DNA from: Methyloprofundus sedimenti
Lineage (GTDB): Bacteria > Pseudomonadota > Gammaproteobacteria > Methylococcales > Methylomonadaceae
Direction of reading: 5' to 3'
Length of the DNA: 64,000 nucleotides
Assembly: GCF_002072955.1 (NCBI RefSeq)
Contig: NZ_LPUF01000001.1
Location: 591,001-655,000, forward strand
Shown: positions 1-64,000 of the stretch, one piece after another
Layout: every line of letters starts with the position of its first letter
Position numbering within the stretch: the stretch's first letter is position 1
Program-made: the position numbers and the translations under genes
Notes under the pieces: generated by a model
What the model was told of the DNA's origin: nothing
The model's input: the letters and a program-made list of their open reading frames with translations, nothing else
The model's database searches: none

Positions 1-1711
1 AATCAAACACTAAACCAACACCAGGCCAACCACCTACGCCATAATAGATAGCAACAAATTGTTTACCTTTGTGCTTGTAGGTAATCGGGTGACCAATTAC
101 CCCTGAAGGTAGTTTAAATTTCCAAAGCTCTTCACCGTTTTTAGAGTTAAGCGCTTTGATATAGCCGTCTAATGTACCGTAGAAAACCAGATCACCAGCT
201 GTTGCCATGGTGCCACCCCAGACTGCAAATTTCTCAGCAACTTCCCACTTAAATTCGCCCGTTACTGAATCCATCGCTTTTACCTGACCCAGTGTACCTT
301 TAGGACCTGGATACATATTAAGTGTTGCGCCTACAAAGAATTGTCCTGCCCGGTATGGCAGCATGAACGGTTCCCAATCCATACAGATATGGTTGGTTCC
401 CATAAAGAATGTCTTTTTGACTGGGTCGTAAGACTCAATGCCCTGGTTATGGTAGCCCATCGCAGATGGACAAATACCTTTTGCTTCATGATCCATATGT
501 GTTGAATATTCTGGATCACGAATTGGAAGGCCTGTTTTTAAATCAACTTTTTTAACCCAGTTAACCGTGTCATCAATTTTAAATGCATTGACTAAATCGC
601 CATTTTCACGGTTTAAGGTATAAACCAGACCATTTCTATCAGGATGGGTTAGTAATTTAGTCATTTTTCCTTTGACCATTTGCTCCGATAAACCCATATA
701 GTTCACACCAGCGTAATCCCATTCGTCATGCGGTGTTTTTTGGTAACCAAATTTTGCTTTACCCGTATTAACATCACGTCCCCAGATGGTCATCGTCCAT
801 TTGTTATCACCTGGACGCATGGTTTCGTTCCATGGTGCAGGATTGCCTGAGCCGTAGTAAATCATTTCCAGATCACTATCGTAAGCGTACCAGCCCCAGT
901 TTGTACCGCCACCGATTTTCCAGGCATCATCCTCCCAGGTTTTAGTCCCTAAACCAAACTGTCCATAATGTGGATTGTCTTCATTAAATCCCTTACCTAT
1001 ACCTATATCTTCATCGGGTCCTGTCGCATACACACGCCATACCTGGGAGCCATCCTTAATCTTATAGGCCGTTGCATAACCACGCACACCTAATTCAGCC
1101 CCCGCACTTCCTACAATCACCATATCCTTGGCAACAAATGGCGCGGAAGTTAAAGTTGAGCCCATAGCGATATCTGAATTTTCCATTTTCCAGATCAACT
1201 CCCCTGTTTTTGCATTAAGAGCAACAACATGACCATCTAGTTGATCTTGAAAAATAGTCGGAGGGTAATCCTTAGTTCCTGGCGCATAAGCTAAACCTCT
1301 ATTGACTACATCACAACAGGCAACAGCACGAGCTGCCGGGTTTTGCTTAGGCTTGTATTCCCATAAAATTTTATCTGGTTCATTTAAGTCAATCGCAAAA
1401 ATATTGTTCGGAAAAGGAGAGTGGACATACATAATGCCATCGACCACCAATGGACCGCCTTCATGACCATTTAGAACTCCTGTTGAAAAAGACCAGACAG
1501 GTTTTAGATTATGAACATTTTGGATATTGATCTGATACATATTACTGTAATGACTGGCATCATAATCTTTGGTCTGCATCACCCAGTTAGTGTTCTGCTC
1601 AGATAAATCTTCCAGTCTTTTATTGGCATTTGCTTGCTGTGATATGGCGAGCATACTCGTAGAAACCAGTAGAGTAGTTACCATATTCCGAGCAAATTTT
1701 TTAATTTGCAT
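1..1711 (-). CDS. mxaF: PQQ-dependent methanol dehydrogenase large subunit, MxaF type (C-terminus cut by window edge)
   Basis: Periplasmic quinoprotein that oxidises methanol to formaldehyde and passes electrons to cytochrome cL. The ATG at 1711 follows a strong GGAGG, and a signal peptide ends near ANA (residue ~30). About 570 residues are visible and the end lies outside the window. Visible landmarks are the adjacent-cysteine disulfide in [36 protein letters not shown], the catalytic aspartate in DEWD followed by Tyr-Ala, and [14 protein letters not shown]. In lanthanide XoxF enzymes the residue two after the catalytic Asp is an extra Asp; here it is Ala, which points to the calcium MxaF type. 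The divergent mxaB supports this. The short loop at PGPKGTLGQ is somewhat XoxF-like, so the subtype is less sure than the family. mxaJGI would lie to the left, unseen. Confidence 0.9.
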
Positions 1712-1998
1712 ATTTCCTCCAGATTGACTTTGTAGTAGAAAAGCATTCGCCAAATCATTTTGTTTTTTTTATAAAAACCCACCTGATCAAGTTAGCGATA
1801 AATCTGGCAAATGCTTGCGCCTATTTTATTTTTTTGCCCTCTTTTTGGATACGGAATAAGTGACTAATTAAGCAGGAATAAACCGCGATTTAACCCAGGA
1901 AAAATTCCTGCCGCTAGATACCTTCTATAAAAAGGAAAAGCTCCTATATCAATTCAAAAAAGAATTGTTCATGATGACTCATTTTTAAGTGATGAATT
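1712..1998. promoter_or_regulatory. Divergent mxaF/mxaB control region with spaced inverted repeat
   Basis: This 287-bp gap separates mxaF (-) and mxaB (+) and must hold both promoters. An inverted repeat is visible: AAGCATTCGCCA at 1741-1752 and TGGCAAATGCTT at 1805-1816 (11 of 12 match, 52-bp loop). It lies just upstream of mxaF. It could be an operator for a LuxR-type regulator such as the mxaB product, but that is inference. No -35/-10 pair was assigned. Confidence 0.4.
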
Positions 1999-2646
1999 AT
2001 GTCTAAAATTAGCGTATTACTTGTTGACGATCATGCCGTCGTAAGAGCAGGTTATAAGTCTTATTTGTCTCTATCGGAAAAAATAGGCGAGATCCATGAA
2101 GTGGACTCTGGTGAATCAGCCTGTCAACAGTATATGCAACAACCTGTTGATGTGGTGGTTATGGATTTATCCATGCCGGGTATGGGAGGGCTGGAGTGTA
2201 TCCGGCGACTCATTAGCCGTGCCCCGCACTGTAAGATTCTGGTCTTCAGTATTCATAATGAGATAATTTATGCAACCCGCGCGATAAAGTCAGGTGCTAA
2301 AGGCTATATCAGTAAAAGCAGCCTGCCTGAAACGTTAGTCACTGCCGTCTGTTCTATCGCGCAGGGACATACCTATATAGATGCAGCCATGGCTCAACAA
2401 CTTGCGGTTATTATGGTGACTGAGCAAGATGATGAATATAAAATTAAACAGCTTTCACCCAGAGAGTTTGATGTTTTTTGTCTACTAGCTAATGGAAGTA
2501 GCCCACGTGATGTGGCAGATAAGCTACATTTAAGTTATAAAACAGTTTGCAATCACAGTACCACCATCAAGGAAAAGTTGGCTGTTAAAACAATGGCAGA
2601 GTTTACCTTGATGGCTGCCCGGCAAGGGTTAATACAAGCTGAATAG
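1999..2646 (+). CDS. mxaB: MxaB-like LuxR/NarL-family response regulator
   Basis: Two-domain response regulator of 215 aa. The receiver domain (1-~120) has the acidic pair D10-D11, phosphoacceptor D56 in VVVMDLSMPG, and K106 in KGYISKSS. A LuxR-type helix-turn-helix covers ~150-210 (LSPREFDVFCLLANG and a recognition helix around YKTVCNHSTTIKEKL). It is divergent from mxaF. In gammaproteobacterial methanotrophs MxaB is an orphan response regulator required for mxa expression and is encoded beside mxaF; position plus family give the name. It is closely similar to the regulator at 17068-17712, especially in the receiver (VDDHAVVRAG in both). Confidence 0.82.
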   Translation: MSKISVLLVDDHAVVRAGYKSYLSLSEKIGEIHEVDSGESACQQYMQQPVDVVVMDLSMPGMGGLECIRRLISRAPHCKILVFSIHNEIIYATRAIKSGAKGYISKSSLPETLVTAVCSIAQGHTYIDAAMAQQLAVIMVTEQDDEYKIKQLSPREFDVFCLLANGSSPRDVADKLHLSYKTVCNHSTTIKEKLAVKTMAEFTLMAARQGLIQAE

Positions 2647-2771
2647 AGCCATTTTCGCTCCTAAGCAATACAAGTCATGCTATATTGCCAATATAATTAA
2701 CTCTGGCAGGTAATACAGAGGCGCTGGAAAGAAGTTTGTGAATACCCTGATTTCAAAGACTTACCCCCTAA

Positions 2772-2900
2772 GTTTGTGTAGAAGTTATTTCTGCGAGTAA
2801 GAGTCAACGCGAAATAGATGAGAAAAAACAGCTGTATTTTGAAGCAGGTGCAAAAGAGTTTTGGACCTGTGATGAAGGTGGAAGGGATGTATGCACATAG
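2772..2900 (+). pseudogene. Uma2-family endonuclease fragment
   Basis: One frame reads VCVEVISASKSQREIDEKKQ and then LYFEAGAKEFWTCDEGG before a stop. This is the conserved central segment of Uma2 (DUF820) proteins, with the catalytic-core pattern EVxS...EIxEKxxLYxxAGAxExW. No start codon or N-terminal part is present. It is a remnant lying in decayed DNA between mxaB and the zinc island. An intact Uma2 gene of a different subgroup occurs at 35408. Confidence 0.6.
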
Positions 2901-2962
2901 GCTTTCAGAAGTTAATTGGATGAGCGTTGCGAAATCCGACATGATTATGCACGATGCTTTGA

Positions 2963-3180
2963 TTATGAGTGATGACACTTACACGGCATCACATCGCTCA
3001 GTGCATATCTGACATGGCAAAATATTTTAGCCCTGTCCATGCTACGAAAACACCCTGATATTTTTTGATGAACTTTTGTCATTCGAATGGCATTTTTAGC
3101 GGTATTAGTAGTAAAGGGAATAGCTTCATTTTCCAAAAAGCGCAACACATCCCCTTCAAAATTAAGAAGCCTTGATGTGT
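2963..3180 (-). pseudogene. IS66-family transposase C-terminal remnant
   Basis: Read on the minus strand, the segment encodes LLNFEGDVLRFLENEAIPFT followed by TNTAKNAIRMTKVHQKISGC and FRSMDRAKIFCHVR. This is the C-terminal signature of IS66 TnpC transposases (the FTNNxAExDIRMxKVxQKISGCFR type). The N-terminal three quarters and the ends of the element are missing. It differs from the intact IS66-type element at 31104-32750. Confidence 0.7.
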
Positions 3181-3294
3181 CAACACTTTTATGGAATCAA
3201 AACTGACGTAATGAAAATATCCGAGGTTTTATTGCTAACATCATGGCTGTATACAAATCTTTTTGAAAAGTAAAGTAATCGCTTTTAAAATATT

Positions 3295-3319
3295 ATGATA
3301 TGTTATATCATTACAATTT
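3295..3319. promoter_or_regulatory. Putative Zur box upstream of the COG0523/ZIP operon
   Basis: TGATAT and ATATCA arms flank a GTT centre at 3296-3310. Aligned with the gammaproteobacterial Zur consensus (GAAATGTTATANTATAACATTTC), 3297-3319 agrees at about 18 of 23 positions. It lies 52 bp before the first start codon of the zinc island. A second site of the same kind is at 8263-8286. The zur gene is not in the window. Confidence 0.6.
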
Positions 3320-3370
3320 AATTTACACTATCACTTACTATTTTTTACTTCAACTGGGAATGAGCATCAT

Positions 3371-3680
3371 ATGAACCGAAAGCCCGATATTTGTTTTTGC
3401 CTCTTAGCGGTCGCGATTGCACCGACCACTTATGCAACCGAACAGCAGAACATGGATGAAAACATCTGCGATTCGACTTCGTATTTGCGCAACTCTGCCC
3501 CGAAAATAGGATTGAGGGTGATTTACTGATGAACGTGTTAAAAATTCATCAATCCATCGTCATGCCTGTGCGTTCAAAAAAAACTTGGGCTGCCCCTTAC
3601 ACGGCATCGATATTGATAAAGCGAGCCACTTACTCAGCTCTGTCCAAGAAAAACCAGCTAACAATATAAAAATTTTATGA
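3371..3680 (+). pseudogene. Decayed small exported protein gene ahead of zigA
   Basis: The first gene after the Zur box. A 52-aa reading frame (3371-3529) begins with a signal peptide (MNRKPDICFCLLAVAIAPTT then YATEQQ). A different frame carries a plausible C-terminus, ACAFKKNLGCPLHGIDIDKA, ending at the TGA of 3678-3680. That TGA overlaps the ATG of the next gene (ATGA), which is the hallmark of a genuine operon gene end. The two pieces imply a frameshift. The protein was small, exported and cysteine-containing. The family is not recognised. Confidence 0.45.
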
Positions 3681-4885
3681 CTGAAAAACGCTTACCCGTC
3701 ACCGTCTTATCAGGCTTTTTAGGCGCGGGTAAAACCACGCTGCTCAATCATATTCTTGCCAATCGCGAGGGCTTGAAAATAGCCGTGATCGTTAATGATA
3801 TGAGCGAAATCAATATTGATGCGACGCTGGTTAAAAATGAAATCACGCTCAATCGTGCCGAAGAAAAACTGGTCGAAATGAGCAACGGCTGTATTTGCTG
3901 TACCTTGCGTGAAGACTTGCTGGTAGAGGTCGGGCAGCTCGCTAAAGCAGGCCGTTTTGATTATTTGCTGATCGAATCCACCGGTATTGCCGAACCGATG
4001 CCGATTGCCGAAACCTTTACCTTCAGAGATGAAGACGGCCTCAGTTTGTCCGATAGTGCCACGCTGGATACGATGGTCACCGTAGTCGATGCGGTCAATT
4101 TCATGCGCGATTATATGGATGCCATGTCGTTGAAAGAACTCAATGCAGGTCTGGGCGAGGACGACGAGCGCAATATCGCTGATTTACTGGCCGAACAGAT
4201 TGAATTCAGCACTGTCATTTTAATCTCTAAAGCTGATTTGATTTGTAGCGATGAGCGGGACAATTTAACCACCATTATTAAATCCTTAAATCCTGAAGCA
4301 GAGATTATTCCGATGGTGATGGGGCAAGTGCCGCTACAAAAAATTATCAACACTGGACGCTTTAATTTTGAACAAGCCGAGCAAGCACCCGGCTGGCTGC
4401 AAGAACTGCGCGGCAACCACACGCCGGAAACTGAAGAATACGGCATTTCCAGCTTTGTTTACGCTGCTCGCAAGCCGTTTCATCCAAAACGGTTTTACGA
4501 TTATTTGCATCGCGACGATTGGGACAACGGCACTTTGCTGCGTTCCAAAGGCTTTTTTTGGCTGGCATCTCGCCCCGAATGGGTGGGTAGCTGGTCACAG
4601 GCGGGCGGCACCATGCAACATGGTTGCGCTGGTCAGTGGTGGGCATCGGTGCCGGAAACGCAATGGCCAGAAGAGTATGTTGCTGATATTCAGGCCCATT
4701 GGCAAGCCCCGTTTGGCGACTGCCGTCAGGAGTTGGTGTTTATTGGCCAAAATATCGATGCCGAGCAAACGCGCAATGAATTGGATCAGTGTCTGTTGAC
4801 TGATGATGAATTATCTGCCGGCGAAACGATATGGAAAACCTATCAGGATAATTTTCCCGCCTGGCTGGCTGATGAACACGCTTGA
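3677..4885 (+). CDS. zigA: COG0523 G3E GTPase, ZigA-type zinc metallochaperone
   Basis: A 402-aa CobW/COG0523 GTPase. It has Walker [16 protein letters not shown] near residue 14, the family CxCC metal site in [12 protein letters not shown] (~72-84), an ESTGIAEP switch motif, a GTPase specificity SKAD (~187), and a long C-terminal CobW_C domain with QHGCAGQWW. Length and sequence fit the ZigA subgroup, Zur-regulated proteins thought to deliver zinc to client enzymes in zinc starvation. Its ATG overlaps the stop of the decayed gene upstream, and its end overlaps the ZIP fragment at 4873. It sits downstream of a Zur box. It appears intact. Confidence 0.85.
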
Positions 4886-5105
4886 TCAGGCTTTTCATGT
4901 CCTTGGCTCGCTATTGTTGATCAGCCTGGCTGTGTTATCGCTTCGGGTTCAATGTCAGCGATTAAAACTTACGTTTACCCGTGCCTTTGTGGCCGTGCTG
5001 CTAGTATTATTGGCCGATGCGGCCATGCACCTGCTTCCCGATGCGATTGCGTGCTTTATTTATGGCACACAAAAACACTACGTCTCAACAAACTTTTATG
5101 AGTGA
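4873..5105 (+). pseudogene. Truncated ZIP-family metal transporter (N-terminal fragment)
   Basis: A 77-aa frame overlapping the end of zigA. It has two hydrophobic segments and the motif LLADAAMHLLPDAI, which parallels the ZIP transporter motif LLGDAFIHLIPDAV found in the next gene. It stops at 5103-5105 after about one quarter of a ZIP protein. It appears to be the start of a first, tandem ZIP gene whose remainder was lost. A role as a free small membrane protein cannot be excluded. Confidence 0.6.
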
Positions 5106-5111
5106 GAAATC

Positions 5112-5895
5112 ATGATCCTTTCAAGGGTAGTCATTGCCGGTACTATTGGCGCCAGTTTTCTGGTCAGCTTTGTCTCATTGTCCGGGCTGTTTGCCTTATG
5201 GGTTGAGACTGAGCGGCTTAAACGCATTATTCCTTATCCGGTTGCTTTGGCGGTCGGTGTTTTTGCTGGGCGATGCCTTTATCCACCTGATTCCCGATGC
5301 AGTCGCGCGGCAAGGCTCTATTTCCACCGTCTGTTTGACGGTATTACTGGGGATGTTTTTATTCTTCGTGCTGGAAAAACTGGTGCGCTGGCGTCATGAC
5401 CATCACATCGATGTGCCCGGTCAAGACGAGGATATTCGCCCCATCGCCAAGATGAATTTAATGGGTGACGCCGTGCATAACTTTGTCGATGGCATCTTGA
5501 TCGGCGGCAGTTTTATCGAGGATCCGGTGCTCGGTTTTACCACTACGCTGGCGATTATAGCCCACGAAATTCCGCAAGAAATAGGTGATGTCAGTGCGCT
5601 GGTGTATGGCGGTTATTCACCGGCAAAAGAGGTGTTGTACAACTTTTATTGCTCGCTGAGCGCCGTTGCCGGCGCGGTGTTTACCTTGCTATCCAGCCAG
5701 TTGGCCGAGTCATCGTTAGTCTTTTTACTGCCGATTGCAGCGGGTGGTTTTATCTACATCGCTGCCACCGACATGATACCGGCGTTGCACGAGCATTCCA
5801 GCATAACCCATCTGGTCGGGCAAACCCTTATCTTTGCTTTGAGCATTGGTTTTATGCAGTCCATCATCATCCTGGAACAATCTTTATTAAATTAA
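5112..5895 (+). pseudogene. ZIP-family zinc transporter with a frameshift
   Basis: Inner-membrane importer of the ZIP family (zinc and related divalent metals). Frame 1 gives the N-terminal ~50 aa from the ATG at 5112. The rest continues in another frame from about 5260 (LLGDAFIHLIPDAV) through the TM4 motif HNFVDGILIGGSF and the TM5 motif HEIPQEIGD to a stop at 5893. The shift falls at GTTTTTGCTGGGCG (~5257-5270) and is consistent with loss of two bases. Without it the protein would be ~260 aa, the normal ZIP length. It could be a true mutation or a sequencing error in a T run. It is in operon with zigA and DUF1826. Confidence 0.75.
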
Positions 5896-5905
5896 TGAGG
5901 TCAAT

Positions 5906-6574
5906 ATGAGCGCTAACGCACACCATTTAGTACCCCCCTTTTATTTCAGATCTTACCTGTCTGATGAGTTGGCTGATTTAACACAAATCTACCAGCCCGC
6001 CATCAATCTTTGTGTGGTGCAGCGTAAAGTGGATAACGAGCTGAAACGCTTTGTCGAACATTTGTTAAAACAACCCCATCCAGTCGGTTTTGTAGAAATC
6101 ATTAATGCTACCTCGTTCGATTTCATTAACTTATTGCCGCAGACAGAACATTTACCGGGTTACCAGGCATTTTGCAAAGACGTCGCCCATTTAGTGGCGA
6201 TGTATTGCGACTTATTCGATCTGAGCCATGTTGGATTGCGTTTGCGCACCCTGGATCATGCCATGTGCCCCAGATTTCATACCGACGCAGTGACTTGCCG
6301 ACTGGTTTGTACCTACGGCGGTGTTGGCACCGAGTGGCTGGAAGAGCCACATGTTGATCGACGTAAACTGGGTACGGGGTCAGGTGGTTTAAAGGATGAA
6401 TGCTCAGGGCTGATTATGGATGCTGATGCCATCCAGACCATGCCCGCTTATGCGATTGGATTACTGAAAGGCTCGCGTTGGGAAGGCAATGAGCAATATG
6501 GCGCAGTACACCGTTCGCCGCAATTAACGCCCGACTCACCGAAACGTCTGTTATTGACGCTGGATTTTGCCTGA
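5906..6574 (+). CDS. DUF1826 family protein
   Basis: A 222-aa soluble protein of the DUF1826 family, recognised by LRLRTLDHAMCPRFHTDAVT, CRLVCTYGGVGTEWL and the C-terminal HRSPQLTPDSPKRLLLTLDF. The His/Asp/Cys-rich middle resembles the core of iron/2-oxoglutarate-type jelly rolls, but no function is established. In other proteobacteria DUF1826 genes sit beside COG0523 genes in predicted Zur regulons, the same arrangement as here. It starts 11 bp after the ZIP stop with a GAGG-like ribosome site. It appears intact. Confidence 0.8.
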   Translation: MSANAHHLVPPFYFRSYLSDELADLTQIYQPAINLCVVQRKVDNELKRFVEHLLKQPHPVGFVEIINATSFDFINLLPQTEHLPGYQAFCKDVAHLVAMYCDLFDLSHVGLRLRTLDHAMCPRFHTDAVTCRLVCTYGGVGTEWLEEPHVDRRKLGTGSGGLKDECSGLIMDADAIQTMPAYAIGLLKGSRWEGNEQYGAVHRSPQLTPDSPKRLLLTLDFA

Positions 6575-6585
6575 GATGAGGAAAA

Positions 6586-6830
6586 ATGACCGTATTAACA
6601 CTATTTACCGAACGCGATAAGAAATCTGCCGAATGATCGAACGCACAGAAACCTTGCCTATCGGCGCCAACCTGCCCTGGCCGGATGTCCTTGAGCATTT
6701 GCCGTTCAACGCCGACGCCCTGTTGTTGCTGGTTGATCAACTAGGTCCCGCTTGTCACACCGGACGGCGCAGTTGTTTTTACAACGCTGTGCGCGGCAAC
6801 TGGGTCGAGATCATCAGCACACTATAATAT
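6586..6830 (+). pseudogene. Remnant of a phosphoribosyl-AMP cyclohydrolase (hisI) paralogue
   Basis: After a good ribosome site, a 16-codon frame (MTVLTLFTERDKKSAE) stops at 6634-6636. The next frame (6633-6827) ends with ADALLLLVDQLGPACHTGRR and SCFYNAV, the C-terminal signature of HisI (GPACHTGxRSCF), which contains zinc-ligand cysteines. The N-terminal two thirds of HisI is missing. HisI is a zinc enzyme, and extra hisI copies occur with COG0523 genes in zinc-starvation loci, so this reads as a decayed zinc-sparing paralogue. The first 16 codons do not resemble HisI. Confidence 0.55.
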
Positions 6831-6872
6831 TACAGAAAATAATTCTTTATAACCGCTATCCTGGAGAACCCA

Positions 6873-7862
6873 ATGCTTGATCCTAATAGCTTCACACCTG
6901 TGCCCGTAACCATTTTGACCGGTTTTTTAGGTGCTGGAAAAACGACTTTGTTAAACCGTATTTTGTCTGAACAGCATGGTCATCGTATTGCCGTCATTGA
7001 AAATGAATTCGGCGAAGCCGGCATTGATAATGATCTGTTGATTCAGGGCGAAGAGCAAATTGTTGAAATGAACAATGGCTGCATTTGTTGCACTGTGCGC
7101 GGCGATCTCGTGCGCATTCTGGGCGAGTTGGCTGAAAAACGTGAAAACGGTTCATTGATTTTTGAGCGCGTAATAATTGAAACTACTGGGCTTGCCGATC
7201 CTGCCCCGGTCGCGCAAACGTTTTTTGTCGAACAAGATATTGGTGAATATTATTTGCTCGACGGGGTTATTACTGTCGTTGATGCCAAACATGCCCTGAA
7301 ACAACTTAGCGAGTGTCATGAAGCCGAGGAACAAGTGGGTTTTGCTGACCGCTTATTATTATCCAAAACCGACCTGATAACGCCAGAAGAAGTGATTGAA
7401 CTAGAAACGCGATTGCGCCTCATCAACGCCCGTGCGCCTATTGCTCATGCGCATTTTGGTGAGACCGACATCAGTGAAATTCTCGACATACGCGGCTTTA
7501 ATCTCAATGCCATCCTGGAAATTGAACCTGACTTTCTGGGCGATGTCAGTCATGCGCACGATGCCGGTATCACGTCTTTTGTCTACCGTACTGAGCAAGC
7601 CTTTGATGCGGCAAGAATCATCGGTTTTATGGATGTGATGGTCCGCGATTACGGTAATGATTTATTGCGCTATAAAGGCATCGTGCATATTGCGGGTTGT
7701 GATCGTAAGGTGATTTATCAAGGCGTACATATGCTCCTCGGAGACAGTATTGGCGAGCTTTGGGCAGCTAATGAAGTCCGCCAATCGGTGTTAGTCTTAA
7801 TAGGTCGTAACCTGCCTAAACAAGAAATCTACACGGCATTAGACAGTTGCAGGGTTATTTAA
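6873..7862 (+). CDS. COG0523 G3E GTPase, second copy
   Basis: A 329-aa CobW/COG0523 protein. It has Walker [17 protein letters not shown] (~16-30), CxCC in [15 protein letters not shown] (~66-80), [11 protein letters not shown] (~106), SKTDLI (~167) and a shorter C-terminal CobW_C region ([15 protein letters not shown] onward). It is of a different subgroup from the 402-aa protein at 3677, being closer in length to YjiA/YeiR-type members. GTP hydrolysis is thought to drive metal (zinc) delivery. One base separates it from the fhcA-like remnant, suggesting the two were coupled and that the amidohydrolase was the client; this is inference. Confidence 0.83.
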
Positions 7863-7863
7863 T

Positions 7864-8202
7864 ATGTTAACACGCTTAACAGGCGGGCGACTTTTCGATC
7901 CTGCCCAAGGATTAAATGGAACGATTCAAGATGTGTGGTTTCGTGATGGCATGATAGTTTCCCCGACTGAGGTCGGAGCGTTGCCAGATGCGGATATTGA
8001 TGTCTCCGGCAAAGTTGTCATGGCCGGAGCCATTGATATTCATAGCCATATCGCCGGTGGCAATGTTAATACCGCACGTTGGTCAACCACATAAACCGGC
8101 TACCGTTATGCACAAGCGGGCTACACCACCGTCGTCGAACCTGCCGTGCTGCCAGCCAATGCGCTAGATGCGCATTTACAGATGGCCGACATTCCGAATT
8201 GA
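7864..8202 (+). pseudogene. Remnant of formyltransferase/hydrolase complex subunit A (fhcA) paralogue
   Basis: The frame begins MLTRLTGGRLFDPAQGLNGT and continues through VMAGAIDIHSHIAGGNVNTA, the N-terminus and metal-binding HxH motif of FhcA/FwdA amidohydrolases of the H4MPT pathway. It then has a TAA at 8092. The same frame continues as TGYRYAQAGYTTVVEPAVLP to a TGA at 8200, matching FhcA sequence ~40 residues further on, so an internal deletion created the stop. About 450 C-terminal residues are absent. FhcA is a zinc amidohydrolase normally encoded with fhcBDC. A copy in a Zur-type operon is unusual. Confidence 0.7.
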
Positions 8203-8403
8203 AGCTGAGTTTCCTCTAAGGTTACTTTTTCACTGCTAAAATATTTTTGTAAACCCTCGACAAAAATGTTATGTTATAACATAACAAAAATAAAAGACAA
8301 TATGATGTCTTGCAAACGGTAAGCGAATAGCGTTCAAAACGGATCAGTTTGTTTATACCAGATCCTAACAATCGCCAGTTTTACTGGTAGCTAAAGAGAT
8401 GAG
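8203..8403. promoter_or_regulatory. Zur box and leader before the TonB receptor
   Basis: A perfect 20-bp palindrome, TGTTATGTTATAACATAACA, lies at 8267-8286, 117 bp before the receptor start. Extended left to 8263 it matches the Zur consensus GAAATGTTATANTATAACATTTC at about 18 of 22 defined positions. It should repress the receptor and the two exported proteins behind it when zinc is plentiful. The rest of the leader shows no clear -10 assignment. The receptor's ribosome site is GAGATGAG directly before the ATG. Confidence 0.75.
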
Positions 8404-9250
8404 ATGTACCACTCAGATTTTAACCGAATAATAATATTAGGTATTTGCATGTCCAGTCCAAACGGTTTTATTTCAGTGTCTTTTGCCGAACCCGTTGATC
8501 TGGACGTCATGGAAATCCACGGCGCACCCATCAACACTATTCAATCACCCAAGGAAAGTTTATTGCAGGGTGATGCGCTACGATTAAAACAGAATGATAC
8601 CTTAGGCAAAGTACTGGAAGGGGAATTAGGCGTGAGTAACGCTTCTTTTGGTCCGGGTGTCGGCATACCCGTTATTCGCGGCTTTTCTGGATCGCGCGTG
8701 CGGATGATGCAAAATGGTCTGGGTAGTCATGATGCGTCTAGTTTAAGCCCGGATCATGCGGTTGCGATAGAGCCAATTTTTGCAGAAAGCATTCGTATAT
8801 CACGCGGCTCGGAAAATATTCGTTATGGTGGCAATGCCATTGGCGGTATTGTTGAGGTTGAAGATTATCGCATCCCTGAGCGACGCCAGGAACAACTTCT
8901 GAGCGGTTGGCTGGAAAGTCGCTACGATACCAATGGCAATGGGACGCACTCGGCATTTAGGATGAATCTGGAAAAGGACTGGCTGGGTATGACCATGGGA
9001 GGCTTTTATCGACATCGTAATGATACGCAAATACCGGGTTCCACCATTGACGAGAATAATATTGAACAACAATTCGGCTTAACCGACATAAATAATTCAA
9101 AGGGCACGATACCGAATACCGACAGTGAAAGTTACGGCGGTTTTGCCGGTGTTTCCTGGTTAGGGGAAAAGACGATGGCCGGTATGTCGGTCAATTATAT
9201 CGACAATGAATACGGTGTACCCAGTGGCAGTAATGCTTTAGACCCCAATA
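8404..9250 (+). pseudogene. ZnuD-like TonB-dependent receptor, 5' part (split by insertion element)
   Basis: Outer-membrane metal receptor. The visible part holds a signal peptide (to ~residue 28), the plug domain (~30-165: SNASFGPGVGIPVIRGFSGS, ENIRYGGNAIGGIVEVED) and the first barrel strands. Translation runs into the inserted element and stops at 9265-9267. Joining base 9250 to base 11357 (removing the element and one TA) gives an uninterrupted 729-aa receptor. The layout is that of the zinc receptor ZnuD, but the extracellular loop at the break (SGSNALDPN-SLDGLELILPQ) is acidic, where ZnuD has a histidine-rich loop, so the substrate could differ. Confidence 0.85.
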
Positions 9251-9480
9251 TTACATATCCCACTTAAATAGCGAACTTCATTGAGTGATTAACAAAGCTT
9301 TGAGCATTATCTGTACTGATGCATTTCAACCCTTCGGCATAAGCTTGATATAACGCTTCAACGGTTCGTGGTCTTTGTTTGCGTAAGTACTGTTTAATTT
9401 TATTCCATGCTAATTCAATCGGGTTAAGGTCAGGTGAGTAAGGCGGTAGGTAAATAAGCTTTGCTCCTGTCTTTTGAATA

Positions 9481-10535
9481 GGCTATGTCACCGTTAAGTA
9501 TTGAAAATCACCCAGAGCAGAATGTAACAATTGCTCAGGGGTTAGATTGTGGTTCCGATCCATAATTCTGCACCAAGCCAAATAATTAGGTAAATACTTG
9601 GTGGCTACACCATGAAAGCGGTCTAGCCATGATTTAAAACGGTGGTGGTATGCATTGACATTTTGTATATGATAGGCCCCTTTAGTCACCCGCTGCCCTT
9701 GACTCATGTTAACGATTTCATGAGATACTTTTTCAGCTTTACAAAATGCACATAAGTTGGATTGCCATCACTCACAAGGAGGGCATCCTGGTCTAGTATT
9801 GGCTTTAAATGCGTATCAAGAACAATTTTGCTTATTGGGCCATTACCTGTCACAAAATCTACGGTTTGTTTTGAGCGATCACGAGCAATTAAAATGCAAA
9901 TTTGCTCATCAGAAATCCCTCGCTTAGTCGCACAGCCCCCTCGTTTCCTTGGTTGACGATTGAGATGGCGTTCTCCTTTATGTGACTCAAGTAAGTAGGT
10001 TTCATCAGCTTCTGTAATGCCATGAAGAGCACTGGGACGATCCTGCTGAATCCAGCTTAAAAAACGGTGCCGCCATCGAAAGGTTGTATTTCGATGCACA
10101 TTAATTTCTTTAGCTGCCTGCCGGACAGTCAATGATTCTGCGATAGCTCCTAAGTAATCAAGCCACTTTGACTTGAGGCGTAGATGAGCAAGAGGCGTTC
10201 CTGTCAAAGCATTAAATGTCTTTTTGCAGGCTTTACAGCGGTAGCGCTGAAGGCCATCTTTTATTCCATGCCTGTGGCTTTCGGTATGGGAGCAATGAGG
10301 GCATTTACCTTTGCTATCAAATATTGTTTCAATTAAATCAAAAACCTTAGGTTCGTCCTCTAGTTGATCCAGTGCTTTCGTTAGAACAGTGCGTTGATGG
10401 TGGTCAAGTTGATTTATTTCGGAAATGAACTCTAAAAACTCTGGGGCTTTCATAACTATCTCCTTAATTTACATGGGCTTTATTTACTTATACGCTCTTG
10501 TTATATGAAATTCCATACTTTACGGTGACATAGCC
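9481..10535 (-). mobile_element. IS1595-family element nested in the IS630 element
   Basis: 1055 bp with perfect 14-bp terminal inverted repeats: GGCTATGTCACCGT at 9481-9494 and ACGGTGACATAGCC at 10522-10535. The flanks carry an exact 8-bp target duplication, TTTGAATA, at 9473-9480 and 10536-10543. Eight-bp duplications and a transposase with an N-terminal zinc ribbon fit the IS1595/ISXO2 family. Confidence 0.92.
9483..10453 (-). pseudogene. IS1595/ISXO2-type transposase with a one-base frameshift
   Basis: From the ATG at 10453 the first frame (249 aa) has an N-terminal zinc-ribbon (CPHCSH...CKACKKTF), a helix-turn-helix, and the ISXO2-like catalytic core ([31 protein letters not shown]). 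It then shifts and stops at 9704. The other frame continues [20 protein letters not shown] and then [17 protein letters not shown], the standard C-terminus. One missing T in the T run at about 9740 explains the split. The element is therefore probably not autonomous. Confidence 0.85.
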
Positions 10536-11356
10536 TTTGAATAAGATCCTTAATTTCATCTACTTTATGAACTGAGGCATTATCCATCACAACATAGTCA
10601 CCTTCAGCGAGTAAGGGGCAAAGAAAATGCTTCAAAAAGTAGAGGAATACAAGTCCTGTCATGGTTCCTTCAAAATTTAAGGCGGTTTTCATACCGGCTG
10701 ATGTCATTGCCCCGACCATACTTATACGCTGCCCTTTAGCAACCGGCGCTTCATCATAAACACGCTGATCTGACGGTGCTCGCCCATAAAGAGGTGAGAG
10801 ATTCAGTCCTGCGCCCATTTCATCAAGAAAAATGAGCTTATCGAGCGATATATCGGCGATTTCAGTGCAATAGTCTATTTTTAGCTTTTTAGTTCGGTCA
10901 CAATATTTAGCTGGATCGTACGGACTTTTTTTTATATCGAATATTCATACGCTTAAGAGCTCTATCCATTGAACTTTTCCCCATGCTAATACCAAAGTGT
11001 TCAGCATATCGGTCACAAAGATCATTTAGTGTCAAATCAGGCTTTTTTATTAGCCATTCTTTTATCTCAAGAGCACCCGCTTCATCTACTTTTGGTGCAA
11101 CATGCCCGCCTACTTTTTTGGCTGCAATCATGCCAGTTTCCTGGTAATGTTGCCATAAGGTATAAACAAAAGAATAAGAAACAGCGAAACGTTTAGCTAT
11201 ATCAGGTTTACTTTGTTTGTCTATCTCAATAGCATTGAGCACTTTTTTTCGAATATCGACTGAGTAAGGGGCTGGCACAAAAATATGATTGATAACGGAG
11301 AACTGGGAAAGCTATAGTACATTAAAATTCAATTCATTAATACGGGAAATGTAATA

Positions 11357-12699
11357 GTCTGGATGGTCTTGAGTTGATACTACCACAACTTGAGGATATA
11401 AGCGGTTTCGAGGATGTTTTAGGAAAAGAGGCCTTGTATCCTGATATACGCATAGACCTGAAAAACATCCGCTATGATTTTAAAGGCGAATGGAACGATC
11501 CGATAGAGGGTATTCACAATATACGTTTTCTTTATGCCTATGTTGACTATCAACATACAGAAAACGAAGGCGGGTCAGTTTTTACAATGTTTGAAAATGA
11601 TACCGGAGAAGGCCGTTTTGAAGTCGATCACCATTTTGGCGAGGATTTCACCGGCACACTTGGCGTGCAATGGACGGATCAGGATTTTTCCGCGTTGGGT
11701 ATAGAAACCTTTGTACCGGAAACCAAAAAAAATTCCTGGGGCATATTCACCACCCAAAACTATCAATGGAATGATTGGCTCTTTAGCGGTGGGGTTCGTT
11801 TTGAACAGACAAAGATAGATCCCGATGCAGATAGCCTTAGTTTACGGGGCAGCGCATTACCGCCTGCCGCCTTACCGGATGAACTGAACTTTAACGCGGT
11901 ATCAGGTTCGCTGTCAGTTACCTGGAGCATCATCCCCGAACAGGCCGATATTTATTTGGCGTTTGACTATGCGCAACGTTCACCCGATATACAGGAACTT
12001 TTATCATTCGGCCCGCATTTATCGACGCGTACCTTTGATATAGGCAATGTCGCTTTAAATAACGAAACCATGCAGCGTATTGACCTTGGATTCGACTGGC
12101 AATCCGATTGGCTGAACGTCAAACTGAACGGCTTTTATAACTGGATTGATGATTTTATCTATCAACGCAATACCGGTTTATTTTACGAAATTGATAATGA
12201 AGTGATTCGTCAGCGTTGTGTCAGTGCTGCAGAATGTGTGCCTATTTACGCCTATAACCAGCAAAATGCAAGGTTTGTAGGTTATGAGGCGGAAGCCAGT
12301 ATGCCGGTCTTCGAGTCATCCTTTGCCACCGTCTCGTTGACCGTGTTCTCTGATTATGTACGTGCACGTTTTAAAAATGATGATGTGCCTCGCATACCGC
12401 CGTTACGCTATGGCGCAGAATTAAATGTTGGTAATTATGACTGGAACACAAGCTTACGTTATTCGCGTAGCGAGGCGCAACGCCATAGCGGAGCAAATGA
12501 GACTGAAACCGATGGCTATAACCTGCTCAGTTTCAGTGCTGATTATCATTGGGATGATACAGGCTGGGGAGATCTATGGGTATTTACCAAAGCAAGCAAT
12601 CTATTGAACGAGGAAATCCGCAATCCTGTCTCCTTTTTAAGAAATTATGCGCCCGAGCCAGGCTTTAGCTTTGTTGTCGGCTTTCGGGCAGATTTTTAA
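11357..12699 (+). pseudogene. ZnuD-like TonB-dependent receptor, 3' part
   Basis: The remainder of the receptor, in frame from 11357 (SLDGLELILPQ). A TTG at 11374 could start a 441-aa product, but it would lack the signal peptide and plug. The barrel strands are clear (IRIDLKNIRYDFKGEW, LGVQWTDQDFSALG, DYAQRSPDIQELLSFGPHLS) and the protein ends with the aromatic terminal residue expected of an outer-membrane barrel (VVGFRADF). No other mutation is seen. The two exported proteins follow directly. Confidence 0.85.
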
Positions 12700-12720
12700 T
12701 AATAGTGGTACCAATTTATT

Positions 12721-14079
12721 ATGTTGATAAATATATCAATCACACAAACGCTTTCTATCCTGTTGATGTTCGCTTTTGCGCCTATGGCGACAGCGGCTTC
12801 CATCCTGCACCTGGACGTAGAAGTCTGGGGCGAGGACGGTGCTTTATTTGCCGGCTATTGTCAAACACCTGGTGTAGCAGGTTGTGATCTGGATGGATTA
12901 TTTGCCGAGCTGGGTTTACCGGAAGACAATTTGCCAATAGAAGCGGCCAGCGGCAAGCTGATTTTTATTGCTGATTTTCAAGATTTGTCCGGTGGTGACT
13001 TTAAAACCAAAAATCCTGGGTTTCGCTCCGTTCAAAGTGCCTTATTGCCCAATGAACTGCTCAGTTACCGGGCTTTGGGTCATTTGCGCTATTGGGATAC
13101 GATGCAATCGGCCTGGGTGCAAGCGCCAGAATATGTGCAGATCGCGCTGTATGGGGGATTGGAAGCACTTGATGGACTGGCTACCGATTATGCGGCTTGC
13201 GCAGGTCAATTGCTTTGTTTTGACGCAGATAATTTCAATACCGAAAGCGCTACGGTTTTTTCAGGCGATGGTATTTCTGGCAGTCCGGAACTGGTTGTCG
13301 ATCTTACTAACCAGTCAGGCATTTTACATACCCATCTAAGTTTTTTTCTGGAAAACCGGCAAGGTGAAACAGGCGGGCCAACAGGCGCATATTTAATTGA
13401 AATGCAATTACTGTCGAATGCGCGCGCCATTCCAAGTACACCATTTCTGATACTTTTCAATGCGGGTCTGGACAGTCGGCAATTATCCGAGGCCATATCG
13501 GCTTTAGTTGCTACTAACAACACTAACCCGCCTATTGTCACTTTACCTGATAACCTGGTTAACTCCCTCTCTATTTTAGGCGATGTGGATTTGGACGGTG
13601 ATGTGGACAGAATGGATGTCGCCTTGATATTACTGGCCGAACAAAACCGGGAAGTAGTTCAGGCCGATAACATCATGTTTGATGTCGATGGCGACGGTCT
13701 AATTAACCGACAGGATGCTCATCATGCTAAAAGTCTGTGCAATCTAAGATTGTGTCGTATTCCCGAAGCCGGACAAATAGACCCAGTTATGCAAGTTGCC
13801 GTTTTCGACAGCAACACTGGACAACTGGCGTTAAATGACGTGCAAATCAACACGCTACATTATCAGGCAGTATTGCAGCAAACCGGTGAAAATCTTTTTA
13901 CTTTGCAAACACATGACTCTGCCAGGACACGTTATACCTTACCGGCAAAATACAATGCCCATAGCGGCTTACTTGAAATACCTGCATTATCGGTAGAAAA
14001 CCGATATTTTCGCGTCATATTGCGAAATATCGGAAACTTCACTTTTCAATTGGAAACCATTGAAGAAATTGAAAATTAA
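12721..14079 (+). CDS. All3515-like exported protein with dockerin-type calcium loops
   Basis: A 452-aa secreted protein with a signal peptide (~1-26). Residues ~78-265 (FIADFQDLSGGDFKTKNPGF, YRALGHLRYWD, GILHTHLSFFLE, GAYLIEMQL, FLILFNAGL) are homologous to the following gene and resemble the All3515 family of Zur-repressed exported proteins of cyanobacteria. Residues 288-340 hold two dockerin/EF-hand-like loops (DVDLDGDVDRMD, DVDGDGLINRQD). The C-terminal ~40 residues again match the next protein (FRVILRNIGNFTFQLETIEE). It starts 21 bp after the receptor. A metal-binding surface role is inferred only. Confidence 0.65.
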   Translation: MLINISITQTLSILLMFAFAPMATAASILHLDVEVWGEDGALFAGYCQTPGVAGCDLDGLFAELGLPEDNLPIEAASGKLIFIADFQDLSGGDFKTKNPGFRSVQSALLPNELLSYRALGHLRYWDTMQSAWVQAPEYVQIALYGGLEALDGLATDYAACAGQLLCFDADNFNTESATVFSGDGISGSPELVVDLTNQSGILHTHLSFFLENRQGETGGPTGAYLIEMQLLSNARAIPSTPFLILFNAGLDSRQLSEAISALVATNNTNPPIVTLPDNLVNSLSILGDVDLDGDVDRMDVALILLAEQNREVVQADNIMFDVDGDGLINRQDAHHAKSLCNLRLCRIPEAGQIDPVMQVAVFDSNTGQLALNDVQINTLHYQAVLQQTGENLFTLQTHDSARTRYTLPAKYNAHSGLLEIPALSVENRYFRVILRNIGNFTFQLETIEEIEN

Positions 14080-14103
14080 CCTCCTCTATAAGGAAAATAA
14101 ATT

Positions 14104-14877
14104 ATGTTTAAAAAAGCGATTATTTCATCTTTGTTATTAGCATCCAGCTTCACAGCTCTAGCCGAAGAAGAAGCTCATTTGCATGCGGGTGATTTACAAC
14201 CCTGGCGCATTGGCGCTGAAATAAATCTCAATAGTCAATTATTCGAGGTAGACTTTGGCGACCTGGGTGGCGGCGCATTCGCAACCGATGAACCGGGTGT
14301 TGATGTCAATGTAGAAAAAGGTGCCTTTCAACCCGGCAACTGGTTACAGTTTCAACTCCAAGGTCAATTACTATTCTGGGATGGCGACGAATGGACGACT
14401 GCAATGCCTAACGAAGAACATGTGAATATCATTGATGCTCTGGATAACACGGTGAGCATCGATGCTCATGGCGTTTCTGAAGGCTTAGCCGTCATTGGCG
14501 AGATTGATGCCAACGGCGCATTACATGCGCATATTGACTTTTCTCTACTAGATGCCAGTAATAATTTGAATGGTAGCCAGGGTGCTTACAGAATAGAACT
14601 CAAACTATTTGAGTCGGCTGCTAATAGCGATCTATCAGTTTCTTATGCGGCAAAGCCGGTGGTGATTGTTTTCAACCAAGGACTGGAAGAAGCCGAATTT
14701 GAGCATGCGATCGAAGCATTGGGTGATGATCCACATGAAGCAGTCATCTATGATGATGTAAGCGGCATTTTATCCATCCTTGAAGTCAAGGCCTTCGGTA
14801 GGCATTACAAAGTCGAATTACAAGACCAGGGCGATTTCCTCTTTAAATTAACGGATGCGGAAGAAATATCAGAGTAA
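14104..14877 (+). CDS. All3515-like exported protein, short paralogue
   Basis: A 257-aa protein with a clear signal peptide (MFKKAIISSLLLASSFTALA) and a mature N-terminus EEEAHLHAGDLQPW with clustered His/Glu. The pattern HLHAGDxxPW...FEVDFGDLGGGAFATDEPG followed by LHAHIDFSL and GAYRIELKL matches the All3515 Zur-regulated family as I know it. It is the compact paralogue of 12721-14079 without the calcium loops, and lies 24 bp behind it with an AAGGAAA ribosome site. It is probably the last gene of the Zur-controlled receptor operon. No catalytic motif was seen. Confidence 0.65.
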   Translation: MFKKAIISSLLLASSFTALAEEEAHLHAGDLQPWRIGAEINLNSQLFEVDFGDLGGGAFATDEPGVDVNVEKGAFQPGNWLQFQLQGQLLFWDGDEWTTAMPNEEHVNIIDALDNTVSIDAHGVSEGLAVIGEIDANGALHAHIDFSLLDASNNLNGSQGAYRIELKLFESAANSDLSVSYAAKPVVIVFNQGLEEAEFEHAIEALGDDPHEAVIYDDVSGILSILEVKAFGRHYKVELQDQGDFLFKLTDAEEISE

Positions 14878-15499
14878 GATGATCATGCAAATCATCAACA
14901 TTAACTGGATCCTGCCAATGGTTGTAATTTTATAAGTTATTACTGGATAAGAAGTTATAAACCATTACTCGTTTTGGTTTAAATAGGGTGTTAAGCGCTG
15001 CTATGAGATACGTTTCTAAACTCTCTACAGCGTTTAGTTCCCTTGTGCGAAATAACCTGATGTCGCGCGCGATAATTACCTCAAAAATCATAAGATAACT
15101 GACTAAGCTGCAACTTTAAGATACTAAAATACAATTTAACAAAAATAAAAACCAAACCATATGGGCCGTGCTGTCTCACCGATCTCGACATCAATTTTTA
15201 AATCAATATAATATTTGATGCCCATATTGAAAAAGAACCAATATGAAGTGAAATTTAACCCTAATTTTATCTGACAAATGGATATAATTAAACTGATAGC
15301 GCGTAGGGTGAAATAGCGCAACGTTTTCCACCAAAAGATGGCAAACAAGCGCAGCAAAATTTAATCCCTTAGAGTACACCGTGATTTTATAACAGCAAAT
15401 AAAGATGATTTTTTATCCACCGAGAATAGTTCACTGTTTCGTTTGTTGTTCAACAGGCCGGAAAATTCTATTGCGGTTCGCTTGATAAGCGATTGCTTG
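14878..15499. other. 622-bp intergenic stretch, no gene seen
   Basis: It lies between the zinc island (+) and the convergent YVTN gene (-). Only short unconvincing frames occur. 15136-15357 (-) is hydrophobic, without a ribosome site or a recognisable family. 15361-15561 (-) overlaps the end of the YVTN gene in another frame. No terminator with a T run was identified. Confidence 0.6.
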
Positions 15500-16450
15500 C
15501 TACTCAGTTGAACAGGCGATAGATTTTCCCGCAAACTGACCAAAAGCCCGACTTCCATCACCTACGTTGATTCGATTTATTTCTTTATCAGTTTGGCTGT
15601 TAAATACGCTTAAACTTCCATCAAACCAATTCAGCACAAATAAATGCTGATTTTCCTCATCCACAGCGATATTTTCAGGATACGCTCCCGTTTTTAAGGT
15701 GCGGATAATTTTTTGAGTTCTAGAATCAAGTACACTCACCGTATTTTCCAGTTGATTGCTCACATAAACTTTGTGATGTTCCCGATCTACTGCAACACCA
15801 TATGGCATGCGTCCTACGCTGATACGTTTTATTTCGGTTAAATCCGCTAAATCAACAATACTCAGGGTGTTGCCTTGCGAATTTGCGATATAGGCAAATT
15901 TATCATCCATTGCAAGTGCAAAAGGTGCCTTTCCGACCGCTATGCTTTTAATCACTTTAAAGTAGTGAGTATCTAATACCGAGATGCTATTATCCTCTCT
16001 ATTCAACACCCATACTTGTGATTCGCAGGCATTTGTAGCAATTCCTGCTGGCGACTTTCCAACTGTTATTTTTTTTATCATACGTCCTGTACCTGGATGA
16101 ATGATCTTAACGGTATTGCTGGACCAGTCGCTAATAAAAAGCAGTTTACTAGCAAAAACAGCGCCAAAAGGGCTACCTCCGACACTTATGTGCTCTAAAG
16201 GAATTAGCTTTTCATTGTCAATAAAACTGATCATGCCCAGCTCGGGATAGGTAATTGCTAACCACGGATTATGCGAGCTAATAGCAATACCAGCAGGACC
16301 TTTGAGGGTAGGAATCGTGGTTTTTAATGTTAAATCAGTGCGTTTAAATACGCTAACACTCTCACCCTGCTGCTGATTAATATAGAAATACGGATTACTC
16401 GCTACGATAGAAGAAAAACCACACAACAAGGCAAAAGTTAAAAGCAACAT
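15500..16450 (-). CDS. YVTN-type beta-propeller protein (exported)
   Basis: A 316-aa protein with a signal peptide (~1-18) and at least six repeats of ~42 residues. Each ends in patterns such as ISVGGSPFGAVF, ITVGKSPAGIAT, IAVGKAPFALAM, ISVGRMPYGVAV and LKTGAYPENIAV: a seven-bladed NHL/YVTN propeller in the periplasm. It starts 2 bp after the stop of the mxaD-like gene, so it is the last gene of the kinase-regulator-mxaD operon. Propellers of this class accompany PQQ-alcohol dehydrogenase loci. The exact role is unknown; a scaffold or binding partner of the dehydrogenase chain is possible. Confidence 0.8.
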   Translation of the reverse strand: MLLLTFALLCGFSSIVASNPYFYINQQQGESVSVFKRTDLTLKTTIPTLKGPAGIAISSHNPWLAITYPELGMISFIDNEKLIPLEHISVGGSPFGAVFASKLLFISDWSSNTVKIIHPGTGRMIKKITVGKSPAGIATNACESQVWVLNREDNSISVLDTHYFKVIKSIAVGKAPFALAMDDKFAYIANSQGNTLSIVDLADLTEIKRISVGRMPYGVAVDREHHKVYVSNQLENTVSVLDSRTQKIIRTLKTGAYPENIAVDEENQHLFVLNWFDGSLSVFNSQTDKEINRINVGDGSRAFGQFAGKSIACSTE

Positions 16451-16452
16451 AT

Positions 16453-16977
16453 TTATTTTTCTAGTGTCTCTTTCAGGCCTTGTAATCCATTTTCAATAAA
16501 GCTGTTCATTGCTTTAACGGCTGCTTCATCATTGAGTCTTTTGGGGGGCGTGTTGCCTGTATCACCTCGATAATAACGACTCTTCCATTTAACTTTAGTA
16601 TTATTATCATCTTCAGCAATTAATTGAATTCCTGTGGTATAAGAGCTCACTGGAAAGACATCTGTATTTTCAGTCTTTAAACGATAATTGTATTCATGAT
16701 CAGCATCGCTAAAATAATCCAGACCTTCCTCTAATACACCACTTTCCATCGTTATACGCCGTTCGCTGCCAGATTCGTTTTTACCATCTCCTACGCTGGA
16801 TATAACATCAGGATGCCAATTTGAAATATCATCAAAGTTTTTTATCACTGCCCAGACCTTGTTTATAGAAGCGTTAATAATAATACTTTTATCGGCTTTT
16901 TTAGGCGTTGGTCCGTGAGCGTTAGCTGCCATTGAAATAACTAAAAAGGGAATTATAAATAGTGTGCTTAATTTCAT
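16453..16977 (-). CDS. mxaD: MxaD-like SRPBCC protein
   Basis: A 174-aa periplasmic protein. The signal peptide MKLSTLFIIPFLVISMAANA precedes HGPTPKK. The SRPBCC/START-like fold is shown by INASINKVWAVIKNFDDISN (helix-grip start), WHPDVISSV, GSERRITM and the C-terminal helix ending GLQGLKETLEK; the motif YRGDTGNTPP is typical of MxaD. MxaD helps electron transfer between methanol dehydrogenase and cytochrome cL. The ATG at 16977 is preferred over 17013 because the signal peptide begins there. It lies between the response regulator and the YVTN gene, away from the mxaF locus at the left edge. Confidence 0.8.
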   Translation of the reverse strand: MKLSTLFIIPFLVISMAANAHGPTPKKADKSIIINASINKVWAVIKNFDDISNWHPDVISSVGDGKNESGSERRITMESGVLEEGLDYFSDADHEYNYRLKTENTDVFPVSSYTTGIQLIAEDDNNTKVKWKSRYYRGDTGNTPPKRLNDEAAVKAMNSFIENGLQGLKETLEK

Positions 16978-17067
16978 GTTCAACTCGTGTAAAAAGCGGC
17001 TATTATCAAACATAAAACAGGGGCTGTAACGGGAATTATTCTTGAGTTTGTGCGGGAATATTTCCCT

Positions 17068-17712
17068 TTAATGCTTTATTATCCCCAGCAATATTGCAAT
17101 ATGTGCTAATTCGGCAATGCTAGATACTTGTAGTTTTTTCTTAATCTGAGTGACGTAGTTTGCTACCGTTTTATAGCCTAAACACAATTCATCGGCTATT
17201 TTATGCGCTGTTAAGCCCTTAGCCAATAATCGGAAGACATCAAACTCTCGTGCCGAAAATGTTTGTGCGATGGCTTGAAAATCATGTTCAGAGACTTCAT
17301 CAGTAATTTTATTGAGAAGCCCATGCTCAACGTAACGCTGCCCATTCTGAATACCTTCTATGGCGTCTGACAAAATTTCAGGCGCACTGTTTTTTGTAAT
17401 ATATCCTTTTGCACCTGCATTCAAAGCTCGGTTAACATAGACCTGTTCATCATGTATACTAAATACCAAAATATTTACCTTTTCATCACGTTGCACAAGA
17501 CGTTTGATAGTTTCCAGGCCTCCGATACCTGGCATAGATAAATCAAGCACAATAATGTCCGGCTGACAGGACTGATAAAGCTGAATGGCTTGCTCTCCAC
17601 ACTCTGCTTCAGCGATCACTTCTATATTGGGTGAAGTCGCTAGCAGCAACTTAAACCCCGCTCTTACAACAGCGTGATCATCGACTAACAAAACTTTAAT
17701 TTTACTGTTCAT
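17068..17712 (-). CDS. mxaX: MoxX-like LuxR/NarL-family response regulator
   Basis: A 214-aa response regulator. The receiver has D11-D12, phosphoacceptor D57 in IIVLDLSMPGIGG and a lysine in KGYITKNS. The LuxR helix-turn-helix covers ~148-208 (FSAREFDVFRLLAKGLTAHK, YKTVANYVTQIKKKL). It overlaps the kinase gene by 4 bp (ATGA), so the two form a pair. This kinase/regulator arrangement with a MoxY-type sensor corresponds to the MoxXY/MxaXY systems that control methanol dehydrogenase. It is a close relative of the mxaB product at 1999. Confidence 0.78.
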   Translation of the reverse strand: MNSKIKVLLVDDHAVVRAGFKLLLATSPNIEVIAEAECGEQAIQLYQSCQPDIIVLDLSMPGIGGLETIKRLVQRDEKVNILVFSIHDEQVYVNRALNAGAKGYITKNSAPEILSDAIEGIQNGQRYVEHGLLNKITDEVSEHDFQAIAQTFSAREFDVFRLLAKGLTAHKIADELCLGYKTVANYVTQIKKKLQVSSIAELAHIAILLGIIKH

Positions 17713-19016
17713 AATAGAGGAATTTCTGCCTTAATTTGCAGTCCTTTGTTTACTTGAGACTGTATTTTAAAATCACCGCCTAATAGCTTGATTCTTTCTT
17801 TCATACCTAATAGACCAAACCCGGATGAGAGTTGGTCGAGATCACAGCCTAGACCATCATCAGTAATTAATAAAATAAGTTTATCAGAATCAGGTTTGAT
17901 TTGAAGACTGATATTGACCTGAGTGGCCTGTGCATGGCGGATAATATTAGTCAGACTTTCTTGAATCACTCGAAATATTTGTATCACGATGGTTCGGTCT
18001 ATCTGGTCGACTGCATCATCATAATGCAAAGTAAACATAGTCGGTGTATTTCTGACTTCCCAATGGTGAAGTAAATCATCCAGCGTGGCTTTCAAGCCTA
18101 ACTCTGTCAATATTAAAGGATGTAACTGTTTCATCATTGAGCGTACAACAGTCATTAAATGGTCGCAAATTTCAATCATGGATGTGGTTATTTTCTGCGT
18201 ATCTGTTTTTTCATGTGCCGCAGTTACTGCCATCACTTTGATCGCCGTCAATGATTGACCAAACTCATCATGTAATTCTTGAGATAAGCGCTGCCTTTCT
18301 TCTTCCTGAATTTCCAAAGAATGCTGAGTCAAAGCTCTGTTTTGTTTTTCTGTATTACCCAGCACATCTGTCATATGATTAATTGCTTTGGCTATGTCAT
18401 CATATTCTTGGGTAGAAAAATCAGCTAATTTCTTCTGGTAGTCTCCTGTTTCAATACCTTTAAGATGTTCAATGATTGAATGGATGGATTTTATGGTTTT
18501 ATTAAACACTAATTGAACTGAAAGGAATGTCAAAAATACCAGAGCGAATAGAGAGGTAAAAAACGCAATACTTTCTTGCCAGACTTCTGAAATTTCATCC
18601 ATCGGGTTGGCTTGAATAATCAGCTTCAAAGGTATGTTGTTAAGCGTTTCAATCGGATATTCTATTTTAGGGTATTCACCGAGCACTAAATTGATAAACC
18701 AGTCAGGCGGTGTTTTATCTAATTCATGCAATTGAGGGTGATCAGAAATATTCACAATCTCCCCTGACGATGTTTTCAGTTGAATATTTAAGTGCCGTGT
18801 CTGTTTCAGGCGACTCAAACGAAACATCCAGTCAGTTTGATGGGTTTTATTCGACCCTATCCCAATTTTAATTAACTGCAATGCCAGGCTAATGGAAGAG
18901 TCAACCTCGTTACTTACCGATTGTCGCGCTTGCCAAATACCAATAGAGCCTCCCAGGAAAAGAATACACAGCGAAATCAATAAAATTCTGACACTAATTT
19001 GGTAACGTAAACTCAT
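17709..19016 (-). CDS. mxaY: MxaY/MoxY-like sensor histidine kinase
   Basis: A 435-aa membrane kinase. TM1 is ~8-28, followed by a periplasmic domain of the LapD/MoxY type (~30-145, SVSNEVDSSISLALQLIKIG), TM2 ~147-168 and HAMP (~165-220). A HisKA_3 H-box has the phospho-histidine in RLSQELHDEFGQSL. The HATPase domain has N box VIQESLTNIIRHA and G boxes DDGLGCD and GFGLLGMKERI. MxaY in Methylotuvimicrobium governs the lanthanide switch between mxaF and xoxF, and the MoxY domain makes this the likely counterpart. ATG 19016 has an AAGGA ribosome site; the longer frame to 19082 is unlikely. Confidence 0.78.
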   Translation of the reverse strand: MSLRYQISVRILLISLCILFLGGSIGIWQARQSVSNEVDSSISLALQLIKIGIGSNKTHQTDWMFRLSRLKQTRHLNIQLKTSSGEIVNISDHPQLHELDKTPPDWFINLVLGEYPKIEYPIETLNNIPLKLIIQANPMDEISEVWQESIAFFTSLFALVFLTFLSVQLVFNKTIKSIHSIIEHLKGIETGDYQKKLADFSTQEYDDIAKAINHMTDVLGNTEKQNRALTQHSLEIQEEERQRLSQELHDEFGQSLTAIKVMAVTAAHEKTDTQKITTSMIEICDHLMTVVRSMMKQLHPLILTELGLKATLDDLLHHWEVRNTPTMFTLHYDDAVDQIDRTIVIQIFRVIQESLTNIIRHAQATQVNISLQIKPDSDKLILLITDDGLGCDLDQLSSGFGLLGMKERIKLLGGDFKIQSQVNKGLQIKAEIPLL

Positions 19017-19108
19017 TGGGAAAATTTCCTTATTTGTTGTGGCTATTCCAGCCATACACTGAAAGGTGCTATCTTGACACACTGTTATAATTTTACACGG
19101 GGTATACC

Positions 19109-20062
19109 ATGAAGCAGATTTTAGCGGCTGTCTTATTTTTAATCAGTAGCCAGGTTAATTCAGAAACACTCTATGTCACACTGGAAAAAGATAACGCTTT
19201 GGCTGTTGTCGATCCCATTGCAGGTAAACTACTAAAAACGATTGCCATTGGTCAACGTCCTCGCGGTATTGTATTAAGTAAAGATCAGCAGCAACTCTAT
19301 ATTGCCACCAGTGACGATGATACCATTCAAATTATTGATATTAATACCTTAAAAGCAGTGGGCACGTTGCCGTCAGGGGAAGACCCGGAAACCTTTGCAA
19401 TGAACCCGTCGGGTGATCAGCTTTATGTCTCGAATGAAGATGATAGTCTCGTTACTGTGATTGATATTAATAATGCTAAAGCCATAAAAACCATACCCGT
19501 AGGTGTAGAACCAGAGCCGGTAACCGTCAGTCCTGATGAAAAATGGGTGGTCAGTGCTTCTGAAGCTACCAATATGGTACATTGGATAAACCGGAAAACA
19601 TTAACCGTTGAAGATAATACACTGGTAGATCCACGCCCCAGAGGCTTAAGCTTTAGCGCAGATAGTAAACGACTGTGGGTGACTTCTGAGATGGGTGGAA
19701 CCGTAACCGTGCTAGACGTAGCAAGTCGTACCAAAGTTAAAACCATTAATTTTGAAATCCCTGGCGTAAGCGCTGACAAAATCCAGCCAGTTGGTATTAT
19801 TGTGGACAAGGAAAATCATTGGGCTTTGGTGGCATTAGGACCGGCTAATCGTGTCGCGTTAATTAATGCCCAATCATTAGAAGTGGAAAACTATTTTTTA
19901 GTAGGACAAAGAGTCTGGAATCTGGCTTTCTCACCTGACCAAAAGCGGGTATATAGTACCAACGGAGTGAGTAATGATATATCTATTATTGACCTGAATT
20001 TGATGAAGGTCACTAAATCCATAGCTGTAGGGCGCTATCCCTGGGGGCTAGTGGTTAAGTAA
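19109..20062 (+). CDS. PQQ-dependent catabolism-associated beta-propeller protein (TIGR03866 type)
   Basis: A 317-aa exported protein with a signal peptide (~1-18, ending VNSE) and seven YVTN blades, e.g. SLYVTLEKDNALAVVDP-type starts, IAIGQRPRGIVLS, LPSGEDPETFAMN, IPVGVEPEPVTVS and IAVGRYPWGLVV at the end. Conserved DNTLVDPRPRGLSFSADSKR and VALGPANRVALI segments match the family that genomically follows PQQ alcohol dehydrogenases. It is divergent from mxaY with a 92-bp gap. This is a different subfamily from the propeller at 15500. Function is not established experimentally as far as I know. Confidence 0.82.
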   Translation: MKQILAAVLFLISSQVNSETLYVTLEKDNALAVVDPIAGKLLKTIAIGQRPRGIVLSKDQQQLYIATSDDDTIQIIDINTLKAVGTLPSGEDPETFAMNPSGDQLYVSNEDDSLVTVIDINNAKAIKTIPVGVEPEPVTVSPDEKWVVSASEATNMVHWINRKTLTVEDNTLVDPRPRGLSFSADSKRLWVTSEMGGTVTVLDVASRTKVKTINFEIPGVSADKIQPVGIIVDKENHWALVALGPANRVALINAQSLEVENYFLVGQRVWNLAFSPDQKRVYSTNGVSNDISIIDLNLMKVTKSIAVGRYPWGLVVK

Positions 20063-20068
20063 TCTGAT

Positions 20069-20092
20069 GGGTTAGGTTTTAAAACCTAACCC
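20069..20092. terminator. 24-bp perfect palindrome between convergent genes
   Basis: GGGTTAGGTTTT is followed directly by its complement AAAACCTAACCC. It sits between the ends of the propeller gene (+) and the PepSY gene (-). The position suggests a bidirectional terminator, although no long T run follows. Confidence 0.55.
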
Positions 20093-20114
20093 GGTTTACA
20101 AGCGAGAGAAAAAT

Positions 20115-20636
20115 TTACCTTTTTTCGTCCGCTTCTTCTCCAATTTCCCATTCCTCAATGGCAGTTTCGATAATTTTTCCTGTCGCGGCATCCACTTCTA
20201 CTTTTGTTTCTACGCCTTTAGTATTAACAATATCAAACTCATATGTAGCATTACCATTGGCTTCAATTTCATACTCAACTTCTTCAATAACACCGGGATA
20301 CGTTTTTAAAGCAATCGCTTTAGCATCCTCTTCAGTCACTTTCATTTTACTTTTGAAAGCCAGGCTATTAGCCGAGCTAACTTCTGATTCAGTTTCAAAG
20401 ATTTTGCCGCTATTCACGTCACACATAAATTCCCACTCAAAGCCATTGGCATCTTCAAGTTCAAATTCATAGACAGCTTTACCTTCAATATTGAGTTTTT
20501 CTAATTTAACTAACTCTCCTGTTTTTTGTTTTTGGATTGCAGCAATACATTTTTCTATGCCTTGATCGGCTGCATATACGCTGAAAGAGGCCCCGATAGC
20601 AATAATAAATGCGCTATTAATAATTGATTTACTCAT
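20115..20636 (-). CDS. PepSY-domain protein (two repeats), exported
   Basis: A 173-aa protein with a signal peptide (MSKSIINSAFIIAIGASFSV...YA). Two PepSY-like modules are visible. The first is near 30-80 (YEFELEDANGFEWEFMCDVN, SGKIFETE); the second near 98-160 (VTEEDAKAIALKTYPGVIEE, YEFDIVNTKGVETKVEVDAA, TGKIIET). It is very acidic, with a tail EEWEIGEEADEKR. PepSY domains are small periplasmic modules, sometimes protease inhibitors or redox/metal-linked. The role here is unknown. It is convergent with the propeller gene. Confidence 0.75.
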   Translation of the reverse strand: MSKSIINSAFIIAIGASFSVYAADQGIEKCIAAIQKQKTGELVKLEKLNIEGKAVYEFELEDANGFEWEFMCDVNSGKIFETESEVSSANSLAFKSKMKVTEEDAKAIALKTYPGVIEEVEYEIEANGNATYEFDIVNTKGVETKVEVDAATGKIIETAIEEWEIGEEADEKR

Positions 20637-20713
20637 TGATAGTCCTCTGGAAAAGTAAAGAAAATTTCATTAAATCAGGAATAATTCCCATTTTTTGGGA
20701 ATTCTAGCTTTTT

Positions 20714-21319
20714 TTAGTTGATTAGTCCATGTTTTTTTGCAAGTTTAAAAATGCTTTGTTGGTTCTTTATTTCTAATTTTTTTCTTAACTGCGCTTGACA
20801 ATTAAAAGCCGTTTTAGTGGTTATTGACAATTGCTCTGCAATTGCTTGAATGGAATAGTCTTCAGCAAGCATGCAAAATACATCATATTCTCTGGCTGTT
20901 AATTGTTTAAAAGGTAATAATGTTTTCTTTATTTGTCGTAAGGCTAAAATTTGAATGAAATCAGGTTCTAAATAAAGCTGACCATGGGAAATAGATTGTA
21001 AACAGTCTTGTACTTTTTTCTCACCGGGTTGCGTTAGAATTCCTGATGCACCCAACTGTAGATATAGTAGTGACTGCTGAATATCAGTAGCATTAATCAC
21101 AAGCCATTTTATGGCTTTTTTCTGCTGATATAACTGGATTTGTCGAGTAATTTCCTCCATACCTAATGCGGCATCAAAAAAAATAAGCCCAGATGTATGT
21201 TTATAGTTAAGAATATCTTCCAGCTTCGTTATTTCATGTAGGGTAATATCATTTAAACGTTGAAACAGTTTAGCACTAGGTGACTTTTTGATGGCTGAGG
21301 AAATGAGTATAATATGCAT
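20714..21319 (-). CDS. LuxR-family regulator with degenerate receiver domain
   Basis: About 201 aa from the ATG at 21319; a GTG at 21349 lies inside a terminator stem and is less likely. The C-terminal LuxR helix-turn-helix is normal (LTAREYDVFCMLAEDYSIQA, TTKTAFNCQAQLRKKL). It is clearly related to the two regulators at 1999 and 17068 (AREYDVF/REFDVF). The receiver lacks the N-terminal acidic pair (MHIILISSAIKK in place of VLLVDDHAVVR) and the conserved lysine (ASGILTQPGE). It keeps one Asp in LIFFDAALG but not the following Pro. It probably acts without phosphorylation. Confidence 0.75.
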   Translation of the reverse strand: MHIILISSAIKKSPSAKLFQRLNDITLHEITKLEDILNYKHTSGLIFFDAALGMEEITRQIQLYQQKKAIKWLVINATDIQQSLLYLQLGASGILTQPGEKKVQDCLQSISHGQLYLEPDFIQILALRQIKKTLLPFKQLTAREYDVFCMLAEDYSIQAIAEQLSITTKTAFNCQAQLRKKLEIKNQQSIFKLAKKHGLIN

Positions 21320-21336
21320 GACGTAATAAGCTGTAT

Positions 21337-21376
21337 AACTTAGGAGCACAAAAACAGCTTTTTGTGCTCCTAAGTT
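21337..21376. terminator. Strong 18-bp-stem terminator after rnfB
   Basis: AACTTAGGAGCACAAAAA (21337-21354), loop CAGC, then the exact complement TTTTTGTGCTCCTAAGTT (21359-21376). On the minus strand it begins at the rnfB stop codon and ends in a T-rich arm. It should end rnfB transcription and separate it from the LuxR gene. Confidence 0.85.
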
Positions 21377-22260
21377 TACCCTATCGGTAAGGAACCTGTA
21401 CGATGTGGTTTCATACCTTCTTTGCCCTTACTTGCGTGGGTGGAGCCCAGTTTACTATCTAGCCAGACGATAGCGCCCGTTGGGCAGCGCTCAATAGGTG
21501 TGCGGTCAACATCAAAATCCTGATATTTTTCATAATTAATAACGGCTAGATTATTTTTTATTTCTATTAAGCCTTTTGGCGCATCAACAACACATTTTTC
21601 ACACGCGGTACATGCTACTTCACATTCTTGTTGCGCGGTGTCGCCTTCATCTAAACTTTTACAGGCAACATAAAGCTTCTGGCTGACTGGCATCAGGGTA
21701 AATAAATCTTTGGGACAGACCACGACACAATCATTGCAGGCGGTGCACTTGTCTTCAATAACTATGGGTAAGCCATGCTCATCCATATAGATTGCGTCAA
21801 AGTCACAGACATCAGCGCAATCTCCCAGACCCAGACAGCCCCAGCTACAGCCTTTGCCGCCACCAGAAACGACGGAAGCAGCCTGGCAGGATTTTAAGCC
21901 CTCATATTTTGCGCGTGTGTAAGCAACATGAGTTCCGCCTGCACAAGCCAGGCGCGCAACTACTTTTTCATGGTCGCCCATACCAACTCCCAGGTAAGCT
22001 GCAATTTCTGCATTGCCTTCCGGTGAGTTGACGGTGCATGCTGACGGGTTTTTAGTGCCTGCTACGACGGCCTCGGCAAAAGGACGGCATCCAGGTGTGC
22101 CACAGGCGCCGCATTGTGCTTGAGGAAGCATGTCGTCTACTTCTTCAATACGCGGGTCTTCGTATACAAATAGTTTCTTATTGGCAATCGCCAGAATGAT
22201 TGCAAGTACAGTGCCGAGAGCAATCATAAATAGAGCGGCAGTGACAATGGTTGAAATCAT
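21376..22260 (-). CDS. rnfB: RnfB, ion-translocating electron transport complex subunit B
   Basis: A 294-aa iron-sulfur protein: an N-terminal membrane anchor (~5-27), the RnfB Fe-S motif CGACGTPGCRPFAEAV (~50-65), and further cysteine clusters (GCSWGCLGLGDCADVC, CTACNDCVVVCPKDL, CTACEKCVVDAPKG) for several 4Fe-4S centres. It normally relays electrons within the Rnf complex between NADH/ferredoxin and the membrane subunits. No rnfACDGE genes are in the window. Its position beside the oad sodium pump may be coincidental. It is slightly longer than the short gamma-type RnfB and intact. Confidence 0.87.
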   Translation of the reverse strand: MISTIVTAALFMIALGTVLAIILAIANKKLFVYEDPRIEEVDDMLPQAQCGACGTPGCRPFAEAVVAGTKNPSACTVNSPEGNAEIAAYLGVGMGDHEKVVARLACAGGTHVAYTRAKYEGLKSCQAASVVSGGGKGCSWGCLGLGDCADVCDFDAIYMDEHGLPIVIEDKCTACNDCVVVCPKDLFTLMPVSQKLYVACKSLDEGDTAQQECEVACTACEKCVVDAPKGLIEIKNNLAVINYEKYQDFDVDRTPIERCPTGAIVWLDSKLGSTHASKGKEGMKPHRTGSLPIG

Positions 22261-22708
22261 GGTAATGGTATTAAACTCTAGGAAGTAAAGACAGGGGGAA
22301 TTATAATGTTCAGGCTTTGTACCTGATAACGCATCTTCAGCACTATTATAGTGTTTATTAAGGATATGACTATGACCGCAGGTTCTGAAAAAAAAGGCGG
22401 AAAGAGCTTGCTAATAATTGTATTCATTCCAATCCAGTCCTTGGTGGAGGTGTGTATAACTTATAAAAGTGATGACTGATTCTACAACTAATTTAAGCTG
22501 CACAAAATAGCATTTATTGTAAGGTTAAGGGGGATGTATTTAAATTAACTGTTAATTTTAGCATGAAAAAGGCTACACAAGACACGTAATGCTTGACTGT
22601 TTGCATAAAATCTGCGGTTTTTTTAGTGAGATGAAAGCGCATGCAAAGTTGTTAAATGCTTATATTTTAGCGATAATGCTAAAAATTTAATAACAATGGT
22701 CGGTAATT
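22261..22708. other. 448-bp divergent region between rnfB and oadG
   Basis: It contains the promoters of rnfB (-) and oadGAB (+). A small frame at 22370-22465, MTMTAGSEKKGGKSLLIIVF and 11 more residues, has an AAGGAT ribosome site and a basic start before a hydrophobic stretch, like the truncated N-terminus of a FliL-type membrane protein. It could be a small protein or a remnant. No other feature seen. Confidence 0.35.
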
Positions 22709-22957
22709 ATGAATGAAGCGATGACACAAGGGGTAGAGTTGATGCTCACGGGAATGGGTATTGTGTTTCTTTTCCTTGTGATGTTAATTGCTGTAGTAAA
22801 ATTAATGGCTTACTGCGTCGCTACTTTTATTCCTGAGGTTGACGTAACAGCAACTAGAGCAACACCTGTTCAGGCGGTTTCTTCAAATGCTATTTCTCCC
22901 AGTGTGACAGCGGCAATAACTGCAGCAGTCCATCAACATAGAGCGAAGCATAAATAA
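22709..22957 (+). CDS. oadG: Oxaloacetate decarboxylase gamma chain (OadG)
   Basis: An 82-aa protein with one N-terminal membrane helix (GVELMLTGMGIVFLFLVMLI AVV) and a short Ala/Thr-rich tail with terminal histidines (HQHRAKHK), typical of OadG, whose C-terminal histidines bind zinc and link OadA to OadB. First gene of oadGAB, 90 bp before oadA. Confidence 0.85.
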   Translation: MNEAMTQGVELMLTGMGIVFLFLVMLIAVVKLMAYCVATFIPEVDVTATRATPVQAVSSNAISPSVTAAITAAVHQHRAKHK

Positions 22958-23047
22958 ATATCCAATACCCACAAGGTAAGAGACTGAGCTGTTACCCACA
23001 AGGTAAGAAAATCTGCGGCTGAAAAGTCAGAGGAAATAATTATTATC

Positions 23048-24838
23048 ATGACACAATCAAAAAAGCCGGTAGGCATAACTGAAGTCGTCTTACGAGACGC
23101 GCATCAATCGATTCTGGCAACACGTTTACGTATTGAAGATATGTTGCCTATTTGTGAAAAATTAGATCAGATAGGCTATTGGTCTATTGAATCCTGGGGT
23201 GGTGCAACCTTTGATGCGTGTATCCGTTATCTGGGAGAAGACCCGTGGGAAAGGTTACGTTTATTAAAAGCCGCAATGCCTAATACGCCACAGCAAATGT
23301 TGTTTCGCGGACAAAATATTTTAGGCTACAGGCATTATGCCGATGATGTAGTCGATAAATTTGTTGAGCGCTGCGTGATTAATGGTATAGATGTATTCCG
23401 TATTTTTGATGCGATGAATGATATGCGCAATATCGAACATGCGGTTAAAGCGGTTTTAAATACAGATGCACATGCACAAGGTACTATTTCATATACACTG
23501 AGTCCTGTTCATACTACTGCAAAATGGGTTGAGCAAGGCAGACAAATTGAAGACATGGGGGCTCACTCTATCTGTATTAAGGATATGGCGGGTTTATTAA
23601 CACCTTACGCTGCTTATGATCTTGTCTCACAGCTAAAAAATGCTGTTGATATTCCCGTGCATCTACATTGCCATGCAACAACAGGTTTAAGTGTTGGCAC
23701 TTTAATTAAAGCGATTGAAGCAGGTGTCGATAACGTAGATACAGCGATTTCTTCCCTAAGTATGACCTATGGCCATAGCCCCACTGAGTCTATTGTTGCC
23801 ACTATGGCAGGTCAAGAACGTGATACCGGTCTGAATTTAGAAAAACTGGAAGAAATTGCCGCATATTTTAGAACAGTACGACTTAAATATGCAGAGCACG
23901 AAGGTAGCTTAAAAGGAGTTGATGGACGAATTCTATTGGCACAAGTGCCCGGAGGTATGTTGACTAATATGGAAAGTCAGCTAAAACATCAGGGCGCAGC
24001 AGATAAGTTTGATGAAGTGCTAAAAGAAATTCCACGTGTACGTGAAGATTTAGGTTTTTTACCTCTTGTGACTCCCACTTCACAGATTGTCGGTACCCAG
24101 GCGGTACTGAATGTAATGACTGGTGAGCGCTATAAATCAATTAGTAAAGAAACCGCAGGCGTATTAAAAGGTGAATACGGTAAAACTCCAGCACCTGTTA
24201 ATGCTGAATTACAGGCCCTGGTTTTAAAAGACGGAGGCGAAGTTATTTCCTGTCGCCCTGCTGATTTAATCGCGCCAGAAATGGATGCTTTAGTTGCAGA
24301 AGTTCAGAATAAGGCAAAGCAGGAGGGCGTGACTTTAGCCAGTAATGTTGAAGAAGATGCCTTGATTAATGGTTTATTTGTCCAGATCGGCTGGAAGTTT
24401 ATTGCTAATCGCGGTAATCCTGAAGCTTTTGAACCTGCACCAGACTCGGCAGCTTTTGCTGCAGCAAAAGTGCCAAAAACAGACGTGGAAAGTTATACTG
24501 TCAACGTTAATGGTGAGAGTTTTGATGTTGCCGTTGGTCCTGGTGGGGTGGGATTAGCTATTTCCACTGCAGCGCCCCCCCAGCCAGTTAATGCAGTAGC
24601 GGCACCCACAAAGCCACCGTTAGCAAGTGGCGCTGTTGTAGCGTCTCCATTAGCGGGTAATATTCTGAAAATTAATGTTATTATCGGTGCGGTGGTCGCT
24701 GAAAGTGATGTCGTCGTGATTATGGAGGCAATGAAAATGGAAACGGAAGTTCGCACTAGAGTTGCTGGTACAGTAAGCGCAATTAATGTTAAAGAAGGTG
24801 ACTCGGTTACTGTTGGAGATACTTTGATTTCTTTATAG
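23048..24838 (+). CDS. oadA: Oxaloacetate decarboxylase alpha subunit (OadA), biotin carboxyl carrier included
   Basis: A 596-aa cytosolic subunit. The carboxyltransferase TIM barrel (~5-265) has [21 protein letters not shown], the metal-site [11 protein letters not shown] and the catalytic lysine region IKDMAGLL. A conserved PYC/OADA domain follows to ~460. A Pro/Ala-rich linker (~510-530) leads to the biotinyl domain with [14 protein letters not shown], where the central lysine carries biotin. It decarboxylates oxaloacetate by transferring CO2 to biotin. The direct repeat TACCCACAAGGTAAGA (22966-22981 and 22993-23008) lies in its leader. Confidence 0.93.
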
Positions 24839-24868
24839 CTCTAAAAAGCGCTGTTCAAATCTATCTTT

Positions 24869-24908
24869 AATAGCATCCATTAGCTGCGCGTTAATGGGTG
24901 CTATTTTC
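24869..24908 (+). terminator. Rho-independent-like hairpin between oadA and oadB
   Basis: AATAGCATCCATTA (24869-24882) pairs with TAATGGGTGCTATT (24892-24905, one G-T pair), followed by T-rich sequence. It lies in the 109-bp gap between oadA and oadB and may act as an attenuator lowering oadB expression or as a processing site. Confidence 0.6.
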
Positions 24909-24947
24909 TTGTTTACAACACACTTACTAAATAAATAGAGACATTCT

Positions 24948-26075
24948 ATGGAAAATCTCAGAAGCTTGTGGCATAGCACGGGAATATACAACTTTGAAGG
25001 GCCACAGGTCATTATGATGCTGATAGGCTTTTTGTTGCTTTATCTCGCGATAAAAAAAGGTTTTGAGCCGTTATTATTAGTACCCATAGGTTTTGGAGCG
25101 ATTTTAAGTAATATTCCGGTGGCCGGTATTGCTGAGCCTGGCGGCATTTTATACTACCTTTATGGTGGCATTAAAACGGGTGTTTTTCCGTTATTGATTT
25201 TTATGGGTGTGGGAGCGATGACCGATTTTGGTCCCATGCTGGCCAATCCTAAAACTTTATTATTAGGTGCGGCTGCACAGTTTGGTATTTTTACCACATT
25301 GCTAGGAGCAATAGCCTTAAATGTGATTCCAGGTATTGAGTTTTCTATGGCTGATGCGGCAGCTATTGCTATTATTGGGGGCGCGGATGGGCCAACAGCA
25401 ATTTACGTGGCATCAAAACTAGCACCTGATTTATTAGGTGCAATTGCGGTCGCGGCATATTCCTATATGGCTCTGGTACCTTTAATTCAGCCACCTATTA
25501 TGCGCGCGTTAACGACACCAGAAGAACGTAGCATAGAAATGCAGCAACTGCGTTTTGTAAGTAATACAGAGAAGATTATCTTCCCGCTGATGCTTATTTC
25601 TCTATGTACATTGTTACTACCCTCGGCAGCGCCACTGGTAGGCATGCTTTGCCTGGGTAACTTAATGAATGTCAGTGGCGTGGTTGAGCGGTTAAGCAAA
25701 ACTTCGCAAAATGAATTAATTAATATCGTTACTATTTTTCTGGGCCTTGCAGTGGGTTCAAAAATGAGTGCAGATAAATTTTTACAGCCGACTACTTTAG
25801 GTATTTTAGCGCTAGGTGCGGTTGCGTTTTGTATCGGCACAGCATCAGGTGTTTTGATGGCTAAATTAATGAATAAATTCAGTCAGACTCCGATTAATCC
25901 ATTAATTGGCGCGGCTGGTGTCTCTGCAGTGCCGATGGCTGCTCGCGTGGCCAATAAAGTTGGACTGGAAAGCAACCCGCATAATTTCTTATTAATGCAT
26001 GCGATGGGACCCAATGTGGCCGGCGTTATTGGTTCAGCTGTAGCAGCAGGGGTGTTGTTGAGTTTGGTGAAATAG
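24948..26075 (+). CDS. oadB: Oxaloacetate decarboxylase beta subunit (OadB), sodium pump
   Basis: A 375-aa membrane protein with about nine to eleven hydrophobic segments. Family motifs are [19 protein letters not shown] (containing the conserved sodium-pathway Asp of the GAMTDFGP motif), [23 protein letters not shown], and the C-terminal [19 protein letters not shown] with [19 protein letters not shown]. It decarboxylates carboxybiotin and exports sodium. An AUG after a weak site follows the hairpin at 24869. A clear terminator ends the operon. Confidence 0.93.
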
Positions 26076-26096
26076 TCCAGTTTATCTGTAAACGCT

Positions 26097-26135
26097 AAAA
26101 AGCCCTGGTCAGTGTGTCTGTCCAGGGCTTTTTTT
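26097..26135 (+). terminator. Terminator of oadGAB
   Basis: AAAAAGCCCTGG, a 13-base loop, then CCAGGGCTTTTTTT: a perfect GC stem with a T tail, 21 bp after the oadB stop. Confidence 0.92.
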
Positions 26136-26479
26136 ATGCGTAATTTCTTATAGCGGTCAACTGCGGTTTCTAGGATTATTAGGGCGGGAGCAAAAGTGTC
26201 GGGTGCTGTTGGTTCAGTTTTAAATGGGGTATATGGCCTATCTATGGGTTATATGACCCATTTATTTTCTTGTGAAGTTTAATTGAAGTATAAAAGTATC
26301 CTGACAGCGTATTTTACATTTCATTAAGTTATTGAAATTAAATGTATATAAATTTATTTTAAGGCGATTTATAAAGTCTAATAATTTATGGCATATATAA
26401 TGCTTTAATACTTGCGATATGAGTGTTATTGATAGCGCGCTATATCCGATTTATTTGAATGTGTTTTTGTCAATAAGCA

Positions 26480-26910
26480 ATTAAGGAGCGCGCAACAGGA
26501 TAAGGCGTGTAATAAGGATGTTGGATTAGGAAAATGCAGAGCTGGATGCTTAATGCAGGGATTAAGGAACTGTTTTGGAAAAATCAGTATAAGCAAGGAG
26601 GACAGGGATGGCCGGATCAAAGTCTAGGGAAAGACTTTGGCTTTTTAGGATAATAGCGACGCAGGGAGTTATACAGGAAACAGGGAGGATTACAAGAAAG
26701 GATACAAGCAAGGACGCAAGGCAAGATGGTTCTACAGGGAAACTTAAGCAAGCAGAATTTTCATGTAGCTTACAGTGCAATAGGGATATAGGTAACTAGT
26801 TACCGGGATAATTATTTTGTTAAAAACCAGGCTTTATCTCTGTTGCGAATTCTCGCTTGAGAAAGCCTGCTATTTCGAGAGGAGTGCCTGCAAGTTTGGG
26901 CGCTCCTTTT
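26480..26910 (+). ncRNA. CsrB/RsmZ-like regulatory RNA (CsrA/RsmA sponge)
   Basis: A non-coding stretch with about two dozen GGA motifs in ~330 bases, many as AGGA or CAGGGA (e.g. CAAGGAGGACAGGGATGG at 26595-26612, ACAGGAAACAGGGAGGA at 26673-26689, AAGCAAGGACGCAAGG at 26706-26721). Several lie in loops of short stems such as GTCTAGGGAAAGAC. It ends with the hairpin CAGGCTTT/AAAGCCTG (26829-26873) and a rho-independent terminator GGAGTGCC...GGCGCTCC-TTTT at 26881-26910. This is the signature of Csr/Rsm RNAs that bind and titrate CsrA. The 5' end is estimated; no GacA box was recognised. Frames in it are poor in coding character. Confidence 0.8.
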
Positions 26911-27140
26911 GTCGTTTATAAGGAATGAATTGATATGGTTTGATAAAGTCGAGCACATATTAACAGCGACTTGTGGCATTATCCACAAAACCCGTGAAGT
27001 AGAGTATAGTCCCGCAGCAAGTGACAGGAATTTACGGTTTCAGTTGCTTATGGTTTTTTATGGTGGGTTAACTGTGGTTTCCAGGGTTATTGCAGGTGCA
27101 CTCTTCTTTGTGCAACAAGTCGAATTAAGATGCCAATCAA
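26911..27140. other. Intergenic between the CsrB-like RNA and the alcohol dehydrogenase
   Basis: A frame at 26909-27280 overlaps the end of the adh gene on the other strand and has no recognisable family. I see no gene here. Confidence 0.5.
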
Positions 27141-28157
27141 TCAAGAAAAATCTGTATCCAGTACAATCCGGTAGCGTGCTTTGCCTGATGCTAAATGCTC
27201 TAGCGCATCATTTACACGACTCATGGGAAAATGTTCGACTTGTGGGCGGATATCATGACGAGCAGCAAATTTTAGCATAGTTGTCAGGTCTACGGAGCTT
27301 CCGGTAGGCGAGCCAGAAATGCTTTTCTGGCCAGAGATTAAATCAAAGGCCGAAATTGGCATAGGATCCAGGACGGCTCCTACTACATGTAATCGACCAT
27401 TGGGTTTTAAAGTTTTCAGAAGACTGGCCCAGTCCAGCGCAACATTCACCGTTACAATCAGCATATCCAGCGTATTGCTGGCCTGAAGCATAGCTGTCGT
27501 ATCCTGGCTGGAAATAACATGGTGCGCGCCAAAACTTATCGCTTCTGCCGTTTTTGATTCATGCGAGGTAAACGCGCTCACTTCACAGCCCCAGGCTTTA
27601 GCAAACTTAAGCCCCATATGACCCAGTCCGCCAATGCCCACAATACCCACGTGATCAGTAGGCTTAACGTCAAAAGTGAGGAGTGGTGAAAATACCGTTA
27701 CGCCTCCGCACAGTAAGGGTCCTGCGCTGGCAATATCCAGACTATCAGGTAGTGGAATAACCCAGGCCCAATGCGCTCTGAGTCTTTGGGAAAAACCACC
27801 GTGATGACCTACTATTGTAGGTTGTAATGTTGAGCAGAGATTATTATTGCCACCCATGCACTGATGACAATGCATGCAACTGCCGGAATTCCAGCCGATA
27901 CCCACGTACTGACCAACATGTACGCCTTTAACCTGATTGCCAATTGCAATAACCCGGCCGATAGCTTCATGCCCCGGTACTACGGGGTATTGCGATATAC
28001 CCCAGTCATTGTTGATGATGGATAGATCAGAATGACACAGACCACAATATTCAACCGCAATTTCAACGCCTTCTGGATCCAGTGCCCCGGGGTTAAAGGC
28101 GAAGCGTTCTAGTTTTTGTTTGGGGCCGTGACTGGCCCAGGCCTGGATTTCTGTCAT
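27141..28157 (-). CDS. Zinc-containing NAD(P)-dependent alcohol dehydrogenase
   Basis: A 338-aa medium-chain dehydrogenase of the cinnamyl/YahK-type branch. It has catalytic zinc ligands in CGLCHSD (~35) and GHE (~60), a structural zinc site CMHCHQCMGGNNNLC (~92-106), and the Rossmann motif GIGGLGHMGLKFAKAWG (~165). It reduces or oxidises alcohols/aldehydes; the substrate cannot be told from sequence. ATG 28157 follows CAGGAG, so the longer frame to 28187 is not used. It faces the CsrB-like RNA gene convergently. Confidence 0.88.
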   Translation of the reverse strand: MTEIQAWASHGPKQKLERFAFNPGALDPEGVEIAVEYCGLCHSDLSIINNDWGISQYPVVPGHEAIGRVIAIGNQVKGVHVGQYVGIGWNSGSCMHCHQCMGGNNNLCSTLQPTIVGHHGGFSQRLRAHWAWVIPLPDSLDIASAGPLLCGGVTVFSPLLTFDVKPTDHVGIVGIGGLGHMGLKFAKAWGCEVSAFTSHESKTAEAISFGAHHVISSQDTTAMLQASNTLDMLIVTVNVALDWASLLKTLKPNGRLHVVGAVLDPMPISAFDLISGQKSISGSPTGSSVDLTTMLKFAARHDIRPQVEHFPMSRVNDALEHLASGKARYRIVLDTDFS

Positions 28158-28368
28158 CTGTCTGCTCCTGGTGAATTTACTAACCACCCTCTTTTTATCC
28201 GCTAAAAGTCTGGTGAGTTAGAGAGTTTGACGACTGAAAGTCGTGATACAGGGTAAATAGCCCTGTTGCCTAAGTTCACACTTGCTTTGTAAGCTAACCA
28301 CTTAAACTTAAGCAACCATAGCATGGACAAAGGAGGTTTATCTCGTGCCCATCACTGATATCGTAAAA

Positions 28369-28400
28369 GATGGGCATGAAAAAGCGTTTTGCCCATCCTG
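28369..28400. repeat. Small GATGGGCA/TGCCCATC palindrome, copy 1
   Basis: GATGGGCA and TGCCCATC arms around a T-rich centre. Copies with the same arms occur at 39693-39725 and 46693-46724, usually ending in CCTAC. It is a dispersed intergenic hairpin family. Confidence 0.6.
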
Positions 28401-28494
28401 CAAGTCTCTTTTTCTCATAATGACTATGAGAGATAAATCTGTTCGCCGAAAAGGTGAAGGTTTTAACCATTATAAATGGAAAATAAAATTACTT

Positions 28495-28659
28495 GATTAC
28501 CCACAACTCTCAGCTATACCTCGTCATTCCTGCATGTTTCTAGCAGGAATCCAGTAGGTTAAGCATAGATTCCCGATATAAGACTTCGGGAATGACGATA
28601 TCTTTAACATATTGATATTTAAATATATATTTTACTATGGCTGAGGGATATGGGTAATC
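28495..28659 (-). repeat. 165-bp inverted-repeat MITE, copy A
   Basis: Terminal inverted repeats GATTACCCACAACTCTCAGC and, at the other end, CTGAGGGATATGGGTAATC. Inside are nested arms CGTCATTCC and GGAATGACG. It is in opposite orientation to copies B and C and exactly the same length. It encodes nothing; the frame at 28345-28557 running into it is not considered a gene. Confidence 0.85.
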
Positions 28660-28680
28660 AGCTAAAATTGTAAATTAAAC

Positions 28681-29358
28681 TTACGGGTCGGGTTTATTTT
28701 CTGGAACAATCCAGTCATTCGTCACGACTCCGTGGGTATCAGTGAAAGATTTTTTAGTAAGCTCCCAGGTATCCTCGCCTATATTGATAAAGCGTCCATA
28801 GGTATCTATGTTATTCAGGTCGGTGAAACTGAACGGGCCGATAAATAACAGAAACGTAATGTCAGAGTAATGAGTTTCCGCATAAGCAGTTGGCGTCTGC
28901 GCGATAAGCCTGCCGTCACTGGTCCAGAAGTTGAGCTGAATCTGCGCACGTCCACGCTGAGCATTATCATGGAAGAGACTGACGGATGAAGTGCCCATCG
29001 AGCCTGGAATGGGAAAGCCGATAATGAAAGGATCGGTATCGCTACCGGCAAACTGCAGAACCGCCTCAATTACCGGAAGGTTTTCCGATGCATTGGTGGC
29101 AATATCCACTCCCAGAGAAATAAGATATTGTCGAAGCTGGGCGTGAGTCCAGCTGTCATCATGAGTATCGGGGGACACCACTGTTATTTTCCAGCGCCCA
29201 TTGCGAACCGCTTTGAGAATTGGTAACTTATGTACTGCCCGAAGAATGGCTCCTCGTGTCAGCTGTTGTTCGAGAGCTGTCCGTCCGTCTATCATCATCC
29301 CGGGATTAAAACAACCGCTGATCAAAATACACAGAAATATGATGTATACAGTACGCAT
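28681..29358 (-). CDS. Hypothetical lipoprotein
   Basis: A 225-aa protein with a lipoprotein signal peptide: MRTVYIIFLCILISGC, where ISGC is the lipobox and the cysteine at 16 is the lipidation site. The mature part starts FNPGMMIDGRTALEQQLTRG and contains VIEAVLQFAGSD, GFPIPGSMGTSS and a C-terminal DTYGRFINIGEDTWELTKKS. Family not recognised by name. Likely anchored in the outer membrane, facing the periplasm. Single gene with its own control region. Confidence 0.75.
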   Translation of the reverse strand: MRTVYIIFLCILISGCFNPGMMIDGRTALEQQLTRGAILRAVHKLPILKAVRNGRWKITVVSPDTHDDSWTHAQLRQYLISLGVDIATNASENLPVIEAVLQFAGSDTDPFIIGFPIPGSMGTSSVSLFHDNAQRGRAQIQLNFWTSDGRLIAQTPTAYAETHYSDITFLLFIGPFSFTDLNNIDTYGRFINIGEDTWELTKKSFTDTHGVVTNDWIVPENKPDP

Positions 29359-29663
29359 AGTGCAAGAAACAAATAATAAAATATTTAATTCAATTTTAAC
29401 GTATTATTTTTGGCAATAAAATTTACTTCATTTTGTGTAATAAATATGCCTGCGAGAATCACCACCTAAGCACATGTTTATACGTTTTATTATGCAGAGA
29501 TAGTGTCATTACTTAACAACAAAATGCATATAATACCGTATATGAATCACTACGATTGCATATTTGTCGCTGGAAGTGAATCTTAGTGGGCTTAACGCCC
29601 ACGCAAATAGCGTGCATTGCACTAATTGCATTATCCTTTTCACCAGGTTTAACTAATCCGCCC
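29359..29663. other. 305-bp divergent intergenic region
   Basis: AT-rich gap between the lipoprotein (-) and the flavoprotein (+). It should hold both promoters. No repeat or hairpin stood out. Confidence 0.5.
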
Positions 29664-30929
29664 ATGACTGAAAACAAGACAGCTACTTTTTCTGCCGCCA
29701 TTATTGGCGGAGGTCCGGCGGGGTTAATGGCTGCCGAAATGTTAAGTCAGGCGGGAGTAAAAGTTGATCTTTACGATGCGATGCCATCGGTAGGACGGAA
29801 ATTCTTACTGGCCGGCAAAGGCGGATTAAATCTAACCCATGCCGAACCTTTTACCGATTTTGTGACCCGCTATGGTACTGCGCAAGCTGATATTGAGCCT
29901 TTATTAAATGACTTTAGTCCGCAAATGCTACGCGACTGGGTTAGCGACTTGGGCATTAGCACCTTTGTCGGTTCATCACAGCGCGTGTTTCCGCTGGAAA
30001 TGAAGGCAGCGCCGTTATTAAGAACATGGTTACATCGCCTGCGCACAGCTGGCGTAAAAATACACACCCGACACCGCTGGCTGGGCTGGGATGCGAAACA
30101 GGCGCTACGCTTTAGCTACCTGGAAACAGAAAAAACAGTTATTGCCGATGTCATCGTGCTGGCATTAGGCGGTGGCAGCTGGGCTAAATTCGGTTCAGAT
30201 GGATTATGGCTGCCTTTACTCGCGCAACGCAATATTGCTATCGCGCCATTGCAGCCCGCTAATTGCGGTTTTATCGTGGCCTGGAGTGATTATTTTCGCG
30301 AACGCTTTGCTGCGACACCGCTAAAATCCGTAACGTTATCTTTTACCGATGCTGCGGGACAATTACACACGAAAAACGGTGAGTTAATGCTCACGGCTTC
30401 AGGTGTGGAAGGCAGTTTGATTTATGCATTATCGGCTCCGCTGCGGGAAACTTTAAATGCACAGGGATCGGTTACAGTGTATCTGGATTTGACGCCTGAT
30501 AAAGACTTGGCATGGGTCAAGAGCGCGCTTTCCCGCAGCAGAGGCTCAAGGTCTATGAGCAACCATTTACGTAGTAAAGTCGGCATTAGCGGGGCAAAAT
30601 CAGGCTTATTACGCGAATATTTATTTACCAGCGAATTTTCCGATATAGCAAAGTTAGCTGCGGCTATAAAAGCCCTGCCGATTCAGTTAATCGCCACTCG
30701 TCCCATTGATGAAGCAATCAGCACCGCAGGTGGTGTGTGTTTTAGCGCCATGAATACACAGCTGATGCTTAAAAGCCTGCCGGGTGTATTTTGTGCCGGT
30801 GAAATGCTGGACTGGGAAGCGCCAACCGGTGGTTATTTGCTTAACGCCGCATTTGCCAGTGGTCGAGCAGCAGGCATAGGCGCGCTAAACTGGCTACAGT
30901 CTGTAAAAGCAAATAAAGAAACTGCATGA
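29664..30929 (+). CDS. TIGR03862-type FAD-dependent flavoprotein (HI0933 family)
   Basis: A 421-aa flavoprotein. The N-terminal dinucleotide site is SAAIIGGGPAGLMAAEMLSQ, followed by GRKFLLAGKGGLNLTHAE (the HI0933-family motif), IADVIVLALGGGSWAKFGSD, and the C-terminal FAD-binding GVFCAGEMLDWEAPTGGYLL NAAFASGRAAG. It is related to YhiN/HI0933 proteins; substrate unknown. The ATG at 29664 is preferred because the dinucleotide fold begins right after it; the longer frame from 29586 adds an unrelated hydrophobic stretch. Confidence 0.85.
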   Translation: MTENKTATFSAAIIGGGPAGLMAAEMLSQAGVKVDLYDAMPSVGRKFLLAGKGGLNLTHAEPFTDFVTRYGTAQADIEPLLNDFSPQMLRDWVSDLGISTFVGSSQRVFPLEMKAAPLLRTWLHRLRTAGVKIHTRHRWLGWDAKQALRFSYLETEKTVIADVIVLALGGGSWAKFGSDGLWLPLLAQRNIAIAPLQPANCGFIVAWSDYFRERFAATPLKSVTLSFTDAAGQLHTKNGELMLTASGVEGSLIYALSAPLRETLNAQGSVTVYLDLTPDKDLAWVKSALSRSRGSRSMSNHLRSKVGISGAKSGLLREYLFTSEFSDIAKLAAAIKALPIQLIATRPIDEAISTAGGVCFSAMNTQLMLKSLPGVFCAGEMLDWEAPTGGYLLNAAFASGRAAGIGALNWLQSVKANKETA

Positions 30930-31036
30930 CACACACACTTTGCCATCCAGGCAGGGTGGGGCTTTTAGTCTGCTTTGTATTGCCGACATTGCAAAATTAT
31001 CTGCCGGCCGAAATATGCCATGAAATAGACTAACCT

Positions 31037-31103
31037 GCTTACCCACAACTCTCAGCCACAATGGAATAAAAATTTAAATATCAGTATGTTAAAAATATCG
31101 TCA
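31037..31103 (+). repeat. MITE copy B, left part
   Basis: TTACCCACAACTCTCAGCCA begins near 31039, and TATCAGTATGTTAAAAATATCGTCA ends the part. It is cut at base 67 by the IS66-type element; the other 98 bases are at 32759-32856. The joined copy is 165 bp, the same length as copies A and C. Confidence 0.85.
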
Positions 31104-32750
31104 GAAACTTCTCATTATCCACGGGAAAATATTAAAAAGTTGCTTTACAATATATTCTATGAACTCGCCTAAACCTGAATTACCAGAGATAAACAAAGAA
31201 GATCGCACACCGCTAGTCGATGTGTTATTGGAAATGCTTGCCTGGCAACAAAAGCAGATTGATGAGTTAGCACAAGAGATACTCAAGCTTAAAGGCGAAA
31301 CCACAAAGCCTAAAATCAAACCGAGTACAATGGATAAGGAGGGTGCCCCAGGAAGTGATGACTCCTCATCAAAAAGGAAAAAAGGCCCAAGGCGCAGTAA
31401 AAAAGGCAACCTCAAAATAGATGAAACCCAAATTATTCAGCCGGATGAAATCCCGGAGGGTTCACGCTTTAAAGGGTATCAGGATCGTGTTATTCAGGAT
31501 ATTACCTTTCAAACTCATAACATTCGTTATCGTTTAGCAGAATATATAACGCCAGAGGGTCTTACGATTTTAGGTCAGCTTCCTGAAGACATTCAGGGAG
31601 GTAGTTTTGGTAAAAGCCTTATTGCCTTTATTCTCTATCAATACCATCACCAACATGTCACACAGCCATTACTACTGGAACAAATTCGTGATTTAGGCGT
31701 CGATATTTCGAGCGGTAAGCTCAGTTATATACTAACAGAAGATCTGGACGATTTTCATGCCGAAAAAGATGAATTACTGAAGACGGGATTATCCGTTTCT
31801 AAATATATTCATACAGATGATACTGGCGCACGGCATAAAGGGCAAAATGGCTATTGCACACATATTGGCAATGATTTTTTTGCCTGGTTCAGTAGTACAG
31901 AAAGTAAAAGCAGAATCAATTTTTTAAACTGTCTATCACAAGGCAAAACAACGCTTTATACATTGAACACAGGTGCCATTGAATACATGGCACAAAATAA
32001 GCTGTCTGTTGTAATCTTGGCGACACTGGAAAATATCAGTGTCTGCATTAACACGGCACCTGACTGGTGCGAATGGCTGGATCAGCAAGGCATCGTTAAA
32101 CCTCGGCACAGAAAAATAGTCACGGAAGGTGCTTTGATGGGAGGGCTGCTAGACCAAGGCATTTCCTCTGACTTTTCAATTATCAGTGATGATGCAGGGC
32201 AGTTTAACGTCTTTGATCATGCCTTGTGCTGGATCCATGCCGAACGAGTGATTAATCGCCTGATTCCTTTAAATGACAGCCATACCAAGGCAGTAGATGA
32301 CGCACGCGACCAGCTTTGGTCGATTTACCATGACCTGAAAGCTTATAAACTTAATCCTGTTACCGAACAGGCGAGCAGTATCAGGCAGCGCTTTCAAATC
32401 CTATGCAGTACCAAAACCTGTTACGAAACGCTTAACCAGGCCCTCGGGCGAATGGGGAAAAATCAACATGAACTCCTCCGTGTACTCGACAAACCCTACC
32501 TCCCACTTCATAACAATTTAAGCGAACGGGATATAAGGGATTACGTCAAGAAACGAAAAATCAGCGGGAGTACACGAAGTGATGCAGGGCGGAAAGCCCG
32601 TGATACTTTTGCCAGTCTCAAGAAGACCTGCCGAAAGCACGGCATGTCATTTTGGGGTTATTTAAAAAGTCGCTTACTGAAGTTAGAAGGGATTCCTCCG
32701 TTATCGGAAGTCATTCGTGCGGCCGCTGCCAGTGGATAATGAGAAGTTAC
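31104..32750 (+). mobile_element. IS66-family element with transposase only (ISBst12-like)
   Basis: 1647 bp. Inverted repeats begin GAAACTTCTCATTATCCAC (31104) and end GTGGATAATGAGAAGTTAC (32750), 18 of 19 complementary. An 8-bp target duplication TATCGTCA lies at 31096-31103 and 32751-32758, as expected for IS66. Only one gene is present; the tnpA/tnpB accessory genes of classical IS66 are absent, as in the ISBst12 subgroup. It sits inside MITE copy B. Confidence 0.92.
31159..32739 (+). CDS. IS66-family transposase
   Basis: A 526-aa TnpC-type transposase: an N-terminal coiled coil (DVLLEMLAWQQKQIDELAQE), a basic linker (SSSKRKKGPRRSKKG), the DDE domain with IHTDDTGARHKGQNGYCTHI and ALCWIHAERVINRLIPLND, and the C-terminal PLHNNLSERDIRDYVKKRKI SGSTRSDAGRKARDTF. 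It fills nearly all of the element and is intact, so the element may still move. Start ATG 31159. Confidence 0.93.
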   Translation: MNSPKPELPEINKEDRTPLVDVLLEMLAWQQKQIDELAQEILKLKGETTKPKIKPSTMDKEGAPGSDDSSSKRKKGPRRSKKGNLKIDETQIIQPDEIPEGSRFKGYQDRVIQDITFQTHNIRYRLAEYITPEGLTILGQLPEDIQGGSFGKSLIAFILYQYHHQHVTQPLLLEQIRDLGVDISSGKLSYILTEDLDDFHAEKDELLKTGLSVSKYIHTDDTGARHKGQNGYCTHIGNDFFAWFSSTESKSRINFLNCLSQGKTTLYTLNTGAIEYMAQNKLSVVILATLENISVCINTAPDWCEWLDQQGIVKPRHRKIVTEGALMGGLLDQGISSDFSIISDDAGQFNVFDHALCWIHAERVINRLIPLNDSHTKAVDDARDQLWSIYHDLKAYKLNPVTEQASSIRQRFQILCSTKTCYETLNQALGRMGKNQHELLRVLDKPYLPLHNNLSERDIRDYVKKRKISGSTRSDAGRKARDTFASLKKTCRKHGMSFWGYLKSRLLKLEGIPPLSEVIRAAAASG

Positions 32751-32758
32751 TATCGTCA

Positions 32759-32856
32759 TTCCCGAAGTCTTATATCGGGAATCTATGCTTAACCTACTAG
32801 ATTCCTGCTAGAAACATGCAGGAATGACGAAGCATAGCTGAGATTTGTGGGTAATC
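32759..32856 (+). repeat. MITE copy B, right part
   Basis: It continues TTCCCGAAGTCTTATATCGG after the target duplication and ends AGCTGAGATTTGTGGGTAATC. With the left part it rebuilds a full 165-bp MITE in the orientation of copy C. Confidence 0.85.
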
Positions 32857-32896
32857 AGGTAGATTAATGCAGTGTTAATAAACATAAATATTACGC

Positions 32897-33385
32897 CTAT
32901 TTTTTTCCGCAGCAGCGCTTGAATTTCTTGCCACTTCCGCAGGCACAAGGTGCGTTTAAACCCTGATTAAAAGAACCCTGGTCTAATGCTATGGACTTTA
33001 CCTTGCCGTCCAGGTAATACCAAAGCCCCTGCTTTTTGATAAAACGGCTGATTTCATTCATAACGCGTTGTTCGCCATCGATAGTGAAATAGGCTTTGAA
33101 TTCTACAATCCCTTTATGGTCTTTTGCGCAACCATTTTTTATCAGCAATATCTCCAGTCGAGTCCATTCGCCGGTATCTTTAGAAAAATCAATTGTAGCC
33201 GGGCGCGTAGCCTGATCCCAGGTCTTTAGTAAATAAGCCTCATTATGCTGTGCATAAGCAGTAAATCGAGAGCGCATTAATGCTTCTGCGCTTGATGCAT
33301 CAGAATGTCCGCTATGCAGTAATTCACAACACTGCGGGTAAGTTAAGCTTGAGCCACAAAGACAGTGAGCGGTATCAGTAGACAT
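32897..33385 (-). CDS. ychJ: YchJ family protein with two SEC-C motifs
   Basis: A 162-aa UPF0225 protein. An N-terminal zinc-binding SEC-C motif (CLCGSSLTYPQCCELLHSG), a central NTF2-like YchJ domain (ALMRSRFTAYAQHNEAYLLK TWDQATRP, then VEFKAYF) and a C-terminal SEC-C motif CACGSGKKFKRCCGKK are visible. SEC-C modules bind zinc and often SecB or ribosomes; function unknown. ATG 33385 precedes MSTDTAHC; an upstream TTG at 33406 is less likely. Read opposite to gnd. Confidence 0.88.
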   Translation of the reverse strand: MSTDTAHCLCGSSLTYPQCCELLHSGHSDASSAEALMRSRFTAYAQHNEAYLLKTWDQATRPATIDFSKDTGEWTRLEILLIKNGCAKDHKGIVEFKAYFTIDGEQRVMNEISRFIKKQGLWYYLDGKVKSIALDQGSFNQGLNAPCACGSGKKFKRCCGKK

Positions 33386-33554
33386 AATGGAGAGTATTAA
33401 AGCCAAAGATTAAAATTGTATAATAGCAAACATGCCCTGATTTCGGTAAAAATGCGTAAAAGAATAAGGCTAAAAACATCATTTTGCTGTATATTATTCA
33501 CGTTTAAAACAGGCATACTCTGTTGTTATTACAATAATTTAGGTGAGCAAACGA

Positions 33555-35000
33555 ATGAAAGCGGATATTGGGTTAATTGGCCTTGCGGTCATGGGGCAGA
33601 ATTTAGTTTTAAATATGAATGATCATGGTTTTAAGGTGGCGGTACATAACCGTTCACGGGGAAAAACAGATGATTTTTTAAAAGGTCCTGCAAAAGACAC
33701 TCCAATTACTGGTGCTTATTCTCTGAAAGAATTGGTCGATAGTTTACAAAGTCCTCGTGTTGTTATGTTAATGGTGAAAGCAGGTGATGTTGTCGATAGT
33801 TATATTGATCAGCTGACACCTCTACTGTCAGCAGGTGACATCATCATTGACGGTGGGAATTCTTTATATACGGATTCTAATCGTCGCACAGTAGCATTAG
33901 CGGAAAAAAATATTCTTTATGTCGGTTCTGGCGTTTCAGGCGGCGAAGAAGGTGCACGCCATGGGCCTTCAATTATGCCTGGTGGCAATAAAGATGCCTG
34001 GAAAACTGTACAGCCGATTTTGCAGGCAATTTCAGCAAAAGTAGACGGCGAGCCATGTTGTCAGTGGGTTGGTGAAAACGGTGCCGGTCATTATGTAAAA
34101 ATGGTGCATAACGGTATTGAGTATGGTGATATGCAGATTATCTGTGAAGCCTATCAATTACTTTCAGAAGGTTTAGGTTTAAGTGCCGATGAAATCCAGG
34201 GTGTTTTTGCCGAATGGAATAAAGGTGTTTTAGATTCTTATTTAATTGAAATTACCACTAATATTCTGGGTTTTAAAGATGCAGATGGTGCACCTTTAAT
34301 TGATAAAATACTAGATACGGCAGGGCAAAAAGGGACAGGAAAATGGACCGGTATTAACGCCCTGGATTTAGGCGCTCCATTAACGCTGATTGCAGAATCT
34401 GTTTTTGCACGCTGCGTTTCTGCACAAAAAGAAGAAAGAGTCAACGCTGCGAAAATTCTGCCCCAATCAACAACAAGTTTTTCTGGTGATAAGCAGGCAA
34501 TGATTAAAGCGATTGGCGATGCGGTTTATGCAGCAAAAATTGTTTCTTATGCACAGGGCTTTGGCCTGATGCGTGCGGCAGAAAAGGAATATGGCTGGAA
34601 ATTAAACTATGGCGGTATCGCGCTAATGTGGCGCGGCGGTTGCATTATTCGCAGCCAGTTCTTGAATGATATTAAGCAGGCTTATGATGCTAATCCGGAG
34701 CTCGATAACTTATTATTGGCTGATTATTTTAAAGATGCAATTGCTACAGCTGATCAGGGTTGGCGTGAGGCCGTTATATTGGGCGTGCAGTTAGCTGTGC
34801 CTACCCCAGCATTTTCATCAGCATTGGCTTATTACGACAGTTACCGTAGTGCACGTTTACCTGCTAACTTATTGCAGGCCCAGCGTGATTATTTCGGCGC
34901 CCATACCTATGAGCGTTTAGACAAACCGCGCGGTGAGTTCTTCCATACTGACTGGACAGGAACGGGCGGTAAAATGGCTTCAACGACTTATAACGCTTAA
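33555..35000 (+). CDS. gnd: 6-phosphogluconate dehydrogenase (decarboxylating)
   Basis: A 481-aa enzyme converting 6-phosphogluconate to ribulose-5-phosphate with CO2 and NADPH, feeding the RuMP cycle. It has the nucleotide motif IGLAVMGQNLVLNMNDHGF, HNRSRG (the arginine typical of NADP use), GSGVSGGEEGARHGPSIMPG, KMVHNGIEYGDMQ and the family signature ILDTAGQKGTGKWT. ATG 33555 has GGTGAG six bases upstream; the in-frame GTG at 33543 is probably part of that site. Length is standard for the long form. Confidence 0.95.
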   Translation: MKADIGLIGLAVMGQNLVLNMNDHGFKVAVHNRSRGKTDDFLKGPAKDTPITGAYSLKELVDSLQSPRVVMLMVKAGDVVDSYIDQLTPLLSAGDIIIDGGNSLYTDSNRRTVALAEKNILYVGSGVSGGEEGARHGPSIMPGGNKDAWKTVQPILQAISAKVDGEPCCQWVGENGAGHYVKMVHNGIEYGDMQIICEAYQLLSEGLGLSADEIQGVFAEWNKGVLDSYLIEITTNILGFKDADGAPLIDKILDTAGQKGTGKWTGINALDLGAPLTLIAESVFARCVSAQKEERVNAAKILPQSTTSFSGDKQAMIKAIGDAVYAAKIVSYAQGFGLMRAAEKEYGWKLNYGGIALMWRGGCIIRSQFLNDIKQAYDANPELDNLLLADYFKDAIATADQGWREAVILGVQLAVPTPAFSSALAYYDSYRSARLPANLLQAQRDYFGAHTYERLDKPRGEFFHTDWTGTGGKMASTTYNA

Positions 35001-35071
35001 TATTGGTATTTCATCTTGTTCCCATGCTCTGCGTGATACGTGTTTTTTACCGGATTAAAATGCTATGAAAC

Positions 35072-35319
35072 GTAGGGCGCGGCTTTAGCCGCGCCTAATT
35101 TTGCTTATAATCTATGCTGATTACCCGCAACTCTCAGCCACAGTGGAATATAGGTTTAAATATCAGTATGTTAAAAACATCGTCATTCCCGAAGTGTTAT
35201 ATCGGGAATCTATGCTTAACCTACTGGATTCCTGCTGGAAACATGCAGGAATGACGAAGCATAGCTGGGAGTTGTGGGTAATCAGGCAATCTATTGGCGG
35301 ACTGAAGCCGCGCCCTACA
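35072..35319. repeat. REP-type palindrome pair split by MITE copy C
   Basis: GTAGGGCGCGGCTTTAGCCG at 35072 and CTGAAGCCGCGCCCTAC ending at 35319 are the two arms of the GC-rich palindrome family seen complete at 38194, 39182 and 51681. The MITE at 35119-35283 lies between them. Confidence 0.7.
35119..35283 (+). repeat. 165-bp inverted-repeat MITE, copy C
   Basis: Complete copy: GATTACCCGCAACTCTCAGC at the left and GCTGGGAGTTGTGGGTAATC at the right, internal CGTCATTCCC...GGAATGACG. It is nearly identical to the rejoined copy B. Confidence 0.87.
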
Positions 35320-35407
35320 GGCTGGTTTTATAGGCAGTACAATCAGCATATGGATATGTCCGTTATTATCCTGATTTTAAGCTTGAAACCCATGTATAGG
35401 AGTTCTG

Positions 35408-35980
35408 ATGATGCAAACTGCAGAAAGTCTTTTTTTTACAGTTGATAGTTATCTTGCCTGGGAAGAATTGCAGGAAGAGAAGCATGAATATGTCAATGGC
35501 GAAGTTTTTGCCATGGGCGGAGCACGAGGTGAGCATGTACTTGTTAGCTTGAATATGGCATCGGCATTAAAGCAGCATTTACGCAGAACGCCCTGTCAGA
35601 CTTATATGTCTGATATGAAACTTCGCGTTGCGCAGATGGATGCCTTTTTTTATCCTGATGTTATGGTATCTTGCGCTAAAGAAGATCACCAGGCGGAGCA
35701 GTTTTTATCTTCTCCAGGTTTGATTGTAGAAGTATTGTCAGACTCAACTGAAGCTTATGACCGGGGGGCTAAGTTTTCAGCGTATCGACATTTATCGAGT
35801 CTTAAAGAGTATGTTTTGGTCGATATCAAGATGCGCAGTGTTGAGTGTTTCAGACGTACTGCTGAGAGTGAGTGGTTGATGCACGTTTACACAGATGAGC
35901 AAGTATGTGAATTTTTGAGTTTAGGTGTCTCTATTGAGATGGCCGTTATTTTTGAGGATATTGTTGATAGTCAACAGTAG
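35408..35980 (+). CDS. Uma2 family restriction-endonuclease-fold protein
   Basis: A 190-aa DUF820/Uma2 protein: [40 protein letters not shown], the nuclease-like core FYPDVMVSC...[36 protein letters not shown]. The PD-(D/E)xK-like residues are D in YPDVMV and E in VEVLS. Its biological role is unknown. It lies between gnd and zwf, close to the MITE and REP pair, and appears to be a late arrival splitting the pentose phosphate genes. ATG 35408 or 35411. Confidence 0.87.
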
Positions 35981-36015
35981 CCAAACCCATTATTAAACAA
36001 TTAAAGGAAAAAACA

Positions 36016-37500
36016 GTGAAAACTGACCCCTGTACTTATGTTATTTTTGGCGCAACGGGAAATTTAGCGCATATTAAATTAATTCCCGCGCTTTATCATC
36101 TTGATATAGAAAACCGGCTGGATGATGGAACCAAGATTATTGCTATTGGCCGCCGCCCCTGGGATAACGAAAAATGGATCTCAGAAGTACGCTTAATGCT
36201 TGAAGCAAAGGCACGAGGTGGTGTTGATGAAAAAGTATTTCAACGTTTTATTGGTCGCTTGCAATACCACAAAGGTGATTTGAAACAAGCTGAGTGTTAT
36301 AGCAGTTTAGCGGTTTTACTCAGTGATACGGAGCAGTTTCCGCAGAATATCGCCTTTTATCTGGCGATTAACCCTGAAGACTTTAGCCCGGTTATTGAGC
36401 GCTTAAGCGTACCAAATTTATTAGAAGAAAAGCATTTCTGGCGTAGAGTCGTAATCGAAAAGCCTTTTGGCACTGATCTGGAAAGTTCACGTTCTTTACA
36501 AAAAAGAATCAGTAAACATCTGCGTGAAGAACAGATTTACCGTATCGATCATTACCTGGGTAAAGGTATGGTGCAAAATGTTCTGGTATTCCGCTTTGCC
36601 AATGCCATGCTGGAGCCTTTATGGAATCGTAATTATATCGATCATATCCAGATCACTCATTCGGAGCAGTTAGGGGTAGGTACGCGTGGTGGTTATTATG
36701 ATCATACCGGCGCTATGCGTGATATGTTGCAAAGTCACCTGCTGCAGTTACTGACATTAGTTGCCATGGAACCGCCTGTGTCAATGAATGCAGAAGATTT
36801 ACGCGATGAAAAAGTAAAAGTTCTAAAATCTATCCGTCCGATTCCTGAAGAAGCAGTACATGCCCAGTCATTTCGCGCACAATATTCACAAGGCCGTATC
36901 AATGGTGAAGATGTGGATAGCTATCTACAGGAAGAAGGTATTCCTGAAAATAGCGTGACCGAAACCTATGCTGCAATGAAGCTATACATAGATAACTGGC
37001 GCTGGCGTGGAGTGCCTATCTACTTGCGTACCGGTAAGCGCATGGAAAAAACACAATCCAGTATTTCCATCTGTTTTAGACATGCACCATCGCAACTGTT
37101 TAAAAATACCCAGGCGGAAAAAATCAATCAAAACTGGTTGTTGTTAGGCATACAGCCTGAAGAATGTATCCGTATGGAAATGACCGTTAAAGAGCCCGGT
37201 CTGGAAATGAAAACACGGCTGAGTAATCTGGATGCCAGTTTTCGCAATGAAAATGAGCAGCCATCAGATGCATACGAAGACTTGTTGCTGGATGTCATTG
37301 AAGGAGATCGTTCATTATTCTTGCGTTATGATGAAGTTGAATACGCATGGAAAATTGTCGATCCGATTTTAAATAAATGGGCTGTTGAGCGCGATTATAT
37401 TGAAACGTATCCAGCAGGTTCCTGGGGGCCTAATGAGCGCCGCTTATTTGACAAGGAAAGTCAGCATTGGCGCAATACCTTACAGGCAGAAAAAAAATGA
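36016..37500 (+). CDS. zwf: Glucose-6-phosphate dehydrogenase
   Basis: A 494-aa enzyme oxidising glucose-6-phosphate to 6-phosphogluconolactone. It has the N-terminal [19 protein letters not shown] dinucleotide fold and the active-site signature [14 protein letters not shown] (~175-188). The first Gly-X-X-Gly loop reads GATGNLA, matching the family's GASGDLA with small changes. The GTG start at 36016 follows AAAGGA. Its stop overlaps the pgl start (ATGA). Together with pgl and gnd it forms the oxidative pentose phosphate branch. Confidence 0.95.
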
Positions 37501-38162
37501 CCCAGAATGTCAACTGGACATCTTATGATTCAATAGAATTGCTGGCAGAGGCAGTTTGTCAGCGAGTATTAGATGCAGCTGCAAAGGCAATTGCCGCCAA
37601 AGGTTCTTTCAAACTGGTTTTAGCGGGAGGCACGGCTCCCGTCAAAGCTTATCAGCTTTTGGCAGGCAGGCAGGCAGACTGGAGTCAGTGGCATATATAT
37701 TATGGCGATGAGCGATGTTTGCCTGTGGATAATAGCGAACGTAATAGTCTGGTTGCCGAGCAGCAATGGCTGGATCTAGTGGCAATTCCCAGGACACAGA
37801 TTCACCGTATTGCTGCTGAACTGGGCGCTGAAGCCGGTGCTGAGCAATATGCCAAAGAGGTTGCTGCGGCAGGTAGTTTTGATCTGGTACTGTTAGGCAT
37901 GGGTGAAGATGGACATACCGCGAGCTTATTCCCGGGGCATGTGCACAATGTTAATGAACTGACTCATGCAGTACACAATTCACCTAAGCCGCCATCGGAT
38001 CGGGTGACCCTAAGTGCAAAAGCCTTAAGTAATACGGCCGAGCTAATTTTTATTATCTCTGGTAATAAACAAGAGGCTTTGGCTGCATGGAAAAATCAGC
38101 AAGATTTACCGGTAACACACATATGTCCGGCCTCGGGTGTAGATGTGCTATTGAGTGTTTAA
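37497..38162 (+). CDS. pgl: 6-phosphogluconolactonase
   Basis: A 221-aa DevB-type lactonase: [40 protein letters not shown] and the signature [15 protein letters not shown]. It hydrolyses the lactone made by zwf. The start is the ATG at 37497 that overlaps the zwf stop; the longer frame to 37467 is a read-through of zwf sequence. Confidence 0.93.
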
Positions 38163-38193
38163 TGAACTTCTTTAGTCAATAAATAAACTAACA

Positions 38194-38253
38194 GTAGGGC
38201 GGCGCTTTAGCCCGCAGGTAAATCATTATCTGCGGGCTAAAGCGCCGCCCTAC
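38194..38253. repeat. REP-type GC-rich palindrome
   Basis: GTAGGGCGGCGCTTTAGCCC at one end and GGGCTAAAGCGCCGCCCTAC at the other form a perfect 20-bp-arm hairpin downstream of pgl. It may also serve as a transcript end for zwf-pgl. Confidence 0.85.
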
Positions 38254-38366
38254 GGTCGTTTAGGTTGCCACTCATATTATTCAACATGATTTTGAGCTGT
38301 GGCAGCATCAGTAAAAATAATTTCAAAGTGAAATAACAATAATAACTATAAAATAGGAGACCCTTA

Positions 38367-38930
38367 ATGAAAGCCTGTGAATCAACTACTACCCAGGAAG
38401 AACACCGTGTCAATATTGGCCGTAATCATAAAAACATACCGCCATGGCGGCGCGGAATAGGCCTGGTACTGGTTTATTTGCCTATACTTACCTGGCCTTT
38501 TGTATTGACCAGTGCACTTTTATCCTATTACCATTTGAAAATGGTAGGTGCAGAAAACCTGAAAACCTTATTTGACTTTCTGCCCAAACGCGAAACTCAT
38601 CGATATACCATGAAAAATCAGATTACCATGGATGCCAGTTTTTTCTTAAGTCTGGCGCAGACACGACTATACTGGATTTTAAACTGTACCTGGTACTGCC
38701 CGGTTAGTGTTGGCCTGTTTGAATGGCATGCCTATCTGGTAAAGCTGATTGAGAACTGGTGGTGTCCGTTTAACCATGGCAGAAAACAAGGCTACGATAA
38801 TGCCAAAATTGACCAGTCATTTTGGCATATATATCCTGAAGACGAAGTAAAGCTGCATCAAGATGATCTGGAAAACCCGATATGGAATGAAAAATGCAGT
38901 CAGTGCGGTAGTGCAGATCAGGGAAAATAA
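38367..38930 (+). CDS. Hypothetical membrane protein
   Basis: A 187-aa protein with a GGAG ribosome site before ATG 38367. One clear membrane segment (~31-55, GIGLVLVYLPILTWPFVLTS) and a second hydrophobic stretch around ~105-125 (RLYWILNCTWYCPVSVGLFE) are seen. The C-terminal part is rich in Trp, Asp and Cys and ends with CSQCGSADQGK, a possible metal-binding CxxC. No family recognised. It stands alone after the REP palindrome. Confidence 0.7.
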   Translation: MKACESTTTQEEHRVNIGRNHKNIPPWRRGIGLVLVYLPILTWPFVLTSALLSYYHLKMVGAENLKTLFDFLPKRETHRYTMKNQITMDASFFLSLAQTRLYWILNCTWYCPVSVGLFEWHAYLVKLIENWWCPFNHGRKQGYDNAKIDQSFWHIYPEDEVKLHQDDLENPIWNEKCSQCGSADQGK

Positions 38931-39181
38931 GTTCACATACTTGACGGCCTTTGGATAAGGGCATATAAGGAACATAAGTTTCCTGATAATTGAAAAACTA
39001 AACATAGCAATATCTGGAGTTGTGCGATTATTCACCGGGCTTGGGCGTAATGAGGCAAACCTGTTTAAAAATACGCCTGCCTGCCCAGATATCTCGTAAA
39101 GATTGGGAAACTTCAGACCAGGAGTAAAAGAGCTTTAGCTATTTTGGCTACAAACTTTAAGACGGGACATTCAATAGACTT

Positions 39182-39247
39182 GTAGGGCGTGGCTTCAGCC
39201 CGCCTTTAAATGATCTCTGGCATTGACGGGCTGAAGCCGCGCCCTAC
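39182..39247. repeat. REP-type GC-rich palindrome
   Basis: GTAGGGCGTGGCTTCAGCCC pairs with GGGCTGAAGCCGCGCCCTAC across a 26-bp centre. Same family as 38194 and 51681. Confidence 0.85.
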
Positions 39248-39338
39248 AGTTTTCAATATGTCCCGTGTTAAAGCGATAGCCGCTAAAGCCCTTGTGCTCC
39301 TGAATCCTGATTCGTTAATCAAAAAAGGAGTTATCAAA

Positions 39339-39659
39339 ATGAGTAACTGTTGCAGTGACCCGACAGAAATCCCCAAGGTTGATCCCAGAGATCTAGTGCG
39401 CGAGCAAACCCGCTATGGTGACCTGGTAAGAGAACTGTTCACCGGTGATCCGGAAAAGCTCATGATGCATGAATTAAGGGAAGCAAATGCCTATTTAAGA
39501 GAGCTGGCAGCATTGCACGCACACTACCCGTCAGTACGCCTTGCTGCAATAGCGCTACTGGAAAAACCCAGTTTGTCCGTATTGCAACGTATAGTCGATA
39601 AAGAGCCTGAATCAGAGATCGGCAAAGCTGTAAATGCACAGCTACAAAAAATGCAATGA
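39339..39659 (+). CDS. Hypothetical small protein
   Basis: A 106-aa soluble protein beginning MSNCCSDPTEIP; AAAAAAGGAG sits eight bases before the ATG, which decides the start over the longer frame from 39210. It is largely helical and charged (DLVREQTRYGDLVRELFTGD, ANAYLRELAALHAHYPSVRL). The cysteine pair at 4-5 could bind metal or form a disulfide. Family not recognised. Confidence 0.7.
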   Translation: MSNCCSDPTEIPKVDPRDLVREQTRYGDLVRELFTGDPEKLMMHELREANAYLRELAALHAHYPSVRLAAIALLEKPSLSVLQRIVDKEPESEIGKAVNAQLQKMQ

Positions 39660-39692
39660 TAAGGAACATTCACGAAATAATATAAGCAACTT

Positions 39693-39725
39693 GTAGGATG
39701 GGCAAAGATCTTTTTCGTGCCCATC
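39693..39725. repeat. Small GATGGGCA/TGCCCATC palindrome, copy 2
   Basis: GTAGGATGGGCAAAG followed by CGTGCCCATC; hairpin at the end of the 39339 gene. Confidence 0.6.
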
Positions 39726-39747
39726 TTTATATAGTACGACCATCAGT

Positions 39748-39816
39748 AGCTATGCAGTAAAATGCTCTCCCGAAGCCCTTGAAGACCTGGAATCAATGGC
39801 TGAATATTATTGGTAA
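39748..39816 (+). pseudogene. ParE/RelE-type toxin N-terminal fragment
   Basis: A short frame reads SYAVKCSPEALEDLESMAEY YW then stops. This is the usual first helix of ParE-family toxins (xSPEAxxDLxxIxxYY). No start codon, rest of toxin or antitoxin gene is present. Confidence 0.4.
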
Positions 39817-39855
39817 AGCCACCAGCTTTTTTTCAAAATAAATTTACTATCTCAA

Positions 39856-40338
39856 ATGATACAAATATTTATCACCGGCGGCACATTAGACAAACGCTAC
39901 AACGAACTGAATGGTGAGCTGGATTTCCCGGAAACACAGCTCCCTGCCATGTTAAAACAAGCTCGCTGTACTGCAGAAATTGACCTGCAATTGCTAATGC
40001 TGAAAGACAGCCTGGAAATGACTGACAAGGATCGGGAAGACATAAAGCAAAGCTGCATAGCCTCTAATGCACAACAAATCATCATCACCCATGGTACCGA
40101 CACCATGGTAGCAACAGCAAAACACCTGGCTGAATCCATCAAGGATAAAACCATCGTGCTGGTTGGCGCAATGGTTCCCTATACGATAAAGCAGTCAGAT
40201 ACTTTATTTAACCTGGGCTGTGCGATAACAGCAGTGCAATTAATGCCGGCAGGTGTTTATATCACCATGAACGGCAAAGTATTTGACTGGGATAAAGTCG
40301 TAAAGGACAAGCAGCACGGAGAATTTAAAGTAATATAG
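39856..40338 (+). CDS. Short asparaginase-like protein (N-terminal domain only)
   Basis: A 160-aa protein matching the N-terminal catalytic domain of L-asparaginases: IFITGGTLDK with the first active-site Thr, the second motif ITHGTDTMVATAKHLAESIK, and KTIVLVGAMVPYTIKQSD. Full asparaginases are ~330 aa with a second domain; stand-alone N-terminal forms exist and may have other substrates. Its last 90 codons and the palindrome behind it are duplicated at 41807-42155. Confidence 0.8.
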   Translation: MIQIFITGGTLDKRYNELNGELDFPETQLPAMLKQARCTAEIDLQLLMLKDSLEMTDKDREDIKQSCIASNAQQIIITHGTDTMVATAKHLAESIKDKTIVLVGAMVPYTIKQSDTLFNLGCAITAVQLMPAGVYITMNGKVFDWDKVVKDKQHGEFKVI

Positions 40339-40412
40339 GATATGTGTTGAGGAACGAAACGCATCACAGTCTTATGCCGTAAATGATGCGTTTCCTGTCG
40401 TCAACACATCCT
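40337..40412. repeat. RAYT-associated palindrome S1
   Basis: AGGATATGTGTTGAGGAACG and AAACGCATCA pair with TGATGCGTTTCCTGTCG and TCAACACATCCT. Complete palindrome directly after the asparaginase-like gene. Family copies are at 40525, 41150 and 42082. Confidence 0.88.
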
Positions 40413-40484
40413 ATGGACTATTAGACTTTATGTTTTACCTGCATTTTTAAGCGCCGTAAGACAGATAAATTTTTATTCCTGTAA

Positions 40485-40552
40485 TATATAGCTACCGATA
40501 ATCCGTCATGTTCACCACTAATATAGGATGTGTTGAGGTACGAAACGCATCA
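40485..40552. repeat. RAYT 5'-end fragment and half palindrome S2
   Basis: TAGCTACCGATAATCCGTCA repeats the first codons of the transposase gene below (on its minus strand). It is followed by AGGATGTGTTGAGGTACGAA ACGCATCA, the left arm only of the palindrome, which abuts the 3' end of the transposase gene. Confidence 0.75.
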
Positions 40553-40556
40553 ATCT

Positions 40557-41087
40557 CTATTCACCGCCGTCAATAACAAATTCTCCCGAATGTCCCCAGT
40601 CCTTTGAATAGACACCTCTTGATACATAATGATGAAAACTTGAATAAGGCCAGTCACATGCATATTTTACCTGGCCATGTTTAACGGGATTCCAATGAAT
40701 ATAATCCACATGGCTATTAAAATCCTTCTGGCTGATAATCAAGTGGGCCCAGAAGCGACGTTGCCAAATGCCGCGTTCTTGCCGCTTTGTCCTGCTATGT
40801 GAAATATGCTCTCCCTTAGGTATTCCTCGAGAAAAATAACTTTTAAGCAATTTCCAGCGTGTTGAATAATCAGCATCTCCATCAGGTAGAGTCCAGATAC
40901 AATGCAAATGTTCAGGCATAAATACAATCGCATTGATTGTGCAAGCGTGACGTTCTTTTACATAACGAAACGATTCCCGCAATAAATTAATTTCATCAAC
41001 CAATAATGTGCTTTGATATCGATAAGCTAAATTAACGGTAAAAAACCACATAGCCCCTTTAACATATAGCCGCCGATAATCCGTCAT
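40557..41087 (-). CDS. REP-associated tyrosine transposase (RAYT, Y1 HUH type)
   Basis: A ~176-aa single-strand transposase (MTDYRRLYVKGAMWFFTVNL). It has the HUH motif in FMPEHLHCIWTLP (His-x-His), the catalytic region with HVDYIHWNPVKHGQV (the Tyr of YIHWNPVKHG is typical) and a C-terminal WPYSSFHHYV. RAYTs process REP/BIME palindromes. Here it is flanked by half palindrome S2 and full palindrome S3, forming a REPtron. ATG 41087 or an upstream in-frame ATG at 41099. Confidence 0.9.
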   Translation of the reverse strand: MTDYRRLYVKGAMWFFTVNLAYRYQSTLLVDEINLLRESFRYVKERHACTINAIVFMPEHLHCIWTLPDGDADYSTRWKLLKSYFSRGIPKGEHISHSRTKRQERGIWQRRFWAHLIISQKDFNSHVDYIHWNPVKHGQVKYACDWPYSSFHHYVSRGVYSKDWGHSGEFVIDGGE

Positions 41088-41149
41088 ATTCGCCTCCAAT
41101 CCAATAGACCGCCTCTTAAAGCAAGAATTTGATGATTCACTTCCAATAT

Positions 41150-41223
41150 AGGATGTGTTGAGGTATGAAACGCATCACAACCGTTTATCGCGCATGACGC
41201 GTTTCCTGTCGTCAATGCATCCT
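41150..41223. repeat. RAYT-associated palindrome S3
   Basis: AGGATGTGTTGAGGTATGAA ACGCATCA...GACGCGTTTCCTGTCGTCAA TGCATCCT; complete copy 60 bp upstream of the RAYT start and just after the end of the pilin gene at 41230 (minus strand). Confidence 0.85.
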
Positions 41224-41229
41224 ATGCGC

Positions 41230-41625
41230 TTATTTTCCCCAGCAATAGTCATCAACACCAGTAGCAGTTTTGTCGCCATTCTGGTCTATCGTGAAAGTGC
41301 CGCATTTAGAATCGGTATGCGGGCTTTTAGGTGCTGCAGAAATGCTATAAGCGGATGCCGTATTCCCGGAAACAGAAATTGTATAATAACCATCCGGTGA
41401 TGTAGTCGATACACCAATATCTGATATTGATCCATAAGTCGTGTGATTAGCACGCCACTTTTCTTGTGCCAGTATCGCACTTAATAGAGCGGCCTTGGCA
41501 TCAGCGCGTTTAGCGCGTTGAACATATTCAACATAGGCAGGCATAGCAATAGCCGCTAAAATTCCAATAATAGCCACAGCAATCATCAGCTCAATCAGCG
41601 TAAAACCCTTATTAAATTCTTTCAT
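41230..41625 (-). CDS. Type IV pilin (PilE/PilA-like)
   Basis: A 131-aa prepilin. The leader MKEFNKG is followed by [20 protein letters not shown] with the conserved Glu at +5 of the mature protein, then [20 protein letters not shown]. The C-terminal part has a [12 protein letters not shown]...DDYCWGK cysteine pair forming the D-loop. A PilD-cleaved major or minor pilin of the Gram-negative PilE group. It faces the RAYT region on the same strand. Confidence 0.9.
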
Positions 41626-41731
41626 GGAATTAACCTGCTAAAATAAGAGGAAATACGCAAAAAGCATAGCACAGTATGGCCTAAAAAAAGGAGAGAAATA
41701 TCTTAATTAGGTAGATACTTTCAAGGGTAAA

Positions 41732-42083
41732 ATGACTATGAATAATACACGGGGTTTGGGATTTACTTTTCCGAACTTATGGTGACTATAGCGATAGCGG
41801 GAGTTTTAGCCTCTAATGCACAGCAAATCATCATTACTCATGGTACACCATGGTAAAAACAGCAACTTATCTGGCTTTATCAATCAAGGATAAAACGATC
41901 GCGCTGGTCGGAGCAATAATTCTCTTCACAATAAAGCAGTCAGATGCTTTATTTAACCTGTGTTGTGCGATAACAGCAGTGCAATTACTGCCAGCAGGAA
42001 TCTATATCACTATGAACGGTAAAATATTTGCTTGGGTCAAAGTCGTAAAGGACAAGCAGCGCGGAGAAATTACAGCAATATAG
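41732..42083 (+). pseudogene. Chimeric remnant: prepilin N-terminus joined to duplicated asparaginase C-terminus
   Basis: The first part encodes MNNTRG and then, with a frameshift, FSELMVTIAIAGVLA, a prepilin leader/helix. At 41807 it changes abruptly to SNAQQIIITHGT, a copy of the asparaginase-like gene from 40058 on. The copy has lost bases at ACCGACACC and has many substitutions (AGVYITMNGK is AGIYITMNGK), so no full protein is made. The junction shares TAG-CCTC with the source, suggesting illegitimate recombination. Confidence 0.75.
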
Positions 42084-42155
42084 GATGTGTTGAAAAACGA
42101 AACGCATCATAGTCTTATGCCGAGAATGATGCGTTTCCTGTCGTCAACACATCCT
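42082..42155. repeat. RAYT-associated palindrome S4
   Basis: AGGATGTGTTGAAAAACGAA ACGCATCA paired with TGATGCGTTTCCTGTCGTCA ACACATCCT. It follows the asparaginase copy exactly as S1 follows the original. Confidence 0.88.
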
Positions 42156-42210
42156 ATGCGCTTTTCAAAGGTGGGGAGAAACGTTGCACCGCTACCTGGG
42201 CCAACCTAGC

Positions 42211-42651
42211 CTATGGCGTTGGGCATGCAACCGAGGCACTACTGGTAATTAGTGCATTTTGGTCGATTGTCAATGTTGCGCAAGTATCCTGGTTCTGTCC
42301 CCCAGTAGACTTTGGTGTTGCTGTAATGGTGAATGCAATCGCAGTATTTGTAATGACGGCAAAGGTATAGTAAGTAGATGCTGGTAGGCTAGTCGGTAGG
42401 GGGCTTGCTGTAGGATCAAGGAATTGGGCAAGTAGAGCAGATGTTGCGTAACCGGTATTTATTACTCTATATTTTTGCTGAGCCTGAGCTAAACGAGAAA
42501 GCTCTCCTTTAGCATCGTTACGTCGAGCTTTACGAACTGAATCTAGATAGGATGGAATTGCAATAGTAGCCAAAATACTAATAACGACAACAGTAATCAT
42601 TAGCTCGATAAGCGTAAAGCCGGAAGTGTGATATTTTTTTTTAAAAAGCAT
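42211..42651 (-). CDS. Type IV pilin (PilE-like), second
   Basis: A 146-aa prepilin: MLFKKKYHTSG / [20 protein letters not shown] with mature Glu5, then SYLDSVRKARRNDAKGELSR. The C-terminus has TCATLTIDQNALITSSASVA CPTP, one D-loop cysteine pair. Paralogue of 41230-41625 on the same strand and divergent from the minor pilin genes. Probably a minor or alternative pilin subunit. Confidence 0.88.
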   Translation of the reverse strand: MLFKKKYHTSGFTLIELMITVVVISILATIAIPSYLDSVRKARRNDAKGELSRLAQAQQKYRVINTGYATSALLAQFLDPTASPLPTSLPASTYYTFAVITNTAIAFTITATPKSTGGQNQDTCATLTIDQNALITSSASVACPTP

Positions 42652-42727
42652 AATAGATCTCTCAGAGCAAAGTCATAAATATAGTATAGTTTAAATGATA
42701 CATATCCGATAAAAGGTACTTAATAAT

Positions 42728-43261
42728 ATGCATATTACACGGTTAAAACAGACGGGGTTCACTCTCACGGAATTGATGGTCGTTATTGCTATTGTCGGTA
42801 TTTTGGCAGCAGTAGCCGTCCCGTCTTTTAATGATTCTATAGAAAGAAGTCGGCTTGTTAGTGCTAGTGAGGCAGTCATAGCCGATTTACGCTGGGCCAG
42901 AAGTGAAGCGATTAAACGTAATAGAAAAACTAGAGTCACATACACAACGGGCGCGTCATGGAGTTACACAATTATTGTTGATTCTAATAATAATGATACT
43001 TATGGGGATACAGTAGGTGGTATTGCAGATGAGACAATTAAATCAGTGACAGGGAGTAACTTTCCTTCTACAAGTATTTCATCAGTAGCTTTTAGTTCGG
43101 TAGCCTACACTACTTTTGATCCTGTCCGTGGTACGGCTAGTGCTGGGAACGTCATTTTAACCTCTTCAGCCTATTCAATTAAAGCAACGGTCAGCACATT
43201 AGGACGAACTAAGCTTTGCGCGGTAAGCAGTAGTTTTTCCGGTTACAGTGTTTGTCCATAA
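42728..43261 (+). CDS. fimT: FimT/FimU-like (GspH-type) minor pilin
   Basis: A 177-aa pseudopilin: MHITRLKQTG / FTLTELMVVIAIVGILAAVA followed by VPSFNDSIERSRLVSASEAV and IADLRWARSEAIKRNRKTRV, the GspH/FimT signature. It is the first gene of the minor pilin cluster fimT-pilW-pilX-pilV, which primes type IV pilus assembly. It ends just before the pilW start. Confidence 0.85.
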   Translation: MHITRLKQTGFTLTELMVVIAIVGILAAVAVPSFNDSIERSRLVSASEAVIADLRWARSEAIKRNRKTRVTYTTGASWSYTIIVDSNNNDTYGDTVGGIADETIKSVTGSNFPSTSISSVAFSSVAYTTFDPVRGTASAGNVILTSSAYSIKATVSTLGRTKLCAVSSSFSGYSVCP

Positions 43262-43280
43262 GATTAAAGAGGTATTAAAT

Positions 43281-44132
43281 ATGCAAAAATCAAAACGCCA
43301 AACAGGTCTTACTTTAGTTGAATTACTCGTTGGTATGCTGGTCGGCATGATTGTCATGGCGGGTGCCATCAGTATTTTTAGTAACTCCTTCAACAGTCAA
43401 TCTGATAATATTCAATTAACTCGCTTGAATCAGGACTTGCGTGCCATGATGGATATAATGGAACGCGATATTCGACGAGCGGGGTTTGTAACATCTGATC
43501 CTGATAATAATTTTGCTTCATTGCAAGCTAATCCATTTTTTGACAGCGCCACTGGTGGTGCTACCACGGATATTGGTATTTATAACTCAGGTGCCTGTAT
43601 CGTGTATTCCTACAATAGTGACAATGATAGCCCCCCCGTGGTGGATAGCAATGAGAGGCGGGGATTCTTATTGGACGGCACTAATTTAGAAATGCGTAAG
43701 TATGGAGCGACTAATGAAAACTGCTCAACAGGTGCAGAGTGGGAAACTATTACCGATCCTGGAATTGAAATCACTGCATTACAATTTACATTAACGACAT
43801 CAACACTTAATGTCACAAGTATGATAAATGATGATGATGGTGATGGCACGGTAGAGCCAAGTGATTCAGATGGTATTCCTTATGGCGATGATGATGGTGA
43901 TGGTTTATGTGACTGGACTGACACAAATAACGATGGTGTCCGAGATACTAATGAGCTTGAGGTCTGCAATACTTGTACGCGAGATGGTTCTCCACCTGAT
44001 CCTGCCTGCCTTTATGTGCGCAATGTAACTATTTCACTCACCGGTCGTCTAGCTAATGATACAGCCGTCACCCAAACCATTACCGAAGAAATCCGCATTC
44101 GTAATGATAAATTTGTCGCCGCAGTTCCTTAA
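43281..44132 (+). CDS. pilW: PilW-like minor pilin with Asp-rich insertion
   Basis: A 283-aa prepilin with leader MQKSKRQTG / LTLVELLVGMLVGMIVMAGA and DLRAMMDIMERDIRRAGFVT, typical of PilW. Residues ~185-235 hold calcium-type repeats (DDDGDGTVEPSDSDG, DDDGDGLCDWTDTNNDGVRD) inserted before the conserved VRNVTISLTGRL end. ATG 43281 is favoured by GAGG upstream and the short leader; 43248 overlaps fimT. Part of the minor pilin operon. Confidence 0.85.
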   Translation: MQKSKRQTGLTLVELLVGMLVGMIVMAGAISIFSNSFNSQSDNIQLTRLNQDLRAMMDIMERDIRRAGFVTSDPDNNFASLQANPFFDSATGGATTDIGIYNSGACIVYSYNSDNDSPPVVDSNERRGFLLDGTNLEMRKYGATNENCSTGAEWETITDPGIEITALQFTLTTSTLNVTSMINDDDGDGTVEPSDSDGIPYGDDDGDGLCDWTDTNNDGVRDTNELEVCNTCTRDGSPPDPACLYVRNVTISLTGRLANDTAVTQTITEEIRIRNDKFVAAVP

Positions 44133-44292
44133 GGAACGAGGTTTTAATAATGCCTGAAAGTATCGCGCAGGATTTTGGCTTCACAGGCGTGTCAGGAATA
44201 CAGGTGCATAGCATGCTACGCAACTGGATTTCTAGCGCGTCTGTGTAGTCAAAAGACAAGTCAGACTCGGGCATTATTGAATTCTCGTTCCT
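44132..44292. repeat. ~160-bp imperfect palindrome between pilW and pilX genes
   Basis: AGGAACGAG at 44132-44140 and CTCGTTCCT at 44284-44292 are the outer arms. The whole stretch folds on itself about a TAGCATGCTA centre near 44212, with most positions pairing (left ACAGGCGTG matches right CGCGTCTGT). It encodes nothing convincing. It looks like a MITE-like hairpin that inserted in the operon. Confidence 0.75.
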
Positions 44293-44344
44293 CACGTTAA
44301 TACTAAAAACGCTTAAAACCGAAATAACACTTAGGAGGTTTCAA

Positions 44345-45553
44345 ATGAAATCACTGCATATTAACAGCAAAGCAAAACAACAAGGCGCAGCGACAATATT
44401 AGTTGCATTGATTTTAATGATGATTATGGCAATTATGACGCTCACGATCTCACGAACTGGCATGTTAGAACAGCAACTGGTGGGTAATGATATACGCGCC
44501 AGAGAAGCTCAGGAGGCTGCGGAAGCAGGCCTGGAATATGCAATTGCCTGGGGAACAGAAAATCCTATAGCGAGTAGTATGACATGTACTTCAGCTAATG
44601 AAACAGACTGCCCGACTTTTGCTCAAGTAACAGGCTCGACCTCTTCAGAAGCTTACAATTACACTTTAACCTTTACTAAGGGAGCCGATGCTATCAAAGT
44701 CACTTCTGTGTCTCAAGGAGCAACAGATACTACCATATCGGCAACTTCTGAGACCTGGATTAAGCAAATCGCAGACTCCTTGTTTGGAGATGGTGATACT
44801 ATGCCTGAACCTTGGGTTATCGCAGGTTGTATTACTTCAGCCCCCACCGGTAACCCAGGTACATTTATCTTAGGATCTAGTCATAATGCGGTAGTCTCTG
44901 GCACAAGTTCCAATGCGGCTTGCTTACCACAAGGACATTTAGATGTAACTAATTGGACAGATACCAATGGCGATGGCGTTAAAGATAGCGGAGAGGAGGG
45001 CGCGTCAGCTCCATTTAATACTGGCTTGTTTTCAGGTTGCCCTGCAACCGATTGTGCTTGGGATTATGCCTTTAAAATGAGTCTAGTAGATGCTAAGCAA
45101 AAAGCGACTGATGCAGGGCATGTTTATGGTGGTTCAATACCTTGCGGCCCATCTGGGTCACCGGGGATTTATATTATCAATAATGGCGGGCCAATTAATA
45201 GCGGTGATATCAGTGGTAGTTGTTCTGGTACTGGTGTTGATAACGCAACAATTGGTGAGCCTGGTAAGCCAATTGTATTAATTGTGCCAACATCGGCAGG
45301 TTGTCCTAAGTTTAATGGTGGCGTTACCATTTACGGTATTGTGTACTATGAATCAACTACAGCTTGCGCATCACAAGGCTGGGGAGGAGCTACAGTATAT
45401 GGCTCAGTTATTTGGGAGGGTGATGTTGATAAACCTAATGCGAATACTGAATTTATTGAGGTCGATCACGGGAGTGGTAGCTCTTTGAATGATGTATTTC
45501 AGATGAGTATAGATGATGCTACCCGGATTCCAGGCACCTGGAAAGACTTTTAA
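44345..45553 (+). CDS. pilX: PilX-like minor pilin / pilus assembly protein
   Basis: A 402-aa protein with N-terminus KQQGAATILVALILMMIMAI MTLTISRTGMLEQQLVGNDI RAREAQEAAEAGLEYA, the PilX N-terminal pattern (no classical FTLIE). The large C-terminal domain has Cys pairs and beta-type repeats (GGVTIYGIVYYESTTACASQ, GATVYGSVIWEG), about twice the usual PilX length. GGAGG precedes ATG 44345. Probably pilus-tip associated. Confidence 0.8.
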   Translation: MKSLHINSKAKQQGAATILVALILMMIMAIMTLTISRTGMLEQQLVGNDIRAREAQEAAEAGLEYAIAWGTENPIASSMTCTSANETDCPTFAQVTGSTSSEAYNYTLTFTKGADAIKVTSVSQGATDTTISATSETWIKQIADSLFGDGDTMPEPWVIAGCITSAPTGNPGTFILGSSHNAVVSGTSSNAACLPQGHLDVTNWTDTNGDGVKDSGEEGASAPFNTGLFSGCPATDCAWDYAFKMSLVDAKQKATDAGHVYGGSIPCGPSGSPGIYIINNGGPINSGDISGSCSGTGVDNATIGEPGKPIVLIVPTSAGCPKFNGGVTIYGIVYYESTTACASQGWGGATVYGSVIWEGDVDKPNANTEFIEVDHGSGSSLNDVFQMSIDDATRIPGTWKDF

Positions 45554-45565
45554 GAGGGTTAAAAA

Positions 45566-46633
45566 ATGAATAAAATTTTACGCAAAAAAATAGGCGGCTT
45601 TGGTTTACTCGAAGCAGTTATTGCGGCTTTAGTCGTTGGCGTGGGAATGCTAGGCCTGGCAAAGCTGCAAGGTGTTACTTTATTAAATAGCAGTGAAAGT
45701 CGTCTGCGTACCGATGCCTTAAATTTAGCACAGGAAAAAATGGAGGACCTGCGTACTTTTGCTAATAAGTCGGTATATTCAACATTAGCAGATGGGGGCA
45801 ATGCCAATACGGAAGATATTATGGCGGGCGGTAATGCAAATTTTACCCGAGCCTGGACTATAGCAGACTGCTCGCTCGCCACGCTACCAAGCGGTTGTTC
45901 GGTGCAAGGAAGTTATAAATCTATTAATGTGAGCGTGACCTGGGCAGACCCTCAAGGAACCCAGCAGACTGTTCAATTAACTTCGTTTATCGCCGAAACA
46001 GATCCAGTGAAGTCGGGGTTGGTGCTTGCTCTTGGCGCAACATCAACATCCACTAGTTCTACATCATCCACCAGCTCAACATCATCCACCAGCTCAACAT
46101 CATCCTCAAGTTCAACTTCATCCACAAGTAGTACTTCTACAAGTACCTCCACAACAGTACCAACGACAACAACAACCTTAGCTGGTGGAGGGATATGCAA
46201 TTGTAAGTTTCAAAATTTAATCCAGGGTATTTCAGTTGAATCAGGCAGTGCATTATGCTGTACTGTACTGACATGTCTGACTGCTATTGCTAATGACATC
46301 GACACCCTAGAAAATAATTCATATTGGAGCGCCATTTGTTCCGGTGTGACGACAACAACGGCATCAACGACCACCACAACGGCTCCTACGACTACAACCA
46401 CAGCCGCGCCGACTACGACTACAACTACGACATTATGTACTACTGTCGTAAGTGGTTCGCGGAAAAATAATAATTCTGTAAATTCAACGAATCCTTCAGG
46501 AGATTGTACTCAAGGAGATCCTTATAGTTGTACCGTTACAGCAGCTATGGGGACTATTATTATAGTTTCTGACACAAAAAGTAAATCTCAGTCTACTGAC
46601 GCCAACTGTTCGAGCCAGACTGTAAATTTTTAG
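45566..46633 (+). CDS. pilV: PilV-like minor pilin with Ser/Thr-rich repeat stalks
   Basis: A 355-aa prepilin: MNKILRKKIGG / FGLLEAVIAALVVGVGMLGL and RTDALNLAQEKMEDLR, the PilV signature. The pilin domain ends near 150. Two low-complexity tracts follow, residues ~158-204 (TSS and ST repeats then VPTTTTTL) and ~262-292 (TTTTAPTTTTT type). They separate a cysteine-rich module (CNCKFQNLIQGISVESGSAL CC) from a C-terminal module ending CSSQTVNF. Normal PilV is ~180 aa, so this is an extended form with linker-like tracts. It is the last gene of the cluster; no pilY1 follows. Confidence 0.82.
   Translation: MNKILRKKIGGFGLLEAVIAALVVGVGMLGLAKLQGVTLLNSSESRLRTDALNLAQEKMEDLRTFANKSVYSTLADGGNANTEDIMAGGNANFTRAWTIADCSLATLPSGCSVQGSYKSINVSVTWADPQGTQQTVQLTSFIAETDPVKSGLVLALGATSTSTSSTSSTSSTSSTSSTSSSSSTSSTSSTSTSTSTTVPTTTTTLAGGGICNCKFQNLIQGISVESGSALCCTVLTCLTAIANDIDTLENNSYWSAICSGVTTTTASTTTTTAPTTTTTAAPTTTTTTTLCTTVVSGSRKNNNSVNSTNPSGDCTQGDPYSCTVTAAMGTIIIVSDTKSKSQSTDANCSSQTVNF
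46045..46130 (+). repeat. 18-bp tandem repeats inside the PilV-like gene
   Basis: Repeated units such as TCAACATCATCCACCAGC occur in tandem and encode the STSSTS tract. The unit is a multiple of three, so copy-number changes would alter length but not frame. Confidence 0.75.
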
Positions 46634-46692
46634 AGTATTTACAAAAATTTGAAAGCTTTCTCCAATAGGAGAAAGCTAGTATATAGTAGCTT

Positions 46693-46724
46693 GATGGGCA
46701 CGCTATTGCTTTGCCCATCCTACA
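46693..46724. repeat. Small GATGGGCA/TGCCCATC palindrome, copy 3
   Basis: GATGGGCACGCTATTGCTTT then GCCCATCCTACA in the gap between the pilV-like gene and gtrA. The remaining sequence of this 228-bp gap shows no gene. Confidence 0.6.
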
Positions 46725-46861
46725 CAGATTTTTAACTTGTTTAAGTTATTTCATGCACGTTCCTAAGCTGTTTAAAATAGTGTTTAAGTCTTGCCAAAAG
46801 AGAGGGAGTACCAGAGCTTCATTATAAACAGGAACAATGATGCTTAATGTGATATTGGAAG

Positions 46862-47254
46862 TCATATTTTTTTAAATACCCACAGTTTGCAGATGATAAA
46901 ATTGCTTAAAATCAATAGCGTTTCGATGAGCACTTTTAAGCCCATGATATAAAACATGGTTGTTGATAGTGTTTTCAAGGTTAATAATAATGCGCTTGAG
47001 AGTGCTGTGTTAATAAGCCATAAACTTAAGTAGCGTAATAATGATGAGCTAAATTTTGTGTTTGAGGCATTGAAAGTCCAGAATTTATTAAGCATAAAGG
47101 CGGCTATTGCGCCTGCCGAGCGTGCGGCGATATTGGCGTGGATGATTGGCAACTGAAACCACAGCTGTAATATTGCAAAAAGAGTTATATCGACTAAATA
47201 GGCAATTCCTCCACTTAATATATAGCGTAAGGGCACTAATAAAGGGGTGTTCAT
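46862..47254 (-). CDS. GtrA-family membrane protein
   Basis: A 130-aa protein with four membrane helices: LRYILSGGIAYLVDITLFAI, NIAARSAGAIAAFMLNKFWT FNAS and so on, matching the GtrA family (flippase-like or auxiliary proteins for lipid-linked glucose transfer). Its ATG overlaps the stop of the large membrane protein upstream (ATGA), so the two are co-translated and probably act together in envelope polysaccharide modification. Confidence 0.82.
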   Translation of the reverse strand: MNTPLLVPLRYILSGGIAYLVDITLFAILQLWFQLPIIHANIAARSAGAIAAFMLNKFWTFNASNTKFSSSLLRYLSLWLINTALSSALLLTLKTLSTTMFYIMGLKVLIETLLILSNFIICKLWVFKKI

Positions 47255-49791
47255 TTATTTTTCAGTTGTTGCGTAAAGGCATGGTTAGGGTATCGGCTAC
47301 GTAAACGCAATTCCAAAGATGAGGCCATCTCATCCTGCTTATCCATGCGGTGTAAACGCGCCAGTGTGTAGAGGCTTTCGGGCAACCAATAGCCATTATA
47401 ATGATCAATTAACTTTTGATAGCGATGCTTACTTGTTGCTCTGTCACCATTCAGTTCATGCGCTTTGGCAGCCCAGAATAAGGCTTCCTCTTGAGTTGCA
47501 GGGCTGTTGCGTTGTCCTTCAATATGATCAAAATCATCCGCAGCTGTTTTATAGTCCTGTTGATTCATTGCTTTCCAGCCGCTACGGTAATAACGCTCGG
47601 GATCATGGTAATATGCATCAACATTAATGCCCGTTAGTAAGCAAAACCATATTAATAAACCTGAGCTAATAGAGCTAGGTAACGGTAATTGAGGGCGAAA
47701 GCTTCTGTTTTTTTCAGTTGAGATTGGGCGGCGCTTTTTTATATTGTAAAGTAAATAAAATACGATAGTACAAACCGCTAAAAGGCTGGTAATTTGTCCT
47801 AACTGGCCGATCAGTGTTGTTGCATACACCAATTCAACGTGAGTTGTTTCTGGAACAACTAACAAATACCCAGGCGCCGCCATATAAATTGCGCCTTTGC
47901 TAGTGAGTTGCCAACGAGGATGATAAGCTATTTTAACAATATGTGCCGTACCAGGCTGGTCGGTGGTAAATGTTATTTTTTCACGTTCAAAGTTGAGTTG
48001 TTGAATGTTCGCAGGTTTAGACTTTTTAAATATGATTTGTTCGGGAGCATTGTAAACAGGCCAGACATTGACATTTGGATAGCGTTTAAACCAGTTAAAT
48101 GCATGTTCTTTCCAGTTGTTTTCATTAAAGTGACGTAACGGTAAAGAAGGAGACTGAATTAATTGACTTGTAAAGTTTTTTAAGCGATAAACGCTAAATG
48201 GCTGGGCTGTGGCAGTTTTTTGAAAAAGTGGGCTATTTTCAAGAGCGGCATTTGCTTTATCACTGCGTATTAACAGCTCATTTGCATGTAATAAATCCAT
48301 ATGCACTGCAGCTTTAGGAATATCCATTGAAGCACTCGGAAAGCGAACTAAGGGTGAGGATGGATATTGTGAAACTTCAGATTGCAGGTGATAAATAGCA
48401 GGTCCGAGGATGGCGGATTCCATATATAGCCCTTCTAATACAGGGCGTTGATTGAGGAACATGGGTAATGCTTCCAGCGCGCGAGTCGAGCCTAAATCAT
48501 TATTTACTGGGGCATGTTCAAAAACCAAGCGTGGTGAATCAAGTTGACCGCTTAAAACAGGAAATAGCGATTTTAATACTTGCCAGGTGGGCTTGTCTTC
48601 ATAGCCGCTATGGTTCCATGCAGACCAGTGTGAAGCTTGATGAGTGGTATGGTATAACCAGAACCCCATGAATAATATACAGCAGGCCGCTAAACTATGA
48701 ATCAGTTTATGGGCGTAACGATAGGGTAGGCAGAGGCAAGCGATTTTAAGTGTTTCACCAAATACCCAGGCTGATAGGATGGATGCTAAAAGCCAGACAT
48801 ATGGAAAGAACCGAATGTCAGCAAGTCCTACACGGTTAGCGCTTACCCAAAATGTAATCGCTAGCAGCAACGTTGCGCTGACAAATGCGAGGGCACTATG
48901 GGAGCTCTTAGACCAATATTTACGCATAGCGGGAAAACAGTAAAAAACTGCACTCCCGATGCCTACAGCAAAAACCGGATATAAACTTTGGGGGAGATAA
49001 TCGAGCCAGTTTTTTGATATATATGTGCCATCATTTGGAATAGTTAAGCTGTGCATTTCAAGCATTGGCCATAACCAGCCGGCTAATAGGCAAAATGCTA
49101 ACCCATGAACTAATGCTAAATATCGTAATGAGGCTTTAAAGTTGCCGCAAAACAGTAAGAAAAAACTGCTAAAGCCGATAAGTAACAAGGCATATCCATG
49201 AGCAAAGCCTGTTAAAGCTTCTAGTAAGCCACCTAAAATCCAGAAATATTGCCCTTGTAAAGCTTTGATCCAAATCGTCAATGTAAGAAACGCAAATAGC
49301 ATGCCGTAACTGTACGAAAATTCACCTGCTAGAATAGAAAGAAGATTGCCACCCCAGATTGAGTTTTGTTCATGCAGTAAAAAAGCAAGCACAGAGATGC
49401 CCGCAAAAAAACTGGTTAGGCGATTGTAGCCAAAGTATCGAATACTGAACCCATAAACAGTCACTGGCAAAATTATTGCCGCTGAGAAAACAGTCCATTT
49501 AAATGCTAAAGCAAAGGGTAGCCATTGATTGAGCAAAAAAATAATAATAAAAGGTAAGGGAAAGTAATAAGATAAAAAGGGAAACCCTCCAAATACTTCA
49601 GGTAACCACTGAGTCAAACCCTGTTGCGGAAAATATTGACAAAACTGAAAGGCGTAAAATACATGTGAGGCAGTGTCTCCCCCAGTAGGGAGACGATTTA
49701 AATTAAGCCAGTAAGGGTTGATGACGGCTATAGGGGTATACAGTAAAATTAAAATAGCTAGTATGTTCAACCAGTAGTGAAGCGAACGCAT
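47251..49791 (-). CDS. Large polytopic membrane protein (PTPS-related / GT-C-like) with C-terminal TPRs
   Basis: An 846-aa protein. About 12 hydrophobic segments fill residues 5-390 (LPTGGDTASHVFYAFQFCQY, FGGFPFLSYYFPLPFIIIFL). This fits the 6-pyruvoyl-tetrahydropterin-synthase-related membrane family, which is GT-C-like in topology, with an Asp in the first loop (GGDTASH). A periplasmic domain (~400-640), two more helices (~650 and ~700) and a TPR-like tail (RSGWKAMNQQDYKTAADDFD, EEALFWAAKAHELNGDRATS) follow. Likely role: transfer of a sugar or other group to an envelope polymer; substrate unknown. Operon with gtrA. Confidence 0.7.
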   Translation of the reverse strand: MRSLHYWLNILAILILLYTPIAVINPYWLNLNRLPTGGDTASHVFYAFQFCQYFPQQGLTQWLPEVFGGFPFLSYYFPLPFIIIFLLNQWLPFALAFKWTVFSAAIILPVTVYGFSIRYFGYNRLTSFFAGISVLAFLLHEQNSIWGGNLLSILAGEFSYSYGMLFAFLTLTIWIKALQGQYFWILGGLLEALTGFAHGYALLLIGFSSFFLLFCGNFKASLRYLALVHGLAFCLLAGWLWPMLEMHSLTIPNDGTYISKNWLDYLPQSLYPVFAVGIGSAVFYCFPAMRKYWSKSSHSALAFVSATLLLAITFWVSANRVGLADIRFFPYVWLLASILSAWVFGETLKIACLCLPYRYAHKLIHSLAACCILFMGFWLYHTTHQASHWSAWNHSGYEDKPTWQVLKSLFPVLSGQLDSPRLVFEHAPVNNDLGSTRALEALPMFLNQRPVLEGLYMESAILGPAIYHLQSEVSQYPSSPLVRFPSASMDIPKAAVHMDLLHANELLIRSDKANAALENSPLFQKTATAQPFSVYRLKNFTSQLIQSPSLPLRHFNENNWKEHAFNWFKRYPNVNVWPVYNAPEQIIFKKSKPANIQQLNFEREKITFTTDQPGTAHIVKIAYHPRWQLTSKGAIYMAAPGYLLVVPETTHVELVYATTLIGQLGQITSLLAVCTIVFYLLYNIKKRRPISTEKNRSFRPQLPLPSSISSGLLIWFCLLTGINVDAYYHDPERYYRSGWKAMNQQDYKTAADDFDHIEGQRNSPATQEEALFWAAKAHELNGDRATSKHRYQKLIDHYNGYWLPESLYTLARLHRMDKQDEMASSLELRLRSRYPNHAFTQQLKNK

Positions 49792-49949
49792 GATTTGTTT
49801 TGATAATAATGTGAAAATAAATAACAGGTTGTACTGGCATTGAGATGAAAAGAGGTATTTTGTTTGTCTTTTTGTGGCAATAAATAGGGGGTACCTTTTA
49901 TCCCTAGAACACGGTTAGGCGAAAACTAAAGTATCGTGCGTAGCCCCAT

Positions 49950-50025
49950 GTAGGGTGGGCAGTATTTTTTGCTCACCTTGTTGATGCAATAAACGGTGGG
50001 AGGAATGCCGCTCACCCTTATGCTA
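49950..50025. repeat. Intergenic GGTGGGCA/TGCTCACC hairpins
   Basis: GTAGGGTGGGCAG...TTGCTCACC and a second arm pair GGTGGGAGG...CCGCTCACC lie immediately after the end of the DUF2063 gene (minus strand). Probably a REP-like element also acting as a transcript end. Confidence 0.5.
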
Positions 50026-50773
50026 CTAATATAATCTGCTTATCTATAAACTGCTGTATTGCCTCGATAGCTGAGTCGTGTAATGCTGCGTTCTGATTAT
50101 CAGGCAGAACTGTTGTTAAGCAGTTGGCGATACTTATGGGTTGCTGGTTTTGTAGGGTCTGCAATAGATAAAAGCTCATGGCAGCAAGTTCAATGAATCT
50201 TACTGTATCTTCCTGATCACGGTAGACCACAAGATAGCTGGGCTGTGCGGGCGCTTGAGCGGGCAGGTAGTCGGGGGATAGTTTATGTACCGGGTAGTGA
50301 TATGCTAAAGGCCAGGCCAGGGGGGAGAGGCTGATTGTTTGTGATACATCAGTTAGTTGCTGTGCCTGTGTTTCAGGCAGTTCTGCCCGGGAAATGGATA
50401 AGGCCATTTCCACCCATTCATAATGCGCAAGTTCCAGCATAAATGGGTAATCATCTGCGCTGGCGATCCTCTCCTGTTGCAGATACATAATAAATTCTTC
50501 AGGAATTTCTGAAAAATACGGTGTAGTGCTGGAGTGACGGGCAAAAAAATCCTCGGCGAGTTGCTGCCATTGTGCGTCGTTCAGGATTCTGCGTAAAACC
50601 GGGAAGTTGCTGGACAGGAAGCTTTCTACATTATTAAAGCATAGCTCGCGATACATTTGCATGCGTTCAGGCTTTATGTCTTCTGGGCAAGCCACGGTGG
50701 CAGGGTTACGGATATATGAGGTAAATTCTGCCTGTCTGGCTTTAAAGTCGACTTTATGCTGAGAGCTGTTCAT
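50018..50773 (-). CDS. DUF2063 (HvfC/BufC-like) protein
   Basis: A 251-aa soluble protein with the DUF2063 N-terminal pattern (FTSYIRNPATVACPEDIKPE RMQMYRELCFNNVESFLSSN FPVLRRIL) and PYFSEIPEEFIMYL. In RiPP clusters for bufferins and methanobactin, DUF2063/MbnC-type proteins partner the DUF692 enzyme to make the oxazolone/thioamide or related heterocycle on cysteines. It overlaps the DUF692 gene by 20 bp. No precursor peptide gene was seen next to it. Confidence 0.85.
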   Translation of the reverse strand: MNSSQHKVDFKARQAEFTSYIRNPATVACPEDIKPERMQMYRELCFNNVESFLSSNFPVLRRILNDAQWQQLAEDFFARHSSTTPYFSEIPEEFIMYLQQERIASADDYPFMLELAHYEWVEMALSISRAELPETQAQQLTDVSQTISLSPLAWPLAYHYPVHKLSPDYLPAQAPAQPSYLVVYRDQEDTVRFIELAAMSFYLLQTLQNQQPISIANCLTTVLPDNQNAALHDSAIEAIQQFIDKQIILVA

Positions 50774-51605
50774 TATGTGTGTGCCATGCGTTTTGTATCG
50801 ATTTAATAATGCCTACTTCACGTTCAAGTTCAGCTACAGCGGGGATATTGAAGTCCCTTTCCAGCAGTGTCGGAAAAACGCCAAAGAGTTCGTAGGCTTT
50901 ACCCAGCAATTGCCATACCGGGTCGATCACTGCAGCGCCGTGGGTGTCAACCAGAAAATCCTCTGCTTCAACATAGTGTCCGGCTATATGCGCATAACTG
51001 ATGCGTTGCGCTGGAATCGCCTGTAAAAACTGTTCGGCATCGTAGTGATGGTTCACGCTGTTCACATAGATATTATTGATGTCTAGCAGTATGTCACAAT
51101 CAGCTTCTGCAACCACGGCATTAAAAAAATCAATTTCAGCCATTTCCTGCCCCGGTGCGGCATAGTAGGAGGCATTTTCGATGGCTATTTTTTGTTGCAG
51201 AATGTCCTGTACTCGCCGTATGCGTTTAGCTACATGATGCACGGCTTCTTCTGTGAAAGGAATGGGCATTAAATCGTAGAGATGTCCTTCGTGACTGCAG
51301 TAACTTAAGTGTTCGCTATAAAACTTGATTTTATGTTGCTGCATAAAGTCTTTTAAGTCTTTGACAAATTCTTCGTCGAGCGGGTCTGTGCTGCCTATGG
51401 ATAGCGATAAGCCGTGGCAGATGAAGGGATAGCGTTCAGTCATTGCAGCAAATTGTTTGCCGGGTTTTCCGCCCAGTGGCATCCAGTTTTCAGGTGCAAT
51501 TTCATAAAAACTGACATTTTTGAGTGGCGCTGCCAGTGCCTGTTCAATAAAAGATCGGCGTAAACCAAGGCCGGCGTCATGTACCAGCTTTTGTGTATGT
51601 TGCAT
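50754..51605 (-). CDS. DUF692 (HvfB/BufB-like) multinuclear iron enzyme
   Basis: A 283-aa TIM-barrel protein of the DUF692/MNIO family: GLGLRRSFIEQALAAPL, FYEIAPENWM (the NW motif), ICHGLSLSIGSTDPLDEEFV (the first His), SEHLSYCSHEGHLYDLMPIP F, IENASYYAAPGQEMAEIDFF, CDILLDINNIYVNSVNH and YAHIAGHYVEAEDFLVDTHG, which supply iron ligands. It modifies cysteines of a precursor peptide with the help of the DUF2063 partner. No short cysteine-rich precursor is encoded upstream (51606-51870) or downstream, so the substrate is elsewhere or unusual. Confidence 0.9.
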   Translation of the reverse strand: MQHTQKLVHDAGLGLRRSFIEQALAAPLKNVSFYEIAPENWMPLGGKPGKQFAAMTERYPFICHGLSLSIGSTDPLDEEFVKDLKDFMQQHKIKFYSEHLSYCSHEGHLYDLMPIPFTEEAVHHVAKRIRRVQDILQQKIAIENASYYAAPGQEMAEIDFFNAVVAEADCDILLDINNIYVNSVNHHYDAEQFLQAIPAQRISYAHIAGHYVEAEDFLVDTHGAAVIDPVWQLLGKAYELFGVFPTLLERDFNIPAVAELEREVGIIKSIQNAWHTHNEQLSA

Positions 51606-51680
51606 GATTTTCCCCCGGTTGTTGTGTTGGCTAGGCCGTTTTTGGAGCGGGACTATAATAAGCCTTATTCAAATATGGCG

Positions 51681-51749
51681 GTAGGGCGCGGCTTTAGCCC
51701 GCTTTGATACGTTTTTCTGGATATTGGCGGGTTTAAAGCCGCGCCCTAC
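51681..51749. repeat. REP-type GC-rich palindrome
   Basis: GTAGGGCGCGGCTTTAGCCC with GGGTTTAAAGCCGCGCCCTAC across a 28-bp centre, between the DUF692 gene and aroG. Confidence 0.85.
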
Positions 51750-51871
51750 ATAATTGGTTAAAATTATAGCCTTTCCTGTTTTAAAAAGGCAGGCTTATTT
51801 GTTGCTATATTTATGTGTTAAAATGCCGGATTAAATATTCTAATCGTGATAATCGTTTTTTCGTATAGCTA

Positions 51872-52942
51872 ATGCATAGTCAATATAATACAGATAATTT
51901 AAGAATTCGAGAGACCAAAGAGGTTATGGCACCGGTGCAAACTCATGAAGAGTTACCGATAACCGAAGTGGCTGCTAAAACGACGACTGAGGCTCGTGCA
52001 GCAGTACATAATATATTAACTTCTCAGGATGATCGTTTGCTTGTCATCGTAGGGCCCTGTTCCATACATGATACCCAGGCAGCTCTTGAATATGCACAGC
52101 AACTAAAGGTGCTTCAAGAGGAGCTCAAGCAAGACTTGCATATCATTATGCGTGTTTATTTTGAAAAGCCGCGTACAACGGTGGGCTGGAAAGGATTGAT
52201 TAATGATCCTGATATTGATGACAGTTTTAATATTAATAAAGGTCTGCGTGTTGCGCGCAAGTTATTACTTGATCTGAATACTCTGGGTGTGCCAGCGGCT
52301 ACCGAATATCTGGATCTGATTACCCCGCAATATATTTCTGATTTGATCGCCTGGGGAGCCATTGGTGCAAGAACCACCGAGAGTCAATGCCATAGAGAGC
52401 TGGCTTCCGGCTTGTCTTGTCCTGTTGGTTTCAAAAATGCTACTGATGGCACCATTGAGATTGCCAATGATGCTATTAAGGCAGCAATGCAACCGCATCA
52501 TTTCTTATCAGTGACGAATGCCGGGCATTCCGCCATTTTTTCGACCACCGGTAATGAAGATGTGCATATTATTTTGCGTGGCGGTACTGACGGGCCTAAT
52601 TATGATGCGGTGAGTGTCGATAAAGTTGGTCAAAGTATGGACAAGGCAGGTTTAAAAGCGAATATCATGGTTGATTTAAGTCATGCGAATAGTTTAAAGC
52701 AATGTCAGCGACAGTTACTGGTTGCCGAAGATGTGGCTGAGCAAATAGCCGGTGGTGACCAGCGCATTATGGGGGTCATGATTGAGAGTCATTTAAAATC
52801 CGGGCGACAGGATGTCGTGCCGGGGCAACCACTGGTTTATGGGCAAAGTATTACTGATGGCTGTATAAGCTGGGCTGATACCACGATTTTGCTGAAGGAT
52901 TTAGCACTTGCGGTGCAAAAAAGACGAACTGTAAAAAACTAA
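51872..52942 (+). CDS. aroG: 3-deoxy-7-phosphoheptulonate (DAHP) synthase, class I
   Basis: A 356-aa AroFGH-type enzyme, first step of the shikimate pathway (PEP + erythrose-4-phosphate). Motifs: LRIRETKEVMAPVQTHEELP, VIVGPCSIHDTQAALEYAQQ, MRVYFEKPRTTVGWKGLIND PDIDDSFNINKGL, GARTTESQCHRELASGLSCP VGFKN, MVDLSHANS. Length is standard. Which aromatic amino acid inhibits it cannot be read safely. 13 bp before the thiSG fusion. Confidence 0.93.
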   Translation: MHSQYNTDNLRIRETKEVMAPVQTHEELPITEVAAKTTTEARAAVHNILTSQDDRLLVIVGPCSIHDTQAALEYAQQLKVLQEELKQDLHIIMRVYFEKPRTTVGWKGLINDPDIDDSFNINKGLRVARKLLLDLNTLGVPAATEYLDLITPQYISDLIAWGAIGARTTESQCHRELASGLSCPVGFKNATDGTIEIANDAIKAAMQPHHFLSVTNAGHSAIFSTTGNEDVHIILRGGTDGPNYDAVSVDKVGQSMDKAGLKANIMVDLSHANSLKQCQRQLLVAEDVAEQIAGGDQRIMGVMIESHLKSGRQDVVPGQPLVYGQSITDGCISWADTTILLKDLALAVQKRRTVKN

Positions 52943-52955
52943 CAGGAACGAATGA

Positions 52956-53933
52956 ATGAATGTTTATGTAAATGGTGAAACGAAACAATACGCAGAAAAA
53001 ACGACTGTGGCGGATATTGTGAGTGATTTGGGTTTAGCCAATAAACGTATTGCTGTTGAATTGAATAAAGAGATTTTACCTTTTGATCAATATGCACAAA
53101 CCGGTATTAAAACGGAAGACAGACTGGAGATTGTGCAGGCGATTGGTGGTGGACAGGAGGATAGTTTTACTATTGCCGGAAAACACTATAAATCACGCTT
53201 ATTGGTCGGTACGGGTAAATATAAGGATATGCAGGAAACCCAGCTAGCGATTGAAGCGAGTGGTGCTGAAATTGTAACCGTTGCTATCAGACGAACCAAT
53301 ATAGGCCAAAATCCGAATGAAGCTAATTTATTAGATATCATTTCCCCTGATAAATACACTATTTTACCCAATACCGCTGGTTGTTTTACTGCTGACGATG
53401 CAGTCAGAACCTGTCGTTTGGCGCGCGAGTTACTGAATGGGCATAAACTGGTTAAACTCGAAGTGCTGGCGGATCAAAAAACCTTGCTTCCTGAGATAGT
53501 CGAGACATTGGCTGCTGCTGCATTATTGGTGAAAGATGGATTTGATGTCATGGTCTATACTAATGATGATCCCATTATTGCCAAACGCCTCGAAGAGCTT
53601 GGATGCGTTGCAGTGATGCCACTTGCAGCCCCTATTGGTTCAGGTTTAGGTGTGCAAAACCCCTATAATATTCTGACTATCGTTGAAAATGCCAAGGTTC
53701 CTATTCTGGTTGATGCGGGTGTCGGTACGGCATCGGATGCTGCGGTTGCAATGGAGTTAGGGTGTGATGGTGTGTTAATGAATACTGCGATTGCCGCAGC
53801 CAGAAATCCGGTTTTAATGGCATCAGCAATGAAAAAAGGCATACAGGCTGGTCGTGAAGCCTTTTTGGCAGGTCGGATGCCGAGAAAACGGTTTGCTTCG
53901 GCTTCTTCACCTTTAGATGGTTTGATTGGGTAA
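52956..53933 (+). CDS. thiSG: ThiS-ThiG fusion: sulfur carrier joined to thiazole synthase
   Basis: A 325-aa protein. Residues 1-66 are ThiS ([20 protein letters not shown], ending EIVQAIGGG), which normally carries a C-terminal thiocarboxylate on Gly-Gly. It runs without a stop into ThiG ([50 protein letters not shown]), with the Schiff-base lysine in [16 protein letters not shown] and the phosphate-binding GIxTASDAA-type loop at the C-terminus. It makes the thiazole phosphate of thiamin. A fused ThiS has no free GG end, so cleavage or a different sulfur route is implied. Fusions of this kind are known in some proteobacteria. Confidence 0.92.
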
Positions 53934-53936
53934 GCT

Positions 53937-54623
53937 GTGCAAGAAGAAGGACGGGATGCGCCAAGAATAAAAAGTTTTATTCGCCGAATTGGGCGCATGA
54001 CAACAGGGCAAAAGCAAGCACTGGATACTCTCTGGGAAAGATATTGTCTGGATCATGAGCTTGTGTATGATTTTGCAGTGCTATTCGGGCGTAGCGCCCC
54101 TGTTATTCTGGAAATTGGTTTTGGAAACGGTGAGAGCCTGGCGACAACCGCCGAACAAAACCCCGATAAAGACTATATTGGCATCGAGGTACACAAGCCA
54201 GGTGTCGGTAATTTATTGGCGCAACTAGAAAGAAAGGGCATTACTAATGTCCGGGTCTTTTATTATGATGCTATTGAAGTTCTGGAAAAATGTATTCCCG
54301 GGCAAAGTTTATCGGGAATACATTTATTCTTCCCTGACCCCTGGCATAAAAGAAAACATCATAAAAGACGCATTGTGCGGCCTGACTTCGTGCATTTAAT
54401 TGCGCAGAAACTCATTTCAGGGGGGTATTTTCATGCGGCCACTGATTGGCAGCATTATGCCCAGCATATCTTGAAAGTTTTGACCGCAGCGGAGCAATTC
54501 TCTAATCAAAGTTCCAGTCAGGATTATTGTCCAAGGCCCGATTATCGTCCTTTAACAAAATTTGAACAAAGAGGGTTGCGCCTGGGACATGGCGTCTGGG
54601 ATTTGATCTTTACGCGGCGTTAA
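53937..54623 (+). CDS. trmB: tRNA (guanine-N7-)-methyltransferase TrmB
   Basis: A 228-aa SAM-dependent enzyme forming m7G46 in tRNA: SFIRRIGRMTTGQKQALDTL W, the SAM motif PVILEIGFGNGESLATTAEQ NP, IGIEVHKPGVGNLL, and HLFFPDPWHKRKHHKRRIV with the PDPW motif. It begins at GTG 53937, 3 bp after thiSG, so it is probably co-transcribed. Confidence 0.93.
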   Translation: MQEEGRDAPRIKSFIRRIGRMTTGQKQALDTLWERYCLDHELVYDFAVLFGRSAPVILEIGFGNGESLATTAEQNPDKDYIGIEVHKPGVGNLLAQLERKGITNVRVFYYDAIEVLEKCIPGQSLSGIHLFFPDPWHKRKHHKRRIVRPDFVHLIAQKLISGGYFHAATDWQHYAQHILKVLTAAEQFSNQSSSQDYCPRPDYRPLTKFEQRGLRLGHGVWDLIFTRR

Positions 54624-54731
54624 AAAGTCAGGATGTTTTTTTTGCATTTTTTAGACTACTATTTATTCAAACTTATGTATGCAAATCAGCATTAGGCTTA
54701 ATTGAATATCAGCAATAAAGGCACCAGAAGA

Positions 54732-56672
54732 ATGGAATTTAAAACGCAGCTATATGAATATGCTCAATGGCGACATGAAGTTGCCCAGACAATTGAGATG
54801 TATCGTGAATGGTCTGATCGTTGTGGCCTAAGTAACAGAAAAAGTAGCGAGACACTATCAAATATGCTCCAGACCTTAAATGGAGAGCGTGTTACTTTGG
54901 CTTTTGCTGGTGAATTTTCTCGTGGTAAAACTGAATTGATTAATGCCCTGTTTTTTGCCGAAATGGGGGGAAGACTTTTGCCTGTGACTACTGAGCGCAC
55001 TACGATGTGCCCTGCAGAGTTGTTTTATGACGCTGCTACTCCGGGTTACATGCGTTTGCTGAATATAGAGACCCGGCTTGAAGATACTTCCTTAATTGAG
55101 TACAGGGACAATTCTAGTAGCTGGAAACAAATTGATCTGGATTATGATTCTCCTGCACAGTTACAGGAAGCGTTTAAAGAATTATTTGCGGTTAAGAAGG
55201 TATCCCAGGAACATGCTAAAAATCTGGGCTTGTGGAATGAAGTTGAGGCCAGCGAGTTGGGTTTGCTTGATGCAGAGGAAGTAGAAATTCCATGCTGGCG
55301 ATATGCTTTAATCAATCTCTCGCATCCTTTATTAAAACAAGGCTTATGCATTCTGGATACGCCAGGTTTAAGTGCTTTGGGAATCGAGCCTGAATTAACC
55401 TTGAATATTTTACCCGCCGCTGCGGCAATTATTTTTGTACTCGCCGCAGACAGAGGTATTACAAAAAGAGATTTTAAAGTATGGCATTACTACATTAATA
55501 ATGTGCGAGGCCTCGCTAAGATTGAGATTGCCGTGGTGATGAATAAAATGGACATGCTGATGGATGAGCATTTGGATACAGCTGAGTACGATCGCTCAAT
55601 TGCGGACCATGTTGACAATTCGGCTAAAATGTTAGGTTTTAATAGGCAACTTATTTTTCCTGTTTCTGCCAGGCAGGCTTTGGTGGCTAAAAATAAACAT
55701 GATGTAGCGTTACTGGAAAAAAGCCATTTAGCAGGTCTTGAATCTTATCTTGCAGATAATGTTGTGTTACCTCGATATACGGCATTGAAACAAAAAATTA
55801 CCCTGAACATCGATTTTTTGCTGAGTGAGTCTTTAAGTTTGAGCGAAGAAAAATATCAATATGCATTAGATCAATTAGAGGAGTTCAAGAAAATTGATTG
55901 TGATAATGCCGAAATGATGGATCATTTGTTGATTGAAACTCGTGAACGTCAACAGGCTTATTTGCTTAATGTGAAAAATTTTCAGGATAGTTATCGGTTT
56001 TTTGCAGTTCAGTCCGAGGTCTTAGTAGATTCGTTATCGAAAATCACGGTTGATGCAGTCATACAACGTAGCAAAGATGAGTTAATTCATAACCTTACTA
56101 CCTATCATCTTAAGAAGAAGATTCAATTATTATTTGATGAGCTACGCGATTTATTGCAACACGCAGTTGAAGTTAATAATGAAACAGGAAACTTAACGAA
56201 AGAGATTCATAAAAAATTTGGTCATGAATATGGATTTAAAGATGTTGAGCTAAAGTTATTCAGCCTGAGTGAATATCAGTTTCAGTTAGAATGTATATTG
56301 GAAGAAGGTGAAATTTTCCGTTCCAGCGCTAAAACAACCATGACTGAACAAACAGTTGTGGTTAAAAAACTGTATAGCTTGATCATTTCTAAAGTTCGTA
56401 AAGTATTTAACCGGGCTCATCAAGATGCCAAATATTGGCGTAAAATGGTATTTTTACCTCTAATGCATCAAATTCAAGACCATAAAAAGCAAATAGATAG
56501 CCGCTTGCACATGTTGCATAAAATTAGCGGATCTAAAGAGGATGTTGCGGAAAATATTGCCTTTCTTGAGGAAAGGTTAATGTCATTAGGAAAGCAGCGC
56601 TCAGAATTACAGACGATTATTGGCGCGATAAAACTTGATGAGTATGCTGCGCTGATCCCGCGCATTGATTAG
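54732..56672 (+). CDS. Dynamin-family large GTPase
   Basis: A 646-aa protein. GTPase motifs: G1 AFAGEFSRGKTELINALF (~55-72), G2 threonines in TTERTTMCPAE, G3 LDTPGLSALG (~208) and G4 VMNKMDMLMDEH (~270). After the GTPase a long helical region (~350-640) contains coiled-coil segments (EEKYQYALDQLEEFKKIDCD, ENIAFLEERLMSLGKQRSEL) as in bacterial dynamin-like proteins. No clear transmembrane helix, so it may be peripheral. Possible roles are membrane remodelling or repair; this is a family guess. ATG 54732 preferred to TTG 54702. Confidence 0.83.
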   Translation: MEFKTQLYEYAQWRHEVAQTIEMYREWSDRCGLSNRKSSETLSNMLQTLNGERVTLAFAGEFSRGKTELINALFFAEMGGRLLPVTTERTTMCPAELFYDAATPGYMRLLNIETRLEDTSLIEYRDNSSSWKQIDLDYDSPAQLQEAFKELFAVKKVSQEHAKNLGLWNEVEASELGLLDAEEVEIPCWRYALINLSHPLLKQGLCILDTPGLSALGIEPELTLNILPAAAAIIFVLAADRGITKRDFKVWHYYINNVRGLAKIEIAVVMNKMDMLMDEHLDTAEYDRSIADHVDNSAKMLGFNRQLIFPVSARQALVAKNKHDVALLEKSHLAGLESYLADNVVLPRYTALKQKITLNIDFLLSESLSLSEEKYQYALDQLEEFKKIDCDNAEMMDHLLIETRERQQAYLLNVKNFQDSYRFFAVQSEVLVDSLSKITVDAVIQRSKDELIHNLTTYHLKKKIQLLFDELRDLLQHAVEVNNETGNLTKEIHKKFGHEYGFKDVELKLFSLSEYQFQLECILEEGEIFRSSAKTTMTEQTVVVKKLYSLIISKVRKVFNRAHQDAKYWRKMVFLPLMHQIQDHKKQIDSRLHMLHKISGSKEDVAENIAFLEERLMSLGKQRSELQTIIGAIKLDEYAALIPRID

Positions 56673-56873
56673 CTTGTTTGTCCAGTGCAGACGGGACTAT
56701 TCGCGTGTCTCCAAAACAGAATACTGATAAAGTATTTGCTACGCATTCCTTACTATCTAGGTGTAAGCATCTTTCAGAAGCAGGCTTGTTGAGCTAAAAA
56801 AGCTTTTGCCTGCGCTAGCCTGGTCTGCATACACATCAATCTTTTAAGTTCGCACATTTAACAGGAGCGCTTT

Positions 56874-58223
56874 GTGCATATTCATATTTTAGGTATTTGC
56901 GGTACGTTTATGGGGGGGCTTGCCTTAATTGCCCGAGAGCTAGGGCATACGGTAAGTGGTTCCGACCAAAATGTATACCCGCCCATGAGTACTCAATTAG
57001 CTGAACAAGGTATACAGTTAATGCAAGGTTACAGTGCGGATAACCTGCAGTTTAAGCCGGATTTAGTAGTTATTGGAAACGCGATGTCGCGCGGTAACCC
57101 GGAAGTCGAAGCGGTGTTAAATCAGGGCTTAAAATATACCTCGGGTCCACAATGGCTAGCGGAATATGTATTGCAGGATAAATGGGTTTTAGCCGTTGCA
57201 GGAACCCATGGGAAGACCACTACGAGTAGTATGCTGGCCTGGATTCTGGAACATCAGGGTTTTAATCCGGGTTTTCTGATTGGCGGAATCCCTATGAACT
57301 TCGGTGTTTCAGCGCGATCAGGTGAGTCTGATTTTTTTGTGATTGAAGCGGATGAATATGATTCTGCTTTTTTTGATAAGCGTTCCAAGTTTGTCCATTA
57401 CCGGCCACGCACAGCGATTTTAAATAATCTGGAATTTGATCATGCGGATATTTTTGAAGATTTAGCCGCCATTAAGCGTCAATTTCATCACCTGATCAGG
57501 ACCATACCCAGTGAAGGGCTTATTATTTGCCCTGAAGCAGATAAAAATATACAGGATACCCTGGCTATGGGTTGCTGGACTCCTGTACAGCAAATCGCTA
57601 TCGACCAGGATACAACATGGCAAGCGCAATTACTTGAGCAGGATGGAAGTCAATTCAGCGTTAGCTTTAATCAACAAGTCCAGGGTCAGGTTGAATGGCA
57701 ATTAACCGGCTTGCATAATGTGTATAATGCTTTGGCTGCAATTGCAGCGGCACGACATATTGGCATACTACCTGGCGATGCAATCACCGCCTTAAAGAAA
57801 TTTAAAAATGTGAAACGGCGTATGGAGGTGATTGCGAATATAAAGGGCGTTACCATTTATGATGATTTTGCCCATCATCCCACGGCAATCAAAATGACTC
57901 TGGAAGGTCTGCGTAAACATGTTGGCGCAGAGAAAATAATTGCTGTGCTTGAGCCGCGTTCAAATACCATGCGCATGGGTATACACCGTAAAACACTGGC
58001 TGAATCATTAGCTTTGGCAGAGCGAGTGATTATTTATCAGCCTGAAAATCTGGGCTGGGATTTATCCGAGCTAAAAGATTATGCAGATAATATTCAGTTG
58101 TGCAGCTCAATTGATGACATCATTAGTGAACTTGCTCGCGAAGTTCAGCCAAATAGCCATTTTTTGCTGATGAGTAATGGCGGTTTTGGCGGCATTTATC
58201 AGCGTTTACTCAATGAACTCTAA
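56874..58223 (+). CDS. mpl: UDP-N-acetylmuramate:L-Ala-gamma-D-Glu-mDAP ligase (Mpl)
   Basis: A 449-aa Mur ligase that reuses tripeptide from old peptidoglycan. N-terminal HIHILGICGTFMGGLALIAR E, ATP site VLAVAGTHGKTTTSSMLAWI LE, FFVIEADEYDSAFFDKRSKF, NNLEFDHADIFEDL, and DDFAHHPTAIKMTLEGLR with the C-terminal EPRSNTMRMG. The GTG start at 56874 follows AGGAG. Standard length. Confidence 0.94.
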   Translation: MHIHILGICGTFMGGLALIARELGHTVSGSDQNVYPPMSTQLAEQGIQLMQGYSADNLQFKPDLVVIGNAMSRGNPEVEAVLNQGLKYTSGPQWLAEYVLQDKWVLAVAGTHGKTTTSSMLAWILEHQGFNPGFLIGGIPMNFGVSARSGESDFFVIEADEYDSAFFDKRSKFVHYRPRTAILNNLEFDHADIFEDLAAIKRQFHHLIRTIPSEGLIICPEADKNIQDTLAMGCWTPVQQIAIDQDTTWQAQLLEQDGSQFSVSFNQQVQGQVEWQLTGLHNVYNALAAIAAARHIGILPGDAITALKKFKNVKRRMEVIANIKGVTIYDDFAHHPTAIKMTLEGLRKHVGAEKIIAVLEPRSNTMRMGIHRKTLAESLALAERVIIYQPENLGWDLSELKDYADNIQLCSSIDDIISELAREVQPNSHFLLMSNGGFGGIYQRLLNEL

Positions 58224-58356
58224 GTTACTGACACTATTTAGGGTGTAGGCTTTAGTCTGGGCCTGCCACCTTCCATCCTCATTTTCCCATAATGCTCTTA
58301 TTGCTCATGCTTTCGCGTGGGCATAGAGAGTGAGTTCCCGCAGCGAAAATAAAGTC

Positions 58357-58391
58357 ATGTCATAAGATTGTCATATTTCTTGTGCATAATA
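58357..58391 (+). promoter_or_regulatory. Pho box and -10 of pstS
   Basis: Two TGTCATA heptamers at 58358-58364 and 58369-58375 stand exactly 11 bp apart, matching the PhoB consensus CTGTCATAAAWCTGTCAT. GCATAAT ten bases after the second heptamer is a good -10. PhoB activation under phosphate limitation is expected. Confidence 0.88.
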
Positions 58392-58424
58392 GACACTATA
58401 TTAATCTGAAAATGAGAGTTTAAA

Positions 58425-59411
58425 ATGAAAATGACGTCTAAAGTGAAGTCTTTAGTTGCTGTTGCTGGATTTGTTTCTGCATCTCTGGCAAGTAATGTAG
58501 CATTAGCTGTACAAACAGTTGATCCTGGCCTCGTTGAATATAAAAAAGAAAGTGGTGTTTCCGGTAATCTGTCCAGTGTTGGGTCAGATACTTTAGCAAA
58601 TCTTATGACATTATGGGCTGAGGCGTTTAAACGTAATTATCCGAATGTTAATATTCAGATTCAAGCAGCGGGTTCTTCAACTGCGCCACCAGCGTTAACT
58701 GAAGCAACAGCTAATATCGGCCCTATGAGCCGTAAAATGAAAGATAAAGAGTTAGATGCTTTCGAAAAGAAATACGGGTATAAGCCTACAGCGGTTCCTG
58801 TTGCAATCGATGCTTTAGCTGTGTATGTGAATAAAGACAACCCCATTGAAGGGATGACTATTGCGCAAGTTGATGCCATTATGTCATCTACGCGTAAATG
58901 TGGCTATCCAACAGATATCTCTACCTGGGGTGAGGCTGGTTTGACAGGTAGCTGGAAAGACAAAAGCATTCAGTTATATGGTCGTAACTCAGTATCAGGA
59001 ACATACGGATACTTTAAGAAAAAAGCTTTATGTAAAGGTGATTACAAAAATAATGTCAATGAGCAGCCTGGTTCAGCATCAGTTGTACAATCGGTTGCAA
59101 CTTCCTTAAATGGTATTGGATATTCAGGTATCGGTTATAAAACATCGGGCGTTAAGGCTGTCGCTTTAACCAAAAATATAGGTTCGCCTTTTGTAGATGC
59201 AACACCTGAAAATGCTTTATCTGGTAAATATCCATTAGCACGTTTTTTATATATTTATGTTAACAAGAAACCTAATCAGCCTTTAGCGCCTCTAGAAAGA
59301 GAATTTATCAAAATGGTGCTTTCTAAAGAAGGTCAGCAGATTGTTATTAAAGATGGTTATATTCCTTTACCGGCTAGCGTGGTTGAGAAGAGTTTAGCTG
59401 AGCTAAATTAA
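58425..59411 (+). CDS. pstS: Phosphate-binding periplasmic protein PstS
   Basis: A 328-aa exported protein with a signal peptide (ending SNVALAVQ, ~28). PstS motifs: [40 protein letters not shown] and [17 protein letters not shown] for phosphate contacts, [22 protein letters not shown], and [18 protein letters not shown]. It binds phosphate for the PstCAB transporter. It has its own Pho box and terminator, and lies 383 bp before pstC. Confidence 0.93.
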
Positions 59412-59563
59412 ACATACAACCGCATCTGTAATTGCGTGAAGTTTAGCCAATGCAAGAACAAGGAGAAACGGATTTTTAAATAAATAAGGATATTATGTGG
59501 CAGGGATGCCACTTTAATTTAGGTTTCATTTATCGTTTCTTTAACGTAATGTGTGAAAAAACT

Positions 59564-59602
59564 AAAAAGCCAGGATTCATGTTATGTGGTCCTGGTTTTT
59601 TT
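59564..59602 (+). terminator. Terminator of pstS
   Basis: AAAAAGCCAGGA, a 14-base loop, then TCCTGGTTTTTTT; perfect stem and T run. Confidence 0.92.
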
Positions 59603-59719
59603 ATGTCTGTATTCATGCATGGGCGCTTGCGAACTATGCAAATGCTTCAGTGACGCTTTATGTACAGAAATTAGCCTATGGAAAACCGTAAATGTGGCTG
59701 TGTAAAGTGTATAAATCCA

Positions 59720-59753
59720 TTTCATAATTTTGTCATAATAGCCTTGTATAATA
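59720..59753 (+). promoter_or_regulatory. Second Pho box and -10, upstream of pstC
   Basis: TTTCATA at 59720-59726 and TGTCATA at 59731-59737, again 11 bp apart. TATAAT at 59747-59752 is the -10. It indicates separate PhoB control of pstCAB. Confidence 0.82.
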
Positions 59754-59758
59754 GGAGG

Positions 59759-59791
59759 ATGATTTTTGACTCAATTTTTTCAAATACATAA
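59759..59791 (+). CDS. Possible 10-codon leader peptide before pstC
   Basis: ATG at 59759 directly abuts AGGAGG and reads MIFDSIFSNT then TAA, in the same frame as pstC, whose ATG follows three bases later. The pstC start has no Shine-Dalgarno of its own, so translation of this mini-frame could hand ribosomes over. The short spacing to AGGAGG is a weakness. Confidence 0.35.
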   Translation: MIFDSIFSNT

Positions 59792-59794
59792 ACT

Positions 59795-62044
59795 ATGCCA
59801 GCATCAAAACTTCAGATAAGCGCCACTTACCAAAAGTGGCGCAAGATAAAAGACCAAATAGCCCGCTATTGTGTTGTTGCTGGCGGTCTAGGTGTGATTG
59901 TCGCCATTGTATTAATCTTCTTCTATTTGATGTATGTGGTCTATCCGCTATTTGTCTCTGCAGAAGCGCATGAGCTACATCAGTACAAGGTACCTGAAGT
60001 ATCTGCAGGTAAAACCCTTTTTCTAACCTCTGAAGAGCAGAATGAAGTTGGGGTACGTTTTACCAATCAGGGCAAGGCGGTTTTTTTTGCTGTCGATAGT
60101 GGTAAGGTCCTTAAAACGGAGTCTATCGGTGTGCCTGCAGGTGCGAGCATTACGAGTTTTGCTGTAGGCTCGGCATCTAAAGGCTTTGTAGTATACGGGC
60201 TGGATAATGGCGGGGTTATTGTAGTCAGGCATAAGTATGGCATAACGTATCCGAATAATAAGCGCTTAATTACACCGCAGTTAGAATTCCCCTTAGGAAC
60301 ACAAGCTCAGCAAATCGACCCGCAGGGGCAGGCTATTATTTATATTGCTTTTAGATCGAATGAGTCAGGCACAACATTTGTCGCAAAAACCGCAGATGAG
60401 CGGGTGTTATTAACAAGTTTTTTTAAAGAAGAGTCACTTTTTGCTGATGACGAGAGTATGGAACGTACTGATGTCACGCTGGATATCAGTGCTAAAAATC
60501 TTGAGTATCTGTTGTTAGATAAGGAGCAGCGGAATTTATATTTAGCAACTCATGATGGCGACTTAAGTTTGTTTGATATCAGCGATAAACAGCAGCCTGT
60601 GCTGATTCAGCATACGCATATTTTAAATGTTGGTGAGCAACTTAACAGTCTGGTTTTTTTAACCGGTGAATTGTCTTTACTGGCGGGCGACAACAAAGGC
60701 TTTGTCAGTCAGTGGAGTCTGGTGCGTGATGCAATGAATCACTATTCTTTGCAGAAATTACGCGTATTTAAGATTTCTGATCTACCCGTGATTGCAATAG
60801 ATGCTGAGCAACGCCGGAAAGGATTTGTGACCGTTGATGCAGAAGGTGTTGTGGGGGTCTATCATTCTACCGCTGAAAGACAGTTGCTAAAGGTGAAAGT
60901 GACCTCCGCAGCGCCTGAATTATTAGTGATTGCGCCAAGAGCCAATGCTTTCATGCTAGAAGATAATCAGGGCATGATTCAAGTCTGGTCAGTTAAAAAT
61001 GAGCACCCTGAAGTTTCGATAAAATCAATTTGGCAGGAAGTCTGGTATGAAAGCTATCCACAGCCGGCCTATATCTGGCAGTCTTCTTCATCAAGTAATG
61101 ATTTTGAACCGAAGTACAGTTTAACTCCGCTGGTTTTTGGTACCTTAAAAGCCGCTTTTTATGCGATGCTGCTAGCCGTGCCTCTGGCTATTATGGGCGC
61201 TATTTATACCGCTTATTTTATGGCTGCTCCATTACGTAGAGTGGTAAAACCCAGTATCGAAATTATGGAAGCTCTGCCAACCGTTATTTTGGGTTTTCTG
61301 GCCGGACTTTGGCTGGCACCTTTTATAGAAGAACATTTAATGTCAGTTTTTAGCATATTACTGGTGTTGCCTGTCGCAGTGTTGCTATTTGCTTTTACAT
61401 GGCAGTTATTGCCCGAGAAATTACGCTTGAAAGTGCCAGATGGATATGATGCCGCATTGTTAATTCCAGTTATTTTTTTAGCGACGCTCTTTGCTTATAG
61501 CATAAGCGCTCCTCTGGAAGACTGGCTGTTCAATGGCAGCATTATCGTCTGGTTTAATAACGAACTGGGTATAGGCTATGATCAACGCAATTCTCTGGTG
61601 GTTGGTATAGCCATGGGTTTTGCCGTGATTCCAACTATATTTTCCATAACCGAGGATGCTATCTTCAGTGTTCCTAAACATTTGACCGTAGGTTCTTTAG
61701 CCTTAGGTGCAACGCCCTGGCAAACCATGACTAAAGTCGTGTTGTTAACTGCGAGTCCAGGTATTTTTTCCGCAGTCATGATAGGTCTTGGGCGAGCGGT
61801 AGGCGAAACCATGATTGTATTAATGGCAACCGGAAATACCCCGGTGATGGATTTAAGCGTGTTTCAGGGTATGCGTACTTTGTCGGCTAATATTGCTGTT
61901 GAAATGCCGGAGTCTGAGGTGGATAGTACGCATTACCGCGTACTGTTTTTAGCTGCGCTGGTATTGTTCAGTTTTACCTTTGTTTTTAATACTCTGGCTG
62001 AATTAATACGCCAGCGTTTACGTGATAAATATAGCTCATTATGA
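59795..62044 (+). CDS. pstC: Phosphate ABC transporter permease PstC (long form)
   Basis: A 749-aa inner-membrane protein. TM1 is ~35-58, then a large periplasmic domain (~65-420) with beta-propeller-like repeats (LLDKEQRNLYLATHDGDLSL FDIS, VFLTGELSLLAGDNKGFVSQ WSL). The permease core (~445-745) has TLKAAFYAMLLAVPLAIMGA and the EAA-type loop SLALGATPWQTMTKVVLLTA SPGIFSAVMIGLGRAVGETM. This long form is common in gammaproteobacteria; ordinary PstC is ~310 aa. Operon pstCAB, under the Pho box at 59720. Confidence 0.9.
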   Translation: MPASKLQISATYQKWRKIKDQIARYCVVAGGLGVIVAIVLIFFYLMYVVYPLFVSAEAHELHQYKVPEVSAGKTLFLTSEEQNEVGVRFTNQGKAVFFAVDSGKVLKTESIGVPAGASITSFAVGSASKGFVVYGLDNGGVIVVRHKYGITYPNNKRLITPQLEFPLGTQAQQIDPQGQAIIYIAFRSNESGTTFVAKTADERVLLTSFFKEESLFADDESMERTDVTLDISAKNLEYLLLDKEQRNLYLATHDGDLSLFDISDKQQPVLIQHTHILNVGEQLNSLVFLTGELSLLAGDNKGFVSQWSLVRDAMNHYSLQKLRVFKISDLPVIAIDAEQRRKGFVTVDAEGVVGVYHSTAERQLLKVKVTSAAPELLVIAPRANAFMLEDNQGMIQVWSVKNEHPEVSIKSIWQEVWYESYPQPAYIWQSSSSSNDFEPKYSLTPLVFGTLKAAFYAMLLAVPLAIMGAIYTAYFMAAPLRRVVKPSIEIMEALPTVILGFLAGLWLAPFIEEHLMSVFSILLVLPVAVLLFAFTWQLLPEKLRLKVPDGYDAALLIPVIFLATLFAYSISAPLEDWLFNGSIIVWFNNELGIGYDQRNSLVVGIAMGFAVIPTIFSITEDAIFSVPKHLTVGSLALGATPWQTMTKVVLLTASPGIFSAVMIGLGRAVGETMIVLMATGNTPVMDLSVFQGMRTLSANIAVEMPESEVDSTHYRVLFLAALVLFSFTFVFNTLAELIRQRLRDKYSSL

Positions 62045-62081
62045 TGATTGATAATATAAGTTCAGTTTTAAAGGGTGCGGT

Positions 62082-63740
62082 ATGATTCGTCAGTGGTTTA
62101 AAACAGGTGCACCGTGGGTTTGGCTAAATGCTGCTGCCGTAAGCTTAAGCTTGATTATGGTATTTGGTTTATTAATTTTGATAGCTATCCGGGGACTGGG
62201 ACATTTTTGGCCTGCTCCTGTCGCTGCTTTTGAATATGTGGAAAAAGGCAGTGATCAGGCTAGCACGGTTATCGGCGAAATTGTTGAGTCCCAGGTACTC
62301 AAGCCTGAACTTGCCAAAGCAGCAGGTTATACGCCTGAACAGGCTGCAGCAGGTCTAACCCAGTATTTAATAAAAACAGGTAACCGGGATATCAGTGGCC
62401 TGGATTTTCGCTGGTTGCTGGGAAAGGATATCAAGCAAACTGATTACCCTAAGCTATTAATGGTGCTGGAACGCCGAGAATGGGGTAATTTCTATGGTTA
62501 TTTAGAAAGCATTAAACAGGATGGCAAAATTGTTGCCGAGGGCGTTGACGCCTGGACTGCTTTGACAGCGCGTATGGAGCGTACGCTGGAAATTTTTGAA
62601 CAAATTAAAGAAATTGAAAAGCATGATATTGGTGCGATAAATTACCAATTAGAACGATTACGTCTGAAGCAACGCAAATTTGAATTAGAAGACACGCTTG
62701 ATGCACAGGCGAAACAAAGTATTGCTGTGCAGACAGCAGCGTTCGAAAAAAAATATCAGGCCTTACAAAGTCATTTAGCGGAACTAAATCAGCAAATTAA
62801 ACGTGATACTCTGGTCGCTAAAGCAGCAAACGGACAGGAAGTTGAGATCGCATTAGCAAAAGTGGTGCTTTATTACCGGCCGAATGCAATGAATGTGTTG
62901 CAAAAAACAGGACATTATTTCAGTAAAGTCTGGGAATTTTTAAGTGATGATCCACGCGAAGCCAATACTGAAGGTGGGGTGTTTCCTGCCATTTTTGGGA
63001 CGGTTATGATGGTTATGATCATGGCTGTTATCGTCACGCCTTTTGGTGTGGTTGCCGCCGTGTATATGCGTGAATATGCCAAGCAAGGCGTTATGACGCG
63101 TATTATCCGTATTGCAGTAAATAATCTGGCGGGTGTGCCGTCTATTGTCTATGGCGTATTTGGCTTAGGTTTTTTTGTGTATATTCTGGGTGGTAATATT
63201 GATGCTCTGTTTTTTCCGGAAGCCTTGCCCGCACCTACTTATGGTACTCCTGGTATGCTGTGGGCATCATTAACTTTGGCATTGCTTACTTTACCTGTTG
63301 TTATCGTTTCAACAGAAGAAGGCTTGTCGCGTATTCCCAAATCTATACGCGAAGGCAGTCTGGCTTTAGGGGCAACCAAGGCGGAAACATTATGGCGCAC
63401 GGTTTTACCGATGGCCAGTCCGGCCATGATGACCGGTTTGATTTTAGCCGTGGCCAGAGCGGCGGGTGAGGTTGCTCCGTTAATGCTGGTGGGCGTGGTA
63501 AAATTAGCGCCGACACTGCCTCTGGATGGCAATTTTCCATTTATTCATTTAGATAGAAAATTCATGCATTTAGGCTTTCATATTTATGATGTTGGCTTTC
63601 AAAGCCCCAATGTTGAAGCTGCCAGGCCGTTGGTTTATGCCACTGCTTTGCTATTAGTCTTGGTCATTATTGGCTTGAATTTATTTGCTGTTGGCATAAG
63701 AAACCATTTACGTGAAAAATATCGAGCATTAGAAAATTAA
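62082..63740 (+). CDS. pstA: Phosphate ABC transporter permease PstA (long form)
   Basis: A 552-aa permease. TM1 is ~20-42, then a periplasmic insert (~45-290) with a coiled coil (RMERTLEIFEQIKEIEKHDI, LQSHLAELNQQIKRDTLV). The C-terminal permease core has FPAIFGTVMMVMIMAVIVTP FGVVAAVYMREYAKQG and the EAA-type SLALGATKAETLWRTVLPMA SPAMMTGLILAVARAAGEVA PL. It pairs with the long PstC. The GTRM-type start at ATG 62082 lies 38 bp after pstC. Confidence 0.92.
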   Translation: MIRQWFKTGAPWVWLNAAAVSLSLIMVFGLLILIAIRGLGHFWPAPVAAFEYVEKGSDQASTVIGEIVESQVLKPELAKAAGYTPEQAAAGLTQYLIKTGNRDISGLDFRWLLGKDIKQTDYPKLLMVLERREWGNFYGYLESIKQDGKIVAEGVDAWTALTARMERTLEIFEQIKEIEKHDIGAINYQLERLRLKQRKFELEDTLDAQAKQSIAVQTAAFEKKYQALQSHLAELNQQIKRDTLVAKAANGQEVEIALAKVVLYYRPNAMNVLQKTGHYFSKVWEFLSDDPREANTEGGVFPAIFGTVMMVMIMAVIVTPFGVVAAVYMREYAKQGVMTRIIRIAVNNLAGVPSIVYGVFGLGFFVYILGGNIDALFFPEALPAPTYGTPGMLWASLTLALLTLPVVIVSTEEGLSRIPKSIREGSLALGATKAETLWRTVLPMASPAMMTGLILAVARAAGEVAPLMLVGVVKLAPTLPLDGNFPFIHLDRKFMHLGFHIYDVGFQSPNVEAARPLVYATALLLVLVIIGLNLFAVGIRNHLREKYRALEN

Positions 63741-63796
63741 ATGCGTGACACTGCATTAACAAGAACATTAATTAAAAATATATTGAGTAATCCCCT

Positions 63797-64000
63797 ATGA
63801 GTACAAAACCAGCACGTAGCCATGCCATCGACATGAGTGCTATAACACAAAGCAGTCATGGGCAGCAGACAATTGCTAATAAAACCAGTATTAATATCCA
63901 CGATTTAAACCTGTTTTATGCTGACAAACAAGCCTTGCATAATATTAATATGCAGATACCTGAAAAACAGGTAACGGCTTATATTGGACCGAGTGGTTGT
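63797..64000 (+). CDS. pstB: Phosphate ABC transporter ATP-binding protein PstB (cut by window edge)
   Basis: The first 68 residues only. An N-terminal extension [20 protein letters not shown] precedes [37 protein letters not shown], where GPSGC is the start of Walker A (GPSGCGKST). It belongs to the pstCAB operon, 56 bp after pstA. Confidence 0.92.

Follow-up and report, generated by a model that had tools for sequence, protein, structure and literature searches.

Why should a piece of a gene for formaldehyde oxidation lie among zinc-homeostasis genes in Methyloprofundus sedimenti? The piece is found between positions 3295 and 14877 of the 64,000-nt stretch analysed here (the window) and belongs to fhcA, the gene of the A subunit of formyltransferase/hydrolase (Fhc). 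Fhc is the last H4MPT-linked step in formaldehyde oxidation, and its A subunit bears the metal; a 2019 paper in PNAS reportedly treats methylofuran in Fhc. An earlier note on this DNA had read the region as a Zur-type zinc-starvation island.

Gene content of the island

The two COG0523 GTPases named in that note were recovered as open frames on the + strand. The ZigA-type zinc metallochaperone (3677..4885) reaches 659.8 bits with NF038288, above the cut-off of 600, and the second GTPase (COG0523b, 6873..7862) matches PF02492 (2.4e-56) and PF07683 (8.3e-20). They are 87% and 91% identical to their homologues in a relative (G014), with dN/dS of 0.09 and 0.08. The DUF1826 gene is also present and open (5906..6574, +; PF08856, 3.4e-63), being only 63% identical to its G014 homologue, a value at odds with a straightforward transfer of the block as a unit. 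Instead of tandem ZIP genes, one broken ZIP zinc transporter gene was found (5112..5895, +; PF02535), spread over two frames: an intact ZIP query in tblastn gave pieces at 5112-5312 and 5263-5892 in differing frames, and no match to the ORF at 4803-5105. The hisI remnant (hisI2, 6633..6827, +) keeps its ends and has lost its middle, with PF01502 matching at positions 50-74 only and tblastn pieces covering residues 3-38 and 96-132 of the 138-aa intact HisI2.

The ZnuD-like TonB-dependent receptor is present, in two parts on the + strand that both stay under the cut-off of NF038289: a 5' part (8404..9267; PF07715; NF038289 1e-34) and a 3' part (11374..12699; PF00593; NF038289 3.3e-67), with match extents of 8428-9249 and 11359-12696. 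Between them, within the receptor gene, are pieces of IS1595-like (PF12760/PF12762) and IS630-like (PF13358/PF01710) transposase genes on the - strand (9486..11278). Two exported-looking proteins of unassigned family follow on the + strand, All1 (12721..14079; signal peptide called by eye), with only PF00404 at threshold, and All2 (14104..14877), with no Pfam or NCBIfam match. They are homologous to each other (E 7e-13), and in Methylomonas relatives of All2 are encoded next to a ZnuD-like receptor that has a Zur box. Their supposed All3515 membership was rejected, as neither matches NF040463 up to E 5; a protein of another cluster (L076), taken as positive control, matches it at 3.8e-83. Broken in the window are ZIP, hisI, fhcA and the ZnuD-like gene.

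Directly 3' of the second GTPase gene, which ends at 7862, the frame at 7864-8091 matches TIGR03121 at 5.4e-24, with 84.3 bits as a fragment (the cut-off is 392.75), and a further piece 3' of it carries stops. Together the pieces (7864..8196, +) correspond at 73% to residues 1-134 of an intact relative of 560 residues, covering the N-terminal quarter with an internal loss. Judged by its sequence, the 7864 frame belongs to a decayed fhcA, and the remnant proposed in the earlier note does fall within FhcA. The relic is 86% like the copies of G014 and G053, versus 56% for the copy of a genome of the same genus (G020). An intact housekeeping fhcA (fhcA1) is found elsewhere in the genome (C3:482050-483660), with fhcB, fhcC and fhcD beside it; the paralogue represented by the relic, here called fhcA2, is dead in this genome.

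Distribution of FhcA2 and its linkage to zinc genes

A profile search of 151 genomes of the family revealed 35 full or near-full-length FhcA2 places in 34 genomes, a count that excludes fragments falling short of the E threshold (G000, G109, G052, G140 and perhaps G124). FhcA2 is separated by a score gap, with at least 991 bits at the 35 places and at most 759 for other FhcA among the matches listed. At least two zinc-homeostasis genes were found within 8 kb at 34/35 FhcA2 places versus 0/24 housekeeping fhcA loci. The FhcA1 places have fhcB nearby in 24/24 cases and fhcC and fhcD in 23/24 (the B, C and D queries were family-confirmed), and none of these three genes was found within 8 kb of the 35 FhcA2 places, which are outside fhc operons. 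Among 62 named FhcA2-type loci, a set that overlaps the 35 places and in which L058 and L129 are a single locus, as are L076 and L147, 58 have one or more zinc-type neighbours and 54 have two or more. Two copies of the FhcA2 clade, L058 and L133, have no zinc neighbours.

The intact COG0523-fhcA pairs behind Zur boxes that the earlier note had foreseen were found in many genomes. The fullest operons contain ZnuD, ZigA, ZIP, DUF1826, folE2, hisI2, thrS2, queD2 and two further COG0523 genes, with near-perfect Zur boxes; NCBIfam confirms thrS2, queD2, folE2 and hisI2, and gene order varies among the clusters. Copies of fhcA2 without internal stops are carried by Methylotuvimicrobium buryatense 5G, Methylococcus capsulatus Texas and Methylomonas sp. 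LW13. Besides that of the window, at least three copies appear broken or cut down (L059, L062, L085). Since broken copies recur and only 34/151 family genomes have the gene, fhcA2 is dispensable. All 25 non-HIMB59 genomes with FhcA2 that were checked hold a further FhcA.

Beyond the family, zinc linkage was observed in Methylophaga, one Methylophilaceae genome and Filomicrobium. In the class-wide search (369 genomes), the operonic FhcA of L168 (865 bits) outscores the FhcA2-clade copy of L177 (815), so the profile score alone cannot sort FhcA2 outside the family. The best score of the phylum-wide search (398 genomes) was 764.7, hence no FhcA2 of the family's kind was found there, at a sensitivity at which distant members could be missed. 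HIMB59-like marine alphaproteobacteria (L179-L184, L186), where hisI adjoins fhcA in all but L179, were rejected as zinc-linked candidates because fhcA is single in 4/4 genomes checked and their rows fall outside the FhcA2 clade. Also excluded, as unconnected with zinc, were further fhc operons (L016-L019), whose FhcA shares about 42% identity with the relic.

Zur boxes

Zur boxes were scored with a matrix built from 36 sites of relatives, 35 of them distinct (one was entered twice), against a background of 200 Markov-1 random windows. Two overlapping boxes 5' of the ZnuD-like gene (8266..8287, with no strand assigned to the pair; 15/16 and 14/16) score 27.4 (8266) and 24.7 (8271), each reached in 0/200 random windows, and the 8266 site is the sole match with one mismatch across the 4.29-Mb genome. 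The overlapping pair before ZigA (3295..3316, no strand assigned; each 13/16 versus consensus) scores 20.6 at 3300 (3/200 random windows) and 15.7 at 3295 (21/200). Given these frequencies, the two boxes said to bracket the island are of unequal strength, the downstream one strong and the upstream one moderate. The upstream pair is 377-382 bp before ZigA, versus mostly 14-54 bp in relatives. A whole-genome count at up to 3 mismatches was uninformative, with 30 matches versus 38 in a reversed control.

The boxes of relatives match up to 16/16 before zur or ZigA and 15/16 before ZnuD; their placement before the operon was taken from the site positions by reading, without a tally. A lone fhcA2 (L167) has a 13/16 box 85 bp upstream, and 15/16 boxes precede a hisI2-fhcA2 pair (L177). 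Sites of at least 18 bits are present in 31/35 FhcA2 stretches versus 0/24 FhcA1 stretches, most training sites being from these FhcA2 stretches. No good box of the matrix type was found in several Methylophaga loci or in loci L175 and L176.

Lineage, selection and presumed metal ligands

The tree took 50 of 68 rows; row L106 was dropped for a wrong reading frame, and row L078, at a contig end, enters neither the tree nor the ligand counts. FhcA2 forms a single clade with support of 83/89 (27 rows), or 98/93 for 26 rows without locus L175; basal support is moderate and outlying rows are long. The clade extends to Methylophaga and a few genomes labelled as beta- or alphaproteobacterial. As the sequences indicate, FhcA2 is an old separate lineage and not a recent FhcA1 duplicate. 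The intact copies of loci L071, L175, L176 and L177 score 606-679 bits with TIGR03121 (one intact FhcA2 scores 643), and dN/dS of 0.03-0.16 across 13 sampled FhcA2 pairs reveals purifying selection.

FhcA2 retains 107/122 columns invariant among other FhcA. It also has positions of its own, held in 97%, namely residues Q15, L175, M246 and A315; residue L175 adjoins the ligand lysine, and 19/21 others have Arg at A315. The metal ligands, which we take to be H57, H59, K176, H229, H258 and D377 (6s6y numbering), are identical in 39/39 FhcA2, 10/10 housekeeping and 11/11 operonic FhcA. Because all presumed ligands are retained, the sequence gives no sign of a lower zinc need. The idea of zinc sparing in C1 metabolism stands as far as an FhcA paralogue in Zur-box clusters is concerned; strict sparing, by an enzyme independent of zinc, is just one of several possible readings.

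Proposed role and alternative explanations

We consider it probable, from gene context and sequence, that the island of the window is a Zur-controlled zinc-starvation cluster undergoing decay and, jointly, that fhcA2 is a second A-subunit gene, placed in Zur-linked zinc-starvation clusters, which backs formaldehyde oxidation at low zinc. In intact relatives, Zur boxes precede runs of genes in which fhcA2 is in line, and presumably co-transcribed, with genes for COG0523 metallochaperones and zinc importers and with established zinc-sparing paralogues. With falling zinc, Zur would come off its boxes and allow FhcA2 production, and the protein would most likely fill the A-subunit place with the housekeeping FhcB, FhcC and FhcD. 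Metallated by a COG0523 partner or with other metal, it would allow formaldehyde oxidation to continue; the metal of FhcA2 may differ from zinc or be zinc supplied by a chaperone, or the second gene may simply raise the copy number. More tentatively, zinc starvation could lead to a rebuilt Fhc, where FhcA2 displaces FhcA1 on FhcBCD with a non-zinc metal or COG0523-delivered zinc. If true, the metal need of the formaldehyde step in methane oxidation would be flexible, and a Zur-linked subunit exchange would exist within a central energy pathway.

The retention of the presumed ligands in 39/39 FhcA2 would also suit a simple dose effect, a possible though not favoured explanation, in which FhcA2 is an ordinary zinc enzyme whose extra copy supplies more A subunit for the competition over scarce zinc, with its metal unchanged. 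Copy number is also the alternative given, in the available part of Haas et al. 2009 (PMC2770081), for the ligand-keeping HisI, ThrRS, QueD, CysRS and AmiA paralogues, but FhcA2 is an old separate lineage, and the positions particular to it (Q15, L175, M246 and A315; held in 97%) speak against dose alone. These positions, A315 among them, and the lack of fhcB, fhcC and fhcD within 8 kb of all 35 places would suit an amidohydrolase that acts alone on another substrate and is of use at low zinc. We find this unlikely, since 107/122 invariant FhcA columns are retained, the scores are well over the TIGR03121 cut-off and the 25 genomes checked hold a further FhcA. It is very improbable that fhcA2 merely hitch-hikes in an exchanged cluster, outside the zinc response. 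The islands do look partly exchanged, as in the higher identity of the relic to the G014 and G053 copies than to the same-genus one, but linkage at 34/35 places within one family, varied gene orders, recurrence in Methylophaga, a Methylophilaceae genome and Filomicrobium, and the low dN/dS of FhcA2 all argue against it.

Under the reading that we prefer, a zinc-responsive second A subunit, the intact copies in relatives suggest that one-carbon metabolism is another of the few processes that bacteria shield from a lack of zinc. The step backed up would be a metal-dependent subunit of formaldehyde oxidation, the route of carbon and energy flow when cells grow on methane and methanol, with the implication that methane oxidation in nature can be zinc-limited. 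The gene has spread to several methylotroph lineages, and laboratory methanotrophs with fhcA2 make this reading directly testable.

Comparison with known systems

FhcA2 appears to be an addition to the known class of Zur-linked zinc-enzyme paralogues. Those placed next to COG0523 genes in the part of Haas et al. 2009 available to us (PMC2770081) are HisI, PyrC, Cam, HemB, CysRS, ThrRS, AmiA, QueD and DksA, plus FolE2, with functions in translation, amino acid, nucleotide, cofactor and wall metabolism and as carbonic anhydrase; FhcA does not figure there. A full-text search of open-licence literature gave no paper tying fhcA to Zur or COG0523 among the matches listed; PMC13300288 was discarded because its "Zur" is the German word, and PMC7689651 because "methanotroph" occurs there in a reference title.

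FhcA2 resembles housekeeping FhcA in sequence family (TIGR03121), length, presumed ligands and the 107/122 invariant columns, and matches structure 6s6y_A at 3.2e-157. It differs in its separate clade, its location away from fhcBCD, its Zur-box context and residues A315, L175, M246 and Q15. The All3515/ZepA zinc exoprotein system (PMC10957091, in its available part) is alike in that a member is found within the fhcA2 cluster of some relatives. The PyrC paralogue of Zur clusters is an amidohydrolase too, described in the text at hand as being without conserved zinc-binding residues (PMC2770081), whereas FhcA2 retains the presumed ones. In this, FhcA2 is closer to the HisI, ThrRS and QueD paralogues, which retain their metal ligands and are among the accepted members of the class, as far as the available text goes (PMC2770081). 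The paralogues treated there are also alike in their clusters with Zur boxes, COG0523 and DUF1826 and in having the housekeeping copy elsewhere. Unlike them, FhcA2 has been seen only in genomes with a further FhcA (25/25 checked) and would be part of a C1 pathway complex that yields energy.

The zinc-type island and its fhcA relic

In Methyloprofundus sedimenti (G000, 4.29 Mb), the island at 3295-14877 of the window (G000:C1:591001-655000) contains ZigA (3677-4885), a ZIP gene broken across two frames, DUF1826, relics of hisI and (from 7864) fhcA with another COG0523 GTPase between them, and a ZnuD-like receptor interrupted by IS1595-like and IS630-like pieces. The fhcA relic matches TIGR03121 at 5.4e-24, with a second piece, carrying stops, downstream of the first. 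The housekeeping fhcA is intact on contig 3, adjoined by fhcB, fhcC and fhcD. Downstream of the island, beta-propeller (YNCE-like) proteins (15500-20062) adjoin a LuxR-type response regulator and a histidine kinase with a LapD/MoxY periplasmic domain.

Two mutually homologous exported-looking proteins (E 7e-13; 12721-14877) lie 3' of the receptor. Methylomonas-type relatives have homologues on both sides of a second ZnuD-like receptor (L072, L076, L077, L146, L147 (= L076), L151), and in L146 a Zur box (6071, 15/16) is 5' of the smaller one. The two are a candidate new zinc-acquisition pair. The fhcA2 clusters of L076 (11042-11869; NF040463, 3.8e-83) and L077 (10347-11195, taken as such from sequence resemblance) each include an All3515/ZepA-type PEP-CTERM protein, with ZigA on one side and ZIP on the other.

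Intact fhcA2 genes

A profile search of 151 family genomes with a 12-row FhcA2 alignment (A1) gave a clean score split: FhcA2 scored at least 991 bits at 35 places in 34 genomes, and the other matches listed (E 1e-225 or better) at most 759 bits. The earlier note had predicted an fhcA paralogue belonging to zinc clusters, and comparative genomics bears this out; zinc sparing itself, regulation and subunit exchange are proposals. Of the 35 places, 34 have at least two zinc-type genes within 8 kb, against 0 of 24 housekeeping fhcA loci, 20 of them in genomes also bearing FhcA2. The neighbours are DUF1826 (33 places), ZigA and COG0523b (30 each), ZIP (28), COG0523c (26), ZnuD (20), folE2 (18), zur (8), hisI2 (7), thrS2 (5) and queD2 (4). 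The housekeeping loci have fhcB nearby in all 24 and fhcC and fhcD in 23. In many loci COG0523b abuts or overlaps fhcA2 (L012, 5876/5873; L051, 7309/7311); in L071 and L081 the order is DUF1826, then fhcA2, with COG0523b farther on. The FhcA2 place of G013 is broken, and the only one with fewer than two zinc-type genes, G138:C146 (L058), adjoins ordinary metabolic genes.

Two FhcA2-clade copies, L058 (= L129) and L133, are outside zinc clusters, the former beside PAPS reductase, GcpE, IlvD and class-III aminotransferase genes. Some family genomes (L016-L019) have an additional operon of fhc type, whose FhcA diverges strongly (41-44% to the relic).

A scan of named genomes, which is not a census, gave the 80 top-ranking of at least 531 confirmed loci. 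Of these 80, 62 are FhcA2-type, with at least one zinc-type neighbour in 58 and at least two in 54; of the remaining eight, two span only some 3 kb and L167 bears its own box. Genomes with fhcA2 in a zinc context include Methylobacter, Crenothrix sp. D3, Methylomonas, Methylicorpusculum, Methylocaldum, Methyloprofundus, Methylophaga, Methylotuvimicrobium buryatense 5G (L162), Methylococcus capsulatus Texas (L142: zur, znuD, DUF1826, fhcA2, folE2), a Methylophilaceae genome (L175), Filomicrobium (L176) and a genome labelled Methyloversatilis (L132), possibly mis-binned, whose copy groups with Methylocaldum. In the last 23 of these 80 loci (L166-L188), fhcB adjoins fhcA in 11, and 7 are HIMB59-like. 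These marine alphaproteobacteria (L179-L184, L186) have a single fhcA in 4/4 genomes checked, and in L180, L182 and L184 its neighbours, on the opposite strand, are hisI and a folE-like gene, paired.

Phylogeny and selection

All 39 FhcA2 rows form one clade in a quick tree of 68 rows (SH-aLRT 88). In a second tree, made with more care on 50 of the 68, the 27 FhcA2 rows have support of 83/89, the 26 other than locus L175 have 98/93, and housekeeping Methylococcales FhcA is set apart at 100/99. The placement of L175, L176, L177 and 6s6y is less sure because their rows are long. The dN/dS ratio is 0.03-0.16 in 13 pairs.

The window relic is 86% identical to G014 and G053 and 56% to the same-genus G020; for the housekeeping FhcA of G000, identity is 84.5% with that of G014 and 89.9% with that of G020. 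The relic identities suggest island exchange. DUF1826 is only 63% identical to that of G014, so a single recent transfer does not by itself account for the block.

Zur-like regulator and Zur boxes

A Zur-like regulator is found at C1:1236016 of the window genome (NF008646, 141 bits, below the 167 cut-off), with a ZnuD-like receptor frame directly 5' (NF038289, 1e-77, below cut-off) and a box with 2 mismatches about 2 kb upstream. Our Zur matrix draws on 36 sites, 35 of them distinct, all from relatives and none from the window. As these were chosen by an E. coli-type consensus, the matrix is a weak test of relatives and a fair one of the window and housekeeping controls. Window sites 8266 and 8271 outscore the top site in every one of 200 random windows; the score of 3300 is reached or exceeded in 3 of the 200 and that of 3295 in 21. 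A box of at least 18 bits is present in 31/35 FhcA2 stretches, relatives which the matrix tests weakly, versus 0/24 housekeeping loci, and the top score across 19 operonic fhc loci is 13.2. Methylophaga clusters (L164, 3422; L161, 194; L163, 165) have another palindrome, TGATATGATATATCA-like, perhaps the Zur box variant of this genus.

Metal site and reaction

Bacterial FhcA holds zinc. Residues H57, H59, K176, H229, H258 and D377 (6s6y numbering), which we take to be the metal ligands on the basis of published work on FwdA/FhcA and on amidohydrolases, do not vary across 39/39 FhcA2, 10/10 housekeeping and 11/11 operonic sequences. FhcA2 also keeps 107 of the 122 columns invariant in 21 other FhcA. 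Four positions are its own, each held in 97%, among them residue L175, adjoining the ligand lysine, and A315, where Arg stands in 19 of the 21 others. Ligand identity and column conservation argue for the same reaction as in other FhcA, and are silent on the metal. A binuclear zinc centre is described in archaeal FwdA (PMC13397495); a passage of PMC3087415 (2011) attributes zinc only to another protein of that pathway.

Comparison with known Zur-linked paralogues

To our knowledge, FhcA2 is the first Zur-linked zinc-enzyme paralogue known in C1 or energy metabolism. L071, the fullest fhcA2 operon, encodes HisI2, ThrS2, QueD2 and FolE2, whose families are among those treated in PMC2770081. The main text of that paper has 0 occurrences of "formylmethanofuran". 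Given these contents of L071, FhcA2 is best filed with the Zur-linked zinc-enzyme paralogues.
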